This document shows, piece after piece, positions 1 through 64,000 of a stretch of DNA of 64,000 nt. Position 1 is the stretch's first letter. The number at the start of each line of letters is the position of its first letter. This DNA comes from Roseovarius sp. ZX-A-9. Its GTDB lineage: Bacteria > Pseudomonadota > Alphaproteobacteria > Rhodobacterales > Rhodobacteraceae. The notes below the pieces were generated by a model. That model was not told the origin of the DNA and did no database searches. It worked only from the letters and a program-made list of their open reading frames with translations. A program made the translations under genes and the position numbers. The DNA lies in NCBI RefSeq assembly GCF_028369135.1, contig NZ_JAPWHW010000014.1, positions 62,001-126,000 of the forward strand, given 5' to 3'.

Positions 1-152
1 AGCAGGCCTGCGGCATGCCAGGTTGAGCCGCTGGTCAACTCGTCGCGCTCCAGCAACATGACATCATTCCATCCTGCCTTTGCAAGGTGATAGGCGATGG
101 AGGTTCCGACGGCACCGCCGCCGACAACGAGAGCTTTGACTTGGGTTTGCAT
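1..152 (-). CDS. FAD-dependent oxidoreductase, N-terminal fragment (dimethylglycine/sarcosine dehydrogenase-like)
   Basis: Only the first 50 codons lie in the window; the gene runs off the left edge. The N-terminus carries a Rossmann dinucleotide-binding motif, [16 protein letters not shown], followed by an acidic residue at the end of strand 2 (LLERDEL) and the GSTWHAAG signature. That signature is typical of DAO-fold enzymes of the dimethylglycine dehydrogenase/sarcosine dehydrogenase group, which oxidise N-methyl amines with covalently bound FAD and often carry a C-terminal GcvT domain. Whether the GcvT part is present cannot be seen. The start is the ATG at 152-150. Confidence 0.75.
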
Positions 153-266
153 GTGACCGTCTCCCTGACGCATATTGTGTTTCGCTTTTATCATGCCAGC
201 GGAACGGCGCGCAGCCCAGCCGACCTAAGGCAGCGCAAAACCGACGCCCACCGTCAAAACGTGGCC

Positions 267-935
267 CTACCGCGCCAGCGCTGCATCCAGTCGCCCGAGC
301 GGGAAATGGGGTGACAGGATCTCCCGCAACTCTCCCCGGCGTTTGTTCGCAGGATCGTAGAGCGCATAGCACAGGTAATCCTCCAGCAACGCCGCCTGCT
401 GCTCGTACCCGTAATCGAGAAAACCCGCCCTTTGAGAGGACGCGTAGAAATAGGGATCAATATTGACAAAGCTTTCGAGCGCGGCGCGAACGGGGCGATA
501 GCCGGTGCGCTTTCGGTTCTGCCATTGCCAGACATGCACCAGCTCATGCGCCATCACCAGCGCCTCTGGAAACAGCGCGTATTTCGGCCAACCCACGGCA
601 AGATCGGGCTGGTACAGCTCCGCCACCAGATGCACCCGATTGTAGAGCGCCCAGGCTGGTGGCGGCCCACTGGCGGGTGTGGGCGCGGTCCGGTCGCAGA
701 ATCCTTCATGCGGGGGGCTGTCGACCGGTAGCAATTTCGGGGCACGTTTCGGTTTTGCGGGCGGCACGGCCAAGCCCATCCCATGCGCCACGCGAACCTT
801 CTCGACATCAAGGCCGGGGCCGAGAATATCCGCCGCAAAGGCGCGTTCATTGGGTGTCAGCGCGCGGCTGCACCCGCCGAGCGCGAGCACGACGGCGAGT
901 GCCAGATACAGCGCATGTCCGGGTCGAAAGATCAT
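267..935 (-). CDS. Putative lipoprotein with HExxH-type metal-binding motif
   Basis: A 222-residue protein with a hydrophobic leader ending in a lipobox (LGGC, Cys22), so it is probably a lipid-anchored envelope protein. Residues 130-134 are HELVH inside MAHELVHVWQWQ, the zincin-type signature also seen in small DUF4157-like proteins. A later acidic stretch (YEQQAALLEDYL) could supply a third zinc ligand. The family is not firmly recognised. Peptidase activity is inferred only from the motif. The gene stands alone on the minus strand between the FAD oxidoreductase and an unknown membrane-anchored protein. Confidence 0.6.
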   Translation of the reverse strand: MIFRPGHALYLALAVVLALGGCSRALTPNERAFAADILGPGLDVEKVRVAHGMGLAVPPAKPKRAPKLLPVDSPPHEGFCDRTAPTPASGPPPAWALYNRVHLVAELYQPDLAVGWPKYALFPEALVMAHELVHVWQWQNRKRTGYRPVRAALESFVNIDPYFYASSQRAGFLDYGYEQQAALLEDYLCYALYDPANKRRGELREILSPHFPLGRLDAALAR

Positions 936-1112
936 GAGCCGCCTAGTGCCGGGGCTGCGCGCAGGTTGGCGCGGCAGGCAGATTGAGTTTGTAAGATTGG
1001 ACGGTCATGACAGCTTCCCTTCCCCGCCGAAATCATTGCGCGTTTTGGCGCGCAGGCCAAGGGCTTGGGATGGAAAACTGACCGCGCGCCAGCCGACGCG
1101 CGGACCTTTGGA

Positions 1113-2156
1113 TCAGTTGCTGCCGCAGAATTTGCCAACGCTGCTGGTGCGGCACGCGTCGGAATTCAAATTCAGCCGCTTTACGCCGCCATCGGCGCGT
1201 TCCGAATTGCCGGCAGCATCTCCTCCGACGCCCGTGAACAACCCGCCCTGCTTGCCCTGCGCGGTCAGGCGCTGGGGGCCGCTGTCCTTGACAGCCGTAT
1301 CTGCCTTGGCCGTGCGGGCAGAGGATTTGGCCGCGGCCCGCTCCAGTTGCCCCGCCCGCTTGAGAAATGTCGCGCGCTTGCGGTCGCTGAACGGACGGGC
1401 GTCGCTGCCGATATCCCATGCCGGTTTTGCCTGCATCGCGTTGAGCGCATCATAGTCTATGGCCAGCAACAGGTCCAAAAGGGTTTTGGAATCGCCATCG
1501 GCATAGGCGGTGATCACGATATCGTTTCCGATATATCCGCGAAGGAAGATCGGCTTTTCACCGGAACTGTCAAATTCATCATGCTTCGCGGCGTAGTAGG
1601 TCACGCCGCCGATCTCGCCCATCTCGACCGGGCGGCCACTGCTTCGCAGCACGACGTTAGCTGCCTCCGGGTCATTCGCCATCATCTCGGCAAACGCCTC
1701 ACCTGCCGACGGGACGAGGGCCGCTGACAGACGTATCGTGCCAGTGGGGCCGATATATTCCCAGATATTGCGATCCGCACGCGCAGCCGCCGTCAACTCG
1801 GCATCCATCGAGGCTTCGTCTCCGCTCGCCTCCGGGCTCGCCGTGAGCTTGCTCATCAAGCTGTCCTTGAGCGCAAGCAGGCCCGCCGCGGCAGAAGTTG
1901 CGCCCTCCGGGGGCGTCCAGCTGCGCCGTTCCCATCCATCAGGCGCTTCGGGAAGGTGGCTCTTGGCCATAACCACTGGGCCGACCGGCTCAGGACCGAC
2001 CAGCGTTCCGACGCGGCTGGTCACGCTCTGCGTATAGTCGGAGATCGAAAATTCCCCCGGCCCCTTGCCGAGAGCCTGCGCCTGCGAAATGTAATCGACC
2101 CCGGCAACCGCAATGGCGGCAACCACGGCGAAGCCGAGTGCAAATTTATTGATCAT
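1113..2156 (-). CDS. Hypothetical protein with N-terminal membrane anchor
   Basis: A 347-residue protein with one hydrophobic N-terminal segment (about residues 5-22), then a long soluble region that probably lies outside the cytoplasmic membrane. The C-terminal third is rich in Ala, Lys and Arg and of low complexity, and it ends in a short segment with two cysteines (DACRTSSVGKFCGSN). No known catalytic motif was recognised. It lies 92 bases downstream of gamma-glutamyltransferase on the same strand and could be co-transcribed with it. The reading frame is long and consistent in codon bias with its neighbours, so the gene is probably real, but the function is unknown. Confidence 0.6.
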   Translation of the reverse strand: MINKFALGFAVVAAIAVAGVDYISQAQALGKGPGEFSISDYTQSVTSRVGTLVGPEPVGPVVMAKSHLPEAPDGWERRSWTPPEGATSAAAGLLALKDSLMSKLTASPEASGDEASMDAELTAAARADRNIWEYIGPTGTIRLSAALVPSAGEAFAEMMANDPEAANVVLRSSGRPVEMGEIGGVTYYAAKHDEFDSSGEKPIFLRGYIGNDIVITAYADGDSKTLLDLLLAIDYDALNAMQAKPAWDIGSDARPFSDRKRATFLKRAGQLERAAAKSSARTAKADTAVKDSGPQRLTAQGKQGGLFTGVGGDAAGNSERADGGVKRLNLNSDACRTSSVGKFCGSN

Positions 2157-2248
2157 GTCGGGCCTCTCCGGTCGCGTCGGTTTGCGCCAGTTTCCCAGAC
2201 AAATCAGGCAGAATTGGGAAGTTCGCCGGGCGTCTTTCGGGCCGCGCG

Positions 2249-4030
2249 TTACTCTCCCAGGGCGACACCTTCGCGCCGGGGATCGGCGCCACCGCGCAAC
2301 ACCTCCCCGACCGAGATCGCGTGCAGCCCCGAAGTGAGATCGCGCAGCTTGACCTCGTAGCCCATCGCACGCAGCGGATCGACAAGGGCCTCGGCGCTGG
2401 TGCCCGCCTCAAGGTCGTAAGTACCGAAGCGGTTGACCATATGCGCCAGCGCGGTCGCCTTCTGCACATCAAGCCCCCAGTCGAGATGCGCGATGATCGC
2501 GTTGGCGACGTAGGGGATGATTCGGCTGCCTCCCGGACTGCCGATCAGCAGCACCGGGGCTTCGTCCTTCAGCACAATGGTCGGCGCCATGGACGAGCGC
2601 GGCCTCTTGCCCGGCTCGACGCGATTGGCCACCGGCACGCCATCCCGGTGGCTGCGAAACGAAAAGTCCGTCAGTTCGTTGTTAAGCAGGAAGCCAGCCA
2701 CCATGAGCCTTGAGCCAAAGGCGCTCTCGATCGTGGTCGTCATCGACAGCGCGTTGCCGTAGCTGTCAACGATCACGATATGTGAAGTCGACGGCAATTC
2801 GATCGCGTCGCCATCCGCCCAATTGAGCGCATGATCAAACTCGGGCATGCCAGCCGTCACCTCTGGCAGCGCGTCGTCGCCCTTCAGCAGTTCGGCCCGA
2901 TCCGCCAGATACCCCGGCGCGAGCAGTCCCTCCACCGGCACAGGCACATAATCGCTATCGGCCATGTAACGGCCCCGGTCGGCAAAGGCGAGCCTGCTGG
3001 CGTCGCCGATCAGCCGCCGCGCCACAGCACTGTCCAGCCCCATCGCCGCCAGATCGAACCCCGAAAGCAGCCCCAGCGTTTGCCCCACCGTCAGCGCCCC
3101 CGACGATGGCGGCCCCATGCCGCAAATGTCGTGACCACGGTAAGGCGCGCAAACCGCCGCACGTTCGCGCACCTGATAGATCGCAAGATCCAGATCGCTC
3201 AGCAGCCCCGGATTGTAAGGCGCATTCTGTACCGCGCGCACGATCTGCTTGCCGATTTCGCCGGTGTAAAACACGCCCGGGCCATGTGCGGAGTAATCCC
3301 GCAGGGTTTCCGCATATGCCGGGTTGCGCAGCGTCTGACCAACGGCGACTGGCGCCCCATCTGGCAGGAAATAGGCGACAGTTTCCGGGAATGGCGCGAA
3401 TGTCAGCGCCTCGCGCGCAACCGATTTGTGCAGGCGCTCCGTGACGGTGAACCCGTCCTCGGCCAGGCGGATTGCGTCGTCAAAGAGCGTCGGCCACGCC
3501 GATTTTCCCCAGCGTTGATGCGCCTCATGCAACAATGCAGGCGTGCCCGGCGTGCCGACAGACAGACCACCCGGCACCGCCTTGAAGAAATCCATCGGTT
3601 CGCCATCTGCGCTCTGAAACATCCGCGGTGTCGCGGCCAGCGGCGCGGTCTCGCGCCCGTCCAGCGTCGTCAGGCTGCTGGATTGCGCATCCCACCACAC
3701 CAGGAATGCGCCACCGCCAAGGCCCGAGCTTTGCGGCTCCACCAGACCCAACACAAGCTGCACCGCGATCATCGCGTCGGCGGCCGTACCACCCGAGCGC
3801 AGCACCTTTGCACCGGCCTCTACCGCCAGCGGATGCGCCGCGACCACCATCCAGTCATCCGCGACCACCGGCTGACCGGCCTGCTTGTGGCGCAGCGCGT
3901 CGGCCACCGCTGGACTGGTCGCCACGGCCCCTGCCCCGCCAAGTTCAGGCGCGACAGCATCGGCGGCCTCCTGCGCTGCTGCGCCACTGGCCCATAGCAA
4001 AGCCACCGCGATGAAAACGAATTTGCGCAT
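2249..4030 (-). CDS. ggt: Gamma-glutamyltransferase
   Basis: A 593-residue precursor of the N-terminal-nucleophile hydrolase that transfers the gamma-glutamyl group of glutathione to water or amino acids in the periplasm. It starts with a signal peptide (MRKFVFIAVALLWASGAAA). The large-subunit signature SSGLGGGAFLVWWD is present. The autoprocessing site is STSH, with the expected nucleophile Thr415, followed by SYGNALSMTTTIES and the RPRSSMAPTIV and GSPGGSRI motifs of the small subunit. Length and motif order are normal for the family. The gene appears to be transcribed alone or with the unknown gene downstream at 1113-2156. Confidence 0.95.
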   Translation of the reverse strand: MRKFVFIAVALLWASGAAAQEAADAVAPELGGAGAVATSPAVADALRHKQAGQPVVADDWMVVAAHPLAVEAGAKVLRSGGTAADAMIAVQLVLGLVEPQSSGLGGGAFLVWWDAQSSSLTTLDGRETAPLAATPRMFQSADGEPMDFFKAVPGGLSVGTPGTPALLHEAHQRWGKSAWPTLFDDAIRLAEDGFTVTERLHKSVAREALTFAPFPETVAYFLPDGAPVAVGQTLRNPAYAETLRDYSAHGPGVFYTGEIGKQIVRAVQNAPYNPGLLSDLDLAIYQVRERAAVCAPYRGHDICGMGPPSSGALTVGQTLGLLSGFDLAAMGLDSAVARRLIGDASRLAFADRGRYMADSDYVPVPVEGLLAPGYLADRAELLKGDDALPEVTAGMPEFDHALNWADGDAIELPSTSHIVIVDSYGNALSMTTTIESAFGSRLMVAGFLLNNELTDFSFRSHRDGVPVANRVEPGKRPRSSMAPTIVLKDEAPVLLIGSPGGSRIIPYVANAIIAHLDWGLDVQKATALAHMVNRFGTYDLEAGTSAEALVDPLRAMGYEVKLRDLTSGLHAISVGEVLRGGADPRREGVALGE

Positions 4031-4070
4031 GACGCCTCTCCCTTAAAGAACCGGCCTTGCTGAATTTCGC

Positions 4071-5051
4071 TCAGAGCATGGACGGAACCACCTGATCCGG
4101 TGGGCGGTGGCCGTCGTCGAAGGTTTTGATATTAACCAATACCTTTTCGCCCATCTCGATGCGCCCCTCGACCGTGGCCGAGCCCATATGCGGCAACAGC
4201 ACGACGTTCTTGAGTTCTCGCAGGCGCGGGTTGGCCCCGTCTTCGTAAACATCAAGCCCCGCACCCGCGATCTCGCCCGCGCGCAGCATGCGCGTCAGCG
4301 CGTTCTCGTCGATCACCTCACCACGCGAGGTATTCACGATCACCGCGTCACGCTTCATCAGTTTCAGCCGCCGCGCATTCATCAGGTGGAAGGTCGAGGG
4401 CGTGTGGGGGCAGTTCACGCTGATCACGTCCATCCGCGCCACCATCTGATCCAGACTCTCCCAATAGGTCGCTCCCAGCGCCTCTTCAATCTCGGGGCGC
4501 AGACGTTTGCGATTGTGGTAGTGGATCTGCATGCCGAATGCCGCCGCGCGTCTTGCCACGGCCTGTCCGATGCGACCCAGCCCCAGAATGCCCAGGCGGC
4601 GCCCTGCGACTCGCCCGCCCATCAGGGCGGTGGGCGACCAGCCATGCCATTCGCCCGACTGCATCAGCGCCAGCCCCTCCGGGATGCGCCGCGTCACGCT
4701 GAGAATCAGCGCCATCGTCATGTCGGCAGTGTCATCCGCCGAAACTCCCGGCGTGTTCGACACTAAAATGCCGCGCTGGCGCGCCGTGGCCACGTCGATA
4801 TGGTCGACACCCGCGCCGTAATTCGCGATCAGCTTCAGCTTGTCGCCGGCCTGCGCGATCAGGCCCGCATCGATCGTATCGCTGAGGGTCGGCACCAGAA
4901 CGTCAGCCCCCCGGATCGCCTTGACCAGCTCGTCGCGGGTCATCGGCGTGTCATCCTCGCGCAGCGTCGTGTCGAACAACTCGGCCAGACGGGCCTCGAC
5001 GGCCTCGGGCAAACGTCGCGTTACGACAACACTCAGGCGTTCAGTTGGCAT
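4071..5051 (-). CDS. D-2-hydroxyacid dehydrogenase (glyoxylate reductase-like)
   Basis: A 326-residue NAD(P)H-dependent enzyme of the D-isomer 2-hydroxyacid dehydrogenase family. It contains the Rossmann motif GILGLGRIGQAVARR, the substrate-binding arginine region VNTSRGEVIDE, and the C-terminal His-containing segment LLPHMGSATVEGR. The sequence is closest to glyoxylate/hydroxypyruvate reductases (GyaR type), but the substrate is not fixed by motifs. The start is placed at the ATG at 5051 because a strong AGGAGG lies six bases upstream. A longer in-frame extension to 5207 has no such site and would add a non-conserved basic leader. Confidence 0.88.
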   Translation of the reverse strand: MPTERLSVVVTRRLPEAVEARLAELFDTTLREDDTPMTRDELVKAIRGADVLVPTLSDTIDAGLIAQAGDKLKLIANYGAGVDHIDVATARQRGILVSNTPGVSADDTADMTMALILSVTRRIPEGLALMQSGEWHGWSPTALMGGRVAGRRLGILGLGRIGQAVARRAAAFGMQIHYHNRKRLRPEIEEALGATYWESLDQMVARMDVISVNCPHTPSTFHLMNARRLKLMKRDAVIVNTSRGEVIDENALTRMLRAGEIAGAGLDVYEDGANPRLRELKNVVLLPHMGSATVEGRIEMGEKVLVNIKTFDDGHRPPDQVVPSML

Positions 5052-5156
5052 GCGGACCCTCCTAGATCTTTTCACGTTGGCGCGTTGCTGGCAGAGTGAC
5101 GCAGGAATAGACGGGGCACAAGAACCCCGCGCAGCTAGACAGGCAGAAATCGAGAT

Positions 5157-5657
5157 ATGTCGAGAGTTTCCAATCTTCTCTGGGCGACATTGCTGACCGG
5201 TGCGCAAACGTTGGGCGCTGCGGCCCAGGATCGCGGCTCGGTGACCAAGCTGCCCTTGCCGCGCTTCGTGTCAATGAAGGCCTCCGAAGGCAATGTGCGG
5301 CGCGGCCCCAGCAGCACGCACCGCATAGACTGGATTTTCGTGCGCAAGGATATTCCGCTGGAGATCACTGCAGAACACGGCCACTGGCGGCGCATCCGCG
5401 ATCGTGACGGCGCGGGAGGCTGGATGCACTATTCACTGCTGTCGGGCGTACGCACCGCGATCATCGAGACCGACATGGTCGAAATGAAAGCAAAGCCGGC
5501 CCCGGATGCGATGGCCGTGGCGCAGTTGGAACTGGGGGTAATCGCCCGAATCCAGGAATGCAGCATCGAATGGTGCGAGATCCGGTCCTCTGGCTATCAG
5601 GGCTGGGTACGCAAGGCTGATCTTTGGGGTGTGAAGCCGGACGAAACACTGGAATGA
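5157..5657 (+). CDS. Secreted protein with bacterial SH3 domains
   Basis: A 166-residue protein with a signal peptide (about residues 1-23, cleavage near GAAAQD). It is followed by two SH3-like segments: residues about 38-90 (ASEGNVRRGPS, then W-R-R-I-R-D-R-D-G-A-G-G-W) and residues about 100-160 (VAQLELGVIARIQEC, then SGYQGWVRKADLWGV). The NVRxGPS and GWV motifs are those of bacterial SH3 (SH3b/DUF1058) proteins, which act in the cell envelope, often on peptidoglycan. It is divergent from the dehydrogenase at 4071-5051, with 105 bases between the starts. The exact role is unknown. Confidence 0.8.
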   Translation: MSRVSNLLWATLLTGAQTLGAAAQDRGSVTKLPLPRFVSMKASEGNVRRGPSSTHRIDWIFVRKDIPLEITAEHGHWRRIRDRDGAGGWMHYSLLSGVRTAIIETDMVEMKAKPAPDAMAVAQLELGVIARIQECSIEWCEIRSSGYQGWVRKADLWGVKPDETLE

Positions 5658-5732
5658 CGGCGTGGTCGCAGCCGCACCACCACGCGCGCAAAAATTGTCA
5701 TCGAAACGGGCATCTTTTTTGCCATTCCGGCC

Positions 5733-5761
5733 TTGCACCAGATATCCAGCCGCGTTAGATA
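5733..5761 (+). promoter_or_regulatory. Probable sigma-70 promoter of tRNA-Gln
   Basis: TTGCAC (5733-5738) and TAGATA (5756-5761) are separated by exactly 17 bases and end 12 bases before the tRNA-Gln gene. The match to the vegetative consensus and the position fit a tRNA promoter. This was read by eye, with no transcript evidence. Confidence 0.55.
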
Positions 5762-5773
5762 ACGCGCCAATGT

Positions 5774-5848
5774 TGGGATGTAGCCAAGTGGTAAGGCAAC
5801 TGTTTTTGGTACAGTGTACCGTAGGTTCGAATCCTACCATCCCAGCCA
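5774..5848 (+). tRNA. tRNA-Gln (anticodon TTG)
   Basis: A complete cloverleaf. The acceptor arms TGGGATG and CATCCCA pair fully, followed by discriminator G and an encoded CCA. The D arm contains AGTGGTAAGGC, the anticodon loop is TTTTGGT with anticodon TTG, and the T arm has GGTTCGAATCC. The length is 75 bases including CCA. It stands at the left border of an accessory patch (5.8-10.5 kb). Confidence 0.97.
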
Positions 5849-6305
5849 AATACCTCTCCAAAACCAGACAATACGACTGCCACTGCTGATAGTGGCACTG
5901 TTTCCGTGGGTTACGGGTATGCTGGCCCATCGCAGACCGCCAATGCCCGACGAATAAGCCCCAACATCACTCACAGTCTGAGGTCGCGCTTTGCGCGAGA
6001 CAAGTGTCCGTCCGGGATGTTCAGAGAGTCGTGAACCCGTGGCACACCATGTCTGACTTCAACGCCTATGGGGTCAAATAGAGCAAATTTCTAAGAGAGT
6101 GTTCTTGGCTCATCGTAACCACTGGGGAGTGGAAGATAAGACAGGCAACTGGAACACGCAAAAGTCTTGGTGAGAAGATCTTCAACACACGTTGACGCAG
6201 GCGCGGTCGCCCTGGTGTGTGGCCTCATGGACCCTTGCAAGGCACACCTCACAACTTGTGATTGACTGCAAGAAAGATCAAAGATACCCCGCCTGAAAAA
6301 GCCGA
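5849..6305 (+). other. Intergenic, no gene recognised
   Basis: There are 457 bases between tRNA-Gln and the fusion gene. The composition is less GC-rich than the flanks, and all frames are short or cross the tRNA. No second copy of the tRNA 3' end and no recombinase fragment was found here. It presumably holds the promoter of the following gene, but no convincing -35/-10 pair stood out. Confidence 0.4.
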
Positions 6306-9300
6306 ATGGCACCATCTTACGATGCTGTCTTTCATCCCAATTCCTTCGATTTTTCCGAGGTTATTCCCCTGAAACAGCTGCAGACTGACAAGCGACTACA
6401 TGTCTCGATTCTCTTCATCTTGTTGGCTCTGTACGCCTTTTGGTTCGGTTCACGCTATCCCGCGTTGAATGAGAAGGCATTGATGGGAATGCGGACGGAA
6501 ACATCCGGGATCGCGTTCGATACGTTGATCGAGGTGTTGCCCGGTGCCGGGCTGCTAAAGGCTGTTTTTGCCAATACGATCAATTGGATCTACACGAACT
6601 GGAAGGGCATGACCTTCGGTGTGATTTTTGGTGCCGCCATGCTGACCTTGCTGGGGTTGCTGCCAAAACGTCAATTCAAAGGCTATTTCTCGAATGCCCT
6701 GATGGGCACGATGATGGGGGCGCCCTTGGGGGTTTGCGTCAATTGTGCGGCCCCGATTGCACAAGGTCTGCATGAGGCAGGCATGCGCCGAGAGACAACT
6801 CTGGCGGCCCTGATCGCGTCGCCATCGTTGAATGTCATTGTCGTTACGATGAGCTTTGCGCTGTTGCCGCTGCATCTGGCCCTGATCAAGCTGCTGGCGA
6901 TGCTGATCTTTCTCTTGTTAGTATTGCCGGTTCTGGTGCGATTGCTCGACCGTGTCGTCCCGGCCAAACCTACAGCGGATCTCGCACCAACGATCCGAAA
7001 GAACTCGTTGCTGCGCTCGATTGGCGAGAAAATCCACCTGGGCGTGCATTCGACGGTTGCCCAGCAACGGTATCTGCAAGCCTTGCGTTGGTTCCTGCGC
7101 ACCTATGCAGAGAATTTCCTGATGCTGGTGCGTATCACGGTCCCTCTTATGCTTTTGGCCGGTTTTGCCGGTGCGATGATTGTCACGGTGTTGCCAGTCG
7201 AAACGCTGTTGTCCCACGTCACCTTTTTTGATGGGCGAATGGGCGCGTTTCTGGCGCTTTGCCTCATTGCCGCCTTTGCACTGTTCCTGCCGGTTCCCAT
7301 CGCATTCGACGTGATCCTGGTTTCCGTTCTCTATGCGGCGGGCTGGCGGGATTACTTTGCCATGACGGCATTGCTCGCGCTGGGGACTTTCAGCATCTAT
7401 TCGTTCCTGATTGTCGGCAGGGCGATGTCCTACCGCATCGCATTGTCAATGAGCGCCGCATTATTCTGTCTGTCCATCGCCGGCGGCATCGTGGCATGGG
7501 GTGCCGCACCTTATGCGCAGAGTTTCCGCTGGGAGCAGGTGGCAGCCATCTTGCAAAACGCCAAACCGCGCCAGACCGTGAATGAAGCCGCTGTGTTGCC
7601 GGATGTGACAGCGGATATCCAAGAGACCCCCGCAGCCGTTCCCGTCTCGCGCAGCCGCTCCACAAACCTCATTTCCCATACCGGCCCCGGTCGTGTCACG
7701 GTATCAGAAGCGCCCCTAGAGTCGGCAGCCGCGCCAGCCGTTGGCAACACGGCGTTCGCCCGCATAGACGGCGCCGACATCGGGCTAGACCTGATCCACG
7801 ACGCGGCAGCGCTCAAACAAATCGAACCGTATACATATTTTGGCGGAATCGCTGCCGGAGACATCGACGGGGATGGGTGGGACGAAATCGTCATGGGGAA
7901 TGGCCCGGAAACCGGCGGCCTTTCGCTCTACATGAACCGGCAGGGCCGGTTTGTCCGACAGGATGTTTCGCTGGGGCAGATTGACGGCGCTTTTGTCAAC
8001 GCGGCGACGCTGGTCGATCTGGACAATGACGGAGCACTTGATCTCTTCGTATCGACCTTCATGGAAGGCGCGTACATCTTTCGAAACATAGGCGGGCAGT
8101 TTGATCCGAAAGAGGCCACCCGTCTTCCCAACCGTGACGCGCTTATGATGGGTGCCCCTGCTTTTGCCGATCTGGATCATGACGGTGATCTGGATATCCT
8201 CGCAGCCAACTGGGTCGGGGCTGCGGCCGTCGGTTTTGGCGCGGACCGCCGCGCAAGGGACCGCATCCTGTGGAACAACGGGACCAGTTTCGAGCCAATG
8301 GAACTGCCGGGCGTGCCGGGGGAAAGCCTGAGCACCCTGATCATGGATATCAACGGCGATGGCCATGACGACATTCTCATCGGCGATGACGGCTTCCACT
8401 CGGACAAGGCCTATCTCAACACCGGGCACCACAGCTACAAACTGCTTCGGAAATCCGACGGAGTGATGCCCTATCTCGGCCAGGCGACGATGAGCCTGGA
8501 TTCCGGAGATTTTGACAATGACGGCGAGATGGAAGTTTACCTGTCCCAGATCACCCAGGCCAAATCAAGCGAACGTCAGGATTACTGCAACCCAGAGATG
8601 AAGCTGTTGCATGGAGAGACCGCAGATTGCGAGACCATGCTGCTCGATCGCAGCAAACTGTTCGCAGCGACGAACCCATTGCTGCCCAACTGCATGACCA
8701 TGCAGGACCCGCAGATGCGCGCGATCTGTGGAATGTACGCGCATATCCGGCGCGCGGGCCTGAGCGGTGCGTCATATGACTGCGGCCAATTCCCGGCGGG
8801 CTGGCCGGTCATGCGTCGCCTTTGCGAGGCTTTGTTGCCCACCCAGATACTGCCCCCGGCAGAAATCGCGGACGATAACGCAAGGCACGATCCTCTGGGC
8901 TATCGGGCCGATAGAAGCCTGCTGCTGTCAAAGACGGAAAACGGAGCGTTTGTCGATCTCTCGACGCAGACGCATTCCGACCGCCCCGGATGGAGCTGGA
9001 ACGCGAAATTCACCGATCTGGATCAGGACGGGTGGCAGGATATATTTGTCGCAACAGGTTACATTCCCTTGCCGCCCTATGCCTCGAATGCCTTTTACCG
9101 CAACACCGGGACGGGGACATTTTCGCATATGTCCTCCGAATACGGTCTGGCGGATGCCATCCCAACGACATCATATGTCTTGATGGACTATGACCGAGAC
9201 GGAGACGTCGATGTTATCCGTGCGCCAAGCACTGCGGGCGTCATCGTGCATCGCAATGACCGCCCCGATGGCCAGGGCTTGTGGATCAGGCTTCGCGATG

Positions 9301-9539
9301 AAGTCGGTAACACCTCGGGCATCGGAAGTCGGATCACGATCGAAACAGAGGCTGGCACCCAGGTTCGCATCATCAAGACAAGTGGTGGGTTTGTCTCCTT
9401 CGATCCGATCCAGGCGCATTTCGGCTTGGGCTCTGAACCGTCAGCCGCCCGCGTGACCGTCGATTGGCCCGATGGCGCGCAAAGCACCATGGCCGGCCCG
9501 GTACAAGGCAACCGCGAGCTTATTTTCACACGTCACTAG
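6306..9539 (+). CDS. Permease fused to FG-GAP beta-propeller and ASPIC/UnbV domain
   Basis: A 1077-residue protein. Residues about 25-405 are polytopic and resemble the DUF318/ArsP-type permease family. The signature is CVNCAAPIAQGL with Cys144 and Cys147, followed by LAALIASPSLN. A linker (about 410-485) leads to seven calcium-loop FG-GAP/VCBS repeats (DIDGDGWDE, DLDNDGALD, DLDHDGDLD, DINGDGHDD, DFDNDGEME, DLDQDGWQD, DYDRDGDVD). Between the fifth and sixth repeats is an insert with six cysteines (about 760-850). Residues about 988-1075 match ASPIC/UnbV (IKTSGGFVSFDPIQAHFGLG). The predicted form is a membrane permease carrying a periplasmic propeller; substrate unknown. No strong ribosome site precedes the ATG, so the exact start is uncertain. 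Codon use is less GC-biased than the neighbours, which hints at transfer. Confidence 0.85.
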   Translation: MAPSYDAVFHPNSFDFSEVIPLKQLQTDKRLHVSILFILLALYAFWFGSRYPALNEKALMGMRTETSGIAFDTLIEVLPGAGLLKAVFANTINWIYTNWKGMTFGVIFGAAMLTLLGLLPKRQFKGYFSNALMGTMMGAPLGVCVNCAAPIAQGLHEAGMRRETTLAALIASPSLNVIVVTMSFALLPLHLALIKLLAMLIFLLLVLPVLVRLLDRVVPAKPTADLAPTIRKNSLLRSIGEKIHLGVHSTVAQQRYLQALRWFLRTYAENFLMLVRITVPLMLLAGFAGAMIVTVLPVETLLSHVTFFDGRMGAFLALCLIAAFALFLPVPIAFDVILVSVLYAAGWRDYFAMTALLALGTFSIYSFLIVGRAMSYRIALSMSAALFCLSIAGGIVAWGAAPYAQSFRWEQVAAILQNAKPRQTVNEAAVLPDVTADIQETPAAVPVSRSRSTNLISHTGPGRVTVSEAPLESAAAPAVGNTAFARIDGADIGLDLIHDAAALKQIEPYTYFGGIAAGDIDGDGWDEIVMGNGPETGGLSLYMNRQGRFVRQDVSLGQIDGAFVNAATLVDLDNDGALDLFVSTFMEGAYIFRNIGGQFDPKEATRLPNRDALMMGAPAFADLDHDGDLDILAANWVGAAAVGFGADRRARDRILWNNGTSFEPMELPGVPGESLSTLIMDINGDGHDDILIGDDGFHSDKAYLNTGHHSYKLLRKSDGVMPYLGQATMSLDSGDFDNDGEMEVYLSQITQAKSSERQDYCNPEMKLLHGETADCETMLLDRSKLFAATNPLLPNCMTMQDPQMRAICGMYAHIRRAGLSGASYDCGQFPAGWPVMRRLCEALLPTQILPPAEIADDNARHDPLGYRADRSLLLSKTENGAFVDLSTQTHSDRPGWSWNAKFTDLDQDGWQDIFVATGYIPLPPYASNAFYRNTGTGTFSHMSSEYGLADAIPTTSYVLMDYDRDGDVDVIRAPSTAGVIVHRNDRPDGQGLWIRLRDEVGNTSGIGSRITIETEAGTQVRIIKTSGGFVSFDPIQAHFGLGSEPSAARVTVDWPDGAQSTMAGPVQGNRELIFTRH

Positions 9540-10020
9540 GAGATAACCGCCCGTATTCGGCCGCCCAGTCCATTGATGGTCTGAAACTCACGAGATCGTA
9601 CGTCTCAGCATCCAAAAGACATATCTATGAAGCACAGCATCTGAGCTGGAAGTGCAGATTGCGTGGCATGGGTGCCGGCAGGTCTCAACGGGGATCGACC
9701 TCGAGACCGCACCGGGACGGCCGTTGCTCGGATCGGCGCGCGCGGTTTTTCTTGGCCGCGAGCCGGTAATTTGATTGCCGAGATGCCGGTAATGCACCAT
9801 CATTAAGTTATGATCTATAGATACTGATCTATCAGGGGCATTCAGCTACGACTACCGTGGTCTTGTCCCGTGACCGAGGGAGGTTCGCGCTTGGTGTGCA
9901 CAATCCAAACGTTCTGCGATCAGAAAACCTGTCAGAAATTCACCAGACAAGAAAAACATATTCACCCCGAAGGGCCGTTGATGAGCAGCGCCAAAGCCCA
10001 TTCACGTTGAGAAGACCGAT
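9540..10020 (+). other. Intergenic, possible decayed coding remnants
   Basis: There are 481 bases without a convincing gene. One short open stretch on the plus strand at about 9631-9771 reads like the tail of a PaaI-type thioesterase (LEVQIAWHG, then ARAVFLGREPV before a stop), but it is too short to assign. The stretch next to the chimeric pseudogene (9780-10000) is AT-richer. The whole segment looks like a site of past deletion. Confidence 0.3.
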
Positions 10021-10545
10021 ATGACATCTGAAAGCTTTCCTCCCCCGCAAAACGCCTGTGAGAAAATTCAGGCTTTGGAAACGGAACTGCGATCAACCGT
10101 CACCTGTCGGATATCGACGGCCAGCGCCGTTCGCGAACAGCACGGGAATGCCCTGACATGGGGCGTCAATCAGCCGCCCGATCTGGTGGCTTTTGTCACA
10201 TCCACCCAAGAGGTCGCGCAGATCGTGCGCCTTGCGGCGTCGCATAGCGTTCCGGTGGCGTCAGTCGCTAACCGCTTTGGCGAGCAATGTGAGATTTTTC
10301 TCGATAGCGGTTTTCGTCGAGGCAGCGATATCGCAAAGGCGTTGTCGCTTGGGGCCAAGGGCGCGTTTTTCGGCCGTACGACGCTTTACGATCTGGCGGC
10401 GGGTGGTCAGGCCGGGGTCGAGATGGCGCTGCAAATGCTATCGGATGAACTGGAAACCTGCATGGGGCAGATTGGGTGTGCCCGCATTGCCGATCTTGAA
10501 CAGGCGACAACCGTGCAAAACGCGCCGTCTTCCGCTCCCTCCTGA
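10021..10545 (+). pseudogene. Chimeric remnant: FAD-linked oxidase N-terminus joined to FMN hydroxyacid dehydrogenase C-terminus
   Basis: A 174-codon open frame made of two unrelated enzymes. Residues about 18-80 (REQHGNALTW, PPDLVAFVTSTQEVAQIVRL, then ASHSVPV) match the start of the GlcD/D-lactate dehydrogenase FAD-binding PCMH family, just before its FAD-binding glycine loop. Residues about 83-165 (EIFLDSGFRRGSDIAKALSL, then GAFFGRTTLYDLAAGGQAGV, then MGQIGCARIADL) match the extreme C-terminus of FMN-dependent alpha-hydroxyacid dehydrogenases (LldD/mandelate dehydrogenase). Neither catalytic core is complete, so a fusion through deletion is the simplest reading. Both parent families oxidise 2-hydroxyacids, so the parents may have been operon neighbours. 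Activity is unlikely. Confidence 0.75.
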
Positions 10546-10594
10546 ACAGCACCGCCGGTCAGGGATAGCCGGATACACTCGCCGGAAAATCGGT

Positions 10595-11638
10595 TTAGCT
10601 CGCGACGCTTTCGTCGATCATTTCCACCGCAAGCGCGGCAAGGATCGGCACGGTCTGGCCGTATTGCAGCGCGGTCTCGGCGTTGGCGGCATTGCCGTCC
10701 AGATAGCGCCGATAGATCCCTTGCAGGATCGCCGTCAGGCGAAAGAACGAGAACGCCAGATAATAGCTCCAGTTGTCGATGCCCGGCAGGCCGCGATGGC
10801 GACAATAGGTGGCCACGTACTCGGCCTCGTCCGGGATGCCCAAAGTGGCGCGATCGACGCCGCCCAGCCCCTTGAAGGCGTTCTCATTGGGTAGCCGCCA
10901 CTGCATGCATTGATAGGCCAGATCGGCAAGCGGATGCCCAAGCGTCGAAAGCTCCCAGTCCAGCAGCGCGCGCACTTCGGCGCTGCCTTCCGCAAAGATC
11001 ATGTTGTCGATGCGAAAATCGCCATGCACAAGGCTGACGGCACCGTCATCCTCGGGCTGGTTCGCCTCGAGCCAGCCGATCAGCCGTTCGATATCCGGGT
11101 TCGTCTCGACTTCGGCGGCGCGGTATTGCCGCGTCCAGGTGGCGAACTGGCGGGCGAAATAATTACCCGGGCGACCGTAGTCGCCCAGCCCGCAAGCCTC
11201 GATGTCGACCATGTGCAGATCCGCCAGCAGCGCAGCCATGGCGCCGTATATCTGGCCGCGCAGCGCCGAGGTCATGCCCGGCAATGCGGGATCCCAATGG
11301 GTCACGCCCGACACCATCTGCATCACGATATAGCGTCGATCCAGCGTTTCGTCGGCGCCGCCCTGCAGCAGCATCCGCGGCACCGGAACGCGGGTGTCGC
11401 GCAGCGCGTCCATCACGCGGAACTCGCGGTCCACCGCATGGGCACCCTTGAGCAACGGGCCGGGTGGCTGCACCCGCAGGACCGCGCAACTCTCCGGTCC
11501 TTCCAGCAGGTAGGTCGGGTTCGATTGCCCCTTGCCAAAGGCACGCACCTGCGGCGTGCCGCCAAGGGACGGCACACGCGCCGCGATCACCGGGGCGAGC
11601 GCTGCGATGTCAGCAGGGATGGCGGCCAGATCGGTCAT
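10595..11638 (-). CDS. Phosphotransferase (APH/choline-kinase fold), ACAD10/11- or LvaA-like
   Basis: A 347-residue kinase-fold protein. It has the catalytic loop [12 protein letters not shown] (HGDxxxxN) and the metal-binding segment [20 protein letters not shown], as in the aminoglycoside phosphotransferase superfamily. Proteins of this branch sit next to, or are fused to, acyl-CoA dehydrogenases. They phosphorylate the 4-hydroxyl of hydroxyacyl-CoAs (LvaA in Pseudomonas putida, ACAD10/11 in animals). It overlaps the acyl-CoA dehydrogenase gene by four bases (ATGA), so the two are translationally coupled. It is the last gene of the minus-strand operon. The hydroxyacyl-CoA kinase role is inferred from family and context. 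Confidence 0.85.
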
Positions 11639-12846
11639 TCCGGCGCGTAGCGTTTCAGCATCTGCCGCGCCAGCGCATCCTGATGCACCTCGTCCGGGCC
11701 GTCAGCGATGCGGATCGTGCGGGCATAGGCGAACAACCCGGCCAGCACGGTATCCTGACTGAGGCCACCGGCGCCATGCACCTGTATCGCCCGGTCGATC
11801 ACGGTCTGGACCATCTGCGGGATGACGATCTTGGCCATGCCAATCATATCACGTGCATCCTTGTTGCCCAGCCGGTCCATCTTTTCTGCCGCCGCCATCG
11901 CCAGTAGCCTGCCCTGCTCGATCTCGCAGGCCGACAGCGCGATCTGCTGACGTACCACGCCTTGATCCGACAGAGGCTTTCCGAACGCATGGCGCGACTT
12001 CGCACGGCTGCACATCATTTCCAGCGCGCGCTGCGCCCCGCCAATGAGGCGCATGCAGTGATGGATACGACCGGGCCCAAGCCGCCCCTGCGCAATCTCG
12101 AATCCACGCCCTTCGCCCAACAGGATGTTCGTCGCGGGCACGCGAACATTGTCGAAAGTGATTTCGGCGTGCCCATGCGGCGCATCATCGGCTCCGAATA
12201 CGCTGAGCGGGCGGATGACGGTCACGCCGGGCGTGTCCATGGGCACGAGGATCATCGACTGCTGCTTGTGCCGCTCGGCGCTGGTATCGCTTTTGCCCAT
12301 CACGATCAGGATCTTGCAACGCGGATCGTTGGCCCCGGATGACCACCACTTGCGGCCATTGACGACGTAATCATCGCCGTCCCGGATGATCGACGCCTCT
12401 ACATTGGTGGCGTCAGACGATGCCACCGCCGGTTCGGTCATGCAAAAGGCCGAGCGTATCTCACCGGCCAGAAGCGGCGTCAGCCATTCCGCCTGCTGCG
12501 CCGGAGTGCCGTATTTGATCAGCACTTCCATGTTGCCGGTATCGGGCGCGTTGCAGTTGAACACCTCCGGCGCAATCAGGGAACGGCCCATGATCTCGGC
12601 CAGCGGCGCGTAGTCGAAATTGCTCAGGCCAGCGCCAAACTCGGGGTATGGGCACCAGAGGTTCCAAAGCCCGGCGTCGCGCGCTTCGGCCTTGAGCATC
12701 TCGATCACGGGCGGGATGGTCCAGCGGTCGGCCGCGGTTTCAACATGGTTGAAATATGCCGCCTCGGCGGGGATCACCTTGGCCTCCATGAACGCCGTGA
12801 GGCGCGATTGCAGGTCGGCAATGCGATCGTTTGCAGCAAGTTTCAT
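11635..12846 (-). CDS. Acyl-CoA dehydrogenase family protein (LvaC/ACAD11-like)
   Basis: A 403-residue flavoprotein. FAD and substrate motifs are [17 protein letters not shown] and [15 protein letters not shown], with [20 protein letters not shown] at the C-terminus. The GPDEVH ending is usual in the ACAD10/11-like branch rather than in classical short- or medium-chain enzymes. In the Lva/ACAD11 scheme this enzyme takes a 4-phospho-hydroxyacyl-CoA and forms the 3-hydroxy isomer. Coupled overlap with the phosphotransferase supports that partnership. It begins four bases after the stop of the SDR gene on the same strand. A plain acyl-CoA dehydrogenase reaction remains possible. Confidence 0.88.
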
Positions 12847-12849
12847 GTG

Positions 12850-13614
12850 TCAGATCCCCGTAAGAGTTGCGCCGCCATCGACGGTAAGCGTGGTGCCAGT
12901 CATGAAGCTGCCCGCGTCTGACGCGAGCAAGAGAAGCGGCCCGTTCAGTTCCGACATGTTGCCGAGGCGGCGCGGGAACAGCTTGCCGATCAGTTTCTTT
13001 CCAGCGGCACTTTGGAAAAATTCGGCGTTGATGTCAGTCTCGAAATAACCCGGCGCAATGGCGTTGACGCGGATATCGTGCCGCCCCAGCTCTCGTGCCA
13101 TCGCCTTGGTCATGTGCAACACGCCTGCCTTGGCGGCGGCGTAATTGGTCTGGGTCGGCTGCACCACCTGCCCCAGGATCGAGGCAATGTTGATGATGGA
13201 TCCGCCTTTGCCGCGCTCGGCCATGATCCGGGCCGCGATCTGGGCGCAGCGCCATACGCCACCAAGGTCAGTCTCGGTCACCGCCGCCCAATCGGCCTCT
13301 TCCATTTCCAGAAAAGGCGCCGTGCGGGCAATTCCGGCGTTGTTGATCAGGATATCGACGGTTCCGTGCCTGTTCGCGAAGGCCGCAAAGGCAGTCTCCA
13401 GCGCCGCACGATCCGTGACGTCGGCAGGATGCGTGTCAGCGTCGATACCCGCCTCTGCCAGTGATTTCGCAACTTGTTCCAGCTTGTCCTGGCTGCGCGC
13501 GATCAGACACACCTGTGCGCCCGCATCGCCCAGAACCTGCGCAAAATGCGCTCCCAGACCCGAGGAGGCACCGGTTATGACGGCGATCTTGCCAGTGAGG
13601 TCCATACTCGTCAT
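12850..13614 (-). CDS. SDR family oxidoreductase
   Basis: A 254-residue classical short-chain dehydrogenase. It has the cofactor motif TGASSGLG near residue 14, then NNAG, the catalytic serine in IINIASILGQ, and YAAAKAG (YxxxK). The tail MTGTTLTVDGGATL is normal for FabG-like enzymes. The start is set at the ATG at 13614, whose ATGA overlaps the stop of the upstream thiolase gene. A longer upstream extension would simply repeat the thiolase tail in another frame. It probably oxidises or reduces a hydroxyacyl-CoA intermediate within this catabolic operon. Confidence 0.88.
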   Translation of the reverse strand: MTSMDLTGKIAVITGASSGLGAHFAQVLGDAGAQVCLIARSQDKLEQVAKSLAEAGIDADTHPADVTDRAALETAFAAFANRHGTVDILINNAGIARTAPFLEMEEADWAAVTETDLGGVWRCAQIAARIMAERGKGGSIINIASILGQVVQPTQTNYAAAKAGVLHMTKAMARELGRHDIRVNAIAPGYFETDINAEFFQSAAGKKLIGKLFPRRLGNMSELNGPLLLLASDAGSFMTGTTLTVDGGATLTGI

Positions 13615-14855
13615 TCCGCAGCCCCCACGACAAAGGACGCGATGGTCGTGGTCGATCCGCCGATGTTCAGCAGGCCGACCTTGCGCGCGCCTTCGACCTG
13701 ATAGTCCCCTGCCCGGTTCGTCACCTGCTTGTACCCGTCCAGCATCATCCGCACGCCAGTGGCCCCCACCGGATGCCCCATCCCGATCAGGCCGCCCGAC
13801 GGGTTGATCGGCAGGCGACCCCCATGGGCGATGACGCCTTCCTCGACCGCTTTCCAGCTTTCGCCCGGTGCGGTGATCCCGAAACTGTCGATCGCGGCAT
13901 ATTCGGTCATGGCAAAGCAATCATGTGTTTCGATCGCATCGAGGTCAAACGCGCCGCCGATACCTGCCCGGCCAAAGCATTCCTGTATGGTCTGGTTGAC
14001 CTGTGGCAACACGAAGCGCGAATTGCGGCTCTCTTCCAGCTTGTCGGTGAACAGCATCGGCGCGGTGCGGTGGCCCCAGCCGTCGATACGGGCCAGATCG
14101 CCCAGTTTCAGGCCATGTGCCTTGACATATTCCAGCGCGCGTTTTTCGGACGCCAGGAACACGACCGCGGCACCATCAGTGACCTGCCCACAATCATTGC
14201 GACGCACCTTGCCCTCGATCACCGGGTTGGCATCATCATCGACGGTGAAGCTATCGTCGTTGAACGTCCATTTGCGGGTCTGCGAATTGGGGTTTCGGCG
14301 GCCATTCTCATAGTTGATGCGGGCGATTTCCCCCAGATGGCGGTAATCCACCTCGCCGTATTTTTCGGAATAGGCGTCGTTGAGATCGGAAAACGCGGCG
14401 GGCCACATGTACTTGGCATCCTGCCATTCGCGACCATGCCACGCAGCAGCGCCCAGATGTTCTGCGGCGATCTGGCCCGGCACATTGCGCATGTATTCGA
14501 CGCCCAGAACGCACACCAGATCGTAACGCCCCGCCTCGATCTCGGCCATCGCCGACAGCATCGCCATCGAGCCCGATGCGCAGGCCGCCTCGTGGCGACT
14601 GGCGGGCACGCCCGAAAGGTCTGGATGCAGCGAGGCGAAGATGCCGCCCAGATGGCCCTGGTTGCAGAACAGTTCAGCCGTGAAGTTGCCGACATGGGCA
14701 CTTTGAATATCGCGCGGCTCCAGCCCGGTGCGCGCCAGCCCGTCCTCCAGCACTTCGCCCATCAGCGCATCTATCTCCAGCCCTTCGCGCGACCAGTTAC
14801 GGGCGAAATCGGTCTGCGCGCCGCCCAGAACATAAACGGAATTGCCTTGTGCCAT
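13611..14855 (-). CDS. Thiolase family protein (SCP-2/lipid-transfer type acetyl-CoA acyltransferase)
   Basis: About 414 residues. The nucleophile region is HEAACASGSMAMLSA, the second motif is ETHDCFAMTEY, and GGLIGMGHPVGATG supplies the conserved His. The C-terminal CxG loop of classical thiolases is replaced by NIGGSTTT, which is characteristic of the SCP-2-type thiolases. It should cleave a 3-ketoacyl-CoA with CoA at the end of a beta-oxidation round. The start is ATG at 14855 with GGAGG eight bases upstream; a GTG one codon earlier is an alternative. It lies between the ABC importer genes and the SDR and overlaps the SDR by four bases. Confidence 0.88.
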   Translation of the reverse strand: MAQGNSVYVLGGAQTDFARNWSREGLEIDALMGEVLEDGLARTGLEPRDIQSAHVGNFTAELFCNQGHLGGIFASLHPDLSGVPASRHEAACASGSMAMLSAMAEIEAGRYDLVCVLGVEYMRNVPGQIAAEHLGAAAWHGREWQDAKYMWPAAFSDLNDAYSEKYGEVDYRHLGEIARINYENGRRNPNSQTRKWTFNDDSFTVDDDANPVIEGKVRRNDCGQVTDGAAVVFLASEKRALEYVKAHGLKLGDLARIDGWGHRTAPMLFTDKLEESRNSRFVLPQVNQTIQECFGRAGIGGAFDLDAIETHDCFAMTEYAAIDSFGITAPGESWKAVEEGVIAHGGRLPINPSGGLIGMGHPVGATGVRMMLDGYKQVTNRAGDYQVEGARKVGLLNIGGSTTTIASFVVGAAE

Positions 14856-14858
14856 CAC

Positions 14859-15572
14859 TTAAACCTCCAGCCATGCTTTGCAGGTGTCATGGTCGATCCG
14901 AAGTTCTTCGGGGCTGCCACTGAACACCGTTCGCCCATGCCCCATGACATAGACGTGATCGGCGATCCGCATCGCCATGGTCAATTTCTGTTCGATCAGC
15001 AGGACGGAAACCCCGCTGCGGGTGATCTCGGCCAGCAGCTCTGCCACCTGCTCCACGATCAGCGGAGCGAGCCCCTCGGTCGGCTCATCCACCAGAATGA
15101 GGTCCGGGCCGGACATCAACGCCCGGCACATCGCCAGCATCTGTTTTTCACCGCCCGACAACACGTCCGCATCAGTATCGCGTCGACGCTCCAGCGAGGG
15201 AAACTGGGAATAGACCTTGTCCAGGGTCCAGCTTTTCGGCCCCGCGTTCGCGTGTTGCCCCAGGATCAGGTTCTGCTCGACCGTGAGGCCGGGAAAGATC
15301 GCGCGATCTTCCGGCACGTAGCCCACGCCCAGCCGCGCCATCTGGTGCGGCATCATCTGCGACGTCTCCTGGCCCTTGATGCGGATGCTGCCCTCGCGCT
15401 CCACGATGGCCATGATCGCCTTGCACAGGGTCGAGCGCCCGACGCCGTTGCGGCCCAGAAGCGCCACGATCTGGCCCTCGCGCACATCCAGATCGACGCC
15501 GTGCAGAACATGGCTCAGGCCATAATAGGCGTGTACGTCGCGGACACTCAGAAGGGGTGCGGAATCACTCAT
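14859..15572 (-). CDS. livF: Branched-chain amino-acid-type ABC transporter, ATP-binding protein LivF-like
   Basis: A 237-residue ATPase of the HAAT importer family. The Walker A is GRNGVGRST: the normally invariant lysine is arginine here. The signature is LSGGEKQMLAMCRALM, followed by Walker B LILVDEPTEGLAPL and the H-loop LIEQ. The other motifs are intact, so the protein may still be active together with the normal LivG partner. It overlaps livG by four bases, and the thiolase gene starts four bases downstream. The gene symbol reflects family position only; the substrate is probably an organic acid related to the operon, not necessarily an amino acid. Confidence 0.9.
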   Translation of the reverse strand: MSDSAPLLSVRDVHAYYGLSHVLHGVDLDVREGQIVALLGRNGVGRSTLCKAIMAIVEREGSIRIKGQETSQMMPHQMARLGVGYVPEDRAIFPGLTVEQNLILGQHANAGPKSWTLDKVYSQFPSLERRRDTDADVLSGGEKQMLAMCRALMSGPDLILVDEPTEGLAPLIVEQVAELLAEITRSGVSVLLIEQKLTMAMRIADHVYVMGHGRTVFSGSPEELRIDHDTCKAWLEV

Positions 15573-16312
15573 GCATCAGCTCCGAGATAGGCTTCTTTCA
15601 CCGCCGGGTTGGCCCGGATATCCTCGGGCTTGCCGGTCGCGATGATCTGGCCGTAGACCAGCACCGAGATCCGATCCGCGAGGCTGAACACGACGTTCAT
15701 GTCATGCTCGACCATCATCACCGTGCGCCCCTTGGCGATCTTGCGAAGGAAGGCGGCAAAGGTTTCGACCTCGTGGTGGTTCATGCCAGCGGTCGGTTCG
15801 TCAAACAACAGCACCGAAGCGCCGCCTGCAATGGTCATGCCCACCTCAAGCGCGCGTTGTTCGGCATAGGACAGGTTGCCCGCCATATCGGTCTTGCGCG
15901 CAGTCAGGCCGATTTCCTCCAGCAGGCTGTCGGTACGCGCGTCGATATCGCCGCAGCGCGAGGCAAACCGCCAGAAGCAGTAGCCGACGTTGCGCGACCA
16001 CATGAGGGCGCAGCGCAGATTCTCGAACACGCTCATGTTCGCGAAGATGTTGCTGACCTGAAACGACCGCGACAATCCCATCCGGTTGATCTGATATGGA
16101 CGCAGGCCGCTGATCCGGCTCCCGTGCAGCGTGACCGCACCCGAACTGGGGGCGAACTGGCCCGATATCAGGTTGAAGAGCGTCGACTTACCCGCCCCAT
16201 TGGGGCCGATGATGGCGTGAAATTCACCCTCCTCGATCTCCAGATCAATGCCCTGGATGATCTTGGCCGCGCCAAAATTCTTGTGCAGCCCCTTGATGGA
16301 CAGGACGCTCAT
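15569..16312 (-). CDS. livG: Branched-chain amino-acid-type ABC transporter, ATP-binding protein LivG-like
   Basis: A 247-residue ATPase with a normal Walker A (GPNGAGKST), the signature region LSYAEQRALEVGM, Walker B SVLLFDEPTAGM with the family extension NHHEVETF, and the H-loop MVEHDMNVV. The start is placed at the ATG at 16312 because it gives the standard MSVLSIKGLHKNF beginning and an ATGA overlap with the permease gene upstream. An in-frame extension to 16411 only re-reads the end of that permease. It pairs with the LivF-like subunit to energise the importer. Confidence 0.92.
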   Translation of the reverse strand: MSVLSIKGLHKNFGAAKIIQGIDLEIEEGEFHAIIGPNGAGKSTLFNLISGQFAPSSGAVTLHGSRISGLRPYQINRMGLSRSFQVSNIFANMSVFENLRCALMWSRNVGYCFWRFASRCGDIDARTDSLLEEIGLTARKTDMAGNLSYAEQRALEVGMTIAGGASVLLFDEPTAGMNHHEVETFAAFLRKIAKGRTVMMVEHDMNVVFSLADRISVLVYGQIIATGKPEDIRANPAVKEAYLGADA

Positions 16313-17547
16313 GACGTGCCTCCCTTTTGCGCACGGCGGGGGGCGGCATTGCGCCGGTTCACCGCCAGCCATGCCAGGCCAGAGATGCTCATGACAGCAC
16401 CGACAGTCCACGGCGTCCAGCTCTGTGCGTTGACCTCGGTCCAGAACAATTTCAGCGGTTCGCGCGGATCAAAGCTGTTGGACAGATGGTAACAAAGCTC
16501 AACCAGGATCACTGATCCTGCGGCGATCAGGAACACGACAGGTACCCAGCGCAGCAAAGCCTTTGCCAGACCGCCCCAGCCCGCACGGCGCACAGCGTCC
16601 GGCGTGTCCATCAGAATACCCGTCAGGCCGCGCGGCGCGAACAGGATGATCGCGATGAACAGAAGGCCATAGTAAAACAGCCATGCTTCGGTCAGCCGTG
16701 CCAGATTGATTTCCAGCAACGTCACGACCAATGCGCCGACAACAGGCCCCAGCACATAGGTGATGCCGCCCAGATAGGTGGCGATCAGCACGTTGGCGGA
16801 TGTCCGCAGACCCAGCACCTCGGCATTTGCGATCTCGTAGGTCAGCGCGAACAGGCTGCCTGCGACACCGGCAAACGTGCCTGCGATGCAGAACTGCGCA
16901 AAGCGGATCCAGTAGGGCGTATAGCCAAGATATTCGACGCGCTGCGGATTGTCGCGCACCGCGTTGGCCAACCGGCCCAGCGGCGTGCGCGACAAGAACA
17001 CCATCGCCGCCACGCTGAAAACGGCCCAGACCAGCACCAGCATATAGATTTCCTGCGGGCGGCCATATCCCATCCCTGTCAGGGAATAATCCACCATCCG
17101 GTCCGTCGACACGCCCTGTTCGCCGCCAAAGACGCTGGGGAACAGCATCGCCGCTGCCACGAACAATTCCGCCAGCCCCAGCGAGATCATCGCGAAGGTC
17201 ACACCGGCGCGGCGCACCGACACAAGGCCGAAAATCGCGGCAAGGATGAACCCCGCCAGCGCGCCGCCCAGCGGTACGAATTCCAGCGGCAACGGTACGG
17301 TGCCCTCACCGATCGCCGTGATCAGGTAGAGCGATGCAAAGACACCTGCCCCCAGATAGACCGCGTGACCAAAGCTCAGCAGCCCGGTCTGCCCAAGATT
17401 GACGTTATAGGACATGGCGAAGGTCGCCATGATCGCCAGTTGCGTCAGCATGACAATGACGAAACGCCCAGCCCCCAGCGACGGCAGCAGCAGTGCAGCA
17501 GCGAGGGCTGCCGCGCAGGCAAGGAAGATCACGAAACGTTTCATCAA
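16309..17547 (-). CDS. livM: Branched-chain amino-acid-type ABC transporter, permease LivM-like
   Basis: A 412-residue integral membrane protein with about ten hydrophobic segments. It has the LivM hallmarks SYNVNLGQTGLLSFGHAVYLG near the N-terminus and a NPQRVEYLGY segment. The C-terminus carries an additional hydrophobic pair (about residues 330-400, around AVMSISGLAWLAVNRR) that makes it longer than the common 300-350-residue form. It overlaps livG downstream and livH upstream by four bases each, so translational coupling is likely. It forms the translocation pore with the LivH-like protein. Confidence 0.92.
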   Translation of the reverse strand: MMKRFVIFLACAAALAAALLLPSLGAGRFVIVMLTQLAIMATFAMSYNVNLGQTGLLSFGHAVYLGAGVFASLYLITAIGEGTVPLPLEFVPLGGALAGFILAAIFGLVSVRRAGVTFAMISLGLAELFVAAAMLFPSVFGGEQGVSTDRMVDYSLTGMGYGRPQEIYMLVLVWAVFSVAAMVFLSRTPLGRLANAVRDNPQRVEYLGYTPYWIRFAQFCIAGTFAGVAGSLFALTYEIANAEVLGLRTSANVLIATYLGGITYVLGPVVGALVVTLLEINLARLTEAWLFYYGLLFIAIILFAPRGLTGILMDTPDAVRRAGWGGLAKALLRWVPVVFLIAAGSVILVELCYHLSNSFDPREPLKLFWTEVNAQSWTPWTVGAVMSISGLAWLAVNRRNAAPRRAQKGGTS

Positions 17548-18494
17548 GATTCCCTCGTTCCCAGCAGGCCGCGGGGGCGCACAATCAGCAGGATCACCAG
17601 CAGCAGATACGGAAACACCGGTGCGAGGTTGGCGGGTGCGATGGTCCAGATCTCGCGAAACATGCCGGTGGCATGGGGGGCCGCGCCGCCCAGCGACGTG
17701 ATCAGATCGGTGAGCGTGCCATCCATCGTGACCATCAGCGTCTGCGTGATGCCAATGATCAGCGACGCGAGGAATGCGCCCAGCAGCGACCCGAGCCCGC
17801 CGAAGACAACGATCACGAACAGGATTGTCCCCATCTGTTGCGCCATGCCCGGCTCTGTCACCAGATAGTTACCGCCGATGACGCCCGCCAGACCGGCCAG
17901 CGCGACGCCCCCGCCGAACACCAGCATGAACAGGCGCGGCACGTTATGGCCCATCGCCCACAACACGTCGGGATGCGACAGTGCGGCCTGCACCATCAGG
18001 CCGACGCGGGTGCGTTTCAGCAACAACAGGACAGAGATGAACATCGCCACCGCGATCAGCAACATGAAAGCTCGGTAGGCAGAATAATCAATGCCACTGA
18101 CGGAGAAGAGCGTGAAATCAAGGCTTTCGGGAATTCTGTACGGGACGGGCTGACGCCCCCAGATCAGACGCACCAGTTCCTCGATGAGGTAGGCCAGACC
18201 GAAGGTAAACAGCAGCTCGGCGACATGCCCGTGCTTGTGGACGATGCGCAATCCGAAACGTTCGATCGCGGCCCCCAGGCAGCCGACCAGCAATGGCGCA
18301 AGGATCAGGCCCAGCCAGAAAGACCCGAAGCTGGCCAATTGGTAGGCGAAATACGCCCCCAGCATGTAAAAGCTGGCATGGGCGAAGTTCAGCACCCCCA
18401 TCAGGCTGAAAATCAGCGTCAAACCACTCGACAACATGAAGAGCAACATGCCGTAAAGCAGCCCATTGACCAGCACGAATATGAATGTGTCCAC
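17544..18494 (-). CDS. livH: Branched-chain amino-acid-type ABC transporter, permease LivH-like
   Basis: A 316-residue polytopic permease. It opens with NGLLYGMLLFMLSSGLTLIF and the typical GVLNFAHASFYMLGAY motif of LivH proteins, and it also has FGLAYLIEELVRLIWG. The start codon is GTG at 18494, preceded at five bases by GGAGG. It is separated from the binding-protein gene by 60 bases and is coupled to livM by a four-base overlap. Confidence 0.92.
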   Translation of the reverse strand: MDTFIFVLVNGLLYGMLLFMLSSGLTLIFSLMGVLNFAHASFYMLGAYFAYQLASFGSFWLGLILAPLLVGCLGAAIERFGLRIVHKHGHVAELLFTFGLAYLIEELVRLIWGRQPVPYRIPESLDFTLFSVSGIDYSAYRAFMLLIAVAMFISVLLLLKRTRVGLMVQAALSHPDVLWAMGHNVPRLFMLVFGGGVALAGLAGVIGGNYLVTEPGMAQQMGTILFVIVVFGGLGSLLGAFLASLIIGITQTLMVTMDGTLTDLITSLGGAAPHATGMFREIWTIAPANLAPVFPYLLLVILLIVRPRGLLGTRES

Positions 18495-18554
18495 GCACGC
18501 CTCCCAGCAGACGGGTTAACCCGCCCCCGAATTACTCCGGGAGCGGGATCAACT

Positions 18555-19790
18555 TTAGGGTTTTTCGACCTGGCAAGTCGAATCGTCGCTCAGGTGCTCG
18601 GCATCGACGCTGAGAACGGTCTTCCAGCCCAGACCGGTATCCTCGGAGTCGTTGGTGATACCATCCTGGGTAAAGACCGACACGAAGAGCGGGTGAAAGA
18701 GCTGGTGATCAGAGGCACGCATCTGCATCGCACCTGTCGGGCCGTCAAAGCTCATGCCCTCCATCGCGGCGGCGATGGCGGCAGGTTCCGCAGAGCCAGC
18801 AGCGTTGATGGCCTCGCCCAGCATCTGCATCTGCACGACGATTTGCACATAATACAGATCGCTGTCGTATTTCGCCTCGAAGTCCTTTGCCATCTTGGCC
18901 GCGTCTGCGTTGCCCTGCTCCACGGGAACATCCGGATGCCAAGGGGCTGCGTCATAGATGCGCCCTTCGCCCGCTTCGCCGATGGCAGTCGGCGTGCCGA
19001 ATGTGCCGGAATACTGGGTGAAGAATTTTGCATCCAGCCCGGCGCTGTTCGCCGCCTTGATCAGCAATGACAGGTCCGAGCCGAAGTTGCCGGTCACGAC
19101 CGCATCCGCCTCGGAGGCAAGGATCTTCGCGATGTACGGCGTGAAATCCTTGACGGAACCGAAAGGATGGAACTCGTCACCGACGATCTCGATATCCGGG
19201 CGCTTCTCTGCCAGCATCTCTTTGGTATAGCGGCTGACTTCGTGGCCGTGGCCATAGTCCTGACCGATGATATAGACCTTCTTGATGCTGTCGTCCTTGG
19301 CAATCTGGTCTGTCGCCGCGGCCTGCTTCATCCCCGAGTGCGCCTCGAAGCGGAACATGAAATAGTCGCATTTATCGCGTGTGAGCGACGGATCAGCCGA
19401 GCCGTAGTTCAGATAAAGTACCGGATCATCCGGGTTGCGGCGGTTGTATTTCTTGACTGCGTCAGCCAGCGCCAACGCCACGCCAGAGCTGGTCGCCTGC
19501 GTAACGATGCGGATACCTTGGTCCAGCGCCTCCTGGAATGCGATCACGGTTTCCTGCGCGCTCAGCTTGTTGTCGAAGCGCACGATTTCCAGCGTATCGC
19601 CATCCAGCACACCGCCAGCGGCGTTGACCATGTCGGCACCGAACTGGACGTGTTTGCCGTTGACCGTACCAACATTCGAGAAAGCCCCCGAGAACGGGTC
19701 GATATGTGCGATGCGGATAGTGTCGGCCAATGCCGTACTGGCAAGCAGACCGGTGGCGACGGTGGCCGCCAGAATTGATTTAAAAGTCAT
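18555..19790 (-). CDS. livK: ABC transporter substrate-binding protein (LivK/HAAT type)
   Basis: A 411-residue periplasmic binding protein with a signal peptide (MTFKSILAATVATGLLASTALA) and the family-typical opening IRIAHIDPFSGAFSNVG. Further motifs are FGADMVNAAGGVLDG, ATSSGVALALADAVKKYN and VYIIGQDYGHGHEVSRY. It is first in the minus-strand operon and so is expected to be the most highly expressed. With the operon's CoA-thioester enzymes, a carboxylic acid such as a keto- or hydroxy-acid is the likely ligand; this is inference. A candidate TetR operator lies 36 bases upstream of its start. Confidence 0.92.
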   Translation of the reverse strand: MTFKSILAATVATGLLASTALADTIRIAHIDPFSGAFSNVGTVNGKHVQFGADMVNAAGGVLDGDTLEIVRFDNKLSAQETVIAFQEALDQGIRIVTQATSSGVALALADAVKKYNRRNPDDPVLYLNYGSADPSLTRDKCDYFMFRFEAHSGMKQAAATDQIAKDDSIKKVYIIGQDYGHGHEVSRYTKEMLAEKRPDIEIVGDEFHPFGSVKDFTPYIAKILASEADAVVTGNFGSDLSLLIKAANSAGLDAKFFTQYSGTFGTPTAIGEAGEGRIYDAAPWHPDVPVEQGNADAAKMAKDFEAKYDSDLYYVQIVVQMQMLGEAINAAGSAEPAAIAAAMEGMSFDGPTGAMQMRASDHQLFHPLFVSVFTQDGITNDSEDTGLGWKTVLSVDAEHLSDDSTCQVEKP

Positions 19791-19826
19791 GTTGTCCTCC
19801 CTCAGAGTTCCCGATGGGTAGCAACT

Positions 19827-19844
19827 TTGGAACGGTCGTTCAAG
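19827..19844. promoter_or_regulatory. Candidate TetR-family operator, site 1
   Basis: TTGGAACGGTCGTTCAAG is an imperfect inverted repeat (GAACG-GT-CGTTC core) in the 163-base space between two divergent units. Its sequence resembles operators of TetR-family regulators of fatty-acid and acyl-CoA genes. A second, closely related copy lies at 19955-19970. The probable regulator is the TetR gene at 22423-23151. No footprint data are available. Confidence 0.5.
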
Positions 19845-19953
19845 TTATTGATTGCAGTTTCTCCGAATTCTTGGAATAAACGGAAAAAATAAGCCGACGA
19901 GGGCTAATAATCCTCCACGCTCGCGTAAATCTGAACAAATTGGAGGCATTTTA

Positions 19954-20745
19954 ATGGAACGTTCGTACCAAATTTGGGACGAAACACCGTCTGCGATCGT
20001 AACAGGCGCGGCCTCGGGTCTGGGCCATGCGACAACGATTCGACTTGCCAGCGACGGCTACACCGTCACGGCAGTCGATCTGGACGAGGCCGCGCTAAAC
20101 GCCGCGTTCGCAGGGCAGGACATGTCGTGCATCCACCCCGTCGCGTGCAATGTCACCGACGATACCGCGGCAGAGGCGCTGTTTGACGCCCACAAGGCCG
20201 CGCTCGGCCCTGTTCGGGTGCTGGTCAATTGCGCCGGGATCGCGTCGCCCGGCGCCACATTGCGCCCCGATGGACCCCTGCCGCTGGATGATTTCCGCAA
20301 CGTGCTGGAAGTCAACGTGGTCGGCACGTTCAATTTCATCCGCCTTGCAGCGCGTCAGATGCAGGAAGCGTCCGCCGGTGTCGACAACCAGCACGGCGTG
20401 ATCGTCAACACCGCCTCGGTCGCGGCCTATGACGGCATGGTGGGGCAACCCGCCTATGCCGCATCCAAAGGCGCGGTTGCGGCGATGACGCTGCCGCTCG
20501 CACGTGAACTTGGGAAGTACGGCATCCGGGTCATGGCCATCGCGCCGGGCGTATTCTCCACGCCGATGGTCAACGAAATGAAGCCGCGCGCGCGCGACGT
20601 CGTCACGGCCTTGCGCCCGCCCTTCCCCGACCGCCTGGGCGAGCCGGAGGAATTTGCAACACTGGTAGCGGCAATCGTGGAAAACCGCATGCTGAACGGT
20701 GAAGTGATCCGCCTTGACGGCGGCATTCGCCTTCCGGCACGCTGA
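19954..20745 (+). CDS. SDR family oxidoreductase (3-hydroxyacyl-CoA dehydrogenase type II-like)
   Basis: A 263-residue short-chain dehydrogenase. Motifs are VTGAASGLGHATT, then NCAGI, NTASVAAYDGMVGQPAYAAS leading into KGA (YxxxK), and GVFSTPMVNEM. The GxASGLG start and the AYDGMVGQ segment resemble HSD17B10/3-hydroxyacyl-CoA dehydrogenase type II. The start at 19954 follows a good TGGAGG. The operon is SDR, CoA ligase, TetR, divergent from the importer unit. It probably oxidises a hydroxyacyl-CoA during degradation of the imported acid. Confidence 0.88.
   Translation: MERSYQIWDETPSAIVTGAASGLGHATTIRLASDGYTVTAVDLDEAALNAAFAGQDMSCIHPVACNVTDDTAAEALFDAHKAALGPVRVLVNCAGIASPGATLRPDGPLPLDDFRNVLEVNVVGTFNFIRLAARQMQEASAGVDNQHGVIVNTASVAAYDGMVGQPAYAASKGAVAAMTLPLARELGKYGIRVMAIAPGVFSTPMVNEMKPRARDVVTALRPPFPDRLGEPEEFATLVAAIVENRMLNGEVIRLDGGIRLPAR
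19955..19970. promoter_or_regulatory. Candidate TetR-family operator, site 2, overlapping the SDR start codon
   Basis: TGGAACGTTCGTACCA matches site 1 (19827-19844) at 13 of 16 aligned positions. It overlaps the ATG of the SDR gene at 19954. Binding there could block transcription elongation or initiation of the rightward unit. Part of the match could be chance, because this site also has to encode Met-Glu-Arg-Ser-Tyr. Confidence 0.35.
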
Positions 20746-20768
20746 CTTAACGAAGGGAGGATCGTCCA

Positions 20769-22421
20769 ATGACCGGCGACACTTATGAGCCAAGGATCGT
20801 GGGACAGCGCTTTGTCGTGGGCGCGGATATCAATCCGACCCGGACAGAACTGCATTTCGGGAACCGCGTCTTTCGCTGCTATGAAAACAGGCCCGAGCGG
20901 TTTGACGATCTCTTGCGCCGCGCCGCCCGCGACACCCCCGACAACGAGGCGTTGGTCTGCGGCGATACCCGCCTCAGCTATGCCGAATATGACGAACGCG
21001 TAACCCGCGTTGCCAACGGCTTCATCGCCGCCGGGATCGCGCCGGGCGAACGAGTGGGCATCATGCTAGGCAACGGCATTCCGTTCTTTCTGGCCCTGAT
21101 GGGTGCCGTGCGGATGGGGGCCATCGCCGTCCCGATGAGCGTCAAGATGAGCCCGCCGGAAACGGCCTATATCCTGAACCACTGCGCCGCTGCCGCGCTG
21201 GTCACGGAAACCTCTGTTCTGGACCGCCTGCCGCCCATGTCCGAGTGCCCGTCAGTCCGGGCAACCTGGTCCGATGGCCCGGCCGAGGGCATGACGCCCT
21301 TTGACGAATTGCTGCACGCGCCCGCCACCGACATCACCCCGGTAGGCACCGAGGATGACACGATCTTCCTCTTTTACACCTCCGGCACCACGGGCAAACC
21401 CAAGGGCGCCTGCATCGCCAATATCAACATCATCCATTCCGCACTGCAATATGCCCACGGGATCGACCTGAAACCAGGTCAGCGCGGCCTGCTGGCGATC
21501 CCCGGCGCGCATATTTCGGGCTTCATGGCGCTTTATACCAACATGCTCAGCGTGGCGGGCGCGACGGTGATCATGCGCGAATACAAGACCGCCGCCGTGC
21601 TGGACGTGCTGAAACGCGAGCGCATCACCTTTACCGTTTTCGTGCCGTCGATCTACCAGCTGATCCTGATGCACGAGAATTTCAACGCCGCCGATTTCGC
21701 CCATTGGCGCACAGGTATCTATGGCGGTGGCATCATGCCCCCCGCCATCGTCACGCGACTGGGCAAGGCGCTGCCCAAGCTGCGCCTGATCAATGCCTAT
21801 GGCGCGACCGAGACCACCTCGCCGGTGTCGATCATGCCCGCTTGGGCCAGTGCGGACCGCCCCGACAGCATTGGCCTGCTGGTCGAATGCGGTGAAGCGG
21901 TAGTAATGGGCGAGGACGGTATCGAAGTGCCCCCCGGCGGCATCGGAGAGCTGTGGGTGCGCGGGCCGATGATCGTCAAAGGCTATTGGGAGGCGCCCGA
22001 GCAGACCGCAGAGGCGTTTCTCGACGGGTTCTGGCGCACGGGCGATGTCGTCAGCATGGATGACGAAGGGTATCTGTTCATCCACGACCGCAAGAAGGAC
22101 ATGATCAACCGCGCCGGATACAAGGTGTTCAGCGCCGAGGTTGAAAACGTGATGATCGCCCATTCGGAAGTGATCGAATGCGCGGCGGTACCGGTCCCCG
22201 ATACAGTCATGGGCGAGCGGGTATGCCTCTTCGTCACGGTGCGCGACATGGCCACCGACGAAGCGGCGCTGCGCGCCCATGCCGCGAAATCTCTGTCGGA
22301 TTACAAACAGCCGGACTTTTACAGGATTTCAACCGACCCGTTGCCACGCAACGCGAATGGCAAGATGATGAAGGCCCCGCTGGTCCGTGAGGCCCGCGCA
22401 TTCGGGACCGGCGAGGAATAG
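20769..22421 (+). CDS. Acyl-CoA synthetase (AMP-forming; crotonobetaine/carnitine-CoA ligase-like)
   Basis: A 550-residue adenylate-forming ligase that activates a carboxylic acid with ATP and CoA. The P-loop is FYTSGTTGKPKGA, the middle motif is NAYGATETTSPV, then GELWVRGPMIVKGYW, FWRTGDVVSMDDEGYLFIHD, and the catalytic lysine near NANGKMMKAPL. The start follows GGGAGGAT. As the only CoA ligase in the cluster it is likely to start the pathway fed by the ABC importer, analogous to LvaE. The acid it activates cannot be read from the sequence. Confidence 0.9.
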   Translation: MTGDTYEPRIVGQRFVVGADINPTRTELHFGNRVFRCYENRPERFDDLLRRAARDTPDNEALVCGDTRLSYAEYDERVTRVANGFIAAGIAPGERVGIMLGNGIPFFLALMGAVRMGAIAVPMSVKMSPPETAYILNHCAAAALVTETSVLDRLPPMSECPSVRATWSDGPAEGMTPFDELLHAPATDITPVGTEDDTIFLFYTSGTTGKPKGACIANINIIHSALQYAHGIDLKPGQRGLLAIPGAHISGFMALYTNMLSVAGATVIMREYKTAAVLDVLKRERITFTVFVPSIYQLILMHENFNAADFAHWRTGIYGGGIMPPAIVTRLGKALPKLRLINAYGATETTSPVSIMPAWASADRPDSIGLLVECGEAVVMGEDGIEVPPGGIGELWVRGPMIVKGYWEAPEQTAEAFLDGFWRTGDVVSMDDEGYLFIHDRKKDMINRAGYKVFSAEVENVMIAHSEVIECAAVPVPDTVMGERVCLFVTVRDMATDEAALRAHAAKSLSDYKQPDFYRISTDPLPRNANGKMMKAPLVREARAFGTGEE

Positions 22422-22422
22422 C

Positions 22423-23151
22423 ATGACCAAACCGCAAAGCGAAACGATCGATCTGGACGCGCTGGGGCGCGAAGTAAAAACGTCGGACAGTGGTCAGGCG
22501 CGCACCAGCGAGACCCGCAACCGGATCATCGAGGTTGCCGAGGGCCTCTTTGCCCATCGCAGCTACGCCGCCGTGTCGATGCGCGAGATCACCACTGCGG
22601 CAGGTGTCGGGCTGGCAGCGGTAAACTATCATTTCGGCAGCAAGGAAGGGCTGTTCAAGGCCGTCTTCCTGCGGCGCGCAACCGACCTGAACCGTGAACG
22701 CGCTCAACTTCTGGAAGCTGCCGACAAACGCGCCGAAGGCGGCGTGGTCCCGCTGCGCGAGGTGCTGAGCGCCCTCTTGCGCCCCGGCATTCGCTGGTCG
22801 TTTGACACCGGCGGGCGCGGCCTGTTCATCCAGTTCCTGACACGTCTGCAACTGGATCAATCGTCGCCGCTGCACGAGATTTTCTATAACGACGTCGGCC
22901 ACCTGCGCCGCTTCATCCCGTATTTCAGCCGCGTTCTGCCCGAATTGTCAGAAGAAGAGATATTGTGGCGCCTGCATTTCACCTTGGGCGCGCTGCATTA
23001 CACGATCACCGATCTCAAGCGGCTCGAACGTATATCAGAAGGCGTTTGCGACATCTCGCAATTCGAGGCCACGCTGGAGCGGATCGTATCCTTTGCCGAG
23101 GCCGGGTTCCGGGGCAACGGCCCGTCCTTGCCACCGAGAGAACGGGTATGA
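22423..23151 (+). CDS. TetR/AcrR family transcriptional regulator
   Basis: A 242-residue repressor-type protein. An N-terminal extension of about 30 residues precedes the helix-turn-helix (RNRIIEVAEGLFAHRSYAAV, then MREITTAAGVGLAAVNYHFG, then SKEGLFKAVF). The C-terminal domain resembles the TetR_C class that follows fatty-acid-type regulators. The start at 22423 is preceded by GAGGA and lies one base after the ligase stop. As the third gene of the rightward unit it probably regulates both divergent operons through the inverted repeats at 19827 and 19955, with a CoA ester as possible inducer. Confidence 0.9.
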   Translation: MTKPQSETIDLDALGREVKTSDSGQARTSETRNRIIEVAEGLFAHRSYAAVSMREITTAAGVGLAAVNYHFGSKEGLFKAVFLRRATDLNRERAQLLEAADKRAEGGVVPLREVLSALLRPGIRWSFDTGGRGLFIQFLTRLQLDQSSPLHEIFYNDVGHLRRFIPYFSRVLPELSEEEILWRLHFTLGALHYTITDLKRLERISEGVCDISQFEATLERIVSFAEAGFRGNGPSLPPRERV

Positions 23152-23169
23152 TGCAATCTGCGACGCGGC

Positions 23170-23787
23170 TCATCCCAGGACCGTCGTCAGCAGATAGGTC
23201 AGCCCGCCATAGGGGATGAGCGCAAGCATCACGAATATCCCGTCCCGCGTCAGCATTGCCATCGCCAACAGACTGACGCCCGTTGCCACAAAGGACGAGG
23301 AAAACGGGATGAATTCAAGAAACGGCATCGCCGCGCCGCTCAACAGGCACAAGACTTGCGGCACCCAGACTATCGGACGATGGAACAGAAATCGCAGCCT
23401 GTTGCCCGTGTACCTGTCGACCCAGCGCAGCGCAGGCCGCATCTTGCCCATCGTCAGGCGCAGTTTGCCGGCATCAATCGGCGCATGGTTTAGCTTTTTC
23501 GGCAGATAGAGACTACGGAAATTTGCGATCAGTTCAAAAGACAAGAGCACGATCAGCACACCGCACACCATGGAAACGCCCGGAATGCCAGACAGTGGCG
23601 TGGCCGCAACCAGCGCAACCAGCAAGAGCGGCGGCAGCGCGCCGTTGTCTCCGCTGGCGTGAATGATTTCACCGACAGTCACATCGTCGTCCCGGTTGTC
23701 AGTAAGACTGAGGACAGAGTCCACCGTTTCGCTGAGCGCACCGCCAGCTCGGTTCGTCCGCGTGGCTTCGGTGGGTTTGGTATGCAT
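23170..23787 (-). CDS. Exopolysaccharide synthesis protein ExoD family
   Basis: A 205-residue membrane protein with the ExoD family layout. It has a soluble N-terminal part, then VTVGEIIHASGDNGALPPLL, hydrophobic segments (LLLVALVAATPLSGIPG; VCGVLIVLLSFELI), a basic RPALRWVDRYTGNRLRFL loop and two further hydrophobic segments. ExoD was first tied to exopolysaccharide production and alkali tolerance in rhizobia; the molecular activity is not known. It is convergent with the TetR gene, 18 bases apart. Confidence 0.85.
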   Translation of the reverse strand: MHTKPTEATRTNRAGGALSETVDSVLSLTDNRDDDVTVGEIIHASGDNGALPPLLLVALVAATPLSGIPGVSMVCGVLIVLLSFELIANFRSLYLPKKLNHAPIDAGKLRLTMGKMRPALRWVDRYTGNRLRFLFHRPIVWVPQVLCLLSGAAMPFLEFIPFSSSFVATGVSLLAMAMLTRDGIFVMLALIPYGGLTYLLTTVLG

Positions 23788-24234
23788 AGTAAACCCCTGT
23801 TTCTTCTACGACTGCCCCCGCCAAGCCAAGGCGCGCAATCTGCATCGCTCGGGCACTTAGACTGCCCAGAGCAATGCTGCAAAGGCTCACAGAAGATGCG
23901 TTCCTTTGAAGATAAACGCACCGCCAATGGGAAGGTTCCAGGTTGGCTGGCGGCTGACGCGAAGCGTATGTCAAAAGCCCTCCCGGCGCATAACGCCGAA
24001 GCACCGGGATTTTCTCTAATTGCCAAGGCTTCTCTGGCTGCCGAGAAGACAGTTACCAGAACCTGCCCAAGGTGTCCCACAGATCGCACCGGCCATCTGG
24101 CCCGATGCCCACAGCATCCAAGGGCGAAAAGGCAACCAAACCGTGATCCACGATTATCACGGCCATGCGCGCTTTGAGGTTTGTGTCATTTCCGAACAGT
24201 GTATACTGACACGGATCAAATCGGAGCGTGCCAT
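23788..24234 (+). other. Intergenic, no gene recognised
   Basis: There are 447 bases between divergent exoD-like and histidine-kinase genes. Short open frames exist on both strands but none shows a recognisable domain or a good ribosome site. The segment should hold the promoters of both flanking genes. No repeats or operators stood out. Confidence 0.35.
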
Positions 24235-25278
24235 ATGAGTTCCCCAGACCGTCTGCGACAACACCTTGCGGCGATCGTGGAAAGTTCCGATGACGCGATC
24301 ATCACCAAAAACCTCGACAGCATCATTCAAAGCTGGAATCGCGGCGCGGAATCGCTGTTCGGTTTCACCGCCGAGGAAGCGATCGGCCAGCCCATCACCA
24401 TCCTTTTCCCGCATGGCAGGCAGGGCGAAGAAGCCGATATCATCGAGCGAATCAGACGCGGTGAGCGCATCGCGCATTACGAGACGACCCGCCAGAGAAA
24501 GAACGGCAGTCTGGTGCCGATCTCGGTGACGATTTCACCTATTCGCGACGACGGCGGCCGCATCATCGGCGCATCGAAAATTGCCCGCGACATCACCCTG
24601 AAACGTCAGGCCGAAGAGCAGCAGCGCATGCTGCTGTCGGAAATGCGTCACCGGGTCGGAAACTGCTTTGCCGTGGCAGGCGGGTTGCTGCGCATCTGCG
24701 CACGACAGGCAGACAGCGCCGAAGAGCTGGTGGAGATGATGCAAGACCGGTTTCGCGCCCTATCGGAGGCGCATTCCCTCGCGGTGCCCAGCCCGGACCC
24801 CAAGCAGGCGACGCCATCTAAGACGGCCCTTGCCGATCTCGTCTCCTCCATCCTGCAACCATTCATCGGAGAGAGACAGCCCAGCATTGAGCTTGCCGAT
24901 TGTCCCGTCGCAGAAGCCGCGATCACGCCACTCGCGCTCGTGTTCTACGAGCTTTGCACCAATGCCGTGAAATATGGCGGGCTGTCCGGGCCGGAGGGGA
25001 ACCTTACCATCACCAGCAACCAAGACGGCGATCTGCTGCGGATCGAGTGGATCGAAACCTGCACGATCGAAGACGTTAGCGAAGCCGAAAGCCATGAAGG
25101 CTTCGGGACGCAGATGAGTCAGACAGCCATTGCCGCCTATCTCGACGGATCGCTCACACGGACATTCACGCCCACGGGTATGAAGGCGGTGCTTGATCTG
25201 AGTTATGAAAAGGTCTCGGGCATTTGCGCATCGACACTGTCGGCAAGCGATGCGCATACCGCCCGCACAAACCACTGA
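24235..25278 (+). CDS. PAS-domain sensor histidine kinase, HWE family
   Basis: A 347-residue kinase without membrane segments. Residues about 8-125 form a PAS/PAC sensor (SSDDAIITKNLDSIIQSWN, then GFTAEEAIGQPITILFP, then GRIIGASKIARDIT). The phosphoacceptor region is LLSEMRHRVGNCFAV with His139. The N-box is FYELCTNAVKYGGLS, then WIE, and EGFGTQM. The HRVxN box, the WxE motif and the missing classic F-box assign it to HWE kinases, common in alphaproteobacteria for light or general stress signalling. No response regulator is adjacent. The ATG at 24235 is preferred; a TTG at 24181 would extend it without homology. Confidence 0.88.
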   Translation: MSSPDRLRQHLAAIVESSDDAIITKNLDSIIQSWNRGAESLFGFTAEEAIGQPITILFPHGRQGEEADIIERIRRGERIAHYETTRQRKNGSLVPISVTISPIRDDGGRIIGASKIARDITLKRQAEEQQRMLLSEMRHRVGNCFAVAGGLLRICARQADSAEELVEMMQDRFRALSEAHSLAVPSPDPKQATPSKTALADLVSSILQPFIGERQPSIELADCPVAEAAITPLALVFYELCTNAVKYGGLSGPEGNLTITSNQDGDLLRIEWIETCTIEDVSEAESHEGFGTQMSQTAIAAYLDGSLTRTFTPTGMKAVLDLSYEKVSGICASTLSASDAHTARTNH

Positions 25279-25350
25279 GTTCCCCCGGCACGGCGCTCGC
25301 CCTATGCGCCGCCGGCAACAGGTTTAGCAGATTAAATCACCTCGTTTTTG

Positions 25351-26064
25351 TCAGACCCGCCGGAACGTCAGGTAATGCGGCACGCGCCCCTCATGCAGTG
25401 CCTTTTGCTCGTACCGCGTGCGAGTCCAATCTGCCCATGGCGTGCGCCAGTCGGAGGGGCGCTCCGCCAACCACTCAAACCCAGCCTTCGGCACTTCCTC
25501 CAGCGTCTGGCGCACATAATCCTCGATATCCGTGGCCACCCGCAGGATCGCCCCCGGCGCCATCACGCGCGCCAGAGGTGCCAGATGTTCCTGGGTGACG
25601 AAGCGACGCCGGTGATGGCGCTTTTTCGGCCAGGGATCGGGATAGAGCAGAAATGCGCGCGCAATGCTGCCCTCAGGCAAGACGTCAAACAAGTCGCGCG
25701 CATCCCCCGGATGCACCGCGACGTTCGTCACGCCTGCCTTGCGCAGCTTGGCCAACAACATGGCCACCCCATTCAGATAGGGCTCGCAGCCGATGAACCC
25801 GACATCAGGATTGCTCACGGCCTGATGCACCAGATGCTCGCCGCCGCCAAAACCGATTTCAAGCCAAACCGGCCGGCCACCGAATCGCGCCTTCAGGTCG
25901 AGCGGCACGCGCTCCGGGTTCACGTCCCAGCCCACGGCTCCGGGCGAAAGGCCCTCCAGGTCTTCATCCAGCAGCGCCTCCTGAGAGGCGCGCAGGGATT
26001 TGCCCTTGAAGCGGCCATAGAAATTGCGCCACGGCGCACCTGATGGATGTTTGAGCGTTGCCAT
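25351..26064 (-). CDS. trmB: tRNA (guanine-N7-)-methyltransferase
   Basis: A 237-residue SAM-dependent enzyme that makes m7G46 in the tRNA variable loop. It shows the family order WLEIGFGGGEHLVHQA (SAM binding), IGCEPYLNGVAMLL, FLLYPDPWPKKRHHRRRFV (the PDPWxKxRHxKRR core) and the C-terminal RTRYEQKALHEGR. The start at 26064 (MATLKHPSG) fits the family; a longer frame to 26190 is not conserved in style. It lies downstream of metK on the same strand, so the SAM-synthesis gene and this SAM user are neighbours. Confidence 0.95.
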   Translation of the reverse strand: MATLKHPSGAPWRNFYGRFKGKSLRASQEALLDEDLEGLSPGAVGWDVNPERVPLDLKARFGGRPVWLEIGFGGGEHLVHQAVSNPDVGFIGCEPYLNGVAMLLAKLRKAGVTNVAVHPGDARDLFDVLPEGSIARAFLLYPDPWPKKRHHRRRFVTQEHLAPLARVMAPGAILRVATDIEDYVRQTLEEVPKAGFEWLAERPSDWRTPWADWTRTRYEQKALHEGRVPHYLTFRRV

Positions 26065-26229
26065 GGTCGCTGCCTTTACCTCGCCCCTGCCCCGAGCGCA
26101 AACACTCGCGTGTTCCAAACCGCCCGTGCTTTCATCTTTCCAAAAATACCTGATAGCGACCTGCGCCAAACGCGAAACGGCGACTCTCATCGAGCCGCCG
26201 TCTTGAAAATTCCGCGTACGACCGGGCGA

Positions 26230-27411
26230 TCAGATCGCCTTGGTCAGAACATCCACCAGATCGGTCTTTTCCCAGCTGAACCCGCCATCTGCATCGGGTG
26301 CGCGACCGAAATGGCCATAGGCCGCCGTACGCTGATAGATCGGACGGTTCAGTTGCAGGTGCTCGCGGATGCCACGCGGGCTGAGGTCCATGCATTTCGA
26401 GACCGCTTTCTCGATCTGCGCCGGCGACACATCGCCAGTGCCGTGAGTGTCGGCATAGACCGACAGCGGCTGACTGACCCCGATGGCATAGCTCAACTGG
26501 ATGGTGCATTTCTGCGCCATGCCCGCCGCCACCACGTTCTTGGCCAGATAGCGCGCGGCATAAGCCGCCGAGCGGTCCACCTTGGTCGGATCCTTGCCCG
26601 AGAACGCGCCGCCGCCATGCGGGGCCGCACCGCCATAGGTGTCCACGATGATCTTGCGTCCGGTAAGTCCCGCATCACCGTCCGGACCACCGATCACGAA
26701 CTTGCCGGTCGGGTTCACATGCCATTTCGTCGCGTCGGTCAGCCACCCCTCGGGCAGAACCTCGCGGATATAGGGGCTTACGATGTCGTAGATGTCGGCA
26801 CTGGTCAGCGCCTCGTCCAGATGCTGCGTGCTCAGCACGATCGAACCGATACCTACAGGCTTGCCGCGTTCATAGATCACGGACAGCTGGCTCTTAGCGT
26901 CAGGCCCTAGGGCCGGTTCGGTTCCATCCTTGCGCACTTCGGCAAGCCGGCGCAGGATCGCGTGGCTGTACTGGATGGGGGCCGGCATCAATGCGTCGGT
27001 CTCGTCAGTGGCAAAGCCGAACATGATGCCCTGATCGCCTGCGCCCTCTTCCTTGCCCGACGCCGCATCAACCCCTTGGGCGATATGCGCGGACTGCTCG
27101 TGCAGCAGGTTAGTGATCTCGCAGGTTTTCCAGTGGAACTTCTCCTGCTCGTAGCCGATGTCGCGAATGCACGACCGGACGATATCCTCCATCCCGTCCA
27201 TGTAACCGCGGAGCTTTTCCTGATCCGAAAGCCCCACCTCGCCGCCGATCACCACGCGATTGGTGGTGGCAAAGGTCTCTGCTGCCACACGCGCTTCGGG
27301 TTCTTCGGTCAGCAAAGCGTCCAGCACCGCATCCGAAATGCGGTCGCACACCTTGTCGGGATGCCCTTCAGAGACGGATTCCGAGGTGAAGATATAATTC
27401 TGTCGTGCCAT
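26230..27411 (-). CDS. metK: S-adenosylmethionine synthetase
   Basis: A 393-residue enzyme forming SAM from methionine and ATP. Motifs are [55 protein letters not shown], and [19 protein letters not shown], all intact. The start is placed at the ATG at 27411 (MARQNY) rather than the in-frame ATG at 27423. The GGAG at about eight bases upstream of 27411 forms part of the SAM/SAH-type riboswitch (27412-27459), and the family normally starts MARxNY. Expression is therefore expected to drop at translation when SAM or SAH is abundant. Confidence 0.97.
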
Positions 27412-27459
27412 GAAGTGCTCCATTCATATGACATCGCCACGCCAGGAAGCCGTTGTGAC
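27412..27459 (-). promoter_or_regulatory. SAM/SAH-type riboswitch upstream of metK
   Basis: On the minus strand the leader reads GTCACAACGGCTTCCTGGCG then TGGC, a 17-base spacer and GGAGCACTTC ending at the ATG. GTCAC pairs with GTGGC to form the short stem. The loop segment GGCTTCC can pair with GGAGC, forming the pseudoknot that hides the ribosome-binding site. This matches the compact SAM/SAH class known from Rhodobacterales in front of metK, as recalled from published consensus. A covariance-model hit would settle it. Confidence 0.85.
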
Positions 27460-27464
27460 GAATT

Positions 27465-27480
27465 CGCGCTAGCTAGCGCG
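27465..27480. repeat. 16-base perfect palindrome upstream of the metK riboswitch
   Basis: CGCGCTAGCTAGCGCG is identical to its reverse complement. It lies five bases before the aptamer stem on the metK sense strand and is followed, away from metK, by a GC alternating run. It could be an operator, part of the transcription start region, or a remnant terminator stem of lnt. Confidence 0.4.
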
Positions 27481-27541
27481 CCCGCGCGCGCGCCGTCAAT
27501 CGTTAATGCGGTAAAGGGCCCCGCTGTGTCGTCTCTTTCAC

Positions 27542-29071
27542 TCAGGCGTTCTGAGCGGACTGCCGCGCAAACCTGTGCCGCTGAGCCGCAAGCGCAGCGA
27601 TCAGCAGCATCAGCGCCAGCACCGGCCAATCGCCCAACCGGGCATAGGGCGTCGGCGGCGCGGCGCGCGGTAACGCCACATCCAGCCAGCCCGCCTGCCC
27701 CAGCGGTATCTCGCCAATTATCTGCCCGCGCGCGTCGATCAGGGCCGAGACACCGGTATTGGCGACCCGTATCATCGGCAGGCCCTGTTCAACGCTGCGC
27801 AACCGCGCCTGCGCCAGGTGTTGGTACGGGCCGGACAGCTCTCCGAACCAGGCATCATTGGTGATCAATAGCAGAAAATCGGGCCTTTCCGGCGCGCCTG
27901 CGATGTTGCGCGGAAAGACACCTTCGTAACAGATCAGTGGTAACGCCCGGCCCAGCCCGGGCACCTCAACAAGCTGTGGACCGGGACCGGAGGAATAGCC
28001 GTTGCCCTGACGCGCTGCAAAACCGCGCAGCCCGAACCGCGCCAGCGTGTCACCAAAGGGCAGGTATTCGCCGAAGGGAACCAGGTGATGCTTGTCGTAG
28101 GATGCGGACACCGTACCGTCCGGCGCGATCAGCGCCAAAGTGTTGAAGAACCGCATCCCCTGCATCCGTTGCAGTCCGACAATGGCAGGCGCACCGCGCG
28201 CGGCTGCGGCGATATGGCCCAGCGTATCGCCCGCATGGTTCAGCAGGACCGGCACGGCGGTTTCCGGCCAGACCACCAGATCAGGCGGATCACCCGCCGA
28301 CGTGTAGGCGATCTGACGATCAAAAAAACCCTGGATCTTGTCCGGGTCCCATTTTTCGTGCTGCGCCGCATTGGGCTGGACCAGCCGCACGATGGGCGCG
28401 CCCTGCGGCATCGGGACCGGCGTACCGAGGTTTGGCCCCGCCGCATAGGCAGCCGCCAAAGCCACCAGCGCAACGCCTCCACGGACACGCTGGCCCGCCA
28501 CCGCGTGCCACAGCGCCGCTGCAGCGCCAAGGCTCAGCGCGCATAACAAGAGCGGCCCGCCGATCGCGGCCCATTGCATCATCGGTGTGCCAATCCAGAT
28601 ATGGCCGATCTGCGCCCAGGGAAAACCGGTAAAGATAACACCGCGTAGCGCCTCGGTCAGCGTCAGCGCCGCGACCCAAGCCATCGCACCACCGCCCAGC
28701 CACCGCGCGGCCCAGACGCCCAGCATCCAGAAAAGGCCCAGTCCCGCGCTCAGCAGCACCAGTGCGAAGGGCGCCATCCAGCCATGGGTCGCCACATCAA
28801 CAAGGAATGGCTCCACGATCCAGTTGAGCGCCACCAGAAAATATCCGGTGCCCGCTGCCAGCCCCAGCCATGCCGCCTGTCGCGCGGTCCATTGAAGCGT
28901 ACAGATGCCGAAAAAGGCTGCAAGCGCCAGCAGCGTCAGTGGCCAGAACCCGAAGGGAGCCTGCCCCAGCCCCGCTAGCGCACCCAGCACCGCACAAAGC
29001 GCGGCGCGCTTCCATGCGCCAAGGCTCTCTATCCGCAGCGCGATGCCGGCGGGCATCGTTCGCTCGGTCAT
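27542..29071 (-). CDS. lnt: Apolipoprotein N-acyltransferase
   Basis: A 509-residue inner-membrane enzyme that adds the third acyl chain to lipoproteins. About six N-terminal membrane segments (residues about 15-215) precede a periplasmic nitrilase-like domain. The catalytic triad can be placed: Glu in VVWPETAVPVLL, Lys in YDKHHLVPFGEYLPF, Cys in LPLICYEGVFP. A final membrane segment is near LALMLLIAALAA. It overlaps corC by four bases, the usual corC-lnt order. The gap between lnt and metK (27424-27541) holds the riboswitch and no terminator obvious to the eye. Confidence 0.95.
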   Translation of the reverse strand: MTERTMPAGIALRIESLGAWKRAALCAVLGALAGLGQAPFGFWPLTLLALAAFFGICTLQWTARQAAWLGLAAGTGYFLVALNWIVEPFLVDVATHGWMAPFALVLLSAGLGLFWMLGVWAARWLGGGAMAWVAALTLTEALRGVIFTGFPWAQIGHIWIGTPMMQWAAIGGPLLLCALSLGAAAALWHAVAGQRVRGGVALVALAAAYAAGPNLGTPVPMPQGAPIVRLVQPNAAQHEKWDPDKIQGFFDRQIAYTSAGDPPDLVVWPETAVPVLLNHAGDTLGHIAAAARGAPAIVGLQRMQGMRFFNTLALIAPDGTVSASYDKHHLVPFGEYLPFGDTLARFGLRGFAARQGNGYSSGPGPQLVEVPGLGRALPLICYEGVFPRNIAGAPERPDFLLLITNDAWFGELSGPYQHLAQARLRSVEQGLPMIRVANTGVSALIDARGQIIGEIPLGQAGWLDVALPRAAPPTPYARLGDWPVLALMLLIAALAAQRHRFARQSAQNA

Positions 29072-29973
29072 TCCCCTGCGGCCGCCGCCCCGGCACCGGG
29101 GACGCGCACACGCATCCGCTTGATCCGCCGCGGGTCGGCGTCGACCACTTCGAAAGAGGTGCCGTTAGGATGCTCGATCACCTCACCGCGTACCGGCACC
29201 CGGCCGACCAGCATGAAGACCAACCCGCCCAGCGTATCAATCTCTTCTTCCTTGACGTCTTCGACATCCGTCAGCGACTGCCCGATCTCGGCCTCGAAAT
29301 CTTCCAGCGGGGTTTTGGCCAGCGCCAGATAGCAACCCGGCTTTTCCTCGGACCACAGCGCGCCTTCGCCAATGTCGTGCTCGTCCTCGATTTCACCGAC
29401 CACCTGTTCGATCAGGTCCTCAATGGTCACCAGCCCATCAACGCCGCCATATTCGTCGATGACCAGCGCCATGTGCCGCCGGTCACTCTGCATCTTCTGC
29501 AGCAGGACGCCGATCGGCATGGAGGGCGGGACATAGAGCAGCGGACGCAGCATGTTCTTGAGCGAAAACCGCCCACCATTGCCGTTAAATCCGTGCTTGA
29601 GCGCGAAATCCTTGAGGTGCGCCAATCCGATGGGCGTGTCGAGCGTGCCCTTGTAGACCGGCAACCGTGTCATGCCGCTTTCGCGGAACACTTTCACCAG
29701 TTCATCCTTGGTAATGTCCGATGGCACCGAGACGATATCGGCCTTTGGGATCGCTACGTCCTCAACCACCATATCATGCAGGTTAAGCATGCCGCGCACG
29801 CTCGCCTCCTTGGTGCCATTGGCGTGGCCCTCGGCCTCGTCATCTGTATCACTCGAGGCGAAAGCCCCTATGAAACGGCGAAAGAACCCGCCTTGGTCGT
29901 CGTCGCCTGTTTGCGCGCCCTGCGCTGCGTTAGACGCATCTTCGATACTATCGCCCATCGTTCCTTTTTCCAT
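29068..29973 (-). CDS. corC: CBS-domain protein of the CorC/HlyC family
   Basis: A 301-residue soluble protein. An N-terminal acidic, low-complexity stretch is followed by two CBS domains (about 75-190; motifs [20 protein letters not shown] and [20 protein letters not shown]) and a C-terminal CorC_HlyC domain. It lacks the DUF21 membrane domain, as is usual for CorC proteins linked to magnesium/cobalt efflux and YbeX-like ribosome-related functions. The classical order ybeY-corC-lnt is kept except for the decayed ybeY copy between ybeY and corC. Confidence 0.92.
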
Positions 29974-30001
29974 ATACCGCGGGGATCGATCCCGCCACGG
30001 T

Positions 30002-30210
30002 TCAATATGGGCTGGTCAGACCCATTTTTTCAAGTATTTCGACCTCGAGCGATTCCATCTACACCGCATCTGCGTCACGCATGTGATCATAACCCGGCAA
30101 ATGCAAGGCCGCATGCACGATCAGACGCGTGGCATGAGCGCGCAGCGGGATGCCGCCGAGCATTGTTTCGGCGCTGCAGGTTTCACGAGCGATGGCGCTA
30201 TCCCCCGGCT
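30002..30210 (-). pseudogene. Decayed partial copy of ybeY (C-terminal part)
   Basis: The minus-strand sequence encodes [45 protein letters not shown], a TAG stop, then MESLEVEILEKMGLTSPY and a stop. This aligns without gaps to the last 70 or so residues of the intact YbeY encoded 290-500 bases away ([48 protein letters not shown]). The in-frame TAG replaces a Leu codon, and the N-terminal half is missing. It is a diverged partial duplication; similarity begins near the EPGD segment at about 30210. Confidence 0.85.
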
Positions 30211-30423
30211 CCGCCTCGCGCCGGCGGTGGCCTTGCGTGATCATGTGAGCCAGCATGTGTCGCACCTCAGGCAAGGTCCGGGGCAGCCGGAAGATCGAAT
30301 CGATCCGACAACCCCGCTCGCAGGCCGCTAGGCGTTTCAGGCTCGCGGCGAAATACAACCCAAAGGCGCAATTTCGGACAAGGGAAGCCGCCCAGCCTGA
30401 CGTACACAAGGCGCAAATATATG

Positions 30424-30454
30424 AAAAGGGCACCGCTTCAGGTGCCCTTTTTTT
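30424..30454 (-). terminator. Rho-independent terminator downstream of ybeY, bidirectional in form
   Basis: GGGCACC (30428-30434) and GGTGCCC (30441-30447) form a stem with a six-base loop, flanked by A4 on one side and T7 on the other. Read leftward it follows the ybeY stop at 30493 and ends in TTTT; read rightward it ends in seven T. No rightward gene ends here, so ybeY is the likely user. It would separate ybeY from corC-lnt. Confidence 0.75.
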
Positions 30455-30492
30455 CATCGCGCACCGGGCATTCAGGTTTATGGCGAAACGCC

Positions 30493-30981
30493 TCAATATG
30501 GGCTGCGCAGGCCCATTTTACCGAGTATCTCGACTTCAAGCGTTTCCATCAACGTGGCGTCCGCGTCACGTAGGTGATCATACCCCAGCAAATGCAGAAC
30601 CGCATGCACGACCAGATGCGTGGCATGAGCGTGCAGCGGGATGTCACCGCGCACAGCCTCGGCCGCGCAGGTTTCATAGGCAATGGCGATATCGCCCAGT
30701 TCCTCATCCCGCACGGGATCGGGCGCGTCGGGTGTGCCGCCGGGTGTCGGTGCGCCGCGTTCGGCACTGGGCCAGCTCAGCACGTTGGTGGGCTGCGCCT
30801 TGCCGCGAAAACTGGTGTTAAGCGCCGCAATGCGCGCGTCGTCACAAGCCAGCACGCTGATCTCGAACGCTTCCGCGTCAAGCCCGAGATGACCCAGCGT
30901 CGCATCGGCCGCCGCGCTGCATAACGCTTCGATGTCCAGGTCTGCCCAACGGGCATCTTCGATGATGATATCCACGCTCAT
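30493..30981 (-). CDS. ybeY: Endoribonuclease YbeY (16S rRNA 3'-end maturation)
   Basis: A 162-residue metalloenzyme of the UPF0054 family, active in 16S rRNA maturation and ribosome quality control. The zinc-binding signature is [16 protein letters not shown] (HxxxHxxGxxH form). The N-terminal part ([20 protein letters not shown], then [11 protein letters not shown]) is normal. The start at 30981 (MSVDIIIED) is preferred over an extension to 31011. It is followed by the terminator at 30424-30454 and then by its own decayed partial copy. Confidence 0.95.
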
Positions 30982-31128
30982 GCGGCCCTTATGATCGCGC
31001 GGGGCGCGCACAGCAAGGGGCCCCGCACCTGCCGGATCAGAGCTTTTTGACTGCGCATCGCAAGCTGCGGTTCAGATTTTCCCGGTCTTGCGCTAAGCAT
31101 GGGATAAATCGACCAAAGGCGGCCTGCA

Positions 31129-32232
31129 TTGCTACGACTCATCTCGATCAACCTGATCATTTTTGCCTGCCTGATCATCGGGCTTGAGTTGCTCTTTGGC
31201 ACATGGTTTTCCAGCACCCACGCGCTGCACCAGTTTACGAAACCGCGCAATATCGCGCTGGAGCGGCCCAACCCGCTGGGTGACGAACCCGCAGTGATCC
31301 ATTACACCCGCGACGCCAACGGGTTTCGCGGCCTTGCGGCGGATGTGTCCGAGATCGACCTGCTGACCGTGGGCGGCAGCACCACCGACCAGCGCTATCT
31401 TGACGACAGCGCCACCTTTCAGGCGCGGCTGGCGGCGAGTTTTGCAGATGAGGGACGGCAGATCGCCATCGCCAATGCCGGGATCGACGGTCAGTCCACC
31501 TTTGGCCATATCGCGAATTTCGAAGCGTGGTTCAATCGTATCGACGGGCTCGCCCCGCGCTACATTCTATATTATGTCGGGATCAACGACGCGCTGATCC
31601 TGTCGTCCAAACCAGAGTTCGACGTGATCGAAGCCTCGGGCAAGCTGCGCCGCCTACAGCTCTTTATTCGCGAAAAATCAGCGCTCTACCAGCTATACCT
31701 CATCGCCAAACAGGCGATGCGTCCCCCCGAGGAAAGCCACCAGTTATCGCATGCCAACTTCGCGCTGCCCGGCACGCCGCTGACAGATACACCGACCCTC
31801 GCACCCGATGCATTACAGGACCCGGACGTGACCCGCGCGCTGGATACGCTCGGGGACAATATCGCCACGCTCGCCCGGTTGACGCGCGAAATGGGCGCGG
31901 TGCCGATATTTGTCACCCAGCGCAGCACCGCCTGGACGCTAGAGAATGGCAAGGTGGTGGGGATAAAACAGATCTCACCGGGTTTCCTGAACCGCTACAC
32001 AGCCCGTTTCGGGCCGATCAACGGGGTCGATGTGCACGCCGTCGAAAGCCGCATCGCCGATGCGATCCTCACCGCGTGCAGGGCAGCGGATGCGGCCTGC
32101 TTCGACCTAATGCACGAGGTCACGTTCGATCTGGGCCGCGATTTCTATGATGAGGTCCACACCAATGCAGTCGGGGCCGAGGTCATCGCCGCCTATCTGC
32201 ATCGAAAGCTGTCAGAGCTCGAAGGGTTCTGA
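31129..32232 (+). CDS. SGNH/GDSL-type hydrolase-like protein with N-terminal membrane anchor
   Basis: A 367-residue protein. One hydrophobic segment at residues about 4-24 anchors or exports it. The catalytic blocks of the SGNH fold can be followed: block I LLTVGGSTTDQRY, a Gly/Asn block near GIDGQSTFGHI, block III YYVGINDALI, and block V DEVHTNAVGAEVIA (DxxH). The serine sits in GGST instead of GDS, as in many envelope SGNH proteins. The start is TTG at 31129, since the nearest upstream ATG in frame is followed at once by a stop. It stands alone on the plus strand between minus-strand ybeY and phoH. Substrate unknown; sugar O-acyl groups are a possibility. Confidence 0.78.
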   Translation: MLRLISINLIIFACLIIGLELLFGTWFSSTHALHQFTKPRNIALERPNPLGDEPAVIHYTRDANGFRGLAADVSEIDLLTVGGSTTDQRYLDDSATFQARLAASFADEGRQIAIANAGIDGQSTFGHIANFEAWFNRIDGLAPRYILYYVGINDALILSSKPEFDVIEASGKLRRLQLFIREKSALYQLYLIAKQAMRPPEESHQLSHANFALPGTPLTDTPTLAPDALQDPDVTRALDTLGDNIATLARLTREMGAVPIFVTQRSTAWTLENGKVVGIKQISPGFLNRYTARFGPINGVDVHAVESRIADAILTACRAADAACFDLMHEVTFDLGRDFYDEVHTNAVGAEVIAAYLHRKLSELEGF

Positions 32233-32316
32233 TCCGCCCCGAAAGCCAGAGTGAAAATCATTATTCTCCCAACGCTTAACTGGTATAATTAAAGCGCCAC
32301 TTGAACGTGAAACCCC

Positions 32317-33324
32317 TCAGCTATCGGCCTCATACGCTTTGATGATTGCCGCGACCAGCGGATGCCGCACAACGTCCTTGGCGGTAAAGTAGTTGAAACT
32401 GATATTCGGGATCGCCGACAACAGCCGTTCGGCGTCATGCAGCCCGCTCGGCACCCCGCGCGGCAGGTCGATCTGGGTCCGATCGCCAGTAACCACCATG
32501 CGGCTGCCCTCGCCCAGCCGCGTCAGAAACATCTTCATCTGCATCGTCGTGGCGTTCTGTGCCTCGTCCAGCACCACGAACGCATTTGACAGCGTCCGTC
32601 CCCGCATGAAGGCCAGCGGCGCAATCTCGATCTTCTTTTCCTCGATCAGTTTGGCCAGTTGCTTGCCCGGAAGGAAATCGTTCAGCGCGTCGTAGAGCGG
32701 CTGCATATAGGGATCGACTTTATCCTTCATGTCGCCCGGCAAATAGCCGAGCTTCTCTCCGGCCTCGACCGCAGGGCGGCTGAGGATGATCCGGTCCACA
32801 TGCCCTTCGATGAACATCGAAACCCCAACAGCGACCGCCAGATAGGTCTTGCCGGTACCCGCCGGGCCAATCCCGAAGGCCAGTTCGTTCGAGAACAGCG
32901 ACCGCACATAGGCTTTCTGTGCATCGGTGCGCGGCTCCACCAGCTTTTTGCGGGTCTTTATCTCGACCCGCCCGCCCTGAAACATTTCCAGCTGATCACC
33001 GTCTTGCACGCCAGTATCAGCTTCCGTGCCGCCCATACGCAGCTCACGGTCGATATCGCCACGCTCGACCGCGCGACCGGCTTCGAGCCGCTCATAGAGG
33101 GCGCGCAGCACATCGGCCGCCTCCACCACCTGCGCTTGCTCGCCATGCACCGCAAGCTCATTGCCCCGGCGCAGGATCTGCACACTTAGCGTCTGTTCGA
33201 TTTCGGCCAGATTGCGGTCGTGTTCACCGCATAGATCTATCAACAGGAAATTGTCGGGAAACTCGACGATTTGCTTGTGCATCGCGTCGCTTGCGTTGGC
33301 TTCGGGCAGCTCGGCTCGGGTCAA
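32317..33324 (-). CDS. phoH: PhoH family protein (PhoH-like ATPase)
   Basis: A 335-residue cytoplasmic ATPase. The N-terminal part resembles a KH-like RNA-binding segment (about 15-95). The PhoH domain has Walker A GIGPAGTGKTYLAVAVGV and Walker B AFVVLDEAQNATTMQMKMFL, with VTGDRTQIDLP further on. PhoH-like proteins coupled to ybeY are linked to RNA metabolism. In relatives phoH directly precedes ybeY in one operon; here the SGNH gene lies between them on the other strand, so the pair is split. Length and motifs are normal. Confidence 0.93.
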   Translation of the reverse strand: MTRAELPEANASDAMHKQIVEFPDNFLLIDLCGEHDRNLAEIEQTLSVQILRRGNELAVHGEQAQVVEAADVLRALYERLEAGRAVERGDIDRELRMGGTEADTGVQDGDQLEMFQGGRVEIKTRKKLVEPRTDAQKAYVRSLFSNELAFGIGPAGTGKTYLAVAVGVSMFIEGHVDRIILSRPAVEAGEKLGYLPGDMKDKVDPYMQPLYDALNDFLPGKQLAKLIEEKKIEIAPLAFMRGRTLSNAFVVLDEAQNATTMQMKMFLTRLGEGSRMVVTGDRTQIDLPRGVPSGLHDAERLLSAIPNISFNYFTAKDVVRHPLVAAIIKAYEADS

Positions 33325-33428
33325 TCAACTCTCCGGGATTAGGTCTGGCCTGAATTGGCATTTCGGATGGTGACAAGTTGCGGCGGGGCGCGCAAGCGCC
33401 TCGATGCGGCAACCACGCTCATGGCACG

Positions 33429-33459
33429 AAAAAGCCGCGAGCAAACAGCTCGCGGCTTT
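33429..33459 (-). terminator. Rho-independent terminator after the lipoprotein gene
   Basis: On the minus strand AAAGCCGCGAG and CTCGCGGCTTT form an 11-base stem with a seven-base loop, followed by a T run (33433-33429). It lies 27 bases beyond the stop of the small lipoprotein gene and would end the OmpA/lipoprotein transcript. Confidence 0.85.
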
Positions 33460-33485
33460 GATGTTTCTCAGTGCGGGCCCCGCGA

Positions 33486-33785
33486 TCAAACCGGGTCCGA
33501 TACAGGCGAGCCGCGCTTAAACGCACCGGTTGCCGTGTTCGGCGGCGCAGTGCCAGAGCAAACCGGCTTGCCGTATTTGTCCAGACGCTGCGACAGGTAA
33601 CCTTCGATCCCGTCGTCGATGATCCAGTGATCGCACCCGTTCGGGTCAATCCATATACCGGCCTTGAGCTGGCTCAGGTGCTTCGAGTCGAAGCCCCGGT
33701 CAACAGTCTTGTCTTTTTTCGGAGCGTCACACCCGGCGACGACGACGGCTGCGCATAGGGCAACAGCGAGTTTAACAAGTTTCAT
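33486..33785 (-). CDS. Small lipoprotein sharing a motif with the adjacent OmpA-family protein
   Basis: A 99-residue predicted lipoprotein (leader MKLVKLAVALCAAVVVAGC, lipobox VAGC). Residues about 44-76 contain IWIDPNGCDHWIIDDGIEGY followed by a Gly-x-Pro-Val-Cys ending. The same arrangement occurs near the N-terminus of the OmpA-family protein encoded 11 bases upstream. Two cysteines in this motif may form a disulfide in the periplasm. No named domain was recognised. It is probably co-transcribed with the OmpA-like gene and terminated at 33429-33459. Confidence 0.8.
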   Translation of the reverse strand: MKLVKLAVALCAAVVVAGCDAPKKDKTVDRGFDSKHLSQLKAGIWIDPNGCDHWIIDDGIEGYLSQRLDKYGKPVCSGTAPPNTATGAFKRGSPVSDPV

Positions 33786-33796
33786 GTATCGCCCCC

Positions 33797-34372
33797 CTAG
33801 CGAATGCAGATGATTTCGACGCGGCGGTTTTGCTGCATGCCCGCGGCGGTGTTGTTCGATGCTTTCGGCATCCGCTCACCATAACCGCGGACATCCGCGA
33901 TGCGCGCCCCGGTGCTGGCCGCGATGCGTGCCACAGAGTTGGCCCGGCGCAGCGAAAGATCCATGTTGTACTGATCCGATGCGCGGCTGTCGGTGTGGCC
34001 GGTTATGATATAGGACACCGCCCCGGTTTTCTTGAAGAAATCCATCAGATACCGCTTGCCCGAAGGGCTGATCCGCGCGCTGTCTGTCGCAAACAGCTGA
34101 TCGCTGTTCATCACACCGCAAACATTGCCCCGGCGGCAGACCGGAATGCCCTGGCGGTTGGTGTGCGGGCTCATGTAGCCTTCCCAACCGTCATCCATGA
34201 CCCAGTGTTCACATCCGTCCGGATCGACCCAAATCGTTGGCGTGTAATTCTCACCCACAACCGTTTTCTGCTGGGCCAAAGCCGCCCCGCTCGAAAACAC
34301 GATACACGCACCCAGAGCAGCGGCAGCTATCCCCCCCAGAGCGCTGCGACATGACTTCGTCAGTCTCGTCAT
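33797..34372 (-). CDS. OmpA family protein
   Basis: A 191-residue exported protein with a signal peptide (cleavage near GAALAQQ). Residues about 40-72 form a small motif, IWVDPDGCEHWVMDDGWEGY then GIPVC, shared with the next gene. The C-terminal OmpA-like peptidoglycan-binding domain is clear: LFATDSARISPSGKRYLMDF, then YIITGHTDSRASDQYNMDLS, then RRANSVARI, then YGERMP and QNRRVEI. The protein lacks a beta-barrel, so it is probably a periplasmic cell-wall-associated protein. The start is ATG at 34372 with AAGGA upstream; GTG at 34375 is also possible. Confidence 0.9.
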   Translation of the reverse strand: MTRLTKSCRSALGGIAAAALGACIVFSSGAALAQQKTVVGENYTPTIWVDPDGCEHWVMDDGWEGYMSPHTNRQGIPVCRRGNVCGVMNSDQLFATDSARISPSGKRYLMDFFKKTGAVSYIITGHTDSRASDQYNMDLSLRRANSVARIAASTGARIADVRGYGERMPKASNNTAAGMQQNRRVEIICIR

Positions 34373-34612
34373 CACAGCCAAATTCCTTCTTCTGTTCCCC
34401 CCATTGGCCTGCTCGGTTTTTCCGGGCCTGCCAATGTCGTAAATTATCGTTCAACCTTAGCAGCTTTGCCCGTGTTGTGAAGCACTAATAAGGGAGGAAT
34501 CCACCCAGAAGAACCACCTGTGGTCCCTCTAGGCCGGACATTCACAACATACAGGGGCCATGCGCGTGGATCTTCGCCCGGCCAGAACCAGAGACGATTC
34601 GCCAGCTCAGTC

Positions 34613-35935
34613 TTAAATCAGCACGCCGGCAAGCGAATTGGCGCCGCTTTCGCTGATCCGGACCCGCGCGATATCGCCTGGCCGGATGTCGGGTGCCACC
34701 ACATGCACCGCATGCAGATACTCGGACTTGCCCACCATCTGACCCGGCTGCCGCCCCGGCTTTTCAAAGAGCACGCTGACCTCGCGCCCGACCATGCTTT
34801 GCTGCACCTCACGCTGCTGCCGGGTGAGCAATGCCTGCAGGCGTTGCAGGCGCTCATCGGCCACGGACGGGTCGACCTGTGCGCGGTTGGCCGCAGGCGT
34901 CCCTGGACGGGTCGAATACTTGAACGAATAGGCGGTGCCGTAGCCCACCGCCTCGATCAGGCGCAATGTGTCCTCGAAATCGGCATCCGTCTCTTCGGGA
35001 AAGCCGACAATGAAATCCCCTGACAGCAGGATATCGGGGCGTGCCGCCCGGATCCGTCCGATCACATCCAGATAGCTTTGCGCAGTATGTTTGCGGTTCA
35101 TCCGTTTGAGAATGCGGTCGCTGCCCGACTGCACCGGCAAATGTAGGTAGGGCATCAGCTTGGCGCAGTTAGCGTGCGCTTCGATCAGGTCATCGCTCAT
35201 GTCATTGGGATGACTGGTGGTAAAGCGGATGCGCTCCAGCCCATCGACCTCGCTCAGTGCCCAGATCAGCCGCGCCAGCGACCAGTCGCCACCTTTTGGC
35301 CCGACCCCGTGATAGGCATTCACGTTCTGCCCCAGCAGCGTGATCTCGCGCACGCCGCGCTCGACCAGCCCGCTGGCCTCTTCCAGGATGCGGCCTGCCG
35401 GGCGACTGACCTCGGAACCGCGGGTGTAGGGCACGACGCAGAAGGCGCAAAACTTGTCACACCCCTCCTGCACGGTCAAAAACGCCGTCGGTCCACGCCT
35501 GGCCTTGGGCCGCGCCTTCAATGCCTCGAACTTGTCCTCTTCGGGGAAATCGGTATCGAGCGCCTTTTCCCCCTTCGCCAGCCTTGCTTCCATCTCTGGC
35601 AGGCGATGATAGCTTTGCGGGCCGACCACCAGATCGACCAGGGGCTGACGGCGCATGATCTCCTCGCCCTCGGCCTGCGCGACACAGCCTGCGACGCCGA
35701 TCTTCAGATCCGGCCGCGCGTCCTTCAACTCGCGGAACCGCCCCAACTCGGAATAGACCTTCTCGGCGGCCTTCTCTCGGATATGGCAGGTGTTGAGCAG
35801 GATCATGTCCGCGTCGGACACGTCGCGCGTCTCGACATAGCCCGCCCCGCCCATGGCTTCGGCCATGCGTTCGCTGTCATAGACGTTCATCTGACAGCCA
35901 TAAGTCTTGATATAGAGCTTCTTGGGTGCGGACAT
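34613..35935 (-). CDS. miaB: tRNA-2-methylthio-N6-dimethylallyladenosine synthase
   Basis: A 440-residue radical-SAM methylthiotransferase acting on position 37 of tRNAs reading UNN codons. The N-terminal UPF0004 domain provides three cysteines ([37 protein letters not shown]). The radical SAM cluster is [17 protein letters not shown]. The TRAM domain is at the C-terminus ([13 protein letters not shown] to the end). Motifs and length are normal. It lies upstream of the OmpA-like gene on the same strand, with 240 bases between, and belongs to the miaB-phoH-ybeY-corC-lnt neighbourhood common in alphaproteobacteria. Confidence 0.97.
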
Positions 35936-36046
35936 GGGCTGCGCCTCTGGCTTGCGGTTTGCAGTGTGTGGGTGCGCGCCTGCCTATACCAGAGAAGGGG
36001 GTTCTTGCAATGCACTGCGATTTGCCCGAATCTGCCGCAAAACAAC

Positions 36047-36928
36047 ATGAGGCAACGCGTGCAATTCACCGGACTTGAAGATTTCACCGCCCGAGGCAAG
36101 CCCGCGCTGGCAAAAGGACCGATCGCGCTCGTCTTCGTCGAGGACGATACCGAGATCGACACCACGCTGCGCCACCATCACGATGCGGGCTTTCGCGCGC
36201 TGGTCGTGTTCATGCCTGCGGAATTCACACTGCCCGACGACGTGGCCGAGCAGACAATGCGCGTCGATTTCGACCTCAGCCGCGGTGACAGCGCCTTTGC
36301 CGCAGTCAACGCGGTGATCAAGATGGCCCCCGGCGAGTGGCTTTATTACTGTTACAATGCCGAATACCTCTTTTACCCGTTCTGCGAGACCCGCACCGTC
36401 GGCGAAATGCTGGCCTATCATAGTGAAGAACGGCGCGATGCGATGCTGACCTATGTGATCGACCTTTACGCAGGCGATCTCGACGCGCATCCATCCGCGG
36501 TTTCGCTCGAAGACGCACATATCGACAAGTCAGGCTATTATGCCTTGGCGCGGCTTGATCCGAACAATCACAACCATCCAAAGGAACGCCAGCTCGATTT
36601 CTTTGGTGGCCTGCGCTGGCGCTACGAGGAACACATTCCCGCCCCGCGGCGCAAGATCGACCGCATCGCGCTCTTCCGCGCCAAACCGGGCCTGACGCTT
36701 CGCGAAGACCACACGTTCAACGACGAGGAATACAATACCTACGCCTGCCCCTGGCACAACAATCTGACAGCCGCCATCGTGTCTTTCCGGACCGCCAAGG
36801 CGCTCAAACGCAACCCCGGCTCGACCTTCGACATCCCGACCTTCAAATGGCACAATTCGACGCCCTTCGAATGGCACTCACGCCAGTTGCTGGACCTCGG
36901 CCTGATGGAACCCGGTCAGTGGTTCTGA
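36047..36928 (+). CDS. Conserved hypothetical, glycosyltransferase-like protein
   Basis: A 293-residue soluble protein. The N-terminal region (IALVFVEDDTEIDTTLRHHH, then DAGFRALVVFMPAEFTLP) and EWLYYCYNAEYLFYPFCETR resemble nucleotide-sugar-binding folds of family-2 glycosyltransferases. A middle segment has DAHIDKSGYYALARLDPNNH. No classic DxD motif was found, so the assignment rests on overall look. The start at 36047 is the first ATG downstream of the miaB divergent promoter region. Codons upstream in this frame belong to the antisense of miaB and were left out. Confidence 0.6.
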   Translation: MRQRVQFTGLEDFTARGKPALAKGPIALVFVEDDTEIDTTLRHHHDAGFRALVVFMPAEFTLPDDVAEQTMRVDFDLSRGDSAFAAVNAVIKMAPGEWLYYCYNAEYLFYPFCETRTVGEMLAYHSEERRDAMLTYVIDLYAGDLDAHPSAVSLEDAHIDKSGYYALARLDPNNHNHPKERQLDFFGGLRWRYEEHIPAPRRKIDRIALFRAKPGLTLREDHTFNDEEYNTYACPWHNNLTAAIVSFRTAKALKRNPGSTFDIPTFKWHNSTPFEWHSRQLLDLGLMEPGQWF

Positions 36929-37058
36929 TGCGAAATAGCGTCTTATCTAGATGAATATCCTCACCGAAGGCACAGATTTTTCGGCGAAAAACCTATTTGC
37001 CGCTCGCATGTTCGGCGCAACGTCTCCTTAGATTTTTCACAGAACAATCTCGGGCTTG

Positions 37059-37850
37059 TCAGAGGTTTTCAGCCTGCGGCATTCCCAGCACATGAAAACC
37101 GCCATCGACGCGGATGATTTCGCCGGTCGTGCAGGCCCCCGCATCCGACGCCAGGTAGACCGCCGTACCACCCACCGCCTCCAGCGTGGCGTTGGCACGC
37201 AGTGGCGCGTTCATGTCGGTGTGCTTGTAGGTCTTGCGCGCGCCGCCGATCGCCGCGCCCGCCAGTGTCTTCATCGGGCCGGGGCTGATCGCGTTGACGC
37301 GAATGCCATCAGGCCCAAGGTCGTTGGCCAGGTAGCGCGTGGCGCTCTCCAGTGCCGCCTTGGCCACGCCCATGACATTGTAGTTCGGCACCACCCGGTT
37401 GCTGCCCTGATAGGTCAGCGTCAGCAAGGTGCCGCCATTTTCGCGCATCAACGGATGGGCGCGCCGCGCCACTTCGATGAAGGAATAACAAGAGATGTCC
37501 ATCGAATGCTTGAAATTGGACCGGCTGGTGTTCAGGAACCGGCCGGTCAATTCCGCCTTGTCGGAAAACGCGATGGCATGAACCACGAAATCGATTGTCG
37601 GCCAGCGGTGCGCCAGCCCCTCGAACGCGGCATCAAGCGAGGCATCGTCGGTCACGTCCACATCCACGAGGAAATCCGACCCGACCGATTCGGCCAGCGG
37701 CGCCACGCGCTTGCCGAATGCATCGCCCTGGTAGGTGAACGCCAGTTCCGCCCCCGCCGCGTGCATTTCGCGGGCAATGCCCCACGCGATGGAGCGATCA
37801 TTCGCCACCCCCATGATCAGGCCGCGTTTGCCCCGCAGTGAATTTGTCAT
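37059..37850 (-). CDS. fabI: Enoyl-[acyl-carrier-protein] reductase (NADH), FabI
   Basis: A 263-residue SDR-related enzyme that reduces enoyl-ACP in each elongation cycle. It starts GKRGLIMGVANDRSIAWGIA (FabI cofactor motif), then VVHAIAFSDKAELTG, and the active-site YNVMGVAK with the Tyr-x6-Lys spacing of FabI. The tail TGEIIRVDGGFHVLGMP is standard. It lies four bases downstream of fabB and forms the end of the fabB-fabI unit. Triclosan and diazaborine target this family. Confidence 0.95.
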   Translation of the reverse strand: MTNSLRGKRGLIMGVANDRSIAWGIAREMHAAGAELAFTYQGDAFGKRVAPLAESVGSDFLVDVDVTDDASLDAAFEGLAHRWPTIDFVVHAIAFSDKAELTGRFLNTSRSNFKHSMDISCYSFIEVARRAHPLMRENGGTLLTLTYQGSNRVVPNYNVMGVAKAALESATRYLANDLGPDGIRVNAISPGPMKTLAGAAIGGARKTYKHTDMNAPLRANATLEAVGGTAVYLASDAGACTTGEIIRVDGGFHVLGMPQAENL

Positions 37851-37854
37851 GCAA

Positions 37855-39084
37855 TCATCCTTGGTATTTGCTCAACAGCATCGAGCCGTTAGTGCCACCA
37901 AAACCGAAGGAATTGGTCATGACCGTATCGAGCCCGGCTGCGTCCACCGGCGCCGTCGCGATTTCGGCCGGGTCCAGTGCCGGATCCAGATTGTCGACAT
38001 TGATCGACGGGATGATGAAATCATGCTCCAGCGCCAGCAGGCAATAGATCGCCTCCTGCGCACCCGTCGCGCCCTGGCTGTGGCCAGTCATCGACTTGGT
38101 AGAGCTGATCGGTGGCGTCGTTCCCTGCCCGAAAACGCGGCGGACGGCCTCCACTTCGCCAACATCCCCGACCGGCGTCGAGGTGCCATGCGCGTTGATG
38201 TAGCTGACGCTGCGCCCTTCGGGCAGCGTGCGCAACGCGGCGCGCATCGCCCGTTCGCCCCCCTCGCCTGACGGTGCGACCATGTCAGCACCATCCGACG
38301 TGGCGGCAAAGCCGGTGACTTCGGCATAGATTTTCGCACCGCGCGCCACTGCCCGTTCCAGGCTTTCCAGCACCACGATGGCACCGCCGCCCGAGATCAC
38401 GAACCCGTCGCGGCCCGCGTCAAACGCGCGGCTGGCGCTTGCGGGGGTGTCGTTATACTTGCTCGACATCGCGCCCATCGCATCGAAAAGGCAGGATAGT
38501 GTCCAGTCCAGCTCTTCTCCGCCGCCCGCGAACATCACGTCCTGCGTGCCCAGCGCGACCTGCTGTGCAGCCATGCCGATGCAATGCAACGAGGTCGAGC
38601 AGGCTGAAGTGATCGAGAAGTTCATGCCCTTGATCTGGTAGGCCGTCGCAAGATTGGCGCTCACGGTCGAGGACATGCATTTGGGCACCGCAAAGGGGCC
38701 GATCCGCTTGGTCGCGCCGGTTTTCAGCACGGTCTGGTGCGCCAGCAACATGGCACTGGTAGACGGCCCGCCCGATCCCGCGATCAGCCCGGTCATGGGA
38801 TTCACGACTTCCTTTTCCGTCAACCCCGCATCGGCAATCGCCTGACCCATCGCGATATGCGCATAGGCACTGCCCGGCCCCATGAAGCGCAGGGTGCGCT
38901 TGTCCACATGTTCAGCCACATCAATATCCACCGCGCCCGCAATCTGGCTGCGGAACCCGTGTTCGGCCATCGCCTCATTGGCGGTGATCCCCGATTTCCC
39001 CTCTCGCAGCGAGGCCAGAACTTCCTCGGCGTTGTTCCCGATCGACGATACGATCCCGATCCCTGTTATGACCACACGGCGCAT
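37855..39084 (-). CDS. fabB: 3-oxoacyl-[acyl-carrier-protein] synthase I
   Basis: A 409-residue condensing enzyme. The nucleophile region is ITSACSTSLHCIGMAAQQVA; the two histidines are in NAHGTSTPVGDVGE and KSMTGHSQGATGA; the C-terminal end has NSFGFGGTNGSML. With FabA it makes unsaturated fatty acids. The ATG at 39084 has GGGAG seven bases upstream; a TTG two codons earlier is less likely. In related genomes fabA lies directly upstream; here fabA is 2.4 kb away because two other genes lie in between. Confidence 0.95.
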   Translation of the reverse strand: MRRVVITGIGIVSSIGNNAEEVLASLREGKSGITANEAMAEHGFRSQIAGAVDIDVAEHVDKRTLRFMGPGSAYAHIAMGQAIADAGLTEKEVVNPMTGLIAGSGGPSTSAMLLAHQTVLKTGATKRIGPFAVPKCMSSTVSANLATAYQIKGMNFSITSACSTSLHCIGMAAQQVALGTQDVMFAGGGEELDWTLSCLFDAMGAMSSKYNDTPASASRAFDAGRDGFVISGGGAIVVLESLERAVARGAKIYAEVTGFAATSDGADMVAPSGEGGERAMRAALRTLPEGRSVSYINAHGTSTPVGDVGEVEAVRRVFGQGTTPPISSTKSMTGHSQGATGAQEAIYCLLALEHDFIIPSINVDNLDPALDPAEIATAPVDAAGLDTVMTNSFGFGGTNGSMLLSKYQG

Positions 39085-39374
39085 AGGCAAACTCCCTCAT
39101 CGGTTCAACGTCTTGTGTAAGGCAGGCCGGGGCAAAGGGGCAAGCAGATTGGGCAGAGATATGAAGGAAAGGCTGAAGGCCGGGGCGTAAACTGGCACGA
39201 TCTGACGCATGGTGCCGCATAACCGTCGCCCCCGCTCCAATATCTGCCCTCGGTGCCCGGCAGCTTTGATCATTGACGGACCGGGGCGGTTCAGGCATCG
39301 GGAGGTTATCCCAACCTCGGTTATCTGGCGGCACGTCCGTCGCCGTCGGGGCGGCAACTTGCATCGGAAAACCT

Positions 39375-40271
39375 GTGGCGACTGAGATTACGACGGACCG
39401 CAAGGCCAACCTGCTCGGCAGTATCTGGATGATTTCCGCAATGGCGATCTTTGCCATCGAGGACGCATTCATCAAGGCCGCATCCGTAACACTTCCTGTC
39501 GGACAGATCCTGATCATCTTTGGTTTCGGTGGCGCAGTCCTGTTTGCCTGTCTGGCACGCCGGAACAATGAATCCCTTTTCATCCGAGAGGTGGTCTCAC
39601 GCCCGATGCGTATTCGCGTCGTCTTCGAAATCATCGGCCGGTTGTTCTACACGCTTGCCATTTCCTTGGTCCCGCTATCCGCAGCCACCGTGATCCTGCA
39701 GGCGACGCCGCTGGTCGTGGTCGCCGGGGCGGCATTGGTTTTTGGCGAAAAGGTCGGCTGGCGCCGTTGGACGGCAATTGTCATCGGATTGGCCGGGGTT
39801 GTCATCATCGTCCAACCCGGCACAGAGAGTTTCTCGATGCTTTCGATCCTGGCGATTATCGGAATGATGGGATTTGCCGGGCGCGACCTTGCCAGCCGTG
39901 CCGCGCCAGCAGCGCTCAGCACGTCGCTGCTGGGGTTTTACGGCTTCCTGGCAATCATCATCGCCGGCGCGTTGTTCTCAGTCTGGCAGGCGGCCCCGTT
40001 CGTTCAACCCGGTATCGAGGTTTCCTTCTACCTGCTGGCGGCGGTGCTGGCTGGGGTGTTCGCCTATTCGTGCCTGATGAAGGCCATGAGAATCGGAGAA
40101 GTGTCCGCCGTGACCCCCTTCAGATACACCCGGCTGCTGTTCGGGTTGGCATTGGGGATCGTGCTGTTCGGCGAAAGCTTGAGCCTGTCGATGCTGATCG
40201 GGTCAGGTCTGATCGTGGTCTCGGGGCTGTTCATCCTTTGGCGCGGCAAGCAGATCACCGCGCCAAAGTAA
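39375..40271 (+). CDS. EamA/DMT superfamily transporter
   Basis: About 298 residues with ten hydrophobic segments in two five-segment EamA halves (first: SIWMISAMAIFAIEDAFIKA; second beginning near ILAIIGMMGFAGRDLASRAA). The linker motif GEKVGWRRWTAIVIGLAGVV is typical of drug/metabolite transporters. The start is taken as GTG at 39375, just before the family-like N-terminus; a longer frame from 39273 would add a non-hydrophobic leader. The substrate is unknown. It is inserted, on the plus strand, between fabB and the cytochrome gene. Confidence 0.85.
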   Translation: MATEITTDRKANLLGSIWMISAMAIFAIEDAFIKAASVTLPVGQILIIFGFGGAVLFACLARRNNESLFIREVVSRPMRIRVVFEIIGRLFYTLAISLVPLSAATVILQATPLVVVAGAALVFGEKVGWRRWTAIVIGLAGVVIIVQPGTESFSMLSILAIIGMMGFAGRDLASRAAPAALSTSLLGFYGFLAIIIAGALFSVWQAAPFVQPGIEVSFYLLAAVLAGVFAYSCLMKAMRIGEVSAVTPFRYTRLLFGLALGIVLFGESLSLSMLIGSGLIVVSGLFILWRGKQITAPK

Positions 40272-40325
40272 GCACCATAGTGGGGCCTGAGCATGCGCGT
40301 TCAGATCGGCAGAGGCCTCCGCGAT

Positions 40326-41162
40326 CTACCCCGCATCGGGCAAGGGCGGAACCGTCCGAAGATACAGGATGATCGCTGCCAGATCCTCGGGCGTGATGTT
40401 GGCAAAGTATCCATAGGGCATCGGTGGCAGCATCGTCCGGCCATCGGGATGTTTGCCTTGGGTGATCATCATGCCGAGTTCGGCATCTGTGTAGCCCGCC
40501 AGACCATCAGGGCTGTTGGTCAGGTTCGGCGCAACCGATATCCCCCAAGGCCCTTCAAACTCGCGCCCGCCGCGGCCCAGATCGGTCTCGAATAGATGAC
40601 CCTCCGGGCCAAGGGGCGTGTGGCATTCTAGGCAATGCGCAACCGTGGCCAGGTATTTTCCATATTCGACGCTGACTGTATGCGGCACATCCGGAACGCT
40701 CCCCACAGGCGGGCCGTATGAGGACGGCACCGGGATGTGGTAGATCGACTCTGGAACCGCCTGCTCTACCGCTGGAAGGCTGCGCAGATAGGCCACGATC
40801 GCGGCCAGATCGGTATCCGATATGTGGCGGTAAAACTCGATTGCCATGGGCGGGCGAATGACCGATCCATCGGGTCGAATCCCCTCCCTGATCGCCAGTG
40901 CCAGTTCCGCATCCGACCAACCGGCAACCCGGCTGCCCGGCGAGATGTTGGGAACATGTACTGTGAATTCGGGCATGGCGATGACAAACCCGCCCGCCAT
41001 TTCCATATTTGCAATCGGGCCGACCGGGCCTTTTGGCGTGTGGCAATTGCCGCAGCCCATTGGCCCCTGCACCAGATATCGCCCGCGTTCGAGCGGCGTT
41101 TCCGCGGCAGCACTCCCCGCGATGCACACACTTGCCACAAGCGTAAACAGAACCGATTTCAT
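40326..41162 (-). CDS. Di-heme c-type cytochrome
   Basis: A 278-residue periplasmic protein with signal peptide (MKSVLFTLVASVCIAGSAAA) and two heme c sites, CGNCH near residue 37 and CLECH near residue 178. Each lies at the start of a cytochrome-c domain whose methionine ligand is likely in PPMAIEFYRHIS and PPMPYGYFANIT. The tandem arrangement is like the cytochrome subunits of alcohol/aldehyde dehydrogenases, but no such dehydrogenase is adjacent. It is convergent with the EamA gene. The electron donor is unknown. Confidence 0.9.
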   Translation of the reverse strand: MKSVLFTLVASVCIAGSAAAETPLERGRYLVQGPMGCGNCHTPKGPVGPIANMEMAGGFVIAMPEFTVHVPNISPGSRVAGWSDAELALAIREGIRPDGSVIRPPMAIEFYRHISDTDLAAIVAYLRSLPAVEQAVPESIYHIPVPSSYGPPVGSVPDVPHTVSVEYGKYLATVAHCLECHTPLGPEGHLFETDLGRGGREFEGPWGISVAPNLTNSPDGLAGYTDAELGMMITQGKHPDGRTMLPPMPYGYFANITPEDLAAIILYLRTVPPLPDAG

Positions 41163-41448
41163 GATGATCCCCGCGAATCTACGGCTCAGGCGGATGCGCC
41201 TGGCTCAGGCCGGAATCATATCATGACGCTACGTAAAGAAGAGTGCAGAACGCGACATAGTGACGCCGCTGATTTCGGGCGCAGCTGCGAGGGATTGCCA
41301 ATGCCGGACGCGGGCCGACGGGACGCCCCGCGACTGTCGCAAATGGATGGTAAACTATGAAACCGGGCCGGAAACCCGCGTGATCGCCGCCCCGGACCCC
41401 GGTCAAGCGTGGTCGGGCAACGGAGCGGCGGCAGACAGGCCCGTCGGC

Positions 41449-41958
41449 TCAGCTCTCGCTCAGCGCCACTTTCATGTCCTTGACCATGTAGATCACTTCG
41501 CCATCGGCCTCCACGATGCCATCGGCAACACCCATGGTCAGCCGTCTTGTCTGGATCGCCTTGGTGAAGTCGATCTTGTAGGTCAGCATTTTTCGGTCGG
41601 GGCGCACCATGCCGGTCAGCTTGACCTCGCCCACGCCCAGCGCATAGCCGCGCCCGGGCCAGCCGCGCCAGCCAAGGTTGAACCCGGTCAGTTGCCACAG
41701 CCCGTCAAGACCCAGACAGCCGGGCATGATCGGATTGCCGGGAAAATGGCACTCGAAGAACCATAGGTCCGGGGTAATATCGAATTCGGCCACCACATGA
41801 CCTTTGCCATGCGCGCCGCCGTCACCCGAGATGTCGGTGATCCGGTCCATCATCAGCATTGGCGGCTCTGGAAGCTGCGCATTGCCAGGGCCGAAAAGCT
41901 CGCCCCGCGCACATTTCAGCAAATCGTCTTTTCCGAAGCTGCTCGGATAGTCGGCCAT
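41449..41958 (-). CDS. fabA: 3-hydroxydecanoyl-[acyl-carrier-protein] dehydratase
   Basis: A 169-residue hot-dog-fold dehydratase/isomerase that introduces the cis double bond for anaerobic-type unsaturated fatty acid synthesis. Diagnostic segments are [36 protein letters not shown] (active-site His) and [20 protein letters not shown]. The start at 41958 fits the family length. It is divergent from irr. Its natural partner fabB is at 37855-39084. Confidence 0.96.
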
Positions 41959-42077
41959 TCGCACGGCTCCCTCTTGATTGGTGGCAAGTCCCAATCCCCC
42001 CTCTAGCACCCCGGCGCGCGACCATGCAAGCCCGTGAAACCGCGCCCGTCACGCGACAACAGACCGGTCAAAATGCG

Positions 42078-42093
42078 ATTTTCATTTGAAATT
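42078..42093. promoter_or_regulatory. Candidate operator between fabA and irr
   Basis: ATTTTCATTTGAAATT is an inverted repeat (TTTCA-TT-TGAAA core) in the 173-base divergent region between fabA (start 41958) and irr (start 42132). It is AT-rich against a GC-rich background, as iron-control sites often are, but it does not match a consensus known to me exactly. Offered only as a candidate. Confidence 0.3.
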
Positions 42094-42131
42094 CATCCGT
42101 TCTGCGCCATATGGTTACGTGAGAGAAACGA

Positions 42132-42563
42132 ATGCAGGCACCAATGTCACCTAAGGCGCTGGAACGAGGATCAGACTGGTTGATGGATGCGGGGCTGCGC
42201 CCGACGCGGCAACGCGTGGCGCTGGCGGCGTTGCTGATTGGCGACGGCCAGCATCGGCACGTGACCGCAGAGAGCCTGTTTTCCGATGTGCGTCGCCTGG
42301 GTGAGAGTGTGTCGCTTGCCACTGTCTACAACACTCTGCGCGCCTTTTGCGATGCCGGGTTACTGCAAGAAGTGATGGTGGACGGTGCCAAGAGCTATTT
42401 CGACACCAACACCCATGATCATCCGCATTTCTTCTGGGAAGACGAAAACCGTCTGAGCGACGCGCCCGCAGACCAGCTTCAGATCGTCCGCCTGCCGGAT
42501 GCGCCCGAAGGCGCGGAAATCGCCTCGGTCGATGTGGTGATCCGCCTGCGCCGCCGCCACTAA
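42132..42563 (+). CDS. irr: Fur-family transcriptional regulator, Irr
   Basis: A 143-residue Fur-superfamily protein. The winged-helix region is AGLRPTRQRVALAALLIGDG, then SLATVYNTLRAFCDAGLLQE. Between them is GQHRHVTAES, whose His-rich segment matches the heme-binding position of alphaproteobacterial Irr. The C-terminal metal site has HDHPHFFWEDENRL. Irr controls iron and heme genes in response to heme status. Linkage to fabA is conserved in this order of bacteria. Confidence 0.92.
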   Translation: MQAPMSPKALERGSDWLMDAGLRPTRQRVALAALLIGDGQHRHVTAESLFSDVRRLGESVSLATVYNTLRAFCDAGLLQEVMVDGAKSYFDTNTHDHPHFFWEDENRLSDAPADQLQIVRLPDAPEGAEIASVDVVIRLRRRH

Positions 42564-42733
42564 CCCGCCAACCATCTCAAAGCTCCGCCCGACATCGCGG
42601 CAACTCGCCCGGTGATGGGTCGCCCCCTCTTGGCCAATGGCTCAAACTGCTGAGCGCCCCGCGACCTGCTCTTGCGCCTTGGCCGCCAAGCAGGTTCATA
42701 GGCACATACAGAACAATGCAAGGAGCCTCTGAC

Positions 42734-43720
42734 ATGCGCGCCATCAGCTACGACCGTTTCGGCCCCGCCGCCGAAGTCCTGCAACTGGGCGACATGGAAC
42801 TGCCCGCCCCCGCCCCGGGCGAGGTGCGCGTCCGCCTGGCTTGGTCCGGTGTGAACCCGTCAGACGCCAAAGCCCGCGCAGGCACGCGACCCGGCGTGAC
42901 AAAACCGGCCTTCGACCGGATCATCCCCCATTCCGACGGCGCGGGCGAGATTGACGCGGTGGGGGACGGCGTCGATGCCGCGCGGATCGGCCAGCGGGTG
43001 TGGATCTGGAACGGCCAGTGGCAGCGCGCCTTCGGCACGGCCGCCGAGGCAATCTGCCTGCCCGAGGTTCAGGCCGTGCCCCTGCCCGATGGCGTAGACA
43101 TTGCCGCAGGCGCCACGCTGGGCATTCCGGGGCTGACGGCGGCGCATGCGGTGTTTGGCGGTGGAAATGTCGCGGGCCAGACCCTGCTGATCAGCGGCGG
43201 CGCAGGGGCTGTCGGGCACAATGCTGTGCAACTGGCCAAATGGGGCGGCGCCAAGGTCATCGCAACCGCGCGAGGCGACGGCCTGATGCGCACAGCCGAG
43301 GCCGGTGCCGATCATTGCCTCGACTATACCGATCCGGATCTGGCGGCGCAGATCGTCTCGGCCACGGGTGGCAAAGGTGTGGACCGGGCTGTCGAGGTGG
43401 AATTTGGCCGCAACGCCGCGATGCTGGCCGAGGTGATGCGACCGCAGGGCACGATCTGTGCTTATGGATCGGGTGCCGAGATGACGCCTGTCCTGCCGTT
43501 CGGGCCCTATCTTTTCAAGGCGCTCACCCTCGATATCGTGCTGATTTACATCCTCGACGCCGCGCCGCGCACCGCCGCGATCCATCGTCTGCACGAGGCG
43601 CTGTTAACGGGCGCGCTGCGCCCTGCGATTGCCGGAACCTATCCGCTGGCAGAATGCGCCGCCGCACAGGACGCGGTGATGACACCGGGCCGCTCGGGTG
43701 CCGTGCTGCTGGAGATCTGA
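42734..43720 (+). CDS. Zinc-independent quinone oxidoreductase-like protein (MDR superfamily)
   Basis: A 328-residue medium-chain dehydrogenase/reductase. An N-terminal GroES-like fold (GEVRVRLAWSGVNPSDAKAR, then IPHSDGAGEIDAVGDGVDA) is followed by the Rossmann motif LLISGGAGAVGHNAVQLAKW. The catalytic zinc cysteine and structural zinc cysteines are absent, so it belongs to the NADPH:quinone reductase/zeta-crystallin type. The start at 42734 follows AGGAG. The stop is just before an 11-base-stem hairpin shared with the convergent FKBP gene. Confidence 0.85.
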   Translation: MRAISYDRFGPAAEVLQLGDMELPAPAPGEVRVRLAWSGVNPSDAKARAGTRPGVTKPAFDRIIPHSDGAGEIDAVGDGVDAARIGQRVWIWNGQWQRAFGTAAEAICLPEVQAVPLPDGVDIAAGATLGIPGLTAAHAVFGGGNVAGQTLLISGGAGAVGHNAVQLAKWGGAKVIATARGDGLMRTAEAGADHCLDYTDPDLAAQIVSATGGKGVDRAVEVEFGRNAAMLAEVMRPQGTICAYGSGAEMTPVLPFGPYLFKALTLDIVLIYILDAAPRTAAIHRLHEALLTGALRPAIAGTYPLAECAAAQDAVMTPGRSGAVLLEI

Positions 43721-43721
43721 C

Positions 43722-43747
43722 GCAGGGTGGGTAGAAACCCACCCTGC
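43722..43747. terminator. Hairpin between convergent genes
   Basis: GCAGGGTGGGT (43722-43732) pairs perfectly with ACCCACCCTGC (43737-43747) around a four-base loop. It lies between the stops of the quinone-reductase-like gene and the FKBP gene. There is no T run, so a bidirectional terminator or RNA-end stabiliser role is inferred from position. Confidence 0.6.
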
Positions 43748-43758
43748 CCCGACATCGC

Positions 43759-44187
43759 TCAGCCGATTGCGACCAGCTCAATCGCGAAGGTCAGATCCTT
43801 GCCCGCAAGGAAATGATTGGCATCCAGCGTAACATGGGTGTCTGTCACCTCGACCACCGTGACCGGCATTGCCTGGCCTTCGGGCGTCTGCACCTGCAAC
43901 TGCGTGCCTAGGTCCAGCGGGATATCGGCGGGAATGCCCTCGCGTGGCACCTGCTGAAGCGCGGCTGGATCCGGCTGGCCATACGCATCGTCCGCAGCCA
44001 CTTCGACCACCTTCTTGTCGCCCAGGCTCATCCCGGGCAGTGCAGTGTCCAGTCCGGGAATGATCTGACCCGAGCCGACCTCGAATTTCAGCGGTTCGCG
44101 GCCATCGCTGCTGTCAAAGACAGTCCCGTCTGCCAGCGTGCCGGTATAGTGAATGTGTACGGTGTCACCCGTTTTTACTTGCGTCAT
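43759..44187 (-). CDS. FKBP-type peptidyl-prolyl isomerase (SlyD-like)
   Basis: A 142-residue protein with FKBP core motifs (HIHYTGTLADGTVFDSS, then FEVGSGQIIPGLDTALPGMS, then ANHFLAGKDLTFAIELVAIG) and an inserted flap region (about 70-120), as in SlyD/FkpB proteins. It lacks the histidine-rich tail of SlyD. It is probably a cytoplasmic folding helper. It has no signal peptide. Convergent with 42734-43720. Confidence 0.92.
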   Translation of the reverse strand: MTQVKTGDTVHIHYTGTLADGTVFDSSDGREPLKFEVGSGQIIPGLDTALPGMSLGDKKVVEVAADDAYGQPDPAALQQVPREGIPADIPLDLGTQLQVQTPEGQAMPVTVVEVTDTHVTLDANHFLAGKDLTFAIELVAIG

Positions 44188-44425
44188 GAATGCTCCGATC
44201 TTGGGGAATTTGCCCTCGCCTGCGCATTGCGTGCGTCTGGCGGGGCATCAGGAATTGACGAGGCCGCGGCGCGCGCGGGTTCTCGATGGCGAATCCCAAA
44301 GACGCTAACGTCGCATCCGCCAGTTTGCAAACAGACTGCCATGCGGACACCGGACCGTGAACCAAATCACCCTTTTCCCGCTCTGCCATCCATGCCAGTC
44401 TGCATACTGACCCGCGGAGGACACA

Positions 44426-45112
44426 ATGCCCATCACCACCTGTATATTCGACGCTTACGGCACGCTTTTCGATGTGGCTGCTGCCGCCCGCACGGCTGCG
44501 GCCGAGCCGGGCCGCGCGGCCTTTGCCGCCCATTGGCCGCAGATTGCGCAGAACTGGCGGCTGAAACAACTGCAATACACCTGGCTGCGCGCGGTCATGC
44601 AGCGGCACACCGATTTCTGGCAGGTGACGCAGGACGGGCTGGATTGGGCGCTGGAGGCTGAAGGGCTGGAAGGCGACGTGGAACTGCGCGAGCGGCTGCT
44701 GCAACTTTACTGGGAGTTGGAAGCCTACGCGGAAGTGCCGGCCATGCTCCGCACACTCAAGGACGCGGGACTGAATACCGCGATCCTGTCGAACGGATCG
44801 CCCGACATGCTGGACGGCGCGGTGAAATCGGCAGGACTGACCGACCTGCTCGATGATGTGCTGTCAGTCGAGGATGTGGGCATCTTCAAACCTGCCGATG
44901 TGGTCTATGACATGGTGGGCAAGCGCTTTGGTTGCGCCCGCACCGAGGTGCTCTTCGTGTCGTCAAACGGCTGGGATGTGGCGGGTGCCGCGGGCTACGG
45001 GTTCAACACGGCCTGGGTGAACCGAGCGTCCGAGCCTGTGGACCGCCTGCCCGCACGCCCGGCCCATATCCTGAACGATCTGACCGGCATCCCGGCACTG
45101 GCAGGCGCCTGA
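44426..45112 (+). CDS. Haloacid dehalogenase type II
   Basis: A 228-residue HAD-superfamily enzyme. The nucleophile segment is TCIFDAYGTLFDV (Asp10 region); motif II is LSNGSPDML; the lysine lies in EDVGIFKPADVVYDMV; the acidic motif IV is represented by SSNGWDVAGAAGYGF. The SSNGWDxxGA and NTAWVNR segments identify 2-haloacid dehalogenases, which hydrolyse 2-haloalkanoates to hydroxyacids. It is the first gene of the overlapping run 44426-50089, its stop overlapping the next start (TGATG). Confidence 0.9.
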   Translation: MPITTCIFDAYGTLFDVAAAARTAAAEPGRAAFAAHWPQIAQNWRLKQLQYTWLRAVMQRHTDFWQVTQDGLDWALEAEGLEGDVELRERLLQLYWELEAYAEVPAMLRTLKDAGLNTAILSNGSPDMLDGAVKSAGLTDLLDDVLSVEDVGIFKPADVVYDMVGKRFGCARTEVLFVSSNGWDVAGAAGYGFNTAWVNRASEPVDRLPARPAHILNDLTGIPALAGA

Positions 45113-45948
45113 TGCCCAGATTTCTGTCCAAGGGCGGATTGACGCTGCATTACGAGGATGCGGGTGACGGCCCACCGGTGCTATGCCTTGCGGGCCTGAC
45201 GCGCAACAGTGCCGATTTCCAGTTCCTGTTGCCGTTTCTGCCTGACTACCGGGTGATCCGGCCGGATTATCGCGGGCGCGGCCAATCGGACTATGCCAAT
45301 GATTTCATGACCTATTCCATCGCCCAGGAAGCGCAGGACGCCATTACCCTGCTCGACCATCTGGGACTGGACCGCGTCACGCTTATCGGCACGTCGCGCG
45401 GCGGGTTGATCGCAATGCTGCTGGCCCACATGGCGCCCGAGCGTCTGAGCGGCGTGATCCTCAACGATATCGGCCCCGAAGTCACACCTGTCGGCATCGA
45501 GCGGATCATGGACTATGTCGGCAAGGAGCCGAACGCGCCCGATCTCGACACTGCCGCCACCACACTGCGCGCAGTCAATGCCGATGCCTTTCCCGGCGTG
45601 TCGTTTGATCGTTGGCGCGTACAGGCCGAGATGATGTTCTATGAAAAAACCGGCGGCGGCCTTGGGCTGCGCTATGACCCACGGCTACGCGATGCGTTGG
45701 TGGGTCAGGCCGGTGCCGGCCCCGCGCCCGACCTCTGGGCGCTCTTTGATGCTTTGGCAAAACTGCCGCTTACCGCCATTCGCGGCGCCAATTCCGATCT
45801 GCTGAGCGTGGAGACATTTGCGAAAATGCAAGAGCGCGCGCCCGGCATGCACACCACCACTGTACCGGATCGCGGGCATGTCCCCTTTCTTGACGAGGCC
45901 GAGGCACTGGCGGCGATCCACACCCATCTGAAGGCCCACAGCACATGA
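45112..45948 (+). CDS. Alpha/beta hydrolase
   Basis: A 278-residue hydrolase. Segments: VLCLAGLTRNSADFQFLLPF (oxyanion loop), DYRGRGQSDYAND, and the nucleophile elbow LIGTSRGGLIAML (G-T-S-R-G). The acid and His are at GANSDLLSVET and VPDRGHVPFLDE. It is translationally coupled to the dehalogenase before it and to the PLP lyase after it (ATGA). Substrate unknown. Esterase, lactonase or haloalkane-type reactions are all possible. Confidence 0.87.
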   Translation: MPRFLSKGGLTLHYEDAGDGPPVLCLAGLTRNSADFQFLLPFLPDYRVIRPDYRGRGQSDYANDFMTYSIAQEAQDAITLLDHLGLDRVTLIGTSRGGLIAMLLAHMAPERLSGVILNDIGPEVTPVGIERIMDYVGKEPNAPDLDTAATTLRAVNADAFPGVSFDRWRVQAEMMFYEKTGGGLGLRYDPRLRDALVGQAGAGPAPDLWALFDALAKLPLTAIRGANSDLLSVETFAKMQERAPGMHTTTVPDRGHVPFLDEAEALAAIHTHLKAHST

Positions 45949-46931
45949 GCAACATCGAAATGATCCGCGCCGCAGCAACCCGGTTGGAGGGGCATGCACG
46001 CCGTACGCCGATGCTCGGTTCGCCCTTCCTTGACGAGATCGCCGGGCGGCGCGTGCTGATCAAGCCTGAGTGCCTGCAACATACCGGCAGTTTCAAATAT
46101 CGCGGCGGGCGCTCTGCCGTCTCGGCGCTAGATCCGGAAGTGCGCGCCAATGGTGTCATCGCCTACTCCAGCGGCAATCACGCGCAGGGCGTGGCGCTGG
46201 CCGCGCGCGAACATGGCGTGCCTGCGGTGATCATCATGCCCGCTGACGCGCCGCGCATGAAAATCGACAACACACGCGCGCTCGGCGCCGAAGTGGTGCT
46301 GTATGATCGCGTCAATGGTGAAAGCCGTGAGGCCATCGGCGACACGCTCAAAGCCGAGCGCAACCTGACCCTGATCCGCCCTTACGATGATCCGCAAGTG
46401 ATCGCGGGCCAAGGCACCGCAGGTCTGGAGATCGCCGCGCAGGCCGCCGAAATGGGCGTGACGGCAGGTGATGTTCTGGTTTGCTGTGGCGGCGGCGGCC
46501 TGACCTCGGGCATCGCCATGGCACTGGAGGCCGATGCGCCGGGCCTGCGCGCCCGCCCTTGCGAGCCGCAAGGTTTTGACGACACCAAACGCTCGCTTGC
46601 CTCCGGGCAGATCGAGACCAACAAATCGCAATCCGGCAACATCTGCGACGCGATCCTGACGCCCGCGCCGGGGCAGATCACCTTTCCGATCATGCACCGC
46701 CTCTGCGGGCCGGGCATAGCCGTCACCGAGGACGAATGCCTGCACGCCATGGCCCTTGCCTTTCAACGGCTCAAGCTGGTGGCCGAGCCGGGCGGCGCCG
46801 TGGCGCTTGCTGCAGCGCTTTTTCACCCCGACGAGATCGAAGGCGATGCGGTGGTCTGCGTCATCTCCGGCGGGAATGTCGATGCGGATCTGTATCAGCG
46901 CGCGCTCACAGCCTATGGGGGCGTCACATGA
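45945..46931 (+). CDS. PLP-dependent threonine/serine dehydratase family protein
   Basis: A 328-residue fold-type II PLP enzyme. The PLP lysine is in GSFKYRGGRSA, phosphate-binding loops are SSGNHAQGVALAAREHG and CCGGGGLTSGIAM, and ALGAEVVLYDR is typical of threonine dehydratase/serine racemase. It lacks the C-terminal ACT regulatory domain, so it is a catabolic, not biosynthetic, type. It sits within an overlapping catabolic run; the amino acid substrate cannot be fixed (threonine, serine or hydroxyaspartate). Confidence 0.88.
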   Translation: MSNIEMIRAAATRLEGHARRTPMLGSPFLDEIAGRRVLIKPECLQHTGSFKYRGGRSAVSALDPEVRANGVIAYSSGNHAQGVALAAREHGVPAVIIMPADAPRMKIDNTRALGAEVVLYDRVNGESREAIGDTLKAERNLTLIRPYDDPQVIAGQGTAGLEIAAQAAEMGVTAGDVLVCCGGGGLTSGIAMALEADAPGLRARPCEPQGFDDTKRSLASGQIETNKSQSGNICDAILTPAPGQITFPIMHRLCGPGIAVTEDECLHAMALAFQRLKLVAEPGGAVALAAALFHPDEIEGDAVVCVISGGNVDADLYQRALTAYGGVT

Positions 46932-48130
46932 CCGAATTCACCATTGCCAGTTTCAACGTCAAGAACCTGATCGGACCGGACAAGGAATATTACGAGTTCC
47001 AGACCTACACCCCCGAAGAATACGCGTGGAAGGAAGACTGGTTGGCCGACCAGTTGCTGACGCTGGACGCGGATATCATAGGCTTTCAGGAAATCTTTGA
47101 AGAGGCCCCCTTGCGCACTGTCATCGACGAGGCCAGCCGCCGCGCCGAAGTGCTGAATGCCGCCTCTGTCCCGGATCGTTCCAAGCGCTATCATCGCAAG
47201 GTCATCTTTCGCAAGCTGGCCGCCACCGGCTATGCGGATGCGTCGCTGGCCTATGCGCCCAACTCCGCCGATACCGGCGAACCGGGCAAGCGCCGCCCCG
47301 GCGTGGCGATCCTGTCGCGCATGGGCTTTGCCGGAACACCCGAGGTCATTCAGGATCTGGCGCAACCGCTGGTGATCCCGTTTCAGCCCCTGCGCGGGCT
47401 GGACGGCGAAGCGGAAGCCGGTCATTTCACCCTGCGCCGCCTGTCGCGCCCGATCCTCAAGGCGCGCATCCCTGTAGGCGAGCAAACTGTCACTGTCTTC
47501 AACTGCCATCTCAAGTCGAAGCTGGGCGAATACATCAAACCCGCCGGCGCGGATTTCGCCCCCGAGGCGGATCTGACCCGCTACGATCCCGTGGGCCGCG
47601 CATTGGGGTCGATGCGCGCCGCTTTGCGCCGCATGGCCGAGGCGTGGGTACTGCGCACCGAGATCGTGGCCGAACTGCGCGCCGGACACCCCGTGATGGT
47701 GCTGGGCGATTTCAACGATGGCGAACACGCCACCGCGTCCGAGATTATCGCCGGTGAAGTCCCGTTCAAGAACTACCAGTGGATGTTGCGCCACGACGCG
47801 CACACCCGTGACGACCGCTACACAGCCGAGGAATCCCGGCAGATCACCGAAGATGTCGAGGCCGTCCGCCTGCATTCCGCCGAGAAGCTTTTTGTCCGCA
47901 AATCTCTACGTGATATGGTTTATACGTCGGCCTTTGGTGGCGTCTATGAAAGCATCGACCAGATTTACCTGTCGCGCCATTTCCACCCTGATTTCGACGC
48001 GCGGATCGGCGACATGGAATATTTCAGCGTCTTCAACGACCATATCACCGATGGCAGCCACCCCGAGGCACCCTATAACAAGCTGGCCTCGGATCACGGG
48101 CAGATCATGGCCCATATGAGGCTGCGCTGA
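46928..48130 (+). CDS. Endonuclease/exonuclease/phosphatase family protein
   Basis: A 400-residue EEP-fold enzyme. Signature parts are FTIASFNVKNLIGPDKEYYE, ADIIGFQEIFEEAPL (metal-binding Glu), TVFNCHLKSKLGEY, VLGDFNDGEHATA and the C-terminal SDHGQIMAHM (SDH). The 400 residues exceed the usual 250-300, with an extra region after residue 300. There is no signal peptide. The target may be DNA, phosphodiesters or sphingolipid-like molecules. The start at 46928 overlaps the preceding stop (ATGA). Confidence 0.85.
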   Translation: MTEFTIASFNVKNLIGPDKEYYEFQTYTPEEYAWKEDWLADQLLTLDADIIGFQEIFEEAPLRTVIDEASRRAEVLNAASVPDRSKRYHRKVIFRKLAATGYADASLAYAPNSADTGEPGKRRPGVAILSRMGFAGTPEVIQDLAQPLVIPFQPLRGLDGEAEAGHFTLRRLSRPILKARIPVGEQTVTVFNCHLKSKLGEYIKPAGADFAPEADLTRYDPVGRALGSMRAALRRMAEAWVLRTEIVAELRAGHPVMVLGDFNDGEHATASEIIAGEVPFKNYQWMLRHDAHTRDDRYTAEESRQITEDVEAVRLHSAEKLFVRKSLRDMVYTSAFGGVYESIDQIYLSRHFHPDFDARIGDMEYFSVFNDHITDGSHPEAPYNKLASDHGQIMAHMRLR

Positions 48131-48131
48131 G

Positions 48132-49301
48132 ATGCGGTGCCAGGTGGCAATCATCGGTGGCGGGCCTGCCGGATTGCTGCTGGGGCAATTGCTGCACCGG
48201 GCCGGGATTGACACGGTTCTGCTGGAACGCCGCAGCCGCGACCATGTGCTGTCGCGCGTCCGCGCGGGCGTGTTAGAGACCGGCATGGTCTACCTGCTCG
48301 AGGCGGCGGGTGTCGGCGCACGCCTGCGCGCCGAAGGGTTGATCCATGACAGTGTGCGCATTGTCTCGGACAGCACCGATGTCAAAATAGATTTCAAGGC
48401 ACTGACGGGCCGGCACGTGGTCATTTACGGACAGACCGAAGTGACCCACGATCTCTACGCGGCCCGTGACGCGGCCGGTGCCGTGACACTGCACGATTGC
48501 GATGCTGTCACGCCCTGCGATATCGATACCGACGCACCTTACGTGAGCTTCACCCATGACGGTCAGGCGCAGCGGCTTGATTGTGACCTGATCGCGGGCT
48601 GTGACGGCTTTCACGGTCCGTCTCGCCACGCGATCCCCGCCGAGCACCGCACCGAGTTCGAGAAAACCTATCCCTTCGGCTGGCTCGGCATCCTGTCGCA
48701 GACGCGGCCCGTCGGGCCTGAACTGATCTATGCCAACACGGCGCGGGGCTTTGCGCTCTGCTCGCAACGCTCGCCAGAGCTCAGCCGCTACTATGTGCAA
48801 TGCGCGCTTTCCGACAGCCCGGACGACTGGACCGACGCGATGTTCTGGGACGAGTTGCGCCGCCGCCTGCCCGCGCACGTGGCAGAAACCCTGATCACCG
48901 GTCCCTCGATCGAGAAATCCATCGCGCCGCTGCGCTCCTTTGTCTGCGTGCCAATGCAGTGGGGGCGGCTCTACCTCTGCGGCGATGCGGCGCATATCGT
49001 ACCACCCACCGGGGCCAAGGGGTTGAACACCGCCGCCAGCGATGTGGCCTATCTCTTCGACGCCGTGCATAAATACTACGATGCAGGCGATGAAACCGGA
49101 CTTGCGGACTATTCCACACGGGCGCTGGCGCGAGTGTGGAAGGTCCAGCGCTTCAGCTGGTGGTTGACCAACCTGCTGCACCGTTTCCCCGACCAATCCC
49201 GGTTTGACATCGAAGTGCAACAGGCCGAACTGGCGTTTCTGAGCGAAAGCCACGCCGCGCAGACTGCGCTGGCCGAGAATTACGTAGGATTACCCCACTG
49301 A
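48132..49301 (+). CDS. pobA: 4-Hydroxybenzoate 3-monooxygenase
   Basis: A 389-residue FAD monooxygenase converting 4-hydroxybenzoate with NADPH and O2 to protocatechuate. Motifs are AIIGGGPAGLLLGQLL (FAD), the DG fingerprint LIAGCDGFHGPSR, and the second FAD motif RLYLCGDAAHIVPPTGAKGL. Length is normal for PobA. The usual regulator gene is not adjacent. It is followed immediately by the pcaD-type hydrolase (one-base overlap of stop and start), which acts two ring-cleavage steps further in the same pathway. Confidence 0.93.
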   Translation: MRCQVAIIGGGPAGLLLGQLLHRAGIDTVLLERRSRDHVLSRVRAGVLETGMVYLLEAAGVGARLRAEGLIHDSVRIVSDSTDVKIDFKALTGRHVVIYGQTEVTHDLYAARDAAGAVTLHDCDAVTPCDIDTDAPYVSFTHDGQAQRLDCDLIAGCDGFHGPSRHAIPAEHRTEFEKTYPFGWLGILSQTRPVGPELIYANTARGFALCSQRSPELSRYYVQCALSDSPDDWTDAMFWDELRRRLPAHVAETLITGPSIEKSIAPLRSFVCVPMQWGRLYLCGDAAHIVPPTGAKGLNTAASDVAYLFDAVHKYYDAGDETGLADYSTRALARVWKVQRFSWWLTNLLHRFPDQSRFDIEVQQAELAFLSESHAAQTALAENYVGLPH

Positions 49302-50089
49302 TGCCGATGCTCGATCTTGATGATATCTCCCTGCACTACCGCGAGGATGGTGATCCGGACGGCGCGCCGGTGATGTTCCTCAATTCGCTGGGCACCGAGC
49401 TTAGCCTTTGGGACGGCGTGGTGGCGCATCTGCCACCGGGTCTGCGCCTCGTGCGGGCCGATCTGCGTGGGCATGGGCGGTCAGGTTGTCCGCCCGCGCC
49501 CTATCCGATGGGCGCGCTGATCCGCGACGCCGAGGCGCTGCTGGATCATCTGAACATCCGGGCGGCGGCTGTTGTCGGGCTGTCGATCGGCGGGATGATC
49601 GCGCAGGGATTGGCCGTCAAGCGGCCCGATCTGGTGCGCGCACTGGTGCTGTCGAACACCGCCGCCAAGATCGGCACACCCGCGCTGTGGCAGGACCGTA
49701 TCGCCGATCTTGAGCGGCTCGGCCTCGAGGGTATCGCCGACGCGGTGATGGAACGCTGGTTCGGGCGCAGTTTTCGCGAAACCGGCGCGCACAAACCGTG
49801 GCGCGAGATGCTGGTGCGCCAGCGCGCCGAGGGCTACAAGGGTTGCTGCGCCGCCATCGCGGGCAGCGATTTCTACACGCCCACCAGCGGGTTGCGCCTG
49901 CCCACGCGGGGCATCGCAGGGGCCGAGGATCGCGCGACCCCGCCCGATCTGGTCCGTGAAACCATCGAGTTGATCCCCGGCGCGGAAATGGTCCTGATGC
50001 GTGGCGTGGGCCACCTGCCCTGCGTCGAAAAACCGGCCGAATACGCGGCGTTGCTGGCGGAGTTCCTTGAACGCGCAGGCCATCTCTGA
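49301..50089 (+). CDS. pcaD: 3-Oxoadipate enol-lactonase
   Basis: A 262-residue alpha/beta hydrolase. Segments: VMFLNSLGTELSLWDGVV, DLRGHGRSGCPPAPYPMG, the nucleophile elbow VVGLSIGGMIAQG (G-L-S-I-G), and the His region VGHLPCVEKPAE. The SLGT/LWD and GCPxxPYP segments are those of PcaD. The pathway's other genes (pcaGH, pcaB, pcaC) are not in the window. It ends the overlapping run that begins at 44426. Confidence 0.87.
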   Translation: MPMLDLDDISLHYREDGDPDGAPVMFLNSLGTELSLWDGVVAHLPPGLRLVRADLRGHGRSGCPPAPYPMGALIRDAEALLDHLNIRAAAVVGLSIGGMIAQGLAVKRPDLVRALVLSNTAAKIGTPALWQDRIADLERLGLEGIADAVMERWFGRSFRETGAHKPWREMLVRQRAEGYKGCCAAIAGSDFYTPTSGLRLPTRGIAGAEDRATPPDLVRETIELIPGAEMVLMRGVGHLPCVEKPAEYAALLAEFLERAGHL

Positions 50090-50203
50090 CCGCAGCCGCG
50101 CTGCGGTTTCGGCCCGAACGCGACCCATCCTGTCGCACCCGACTGAGCACCGCCCCCCGGCGCGGCCACACTGGAGCCAGACCGAACCAACGGAGAAGCA
50201 CCA

Positions 50204-51124
50204 ATGACCGATACCGCCCTGCCCCAGATCGTCCCGCGCCGCAGCTTGGCGATGGGAATGATGGTGGTAGGCTCCATCGCCATCAGCTTCAGCGGTCTGG
50301 TGCTGCGATTCATGGAAGAGGCCGACGCCTGGCAGATCGCCTTCTACCGCTCCTGGGCGGTGCTCGGTATGATCATCCTGGTCCTGCTGGTGCGCTACGG
50401 GCGGGCGATGCCGTCGCGCATTCGCGCGGTTGGGCTGCCGGGGCTGATCGCCGGCGGGTTCATGTCGGTCTCGACCATCAGTTTTCTGCAATCCATCACC
50501 AATACCACGGTTGCCAACACGCTCTTCATGATGAGCGCGATCCCCTTCATCACCGCCTTGATCGCGCGCGTTCTACTGGGCGAGAAGCTGCGTCGCGCGA
50601 CCGCTCTGACGATGATCGGCGCGATTGTCGGCATCGCCGTGATGCTGGCGGGCAGTGTGGGTGGCGGCGGGTTCTATGGCAATGCCATGGGTTTGGTCAC
50701 CGCGCTGTGCTTTTCTGGTTATGCGATCACGGTGCGCCGCCACCGCGAGATCGAGATGCTGCCGACGGTGCTGATCGCCGCCACCATCGTGATCTGCATC
50801 AGCGGTGTGGTTCGCTGGGGCGATCTGTGGGTGCCGCCTGCCGATGTTGCGCGCGCGCTCTTTCTGGGTGGGGTTTTGTCGGCGCTGACCAACGTGCTGT
50901 TCATCGCCGCATCGAAACACCTGGTCGCGGCCGAAGTCACGCTGTTCATGCTGCTGGAATTCGCAGTCGGACCTGTCTGGGTCTGGCTGATCATCGCCGA
51001 AGTGCCCAAGGATACAACCATCATTGGCGGCGGCATCGTGATCGCAGCGGTCGCCTTGCGCGCCCTGAACGAGATTGCCCAGAGCCGAACGCGGCGCGCG
51101 CGCCCCGCGATCCGGCCGCATTGA
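50204..51124 (+). CDS. EamA/DMT superfamily transporter
   Basis: A 306-residue inner-membrane protein with ten predicted hydrophobic segments in two EamA halves (motifs GSIAISFSGLVLRFMEEADA near the N-terminus, and ATALTMIGAIVGIAVML at the end of half one). It probably exports a small metabolite. It precedes the alcohol dehydrogenase/TmpAB-like group on the same strand with 88 bases between. The C-terminus is basic (RTRRARPAIRPH). Confidence 0.87.
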   Translation: MTDTALPQIVPRRSLAMGMMVVGSIAISFSGLVLRFMEEADAWQIAFYRSWAVLGMIILVLLVRYGRAMPSRIRAVGLPGLIAGGFMSVSTISFLQSITNTTVANTLFMMSAIPFITALIARVLLGEKLRRATALTMIGAIVGIAVMLAGSVGGGGFYGNAMGLVTALCFSGYAITVRRHREIEMLPTVLIAATIVICISGVVRWGDLWVPPADVARALFLGGVLSALTNVLFIAASKHLVAAEVTLFMLLEFAVGPVWVWLIIAEVPKDTTIIGGGIVIAAVALRALNEIAQSRTRRARPAIRPH

Positions 51125-51212
51125 AGTGGCGGGGCAGCGGCATTGCCGAATTCCCTCTTGAACGCTTTTGCGAATCCGGGTCAGGCTGACGCATAGAAAC
51201 GACGGAGGGATC

Positions 51213-52304
51213 ATGCAAACCATCAAAGCCGCCGTGTGCCACGCTTTCGGCGCCCCCCTCGTGATCGAAGATGTGCATTTGCGTGCGCCTGAAATGGGCG
51301 AAGTGCAGGTCGATCTCTCTGCCGTTGCAATCTGCCATTCGGACATCTCGTTTATTGATGGCGCCTGGGGCGGTTCACTGCCAGCGGTCTACGGCCACGA
51401 GGCCGCTGGACGTATCAGTGCGGTCGGTACGGGTGTCAGTGGCTTCAGCGTGGGTGATGCGGTGCTGGTCACGCTTATTCGCGCCTGCGGGCAATGTGCC
51501 AGTTGCGGCAGCGGCAAGCCGAATATCTGCCAGACGCCCTATGATGGCGATCTCGGCCCGCTGAAAACGGCCGATGGCGGCAAGCTGCACCAGGCGATGG
51601 CCTGTGGCGCCTTCGCCGAAAAGGTCGTGGTGGATCAAAGCCAGATCGCGCATATCCCCGCCGACATGGCGATGGATGCGGCCAGCCTGCTCAGTTGCGG
51701 GGTGATCACCGGCGTCGGCGCAGTGGTCAATGTCGCGCAGTTGCGCGCGGGCCAGGACGTGGTGGTGATCGGTGCGGGTGGTGTCGGGCTCAACGCCATT
51801 CAGGGCGCACGCATCGCCGGTGCGCGGCGCATCGTCGCCGTCGACATGACCGAGGAAAAGCTGGAGGTGGCCCGCGGCTTTGGCGCCACCGACGGCGTTC
51901 TGGCCACCAGCGACAAGCCGTGGCGCGCCGCCAAGGCCGCGATCGGGCGCGGCGCGGATGCGGTCGTGGTGTCCGTGGGCGCGATCCCGGTCTACGATCA
52001 GGCGCCCAGATACCTGGCGCCAGGCGGGCGGATCATCATGATGGGCATGCCTCATGTGGGTGCCGAAGCCCGCTATGAGCCGGTCAATTTCGCCGCTGCC
52101 AGCCAGGGCATGCTCGGCTCCAAGATGGGCGATACGGTGCTGCGGCGCGATATCCCATGGATGATCGACCTTTACCAACAGGGCCGACTGAAGCTCGACG
52201 AGCTGATCTCGGGCCGCTGGCGGCTTGACCAGATCAACGAGGCGATTGCCGACACCAAGGCCGGACTCGCCAGCCGCAATGTGATCCTTTTCGAAAAAAA
52301 CTGA
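51213..52304 (+). CDS. Zinc-dependent alcohol dehydrogenase
   Basis: A 363-residue medium-chain alcohol dehydrogenase. The catalytic zinc site is AICHSDISFIDG with GHEAAGR. The structural zinc site CGQCASCGSGKPNIC has four cysteines. The NAD(P) motif is VVIGAGGVGLNAIQGARIAG. The start at 51213 follows GGAGGGA. It is upstream of and oriented with the two non-heme iron oxygenases; a role in handling aldehyde or alcohol products of betaine or choline-type metabolism is possible but not shown. Confidence 0.87.
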   Translation: MQTIKAAVCHAFGAPLVIEDVHLRAPEMGEVQVDLSAVAICHSDISFIDGAWGGSLPAVYGHEAAGRISAVGTGVSGFSVGDAVLVTLIRACGQCASCGSGKPNICQTPYDGDLGPLKTADGGKLHQAMACGAFAEKVVVDQSQIAHIPADMAMDAASLLSCGVITGVGAVVNVAQLRAGQDVVVIGAGGVGLNAIQGARIAGARRIVAVDMTEEKLEVARGFGATDGVLATSDKPWRAAKAAIGRGADAVVVSVGAIPVYDQAPRYLAPGGRIIMMGMPHVGAEARYEPVNFAAASQGMLGSKMGDTVLRRDIPWMIDLYQQGRLKLDELISGRWRLDQINEAIADTKAGLASRNVILFEKN

Positions 52305-54073
<1,769 letters not shown>

Positions 54074-54135
54074 CGCCGTGCCGGGGCGTGCACAGCAAAG
54101 CGCGCTCAGGCAAACCCCGACCGGAGCCCACGCCC

Positions 54136-55368
54136 ATGAAGCTGCAAGACCTCGACATCATCGTGACCGCACCGCCCGCGCCGGGCTGGGGCGGGCGTTA
54201 CTGGATCCTCGTCAAGCTCACCACCGATGACGGTGTCATCGGCTGGGGCGAATGCTATGCGGCGTCGGTTGGTCCGGACGCCATGCGCACGGTGATTGAG
54301 GATGTATTCGCGCGGCACATGCAGGGCGAAAACCCCGAGAATATCGAGCTCATGTTCCGCCGCGCCTATTCCTCGGGCTTTACCCAGCGCCCCGACCTGA
54401 CCGTTATCGGGGCATTTTCGGGGCTGGAAATCGCCTGTTGGGATATCTTGGGAAAGGCGCGGGATCGCCCGGTCTACGCGCTGCTTGGCGGCAAGATGAA
54501 TGACCACATCCGCGCCTATTCATACCTTTATCCCCTGCCCCATCACGACCTGAACAAGTTCTGGTCGTCGCCCGACATGGCCGCCGAAAGCGCCGTGGCC
54601 CTTGTCGACCGGGGCTATACGGCCGTCAAATTCGACCCGGCGGGCCCCTACACGCTTCGCGGCGGGCACATGCCCAGCCTAATGGACATCGACCTGTCCG
54701 TGGCTTTCTGCAAGGCGATCCGTCAGGCGGTTGGAAACAAGGCCGATCTGCTTTTCGGCACCCATGGCCAATTCACTGTCGCGGGGGCCATACGTCTGGG
54801 GCGCGCCATCGCCCCCTATGACCCGCTGTGGTACGAGGAACCCGTGCCGCCCGACAACGTAACAGCGCTCGCCAAGGTGGCCGCCGCCACCGGCATTCCC
54901 ATCGCCACCGGCGAGCGGCTGACCACCAAGGCCGAGTTCGCACCCGCCCTGCGCGATGGCAGCGTCAGCATCCTGCAGCCCGCCCTGGGGCGCGCGGGCG
55001 GCATCTGGGAGATGAAAAAGGTTGCCGCCATTGCCGAGGTCTACAACGCGCAGATGGCCCCGCATCTTTATGCCGGGCCGGTGGAATGGGCAGCGAATGT
55101 CCATCTCGCCGCCTCCATCCCCAATATCCTCATCGCCGAGACGATCGAGACACCATTTCATGCCGCCCTGATCCGCAACGGCATCAAGATCGAGAACGGC
55201 TATATCATTCCGCCCACGGCGCCGGGCCTCGGGATCGACGTGGACGAGGCACTGGCGCGCGCGCATCCCTACACAGGCGATGGCCTGCACTTGGAAATGC
55301 AGGAGGCCCCATGCCACTATCACGAAGGCAATGCCTTTTCCGGCGGCGCGCCGCACAAGGATAGCTGA
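54136..55368 (+). CDS. Mandelate racemase/muconate lactonizing enzyme family protein
   Basis: A 410-residue enolase-superfamily enzyme. It has the N-terminal capping domain and a barrel with AVKFDPAGPYTLRGG, YEEPVPPDNVTAL, ATGERLTTKAEF and PHLYAGPVEWAANVHLAASI (catalytic His). Substrates of relatives include sugar acids and lactones. The usual metal-ligand Asp in the first barrel strand is not obvious in LLFGTHGQFTV, where HG replaces the usual DxN. The start at 54136 (MKLQDLDIIV) begins the domain properly. Same strand as the oxygenase pair; a biochemical link is unclear. Confidence 0.82.
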   Translation: MKLQDLDIIVTAPPAPGWGGRYWILVKLTTDDGVIGWGECYAASVGPDAMRTVIEDVFARHMQGENPENIELMFRRAYSSGFTQRPDLTVIGAFSGLEIACWDILGKARDRPVYALLGGKMNDHIRAYSYLYPLPHHDLNKFWSSPDMAAESAVALVDRGYTAVKFDPAGPYTLRGGHMPSLMDIDLSVAFCKAIRQAVGNKADLLFGTHGQFTVAGAIRLGRAIAPYDPLWYEEPVPPDNVTALAKVAAATGIPIATGERLTTKAEFAPALRDGSVSILQPALGRAGGIWEMKKVAAIAEVYNAQMAPHLYAGPVEWAANVHLAASIPNILIAETIETPFHAALIRNGIKIENGYIIPPTAPGLGIDVDEALARAHPYTGDGLHLEMQEAPCHYHEGNAFSGGAPHKDS

Positions 55369-55391
55369 TCAGGGGTCTCACCGGAGCGCGG

Positions 55392-55841
55392 TCAGAGGGC
55401 GTTTGTAACAGTCGCCTCGGCGGGGGTTCTGCGCGGCACGGGAAACACCAGATCGTAGAGCCAGTTGAACACGAAAGCGTAGCAGAAGTAGAAGACCGTG
55501 AACGAGATATCGAGCTTGAAAGCCTCCCACACGGAAATGCCCAGATACCACGCGATGAAGGGCAAGAGCAACAGCAGGATCCCCACCTCGAACAGCACGG
55601 CGTGCAGCACACGCACCCAAATCGTCTTGGCAACCTGCCCGGTGATCCGCAATATCGCGTGATCGAACAGAAGGTTGTAAAGGTAGTTCCACAGCGTCGC
55701 GATCGTGGCACTGACCACCGCGATCATACCGATGTCATGCATCGAAAAACCAAAGAGCAACGCGCCGCCCGGCACGACGATCAGCAATGCAATAATCTCG
55801 AATGACAACGCGTGGCGTATACGGTCTGCTGTGCCTCGCAT
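55392..55841 (-). CDS. PACE family multidrug/biocide efflux transporter
   Basis: A 149-residue membrane protein with four hydrophobic segments in two bacterial transmembrane pair (BTP) repeats: RIRHALSFEIIALLIVVPGG and RVLHAVLFEVGILLLLLPFI, each with an RxxHxxxFE start. This is the hallmark of the proteobacterial antimicrobial compound efflux family, which exports chlorhexidine, acriflavine and short diamines. Transcribed toward the enolase-superfamily gene; stops are 24 bases apart. Confidence 0.88.
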   Translation of the reverse strand: MRGTADRIRHALSFEIIALLIVVPGGALLFGFSMHDIGMIAVVSATIATLWNYLYNLLFDHAILRITGQVAKTIWVRVLHAVLFEVGILLLLLPFIAWYLGISVWEAFKLDISFTVFYFCYAFVFNWLYDLVFPVPRRTPAEATVTNAL

Positions 55842-55964
55842 GACACCTCTCCTTGTTAAATGCCGGGTCGTCCCGGCAGATCACACCCCGAACCGGGGGG
55901 AGGTCGTCCTCGCTTGGCCCCGCTTATACCGATCCGAACAGATGCTGCAAGGGCCGGACACGGA

Positions 55965-56894
55965 TCACGGCAACAACCCCATCCAGAGCCACGCACTGAA
56001 GATCGAAAGCGCCGTGCCGATCAACACTGCCGAGGCGGCGACGCGTTTGGCCCGACCGTACATGTTGGCAAAAATGTAGGCATTCGCCCCTGGTGCCATC
56101 GCCGCCGACAGGACCGCAGAACGTATCGCGGCATCCTCCAACGCAAAGGCACCACCCAGGGTCCGGGTGATCAGCGGATGCACCACCAGCGCAACCAGGC
56201 AGATCCAGGCAATCACCCGCAGATCGCCCTCGGGCCGGTATTGTGCCAGCACACCGCCCATACCAAAGAGCGCAGCAGGCAGCGCCGCGCGTGAAATCAG
56301 GTCGAGTCCCTCTTGCAGCGTCACCGGCAATGCCAGCCCGGTCACGTTGACCAGCAGGCCAAGGCCGATCCCAATGATCAGCGCGTTGGTGAACATTGCC
56401 TTGAAGACGCGCCGCGCCACCTCCGCGCCTGCCGCCCCCCGCGCGCGGGTGATCTCCATCACCGAAATGCCGACGCCGTAGCAGAACGGCGAATGCAGCG
56501 CGATGATCGCATAGTTGGCAGTCAGCGCATCGGGGCCATAAGCCTGTTCGGTCAGCTGAAGCCCCAGAAGGACCGTGTTCGAGAACAGGCAGCAAAACCC
56601 GATGACGATGGCGTCTTCCCAGGGCCGGCCAAAGATCAGTCGCGCGCCGAGAAGCCCGATCACGAAGCCGGCCAGCGCGCCCGCATAAAAGCTCAGCAGC
56701 AGCCCGGCGTCGAACCCCTGCCCCAGATCAAGTTGCGACAGCGCAGTAAAGAGCAGGCAGGGAATGGCGAAATTCTGCGCGAACCGCATCAGCCCTTCGA
56801 CGCCATCCTGGGAAAACCATTTGAGCCACACTGCCAGATAACCTGCACCGATCACCACGAAGACCGGCAGGATCACATCCAGCAGCGCCTGCAT
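55965..56894 (-). CDS. AEC (auxin efflux carrier) family transporter
   Basis: A 309-residue permease with about ten hydrophobic segments. Motifs: GAGYLAVWLKWFSQDGVEGL near the N-terminus, CLLFTALSQLDLGQ, and SAAMAPGANAYIFANMYG in the second half. The fold is AEC/PIN-like, with substrates in bacteria such as malate or malonate. It lies three bases downstream of the MBL gene and could be in that operon. Confidence 0.9.
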   Translation of the reverse strand: MQALLDVILPVFVVIGAGYLAVWLKWFSQDGVEGLMRFAQNFAIPCLLFTALSQLDLGQGFDAGLLLSFYAGALAGFVIGLLGARLIFGRPWEDAIVIGFCCLFSNTVLLGLQLTEQAYGPDALTANYAIIALHSPFCYGVGISVMEITRARGAAGAEVARRVFKAMFTNALIIGIGLGLLVNVTGLALPVTLQEGLDLISRAALPAALFGMGGVLAQYRPEGDLRVIAWICLVALVVHPLITRTLGGAFALEDAAIRSAVLSAAMAPGANAYIFANMYGRAKRVAASAVLIGTALSIFSAWLWMGLLP

Positions 56895-56897
56895 CGC

Positions 56898-57698
56898 CTA
56901 GACCTCGTAGCAGAGCGTCAGCCCGTCATAGGCAGGGATCACATGCTCTGGCAGTTCCTTTTCCAGCGTGCGGTAATCCATGTCGATATGCATGTTGGTG
57001 ATGACCCCGCGGCGCGGCGCGGCGCGTTCGATCCATTTCAGCGTATTTTCCAGATGCGAATGGGTCGGGTGCGGCGTCCGACGCAGCGCATCGACGATCC
57101 AGCAGTCCAGCCCGTCGAGCACCGGCCAGACATCCTCAGGGATATCAGCCACATCCGGCAGATAAGCCACGTCACCGATCCGGAACCCAAGCGCTTCGAT
57201 CGCACCATGCCCGACGGTGAACGGGGTCAACGTGATCGCGCCCCCCGCGCCCTCGATGGTCACATCACCGTCGATCGTGTTCATGTTCAGGATCGGCGGA
57301 TAAGGCGACGTCTCGGGCTGGACAAAGGCGTAGCCGAAGCGCGAATAGAGCGCGTTCTGGGTGTCGCCATCGGCCCAGACCGGCAACCGCTTTTTCATGT
57401 TGAACACAATCATGCGCAGATCATCGATCCCGTGCACGTGATCGGCATGGCTATGGGTGAACAGTACCGCGTCCAGTTCGCCCACCCCGGCATCCAGCAA
57501 CTGCGCGCGCAGATCGGGCGATGCGTCGATCAGCACCCGGGTGATCCCATCGGGGCCCTCCTGCTCGATCAGCATCGAACAGCGGCGGCGGGTGTTGCGC
57601 GGCTCGTTCGGGTCGCAATCCCCCCAGTGCCCGCCGAGGCGCGGCACCCCGCCCGATGACCCGCAGCCAAGTATGATGAAACGTCGCTTTGCCATCAT
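56898..57698 (-). CDS. MBL-fold metallohydrolase (PhnP-like)
   Basis: A 266-residue metallo-beta-lactamase-fold protein. Motifs: LGCGSSGGVPRLGGHWGDC and LFTHSHADHVHGIDDLR (HxHxDH metal motif), RCSMLIEQ with DAS, and NMHIDMD near the end. The GSGxSxGxP N-terminus is typical of PhnP-like phosphodiesterases (cyclic phosphate hydrolysis), but in alphaproteobacteria the gene regularly follows tatD-type genes, so the physiological substrate may be different. It starts by an ATGA overlap with the TatD-family gene. Confidence 0.88.
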   Translation of the reverse strand: MMAKRRFIILGCGSSGGVPRLGGHWGDCDPNEPRNTRRRCSMLIEQEGPDGITRVLIDASPDLRAQLLDAGVGELDAVLFTHSHADHVHGIDDLRMIVFNMKKRLPVWADGDTQNALYSRFGYAFVQPETSPYPPILNMNTIDGDVTIEGAGGAITLTPFTVGHGAIEALGFRIGDVAYLPDVADIPEDVWPVLDGLDCWIVDALRRTPHPTHSHLENTLKWIERAAPRRGVITNMHIDMDYRTLEKELPEHVIPAYDGLTLCYEV

Positions 57699-58510
57699 GC
57701 AGCAGCCTCGAATTGTGCCGCTTTCCAGAACAGGCGGTCGAAATTGGCCTGGGTCTGCGCGGCGAAATCAGGCCAGTCCATGCCGAAGGTTTCCGCGCCC
57801 ACCTTGGCGGTGTGTACCGTATAGGACGGCTCGTTTCGTTTGCCGCGATAGGGCGGCGGTGCAAGATAGGGCGCATCGGTCTCGACCAGAATACGGTCGA
57901 CCGGCGCTGCGGCGAAAATATCGCGCAACTCCTGGCTCTTGGGGAAGGCGGCAATGCCCGACATCGACAAGTAGAACCCCAGATCAAGCGCGGCGCGCGC
58001 CAGTTCGGCGCTCGAGGAAAAACAATGCATCACGCAGCTATAGGCACCGTTGGCATGCTCTTCGCGCAGGATGCGCGCCATGTCTTCATCCGCCGCGCGC
58101 GCATGGATGATCAGCGGCAACCCGGTCTCGCGTGCGGCCGCGATATGGATGCGCAGGCTGGTCTGCTGCACCTCGGCGCTGTCAGCGGTATAGTGGTAAT
58201 CAAGGCCGGTCTCGCCGATACCCACGAATTTCGAATGCTTCGCCAGCGCGACCAATTCATCGACGCTGGTCAGCGGCTCGTCTGCGGCACTCATCGGGTG
58301 CGTGCCCGCTGCGTAGAATACCGGCGCGTAAGCTTCGGCTATGGCACGCACCTGGGGTTCCAGCCGCAGCTTGGTGCAGATGGTGACCATGCGCGTGACA
58401 CCTGCCGCCACCGCCCGCGCGATCACCGCGTCGCGTTCGGCATCGAAATCGGGGAAGTCCAGGTGGCAATGGCTGTCGGTGATCTGGATGGTCTGGGTGG
58501 TCTGGGTCAT
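57695..58510 (-). CDS. tatD: TatD family metal-dependent deoxyribonuclease
   Basis: A 271-residue TIM-barrel hydrolase. Metal motifs: TDSHCHLDFPDFD (HxH), GIGETGLDYHYTADSAEVQQ (Glu), plus HARAADEDMA and CFSSSAELA later, and the Asp in ILVETDAPYLAPPPYRGKRN. TatD enzymes are 3'-5' exonucleases in DNA repair and apoptosis-like DNA breakdown. The start at 58510 (MTQTTQ) fits the family; an in-frame extension to 58585 adds an unlikely leader. It is 121 bases downstream of holB and in the same orientation. Confidence 0.9.
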   Translation of the reverse strand: MTQTTQTIQITDSHCHLDFPDFDAERDAVIARAVAAGVTRMVTICTKLRLEPQVRAIAEAYAPVFYAAGTHPMSAADEPLTSVDELVALAKHSKFVGIGETGLDYHYTADSAEVQQTSLRIHIAAARETGLPLIIHARAADEDMARILREEHANGAYSCVMHCFSSSAELARAALDLGFYLSMSGIAAFPKSQELRDIFAAAPVDRILVETDAPYLAPPPYRGKRNEPSYTVHTAKVGAETFGMDWPDFAAQTQANFDRLFWKAAQFEAAA

Positions 58511-58631
58511 GCGCGCGTAATCTAGCCTCTTGCGGTCTTCCTGAATCAGGGGGAGCGGAAAAGGTCCGCGCCCATTCAACATCATGCGCGTTTAGCATTC
58601 AATCTGTCACCCAGACGAAATCCGAAGCGCC

Positions 58632-59768
58632 TTAGCGGGCCATGCCCGCCGTCGTTTTCTGTATCTTTATGATGGTATCTAGGACGAGCGCGGCAGGGTC
58701 AAGGTTGACCGCCCGCCCGTGACGCGCCCGCGTCCCTGCGACCTGTGCGCAATCCGCCCAGGCCCGCCCCTGCGCCGGGTCCGGCGCAAGCCGCATCAGC
58801 ATCTCTGCCTCGCCCGGCGCTGCCTCGGGCTCGGGTGGTGTGCCCAGACTTCCGGTGCGCGCCAGCCGCGCCATCAGCAGATCGAAAAGCCCGATCAGCA
58901 GGTCCAGCCGGTCCTCGGCGCCGCGTGTCGCAGCCGCATTCGCCAGTTTCAGCGCACGCACCCGGTCAAGCTGTGGCAAACTGGCAAATAGCTGTGTCAA
59001 CTCGCGGTACATCTCCAGCCCGCCAAGATTGCTCAGCCGCACCGCTTCGCCGACCGAGCCGCCGGAAAGGGCCGCCAGCGCCACCGCGTCCGCGCCATCG
59101 GTCTCCACCCCGGCCTGCACCAGCGCCGCCGCCATGTCATCCGGGCCGAGCGGCGGCAGGCGCAATTCGCGGCAACGCGAGCGGATGGTGGGCAAAAGGC
59201 GCGTTGGCTGGTGGCTGATCAACAGCAATGAGGTGCGGGCGGGCGGCTCTTCGAGCATCTTCAGCAAGGCATTGGCCGCCTGAACGTTCATCTCGTCGGC
59301 GCTGTCGATGATTACGACACGGCGGCCCCCGTCGGCAGCACTCAGCCCCAGAAACCGGGCCAACCGCCGCACGTCCTCGGCCACGATCTGATCGCGCATG
59401 CGGCCTGTCTTTTCGTTGAGCGTCCGCGTGATGTGGAAAAGCCCCGGATCCGACCCGGCCAGTAGACGCCGCGACACCGGATGATCCGGCGCGATATCCA
59501 GATTCTGCGGCACCTCCGGCGCATCGCCAAAGAGGCCGCCCCCCGCATCTGCATCCTCTGTCGCCAGCAAGAACCGCGCGATCCGCCATGCCAGCGTCGC
59601 CTTGCCGACGCCACGCGGCCCGGTGATCAGCCAGCCGTGGTGCAGCCGCCCGGAGTTGTACGCTTCCAGAAATCCGGCTTCTGCCGCCCCCTGCCCGATC
59701 AGGTGCAGGGTTTCACGCGGGTGTGGCGCACCCTCGACCCGGTCCGGCTGCGAAAGTTCATCCGTCAT
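58632..59768 (-). CDS. holB: DNA polymerase III subunit delta-prime
   Basis: A 378-residue AAA+ clamp-loader subunit. Segments: LITGPRGVGKATLAWRIARF (Walker A), VVIIDSADEMN, ANALLKMLEEPPARTSLLLI with LLPTIRSRC (SRC arginine finger). Length is normal for alphaproteobacterial HolB. It overlaps the tmk stop by four bases. The tmk-holB-tatD order is common to alphaproteobacteria. Confidence 0.93.
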   Translation of the reverse strand: MTDELSQPDRVEGAPHPRETLHLIGQGAAEAGFLEAYNSGRLHHGWLITGPRGVGKATLAWRIARFLLATEDADAGGGLFGDAPEVPQNLDIAPDHPVSRRLLAGSDPGLFHITRTLNEKTGRMRDQIVAEDVRRLARFLGLSAADGGRRVVIIDSADEMNVQAANALLKMLEEPPARTSLLLISHQPTRLLPTIRSRCRELRLPPLGPDDMAAALVQAGVETDGADAVALAALSGGSVGEAVRLSNLGGLEMYRELTQLFASLPQLDRVRALKLANAAATRGAEDRLDLLIGLFDLLMARLARTGSLGTPPEPEAAPGEAEMLMRLAPDPAQGRAWADCAQVAGTRARHGRAVNLDPAALVLDTIIKIQKTTAGMAR

Positions 59769-60391
59769 GTCATGTCTTCCAGCACTGCCGCCTTCACGTC
59801 GCGCGCCACGGCGTCGATGGCGCGCGCCCCGTCGATCACGCGGATACGTTCCGGATTGGCCTGCGCAAGCTCCAGAAACCCCTGCCGCATCCGACGCTGC
59901 AAAGTGTCGCCGAAGGATTCGAACCGCGCTTCACCACCGCCCCGCTCCAACGCACGGGCAAGGCCCGCTTCGGGGTCCATGTCGATGAGCAGCGTCAGAT
60001 CCGGCTCTTGCCCGATCATCAAGTCGTGCAGTGCATCAACCATGGCCCGCAGATCGCCACTGCGCAGGCCCTGATACATCCGCGTGCTGTCGGCAAACCG
60101 GTCACAGATCACCGTGCGCCCTGCCGCCAGCGCCGGGCGGATCGTCCGCTCCAGATGATCGCGGCGCGCGGCGGTGAATAGTAGCAATTCGGTTTCAGCC
60201 GACCAGCGGTCCGGTTCGCCCTCCAGCACCAGCTTGCGGATTTCCTCGGCGCCGGGACTGCCGCCGGGTTCCCGTGTCAGGATCGCGTCATGGCCCGCAG
60301 CGGTCAGCGCTTCGAACAGCAGCCGCGCTTGCGTGGATTTGCCCGAACCGTCGATCCCCTCGAAACTGATGAACCGGCCCTGCCCGATCAA
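59765..60391 (-). CDS. tmk: Thymidylate kinase
   Basis: A 208-residue kinase phosphorylating dTMP to dTDP. Motifs: P-loop FEGIDGSGKSTQARLL, TREPGGSPGAEEIR, VICDRFADSTRMYQG (DRY/H-like segment), and LLIDMDPEAGLARALERGG. It overlaps the genes on both sides by four bases (dacC upstream, holB downstream), so the group is one transcription unit. Confidence 0.95.
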   Translation of the reverse strand: MIGQGRFISFEGIDGSGKSTQARLLFEALTAAGHDAILTREPGGSPGAEEIRKLVLEGEPDRWSAETELLLFTAARRDHLERTIRPALAAGRTVICDRFADSTRMYQGLRSGDLRAMVDALHDLMIGQEPDLTLLIDMDPEAGLARALERGGGEARFESFGDTLQRRMRQGFLELAQANPERIRVIDGARAIDAVARDVKAAVLEDMT

Positions 60392-61557
60392 AGCGCGCCC
60401 TCGGGCCCCTGTTGCAGCCGTGTCAGCAGCAAGCCCGAGACAGTCTTGATCCGGTTGACAAAACCACCGCGCGCCACGTTCTCCGCCGCAACCAGCGGCA
60501 CCCGGACCTCGGCCATGCCTTCGGGGGTCACCACCAAGGTTCCCAGCTTGTCCCCCTGCGCGACCGGGGCCTTGACCGGGCCGTCATAGATCACTTCGGC
60601 CTTGACCTCTTCGGCGCTCAGCACCGGCAACAACATGCTCAGATCCTGCTCGGCCACCAGGCCGACGCTGTCGGCGTCACCCATCCAGACATCGGCGCGC
60701 AGCACTTCGGTGCCTCCCTTGACGACGGTGCTCTCGACGAACTGGCGGAACGCCCAGCTGACGATCGCCTCGGCCTCTTGCGCACGCTGCGCTGATGAAT
60801 CTAGGCCCGACAGGACAAAGACGATGCGCCGGTCGCCCTGCTTTGCCGACCCGACAAGCCCGTAGCCCGCGGCCTGCGTGTGGCCGGTCTTCAACCCATC
60901 CGCACCGATCCCGAGCGACAGCAGCGGGTTGCGGTTCTTGGTGTTCTGCGGTGCACGCCCGTCAAACTTGAACTCGGTCTCGGCGAACATCGGGTAAAAT
61001 TCCGGGAAATCCTCGATCAGATGCCGCGCCAGCAGCGCCAGATCACGCATGCTCATCCGGTGGTTTGCCGCAGGCCAGCCGTTGGAATTGGCGAAAACGG
61101 AATTGGTCATCCCCAACTTCTGCGCGCGCTGGGTCATAAAACGGGAAAAGCCCGCCTCGGTCCCGTCGGGGCTGAGAGCTTCGGCGATCACCACACAGGC
61201 GTCATTGCCGCTGAGCACGATGATCCCGCGCAACAGATCCTCAACTCGCACCCGATCTGTCGTGTCCAGGAACATGGTCGAGCCACCATAGCTCATCGCG
61301 TGCTCGGACACCGGCAGCCGTTCATCCAGCGACAACCGACCCATTCTGATCGCCTCGAAGGCGACATAGAGCGTCATCAGCTTGGACATCGACGCCGGAG
61401 GCATCGGCTGATCGGCGTTCTTGCTCAGCAGGACGGTACCGGTTTTGAGATCGGTCACGAAAGCGGCCCGCGCCCGCGTATCGAACGCCGCCGCCGGCAG
61501 CGCAAGAACCAGCATGGTGAGAACGGCAATACTCAGACGAAGGGTTTTGGATAGCAT
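60388..61557 (-). CDS. dacC: D-alanyl-D-alanine carboxypeptidase (PBP5/6 family)
   Basis: A 389-residue low-molecular-weight penicillin-binding protein. A signal peptide (about 1-24) is followed by SxxK (PASMSKLMTLY), SxN (VLSGNDACVVIAE), and KTG (ADGLKTGHTQAAGYG). A C-terminal PBP5-type beta domain and an amphipathic end follow. It trims pentapeptides in the periplasm and anchors to the inner membrane. The overlap with tmk and the small gap (14 bases) to the SPOR gene upstream suggest one operon. The number in the symbol is only conventional. Confidence 0.92.
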   Translation of the reverse strand: MLSKTLRLSIAVLTMLVLALPAAAFDTRARAAFVTDLKTGTVLLSKNADQPMPPASMSKLMTLYVAFEAIRMGRLSLDERLPVSEHAMSYGGSTMFLDTTDRVRVEDLLRGIIVLSGNDACVVIAEALSPDGTEAGFSRFMTQRAQKLGMTNSVFANSNGWPAANHRMSMRDLALLARHLIEDFPEFYPMFAETEFKFDGRAPQNTKNRNPLLSLGIGADGLKTGHTQAAGYGLVGSAKQGDRRIVFVLSGLDSSAQRAQEAEAIVSWAFRQFVESTVVKGGTEVLRADVWMGDADSVGLVAEQDLSMLLPVLSAEEVKAEVIYDGPVKAPVAQGDKLGTLVVTPEGMAEVRVPLVAAENVARGGFVNRIKTVSGLLLTRLQQGPEGAL

Positions 61558-61571
61558 GGGTTCTTTCCGGA

Positions 61572-62453
61572 TCAGTTGGTCACGGGATAGGCGTCATCAA
61601 AGCCGACACCCTTGATTTTCTTCAGCAGCGCCGAACGCTCGGATTTCGAGGCTGCAGGGCCGACGACCACGCGCCAGAATTTCTTGCCACTGGATTGCTG
61701 TTCCAGAACTGTGGGCACCATGCCCGCCTGGCGCATCGCGGTCGCGGTATCTTTGGCATTTTGTTCAACGCTGAAGATCCCGATCTGAATGAACGGTTTT
61801 TCCAGCGAGGAACTGCGTGCAGGCGCGGCCGGTGCGGCCTCTGGCTTGGGCACGGCGACGGATGCGGTCGCGGTTGGCGCGTCGTCAGCCTCGGCAGCAT
61901 CAATGGCAGCCGCCGCACCCGCGATCGGGTCCAGCGTTGTCGCTTCGACCTCGTTCGGGGACAGCGTGTCCGCGACGGGTTCGGGGGTCGCCTCGCGGCG
62001 CAGCGCGGTGACGTTCAGTTGCGATGGCGCGCCGGCCAGCATTCCCAGCGCCGCAGCCGCGTCCGACGACACTTGCAGGATCGGTCCGGGGTTGGAGCGT
62101 TCGCGCCGGAACAGCGCCCCGATGACAAATTTCGAATTGGCCGTGTTGCGGATGATCACGCGCTCCGGTTCGGTAACGTCAGGATGCGCCACCCAGACGC
62201 CGCCGAGCGAAGGACGACCATCCCACAGCCCCATGTCCGTGGCCTGAAAGACATCCGGCGCCTCGACGTCGCGCTCGACCAGGCGAACCGACGAGGCCTC
62301 GCCGCTGGCGACCGCTGCGGTATCTGCCTCGGGTTTGGCCTTGAACGGGTTCACGTCTTGCAACCCTTGGCAACCACTCAGAAAAATGATCGCCGTTCCC
62401 GCCCCGAGCGCGATGCGCCACCCCGCTCTTGCGCCTATCCCAGAGAATTCCAT
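61572..62453 (-). CDS. SPOR-domain lipoprotein
   Basis: A 293-residue protein with a lipobox (IFLSGCQGLQD, Cys28 region), a middle region of Ala/Pro/Val-rich spacer (about 160-220), and a C-terminal SPOR domain (IQIGIFSVEQNAKDTATAMR, then GKKFWRVVVGPAASKSERSA). SPOR domains bind denuded septal peptidoglycan, and the gene is linked to dacC, so a cell-wall role at division is probable. It is first in the SPOR-dacC-tmk-holB unit. Confidence 0.85.
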   Translation of the reverse strand: MEFSGIGARAGWRIALGAGTAIIFLSGCQGLQDVNPFKAKPEADTAAVASGEASSVRLVERDVEAPDVFQATDMGLWDGRPSLGGVWVAHPDVTEPERVIIRNTANSKFVIGALFRRERSNPGPILQVSSDAAAALGMLAGAPSQLNVTALRREATPEPVADTLSPNEVEATTLDPIAGAAAAIDAAEADDAPTATASVAVPKPEAAPAAPARSSSLEKPFIQIGIFSVEQNAKDTATAMRQAGMVPTVLEQQSSGKKFWRVVVGPAASKSERSALLKKIKGVGFDDAYPVTN

Positions 62454-62662
62454 ACCATGCCCCTTGCCTGTCTCGCGCGTGCCGTTTCCGACCCCGCCAC
62501 CGGTCTCGCCGGCTTGCTGCTGCTGTGGCGGTCGTTGCCGCTCGGCGGCATGTTAGCTCTTTGTCGGACCCAAGAAAAGCGCGCAGGCAGTAGCTCGGCG
62601 GAATTCCACAGAAAACTGGTACTTTCAGAATCGCATCGCACGCTGTAGGCACTGTTTCTGTC

Positions 62663-62752
62663 GGAGGAGTGGCAGAGTGGTCGAATGCACCGGTCTTGAA
62701 AACCGACGAGGGTGTAAGTCCTCCGTGGGTTCGAATCCCACCTCCTCCGCCA
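62663..62752 (+). tRNA. tRNA-Ser (anticodon TGA)
   Basis: A class II tRNA of 90 bases with encoded CCA. Acceptor arms GGAGGAG and CTCCTCC pair fully with discriminator G. The anticodon stem-loop CGGTCTTGAAAACCG carries TGA. A long variable arm (CGAGGGTGTAAGTCCTCCG) and the T loop GGTTCGAATCC are present. The minus-strand frame of a recombinase remnant runs straight through this gene, and an apparent island begins at its 3' end. Confidence 0.97.
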
Positions 62753-62999
62753 CTGCCGAACAAAAATGGGCACTACTGTCGGGCCGGTGTTGCCTGAAGC
62801 GTGATTTAGCGCCGCGCATTCTATATCCCTCTGATCTATAATGATTTTCACGCTATTTTCGCTGACGATGGTCTTGTTGATGACAGCGCGTAAGTACTGG
62901 CGTTTGAACTGAAGGGTTCCTTCGCTGATCTATGCTCCCTGAAACTGTGGTGCGTTTGATAGGTAGCTACGCATCTCGAGGTTTTCATTGGTCATTCTG
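62753..62999 (-). pseudogene. Remnant of a serine site-specific recombinase (C-terminal part)
   Basis: On the minus strand, a frame with one stop reads ISEGTLQFKRQYLRAVINKT, then IVSENSVKI, and ends VVPIFVRQWRRRWDSN where it enters tRNA-Ser. The order FKxxYLRxVI, a short basic/hydrophobic segment, and a final VPxFVRxWR before a tRNA is typical of the ends of large serine recombinases integrated at tRNA genes. An in-frame TAG lies just before ISEGT (62930-62932). Residues further upstream (TNENLEMRSYL) are open but unassigned. The catalytic N-terminal domain is missing. Confidence 0.6.
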
Positions 63000-63541
63000 A
63001 GGTCCTCCGAACGGATGGTTTGCAAAAAGCCGGCGCCAGCACGTGGGCGAGTAACCGGTTCGTTTTCGGAATATGCTTCCGATGTTCTCACGCCGGAAAC
63101 GGCTTGACGCTACGTCATGCTGATTTCTGTCGGTCAAGACTCGGCGTGCTGCGGCCGTCACGGTCAAATTTGAAAATATCGCAATTCATTCAGTCCCTTG
63201 CAGACTCTCCGCCCCGAACTTCAGAACACAAACAATGTTTGGACGATTGCGATAATTTCTGAGTCCGGCAGCAGCCAAGTACCTGATTTCTGACTTCAAT
63301 GAGGAGATTGGCTATCTGCCCGTAAGACGAAGTAAATATTGACGGCAAGCCAAATTTTTCTCGTGGTATGTGAAGCGACGAACCGGATGAGCATAGATCC
63401 GACATTTGGAAAGACTGCCCAAATACCCTCAAGATCGAGATGAAAAGGGGGCAGTACGGTCCTGACGCATTCCGTGTGGTGGGAGGCTCGGTCGCTACTA
63501 TGTTTCTGTGAAATAAGGCCGCGCCAATGATGGCAAGCCCC
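63000..63541 (+). other. Gene-poor stretch, probable island filler
   Basis: There are 542 bases between the recombinase remnant and the Fic-domain gene. It is clearly less GC-rich than the rest of the window. No frame shows a recognisable domain, and no inverted repeats of an insertion sequence were noticed. Decayed mobile DNA is the likely origin. Confidence 0.35.
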
Positions 63542-64000
63542 TTACCGGATGTGTTGAAGATGTTCTTCGATCAGCTGCGCAAAGGGAGTAATGTCGCCTC
63601 CGAAGCTCGCAGCATCGAGCGCTTGCATGTAGCGCTTGCGCTCCTCCAGTCTGATGACCACCCATCCATATCCCGAACTTGCAAGAATTGCGTTCATCAC
63701 GAAGCGAGCGAGGCGTCCGTTTCCATCTGGATAAGGATGGATGTATCCTAACAGCCAATGCCCCAGAATAGCGCGCACGCCCGGATGGTCCTCCTCGTCG
63801 AGGAGTTCGAAAAACGTCTCCATCGCATCCATGAGCTTTTCGGCAGCCGGCGGCACATGATTGGCTGTGCGAATAAAAATAGGATGGTTGCGGTAACCGA
63901 TCAGCTGGGCGGGCGTCAGAATGCCCGCATCCACCGATGGCGCAAAGAGATCCTGATACCACTCATCGAGATGCGCGCCGACGACGACAGGACTTCCACT
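63542..64000 (-). CDS. Fic domain-containing protein, partial
   Basis: At least 152 codons; the frame is open to the right edge, so the N-terminus is outside. The Fic motif is HPYPDGNGRLARFVM (HPFxxGNGRxxR form) with catalytic His. Upstream are LGHWLLGYIHPY and the flap-like region IGYRNHPIFIRTANHV. It transfers AMP or related groups from nucleotides to proteins. No inhibitory (S/T)xxxE(G/N) helix is visible in this part. The gene sits in the supposed island, perhaps with an antitoxin beyond the edge. Confidence 0.82.
   Translation of the reverse strand, partial: SGSPVVVGAHLDEWYQDLFAPSVDAGILTPAQLIGYRNHPIFIRTANHVPPAAEKLMDAMETFFELLDEEDHPGVRAILGHWLLGYIHPYPDGNGRLARFVMNAILASSGYGWVVIRLEERKRYMQALDAASFGGDITPFAQLIEEHLQHIR

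Follow-up and report, generated by a model that had tools for sequence, protein, structure and literature searches.

A single gene of the window, the whole stretch of 64,000 nucleotides that was analysed, encodes a permease fused to a CRTAC1-type propeller, and this domain make-up is conserved, together with several motifs, in fused proteins that form two clades with two recurrent gene neighbourhoods. The carriers are dozens of marine bacteria. Judged by gene content, the neighbourhoods suggest loci for secretion or surface products, and as a tentative reading we propose that the protein is a carrier with a receptor tethered on the same chain, which may serve such an export or surface-product locus.

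The gene corresponds to the open reading frame at 6306-9539 of the forward strand (ATG at 6306, stop codon at 9537-9539), and its 1077-aa product, P0001, gave a single match in a search of its own genome. An earlier note on this DNA had described one frame joining a CxxC permease (Cys144/Cys147) to seven FG-GAP repeats and an ASPIC/UnbV domain, and the open frame, the Pfam matches and the motif scan agreed with that description. In P0001, an additional N-terminal transmembrane helix and a conserved loop (residues 29-100, 6390-6605) precede the ArsP_1 core (PF03773, residues 117-396, 6654-7493), which scored 43.8 bits (cut-off 32.3), or 47.6 bits when the N-terminal part was scanned alone. A variable linker (residues 416-482, 7551-7751; mean pairwise identity 0.256) leads to the first part of the propeller (residues 483-750, 7752-8555), matched by FG-GAP_3 and FG-GAP and carrying calcium loops 1-5, followed by a helical insert (residues 751-862, 8556-8891), the remainder of the propeller with calcium loops 6 and 7 (residues 863-1000, 8892-9305) and the UnbV/ASPIC domain (residues 1005-1065, 9318-9500; 49.4 bits, cut-off 23.4). 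All of these features lie on the forward strand.

When genomes were searched with a permease profile, 35 strong matches (at least 385 bits) were obtained in 34 genomes, and every one lay within a frame of 1017-1202 aa. The stand-alone ArsP_1 proteins found, much more distant relatives, scored 39.1 bits or less, in frames of 351-431 aa, and were the sole, weak matches (35-39 bits) in seven genomes; four further carriers (G003, G020, G045 and G050) had frames of 1019-1055 aa. An alignment of 45 fused copies of 1000-1179 aa, from two orders, was used together with a tree; the near-copies L154, L062 and L164 and the broken Parasedimentitalea copy L063 were left out of both, and L152 contributed two rows to the alignment. 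The tree separated a Roseobacteraceae core from a clade A that includes the Sphingomonadales, and the window copy was placed in the latter, with the Sphingomonadales copies. In the neighbourhood counts the L152 locus was assigned to clade A, in which one of its two copies is placed. The fusion is therefore conserved and old and, since the permease homology is also real, with PF03773 above its cut-off, both doubts raised by the earlier note, a rare fusion and an N-terminal part lacking such homology, are removed.

In the permease half, C144, N146 and C147 were invariant in all 45 aligned copies, as were P329, P331 and D335. The Cys144-Val-Asn-Cys147 motif (CxNC, 6735-6746) lies in a break between two short helices of the structural model, and a second helix break, in the second permease half, falls at residues 329-335 (PVPIAFD, including Asp335; 7290-7310); the two breaks would pair with each other. 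The region of residues 29-100, with a helix at 29-48 in the model, had a mean pairwise identity of 0.513 and 12 invariant columns out of 72, and its loop (49-100) carries on average 4.7 Lys plus Arg, an imperfect fit to the positive-inside rule. When the fused permeases were compared by hhalign with seven stand-alone ArsP_1 proteins, the probability was 99.0% (E 3.5e-18) and CVNC was aligned to CSCC. The likeness to the ArsP_1 family (ArsP, SaoE and SO_0444-type proteins) thus comprises the Pfam match, the profile alignment and cysteines at an equivalent helix break, whereas the seven sampled stand-alone relatives carry an invariant C-x-C (CSC/CSCC) in place of CVNC, and the fused family adds TM1 with its loop and the ectodomain.

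The permease model had a pLDDT of 70.7, and the alignment underlying the structural models comprised 7 sequences. By VIA its best Z was 12.3, to ArsB (267 aligned, rmsd 4.8), in a range (Z below about 13) that can reflect a mere common helical arrangement, and 45 of the 46 top rows were elevator-type carriers as we classified them by title. That the fold aligns best with elevator-type carriers is, at the level of this model, suggestive only. No match to the PDB was found with Foldseek at E 0.001 or better, nor any solved structure at E up to 1 with a profile from 12 fused permeases. A published analysis assigns ArsP to another superfamily, TOG (PMC7176098).

The ectodomain resembles murine CRTAC1, an animal cartilage protein. 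P0001 scored 126.9 bits with FG-GAP_3 (cut-off 26.9) and 53.6 bits with FG-GAP, and the ectodomain matched the CRTAC1 structure 9etn both by hmmsearch (E 7.2e-24) and by Foldseek (E 9.7e-17, TM 0.67 by target). Seven strict Dx[DN]xDG loops were detected, at residues 519, 571, 622, 681, 735, 904 and 961; this full set is found in the window copy only, the remaining 44 aligned copies carrying 3 to 6. Repeats, UnbV domain and overall fold are common to the CRTAC1/ASPIC-UnbV proteins and the fused family, but the latter has a multi-helix carrier attached and a Cys-rich insert that separates calcium loop 5 from loop 6; this insert is helical in the model at low pLDDT and contains five cysteines (761, 796, 808, 826 and 840) invariant in 45 of 45 copies.

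Public records name these fused proteins solely 'FG-GAP-like repeat-containing protein', so that the carrier half has been overlooked. The earlier note could name no described system of this form, and in agreement with it a literature search gave no paper describing one; nowhere in the papers searched were FG-GAP, UnbV and permease combined.

Among the 27 core Roseobacteraceae loci, a gene for a small secreted protein was present at 24, Sel1 at 21, and an S74 tail-fibre-like protein at 18, and genes of type II secretion (T2SS) were found within the fetched flanks of 14. Genome-wide, GspG was detected in all 21 core Roseobacteraceae carriers tested (5 + 16), on another contig or far from the fusion gene in 7 of them, and in 28 of the 198 genomes of the family sample, which includes 10 of the 21 core carriers. 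Fisher tests, in which relatedness was ignored, gave p values of 6.5e-10, 4.9e-4 and 0.0025, the last with the window genome counted; for the first, all carriers of the permease search were used, and the 198-genome sample had been only partly tested for the fusion. A giant Ig-like autotransporter was rejected as an obligatory partner, being present at just 6 of the 27 core loci.

The Sphingomonadales copies, as judged from neighbouring genes, often adjoin a lasso-peptide-like cassette. At the 16 clade-A loci, Asn-synthase/lasso-cyclase-like genes were counted at 11, HprK-like genes at 11 and PqqD at 9; two fusion copies flank a co-directional cassette in G1135, and in Citromicrobium the fusion and a hydroxylase gene are three bases apart. 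These loci recall the lasso loci of Sphingomonadales, but one representative of each cassette protein fell below the curated lasso cut-offs (cyclase 277.1 bits against 525, PqqD 56 against 80, kinase 38.6 against 200). Sulfotransferase genes also occur in both settings (labelled at 10 of the 27 core loci and at 11 of the 16 in clade A); as the count has no background control, this link was given no weight.

We suggest the following arrangement for the carrier with its tethered receptor. On a single chain, an ArsP_1-type carrier, with a substrate site that would include CxNC, would move a small ligand through the inner membrane, and its C-terminus would run into a calcium-binding CRTAC1-type propeller and UnbV domain placed outside the cytoplasm, on the periplasmic side. 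There the ectodomain may take up or hand on the ligand, or hold a product, for the locus that it serves, putatively the T2SS, Sel1 and tail-fibre-like genes in Roseobacteraceae and the lasso-peptide-like cassette in Sphingomonadales. As the neighbours of the two clades are quite different, a shared export role is a guess. Of the roles that the earlier note suggested for the ectodomain, substrate capture, assembly of a partner and surface binding, none is singled out by the neighbourhoods. If the halves work together, the family would be well suited to the study of a transporter that carries a large external domain of its own, and the recurrent neighbours, type II secretion and tail-fibre-like proteins on one side and the lasso-like peptide cassette on the other, would be testable partners. 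The family would also be informative on how ArsP_1 proteins fold and how widely they range.

A somewhat less probable explanation is that the membrane part has lost transport and keeps the propeller attached to the inner membrane, as an anchor or assembly platform. A secreted or surface protein would then have the propeller as its chaperone or docking site. The secretion and large surface-protein genes next to the Roseobacteraceae copies would suit such a role, and propellers of the CRTAC1/integrin type are typically binding domains. However, a mere anchor could do without ten helices and a preserved motif, and the permease is better conserved than the ectodomain in the 45-copy alignment, with a mean pairwise identity of 0.515 versus 0.443 and 13.9% versus 7.4% invariant columns. 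This difference, and an identity peak of 0.731 around the invariant CxNC, count against the anchor.

More speculative still is an extension of the tethered-receptor proposal, to which we give a rather low probability. Here an elevator-type domain and a periplasmic CRTAC1-type receptor on one chain would supply a small ligand to, or load it onto, a product that is secreted or is a ribosomal peptide, so that two export systems would have in common a TRAP-like principle achieved with other parts. TRAP transporters offer a comparable idea, an elevator-type carrier with an external receptor, and the VIA rows of the permease model include SiaQM chains, but the likeness would be one of working only: the Pfam listing for P0001 (E up to 1) comprises five families, with neither DctM nor DctP among them, and in the fused family the receptor would be the propeller of the same chain.

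An unlikely alternative is electron transfer through the membrane by CxNC, as in DsbD or CcdA, with the Cys-rich insert or a secreted partner as the recipient. The invariance of the membrane cysteine pair and of the five insert cysteines would agree with a thiol-redox conduit, and proteins exported by T2SS are usually folded, many of them with disulfide bonds. Neither DsbD nor CcdA was among the same five Pfam families, however; CxNC aligns with the CSC/CSCC of ArsP_1 carriers rather than with a redox family, and the best-listed folds are carriers.

Still more doubtful is a resistance protein, that is, an efflux pump for soft metals or organoarsenicals with an external sensor or trap. Membership in ArsP_1 speaks for it, as does a stand-alone relative (L097) that matched a Cu/Zn efflux equivalog with 426.9 bits, and a two-cysteine motif could bind a soft metal. 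Against these stand the low scores of P0001 with the NCBIfam models SaoE (27 bits, cut-off 325) and SO_0444 (25.7 bits, cut-off 300), and the neighbourhoods: no regulator or resistance gene for metals or arsenic was recognised near the copies examined, whether in plasmid annotations, in neighbour clusters (at least three loci) or among Pfam-scanned neighbours. Among the neighbours covered, the arsenic or metal genes that the earlier note names as companions of the permease family were not recognised, and a metal/arsenic island was rejected.

A fusion artefact or decayed gene, to which a plasmid copy in Parasedimentitalea annotated as three pieces and a gene remnant adjoining the window copy might have pointed, is ruled out by the 45 conserved fused copies, with their size range of 1000-1179 aa, two orders and conserved motifs.

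The window copy itself is an orphan member of the family, which stands alone, without the partners looked for: GspG had no match in the window genome, the S74 protein had none in a search of the same genome run without a positive control, and no lasso-like cassette genes lie beside it. It was probably acquired horizontally beside a tRNA-Gln (TTG) gene, located by ARAGORN at 5774-5848 of the forward strand. By blastn, synteny with three relatives (G011, G051 and G059) ends exactly at the 3' end of this gene, at 5848; their 3' sides are unlike the window, and the DNA at 9540-12850 has matches elsewhere or none in eight relatives, which indicates a variable spot with no clean empty site. A phage origin was discarded, as no PHROG match was found at E 0.001, and a promoter scan gave 0 sites, where shuffles averaged 2.0. 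The window neighbour labelled 'ABC' is an ordinary ABC ATPase that was pulled into a loose cluster.

The frame at 6306-9539 (+) was uninterrupted, and its product of 1077 aa (P0001) gave one match in its own genome. The earlier note had described a single frame joining a permease to FG-GAP and ASPIC/UnbV parts, and this description held: ArsP_1 (117-396), FG-GAP repeats and UnbV_ASPIC (1005-1065) all scored above their respective Pfam cut-offs, and seven strict calcium loops were counted. The permease homology of the N-terminal part was also borne out in profile searches, as besides the ArsP_1 match the fused permease aligned by hhalign with seven stand-alone relatives (99.0%, E 3.5e-18). In that alignment, the stand-alone ArsP_1 relatives carried CSCC, whereas the fused permease has CVNC. 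Both the permease and the ectodomain (the propeller plus UnbV/ASPIC) are members of known families, with the public annotation naming only the FG-GAP half.

When peptide patterns of P0001 were compared with 84,980 species genomes, 30 loci were recovered. Six, from Parerythrobacter, Pontixanthobacter, Citromicrobium, Pelagimonas, Leisingera and Phaeobacter, are full-length fusions; in the remaining 24 the match was confined to residue 426 onward. Besides its own genome, the full fusion was found in five of 146 relatives (G003, G020, G045, G050 and G088). A permease-only profile, A3 (12 sequences, threshold E 1e-8), was run against overlapping genome sets drawn from the class (385), the phylum (398), the family (345) and the family to which genome G830 belongs (249). 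Strong matches of 385 to 597 bits were obtained at 35 places in 34 genomes, all in fused frames of 1017-1202 aa. Weak matches, at 35.2-39.1 bits, came from another seven genomes, where the frames span 351-431 aa and encode stand-alone ArsP_1 proteins; in each genome the scoring took a few top candidates from the first look, by which weak relatives may escape but a close stand-alone version should not. With every strong permease match in a long fused frame and motifs conserved over 45 copies, a fusion artefact is exceedingly improbable. Eight plasmid records covered at least 80% of P0001, among them a Parasedimentitalea plasmid (L063, 20046-23067) on which annotation splits the copy into three pieces.

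Over the 45 aligned copies, no variation was seen at Cys144, Asn146, Cys147 or Asp335, nor at any of five cysteines in the insert (the helical stretch between calcium loops 5 and 6). Mean pairwise identity was 0.515 in the permease versus 0.443 in the ectodomain; by region, it reached 0.731 around CxNC (144-147) and dropped to 0.325 within the insert and 0.256 within the linker. Therefore, the membrane part is constrained at least as much as the ectodomain.

The whole-chain AlphaFold model was only moderate (pLDDT 63.2, pTM 0.58, alignment of 7 sequences), with helices to about residue 417, strands after it and a helical insert at about 751-862. The ectodomain resembled murine CRTAC1 both in sequence profile (E 7.2e-24) and in fold (E 9.7e-17). 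A permease-only model was better (pLDDT 70.7, pTM 0.70); Foldseek gave no match for it at E 0.001, the best rows being TRAP carriers at E ~0.09. In VIA-align (residues 22-430, 793 chains), ArsB came first with Z 12.3, rmsd 4.8 and 267 aligned residues, where rows within 1 Z unit are tied and Z below ~13 may be common among helical bundles. Grouped by title, 45 of the 46 top rows are what we take to be NaS/NaDC/INDY/Pho90, CNT, TRAP, AbgT-type or plant DiT carriers. The modelled permease is likely to have an elevator-type fold. This disagrees with the assignment of ArsP to the TOG superfamily in PMC7176098. In the model, CxNC and PVPIAFD (329-335) each follow a helix break, and together they may form one ligand site.

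Loops 117-127 (2.8 K+R) and 212-262 (4.4) looked cytoplasmic and loops 296-312 (0.5) and 330-350 (0.3) did not, while loop 49-100, with 4.7 K+R across 52 residues, fitted the positive-inside rule poorly. Given such mixed charges, we infer the position of the ectodomain outside the cytoplasm from its calcium loops, its cysteines and the habit of its family.

The tree of the 45 copies separated a 16-row clade A (14 Sphingomonadales copies, the window copy and one copy of genome G1135; support 100/100) from 29 Roseobacteraceae-side rows, 27 of which form the core clade; the long branches of L153 and the second G1135 copy lay outside the latter. Within the fetched flanks of core loci, a small secreted protein was encoded in 24/27, Sel1 in 21/27, a tail-fibre-like S74 protein in 18/27, type II secretion genes in 14/27, labelled sulfotransferases in 10/27 and a giant Ig-like protein in 6/27. 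Except for the sulfotransferases, none of these appeared in the fetched flanks of the 16 clade-A loci. The small secreted protein (~140 aa; L052, 14770-15192 (-)) matched no Pfam family. In several Roseobacteraceae (L025, L026, L056, L061, L062 and L141), the next downstream gene encodes a giant protein, which at L056 combines 11 DUF7933 stretches with DUF11, Ig-like and Calx-beta domains.

Genome-wide, GspG was detected in all 21 core-clade carriers tested, at most 25 kb away on the same contig in 14 (in two of them the distance runs over the origin of a circular plasmid) and far off or on a different contig in seven. It occurred in 28 of 198 genomes of the family sample, 10 of these 28 being known carriers, and in five of 13 Sphingomonadales carriers tested; neither the window genome nor G1135 had it, and the fusion copies of both fall outside the core clade.

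Clade-A loci encoded Asn-synthase/lasso-cyclase-like (11/16), HprK-like (11/16) and PqqD-like (9/16) proteins, a hydroxylase (8/16) and labelled sulfotransferases (11/16), the cassette representatives scoring below curated lasso cut-offs. In Citromicrobium the hydroxylase gene starts three bases after the fusion, and in G1135 (L152, 426-19226) two fusion copies ~12 kb apart flank a lasso-like cassette whose genes are co-directional and include an acyl-ligase-like one. For Pontixanthobacter, a table in PMC10040529 gives a run of gene clusters of identical composition, lasso B2 protein included, as co-occurring with halotolerance; a term search of the accessible text of that paper did not find the fusion.

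The protein would act as a carrier to which an external receptor is tethered. This reading is tentatively favoured ahead of all rivals, mainly because the carrier motif is conserved more strongly than any other part and the neighbours handle secreted products. That the protein serves as an anchor or assembly platform is possible, if less probable; a thiol-redox conduit is doubtful, and a metal or arsenical pump more doubtful still. The earlier note knew of no described system of such form, and the open-access literature searched likewise held no description of the conserved joined form with its two neighbourhoods.

The neighbours of the window copy are ordinary: gamma-glutamyltranspeptidase, D-2-hydroxyacid dehydrogenase, an SH3 protein and tRNA-Gln to the left, and an FMN-dehydrogenase remnant, an APH-type kinase and acyl-CoA dehydrogenase to the right. 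The remnant (10021-10545 (+), 174 aa) covers no more of FMN_dh (PF01070) than positions 264-346 out of 350 and shares with the fusion a stretch of low G+C (0.53-0.60 at ~5.5-10.5 kb versus 0.62-0.67 over the initial 5 kb and 0.64-0.66 between 10.5 and 12 kb); a second dip (0.55-0.59) was seen near 18-20 kb. The nearest kin of the window copy in the tree were six Sphingomonadales copies, as sister (100/97), and synteny shared with genomes G011, G051 and G059 stops at the final base (5848) of tRNA-Gln(TTG), 5774-5848. From this stop and the tree position, the window fusion was likely gained horizontally. The 3' side of this tRNA is a variable spot in Roseovarius, as loci L180, L181 and L182 differ downstream from the window and from one another. 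At the same spot in G059 (L182, 4255-5730), the look of the frames suggests genes for a putative ArsR-type regulator and an arsenite carrier.
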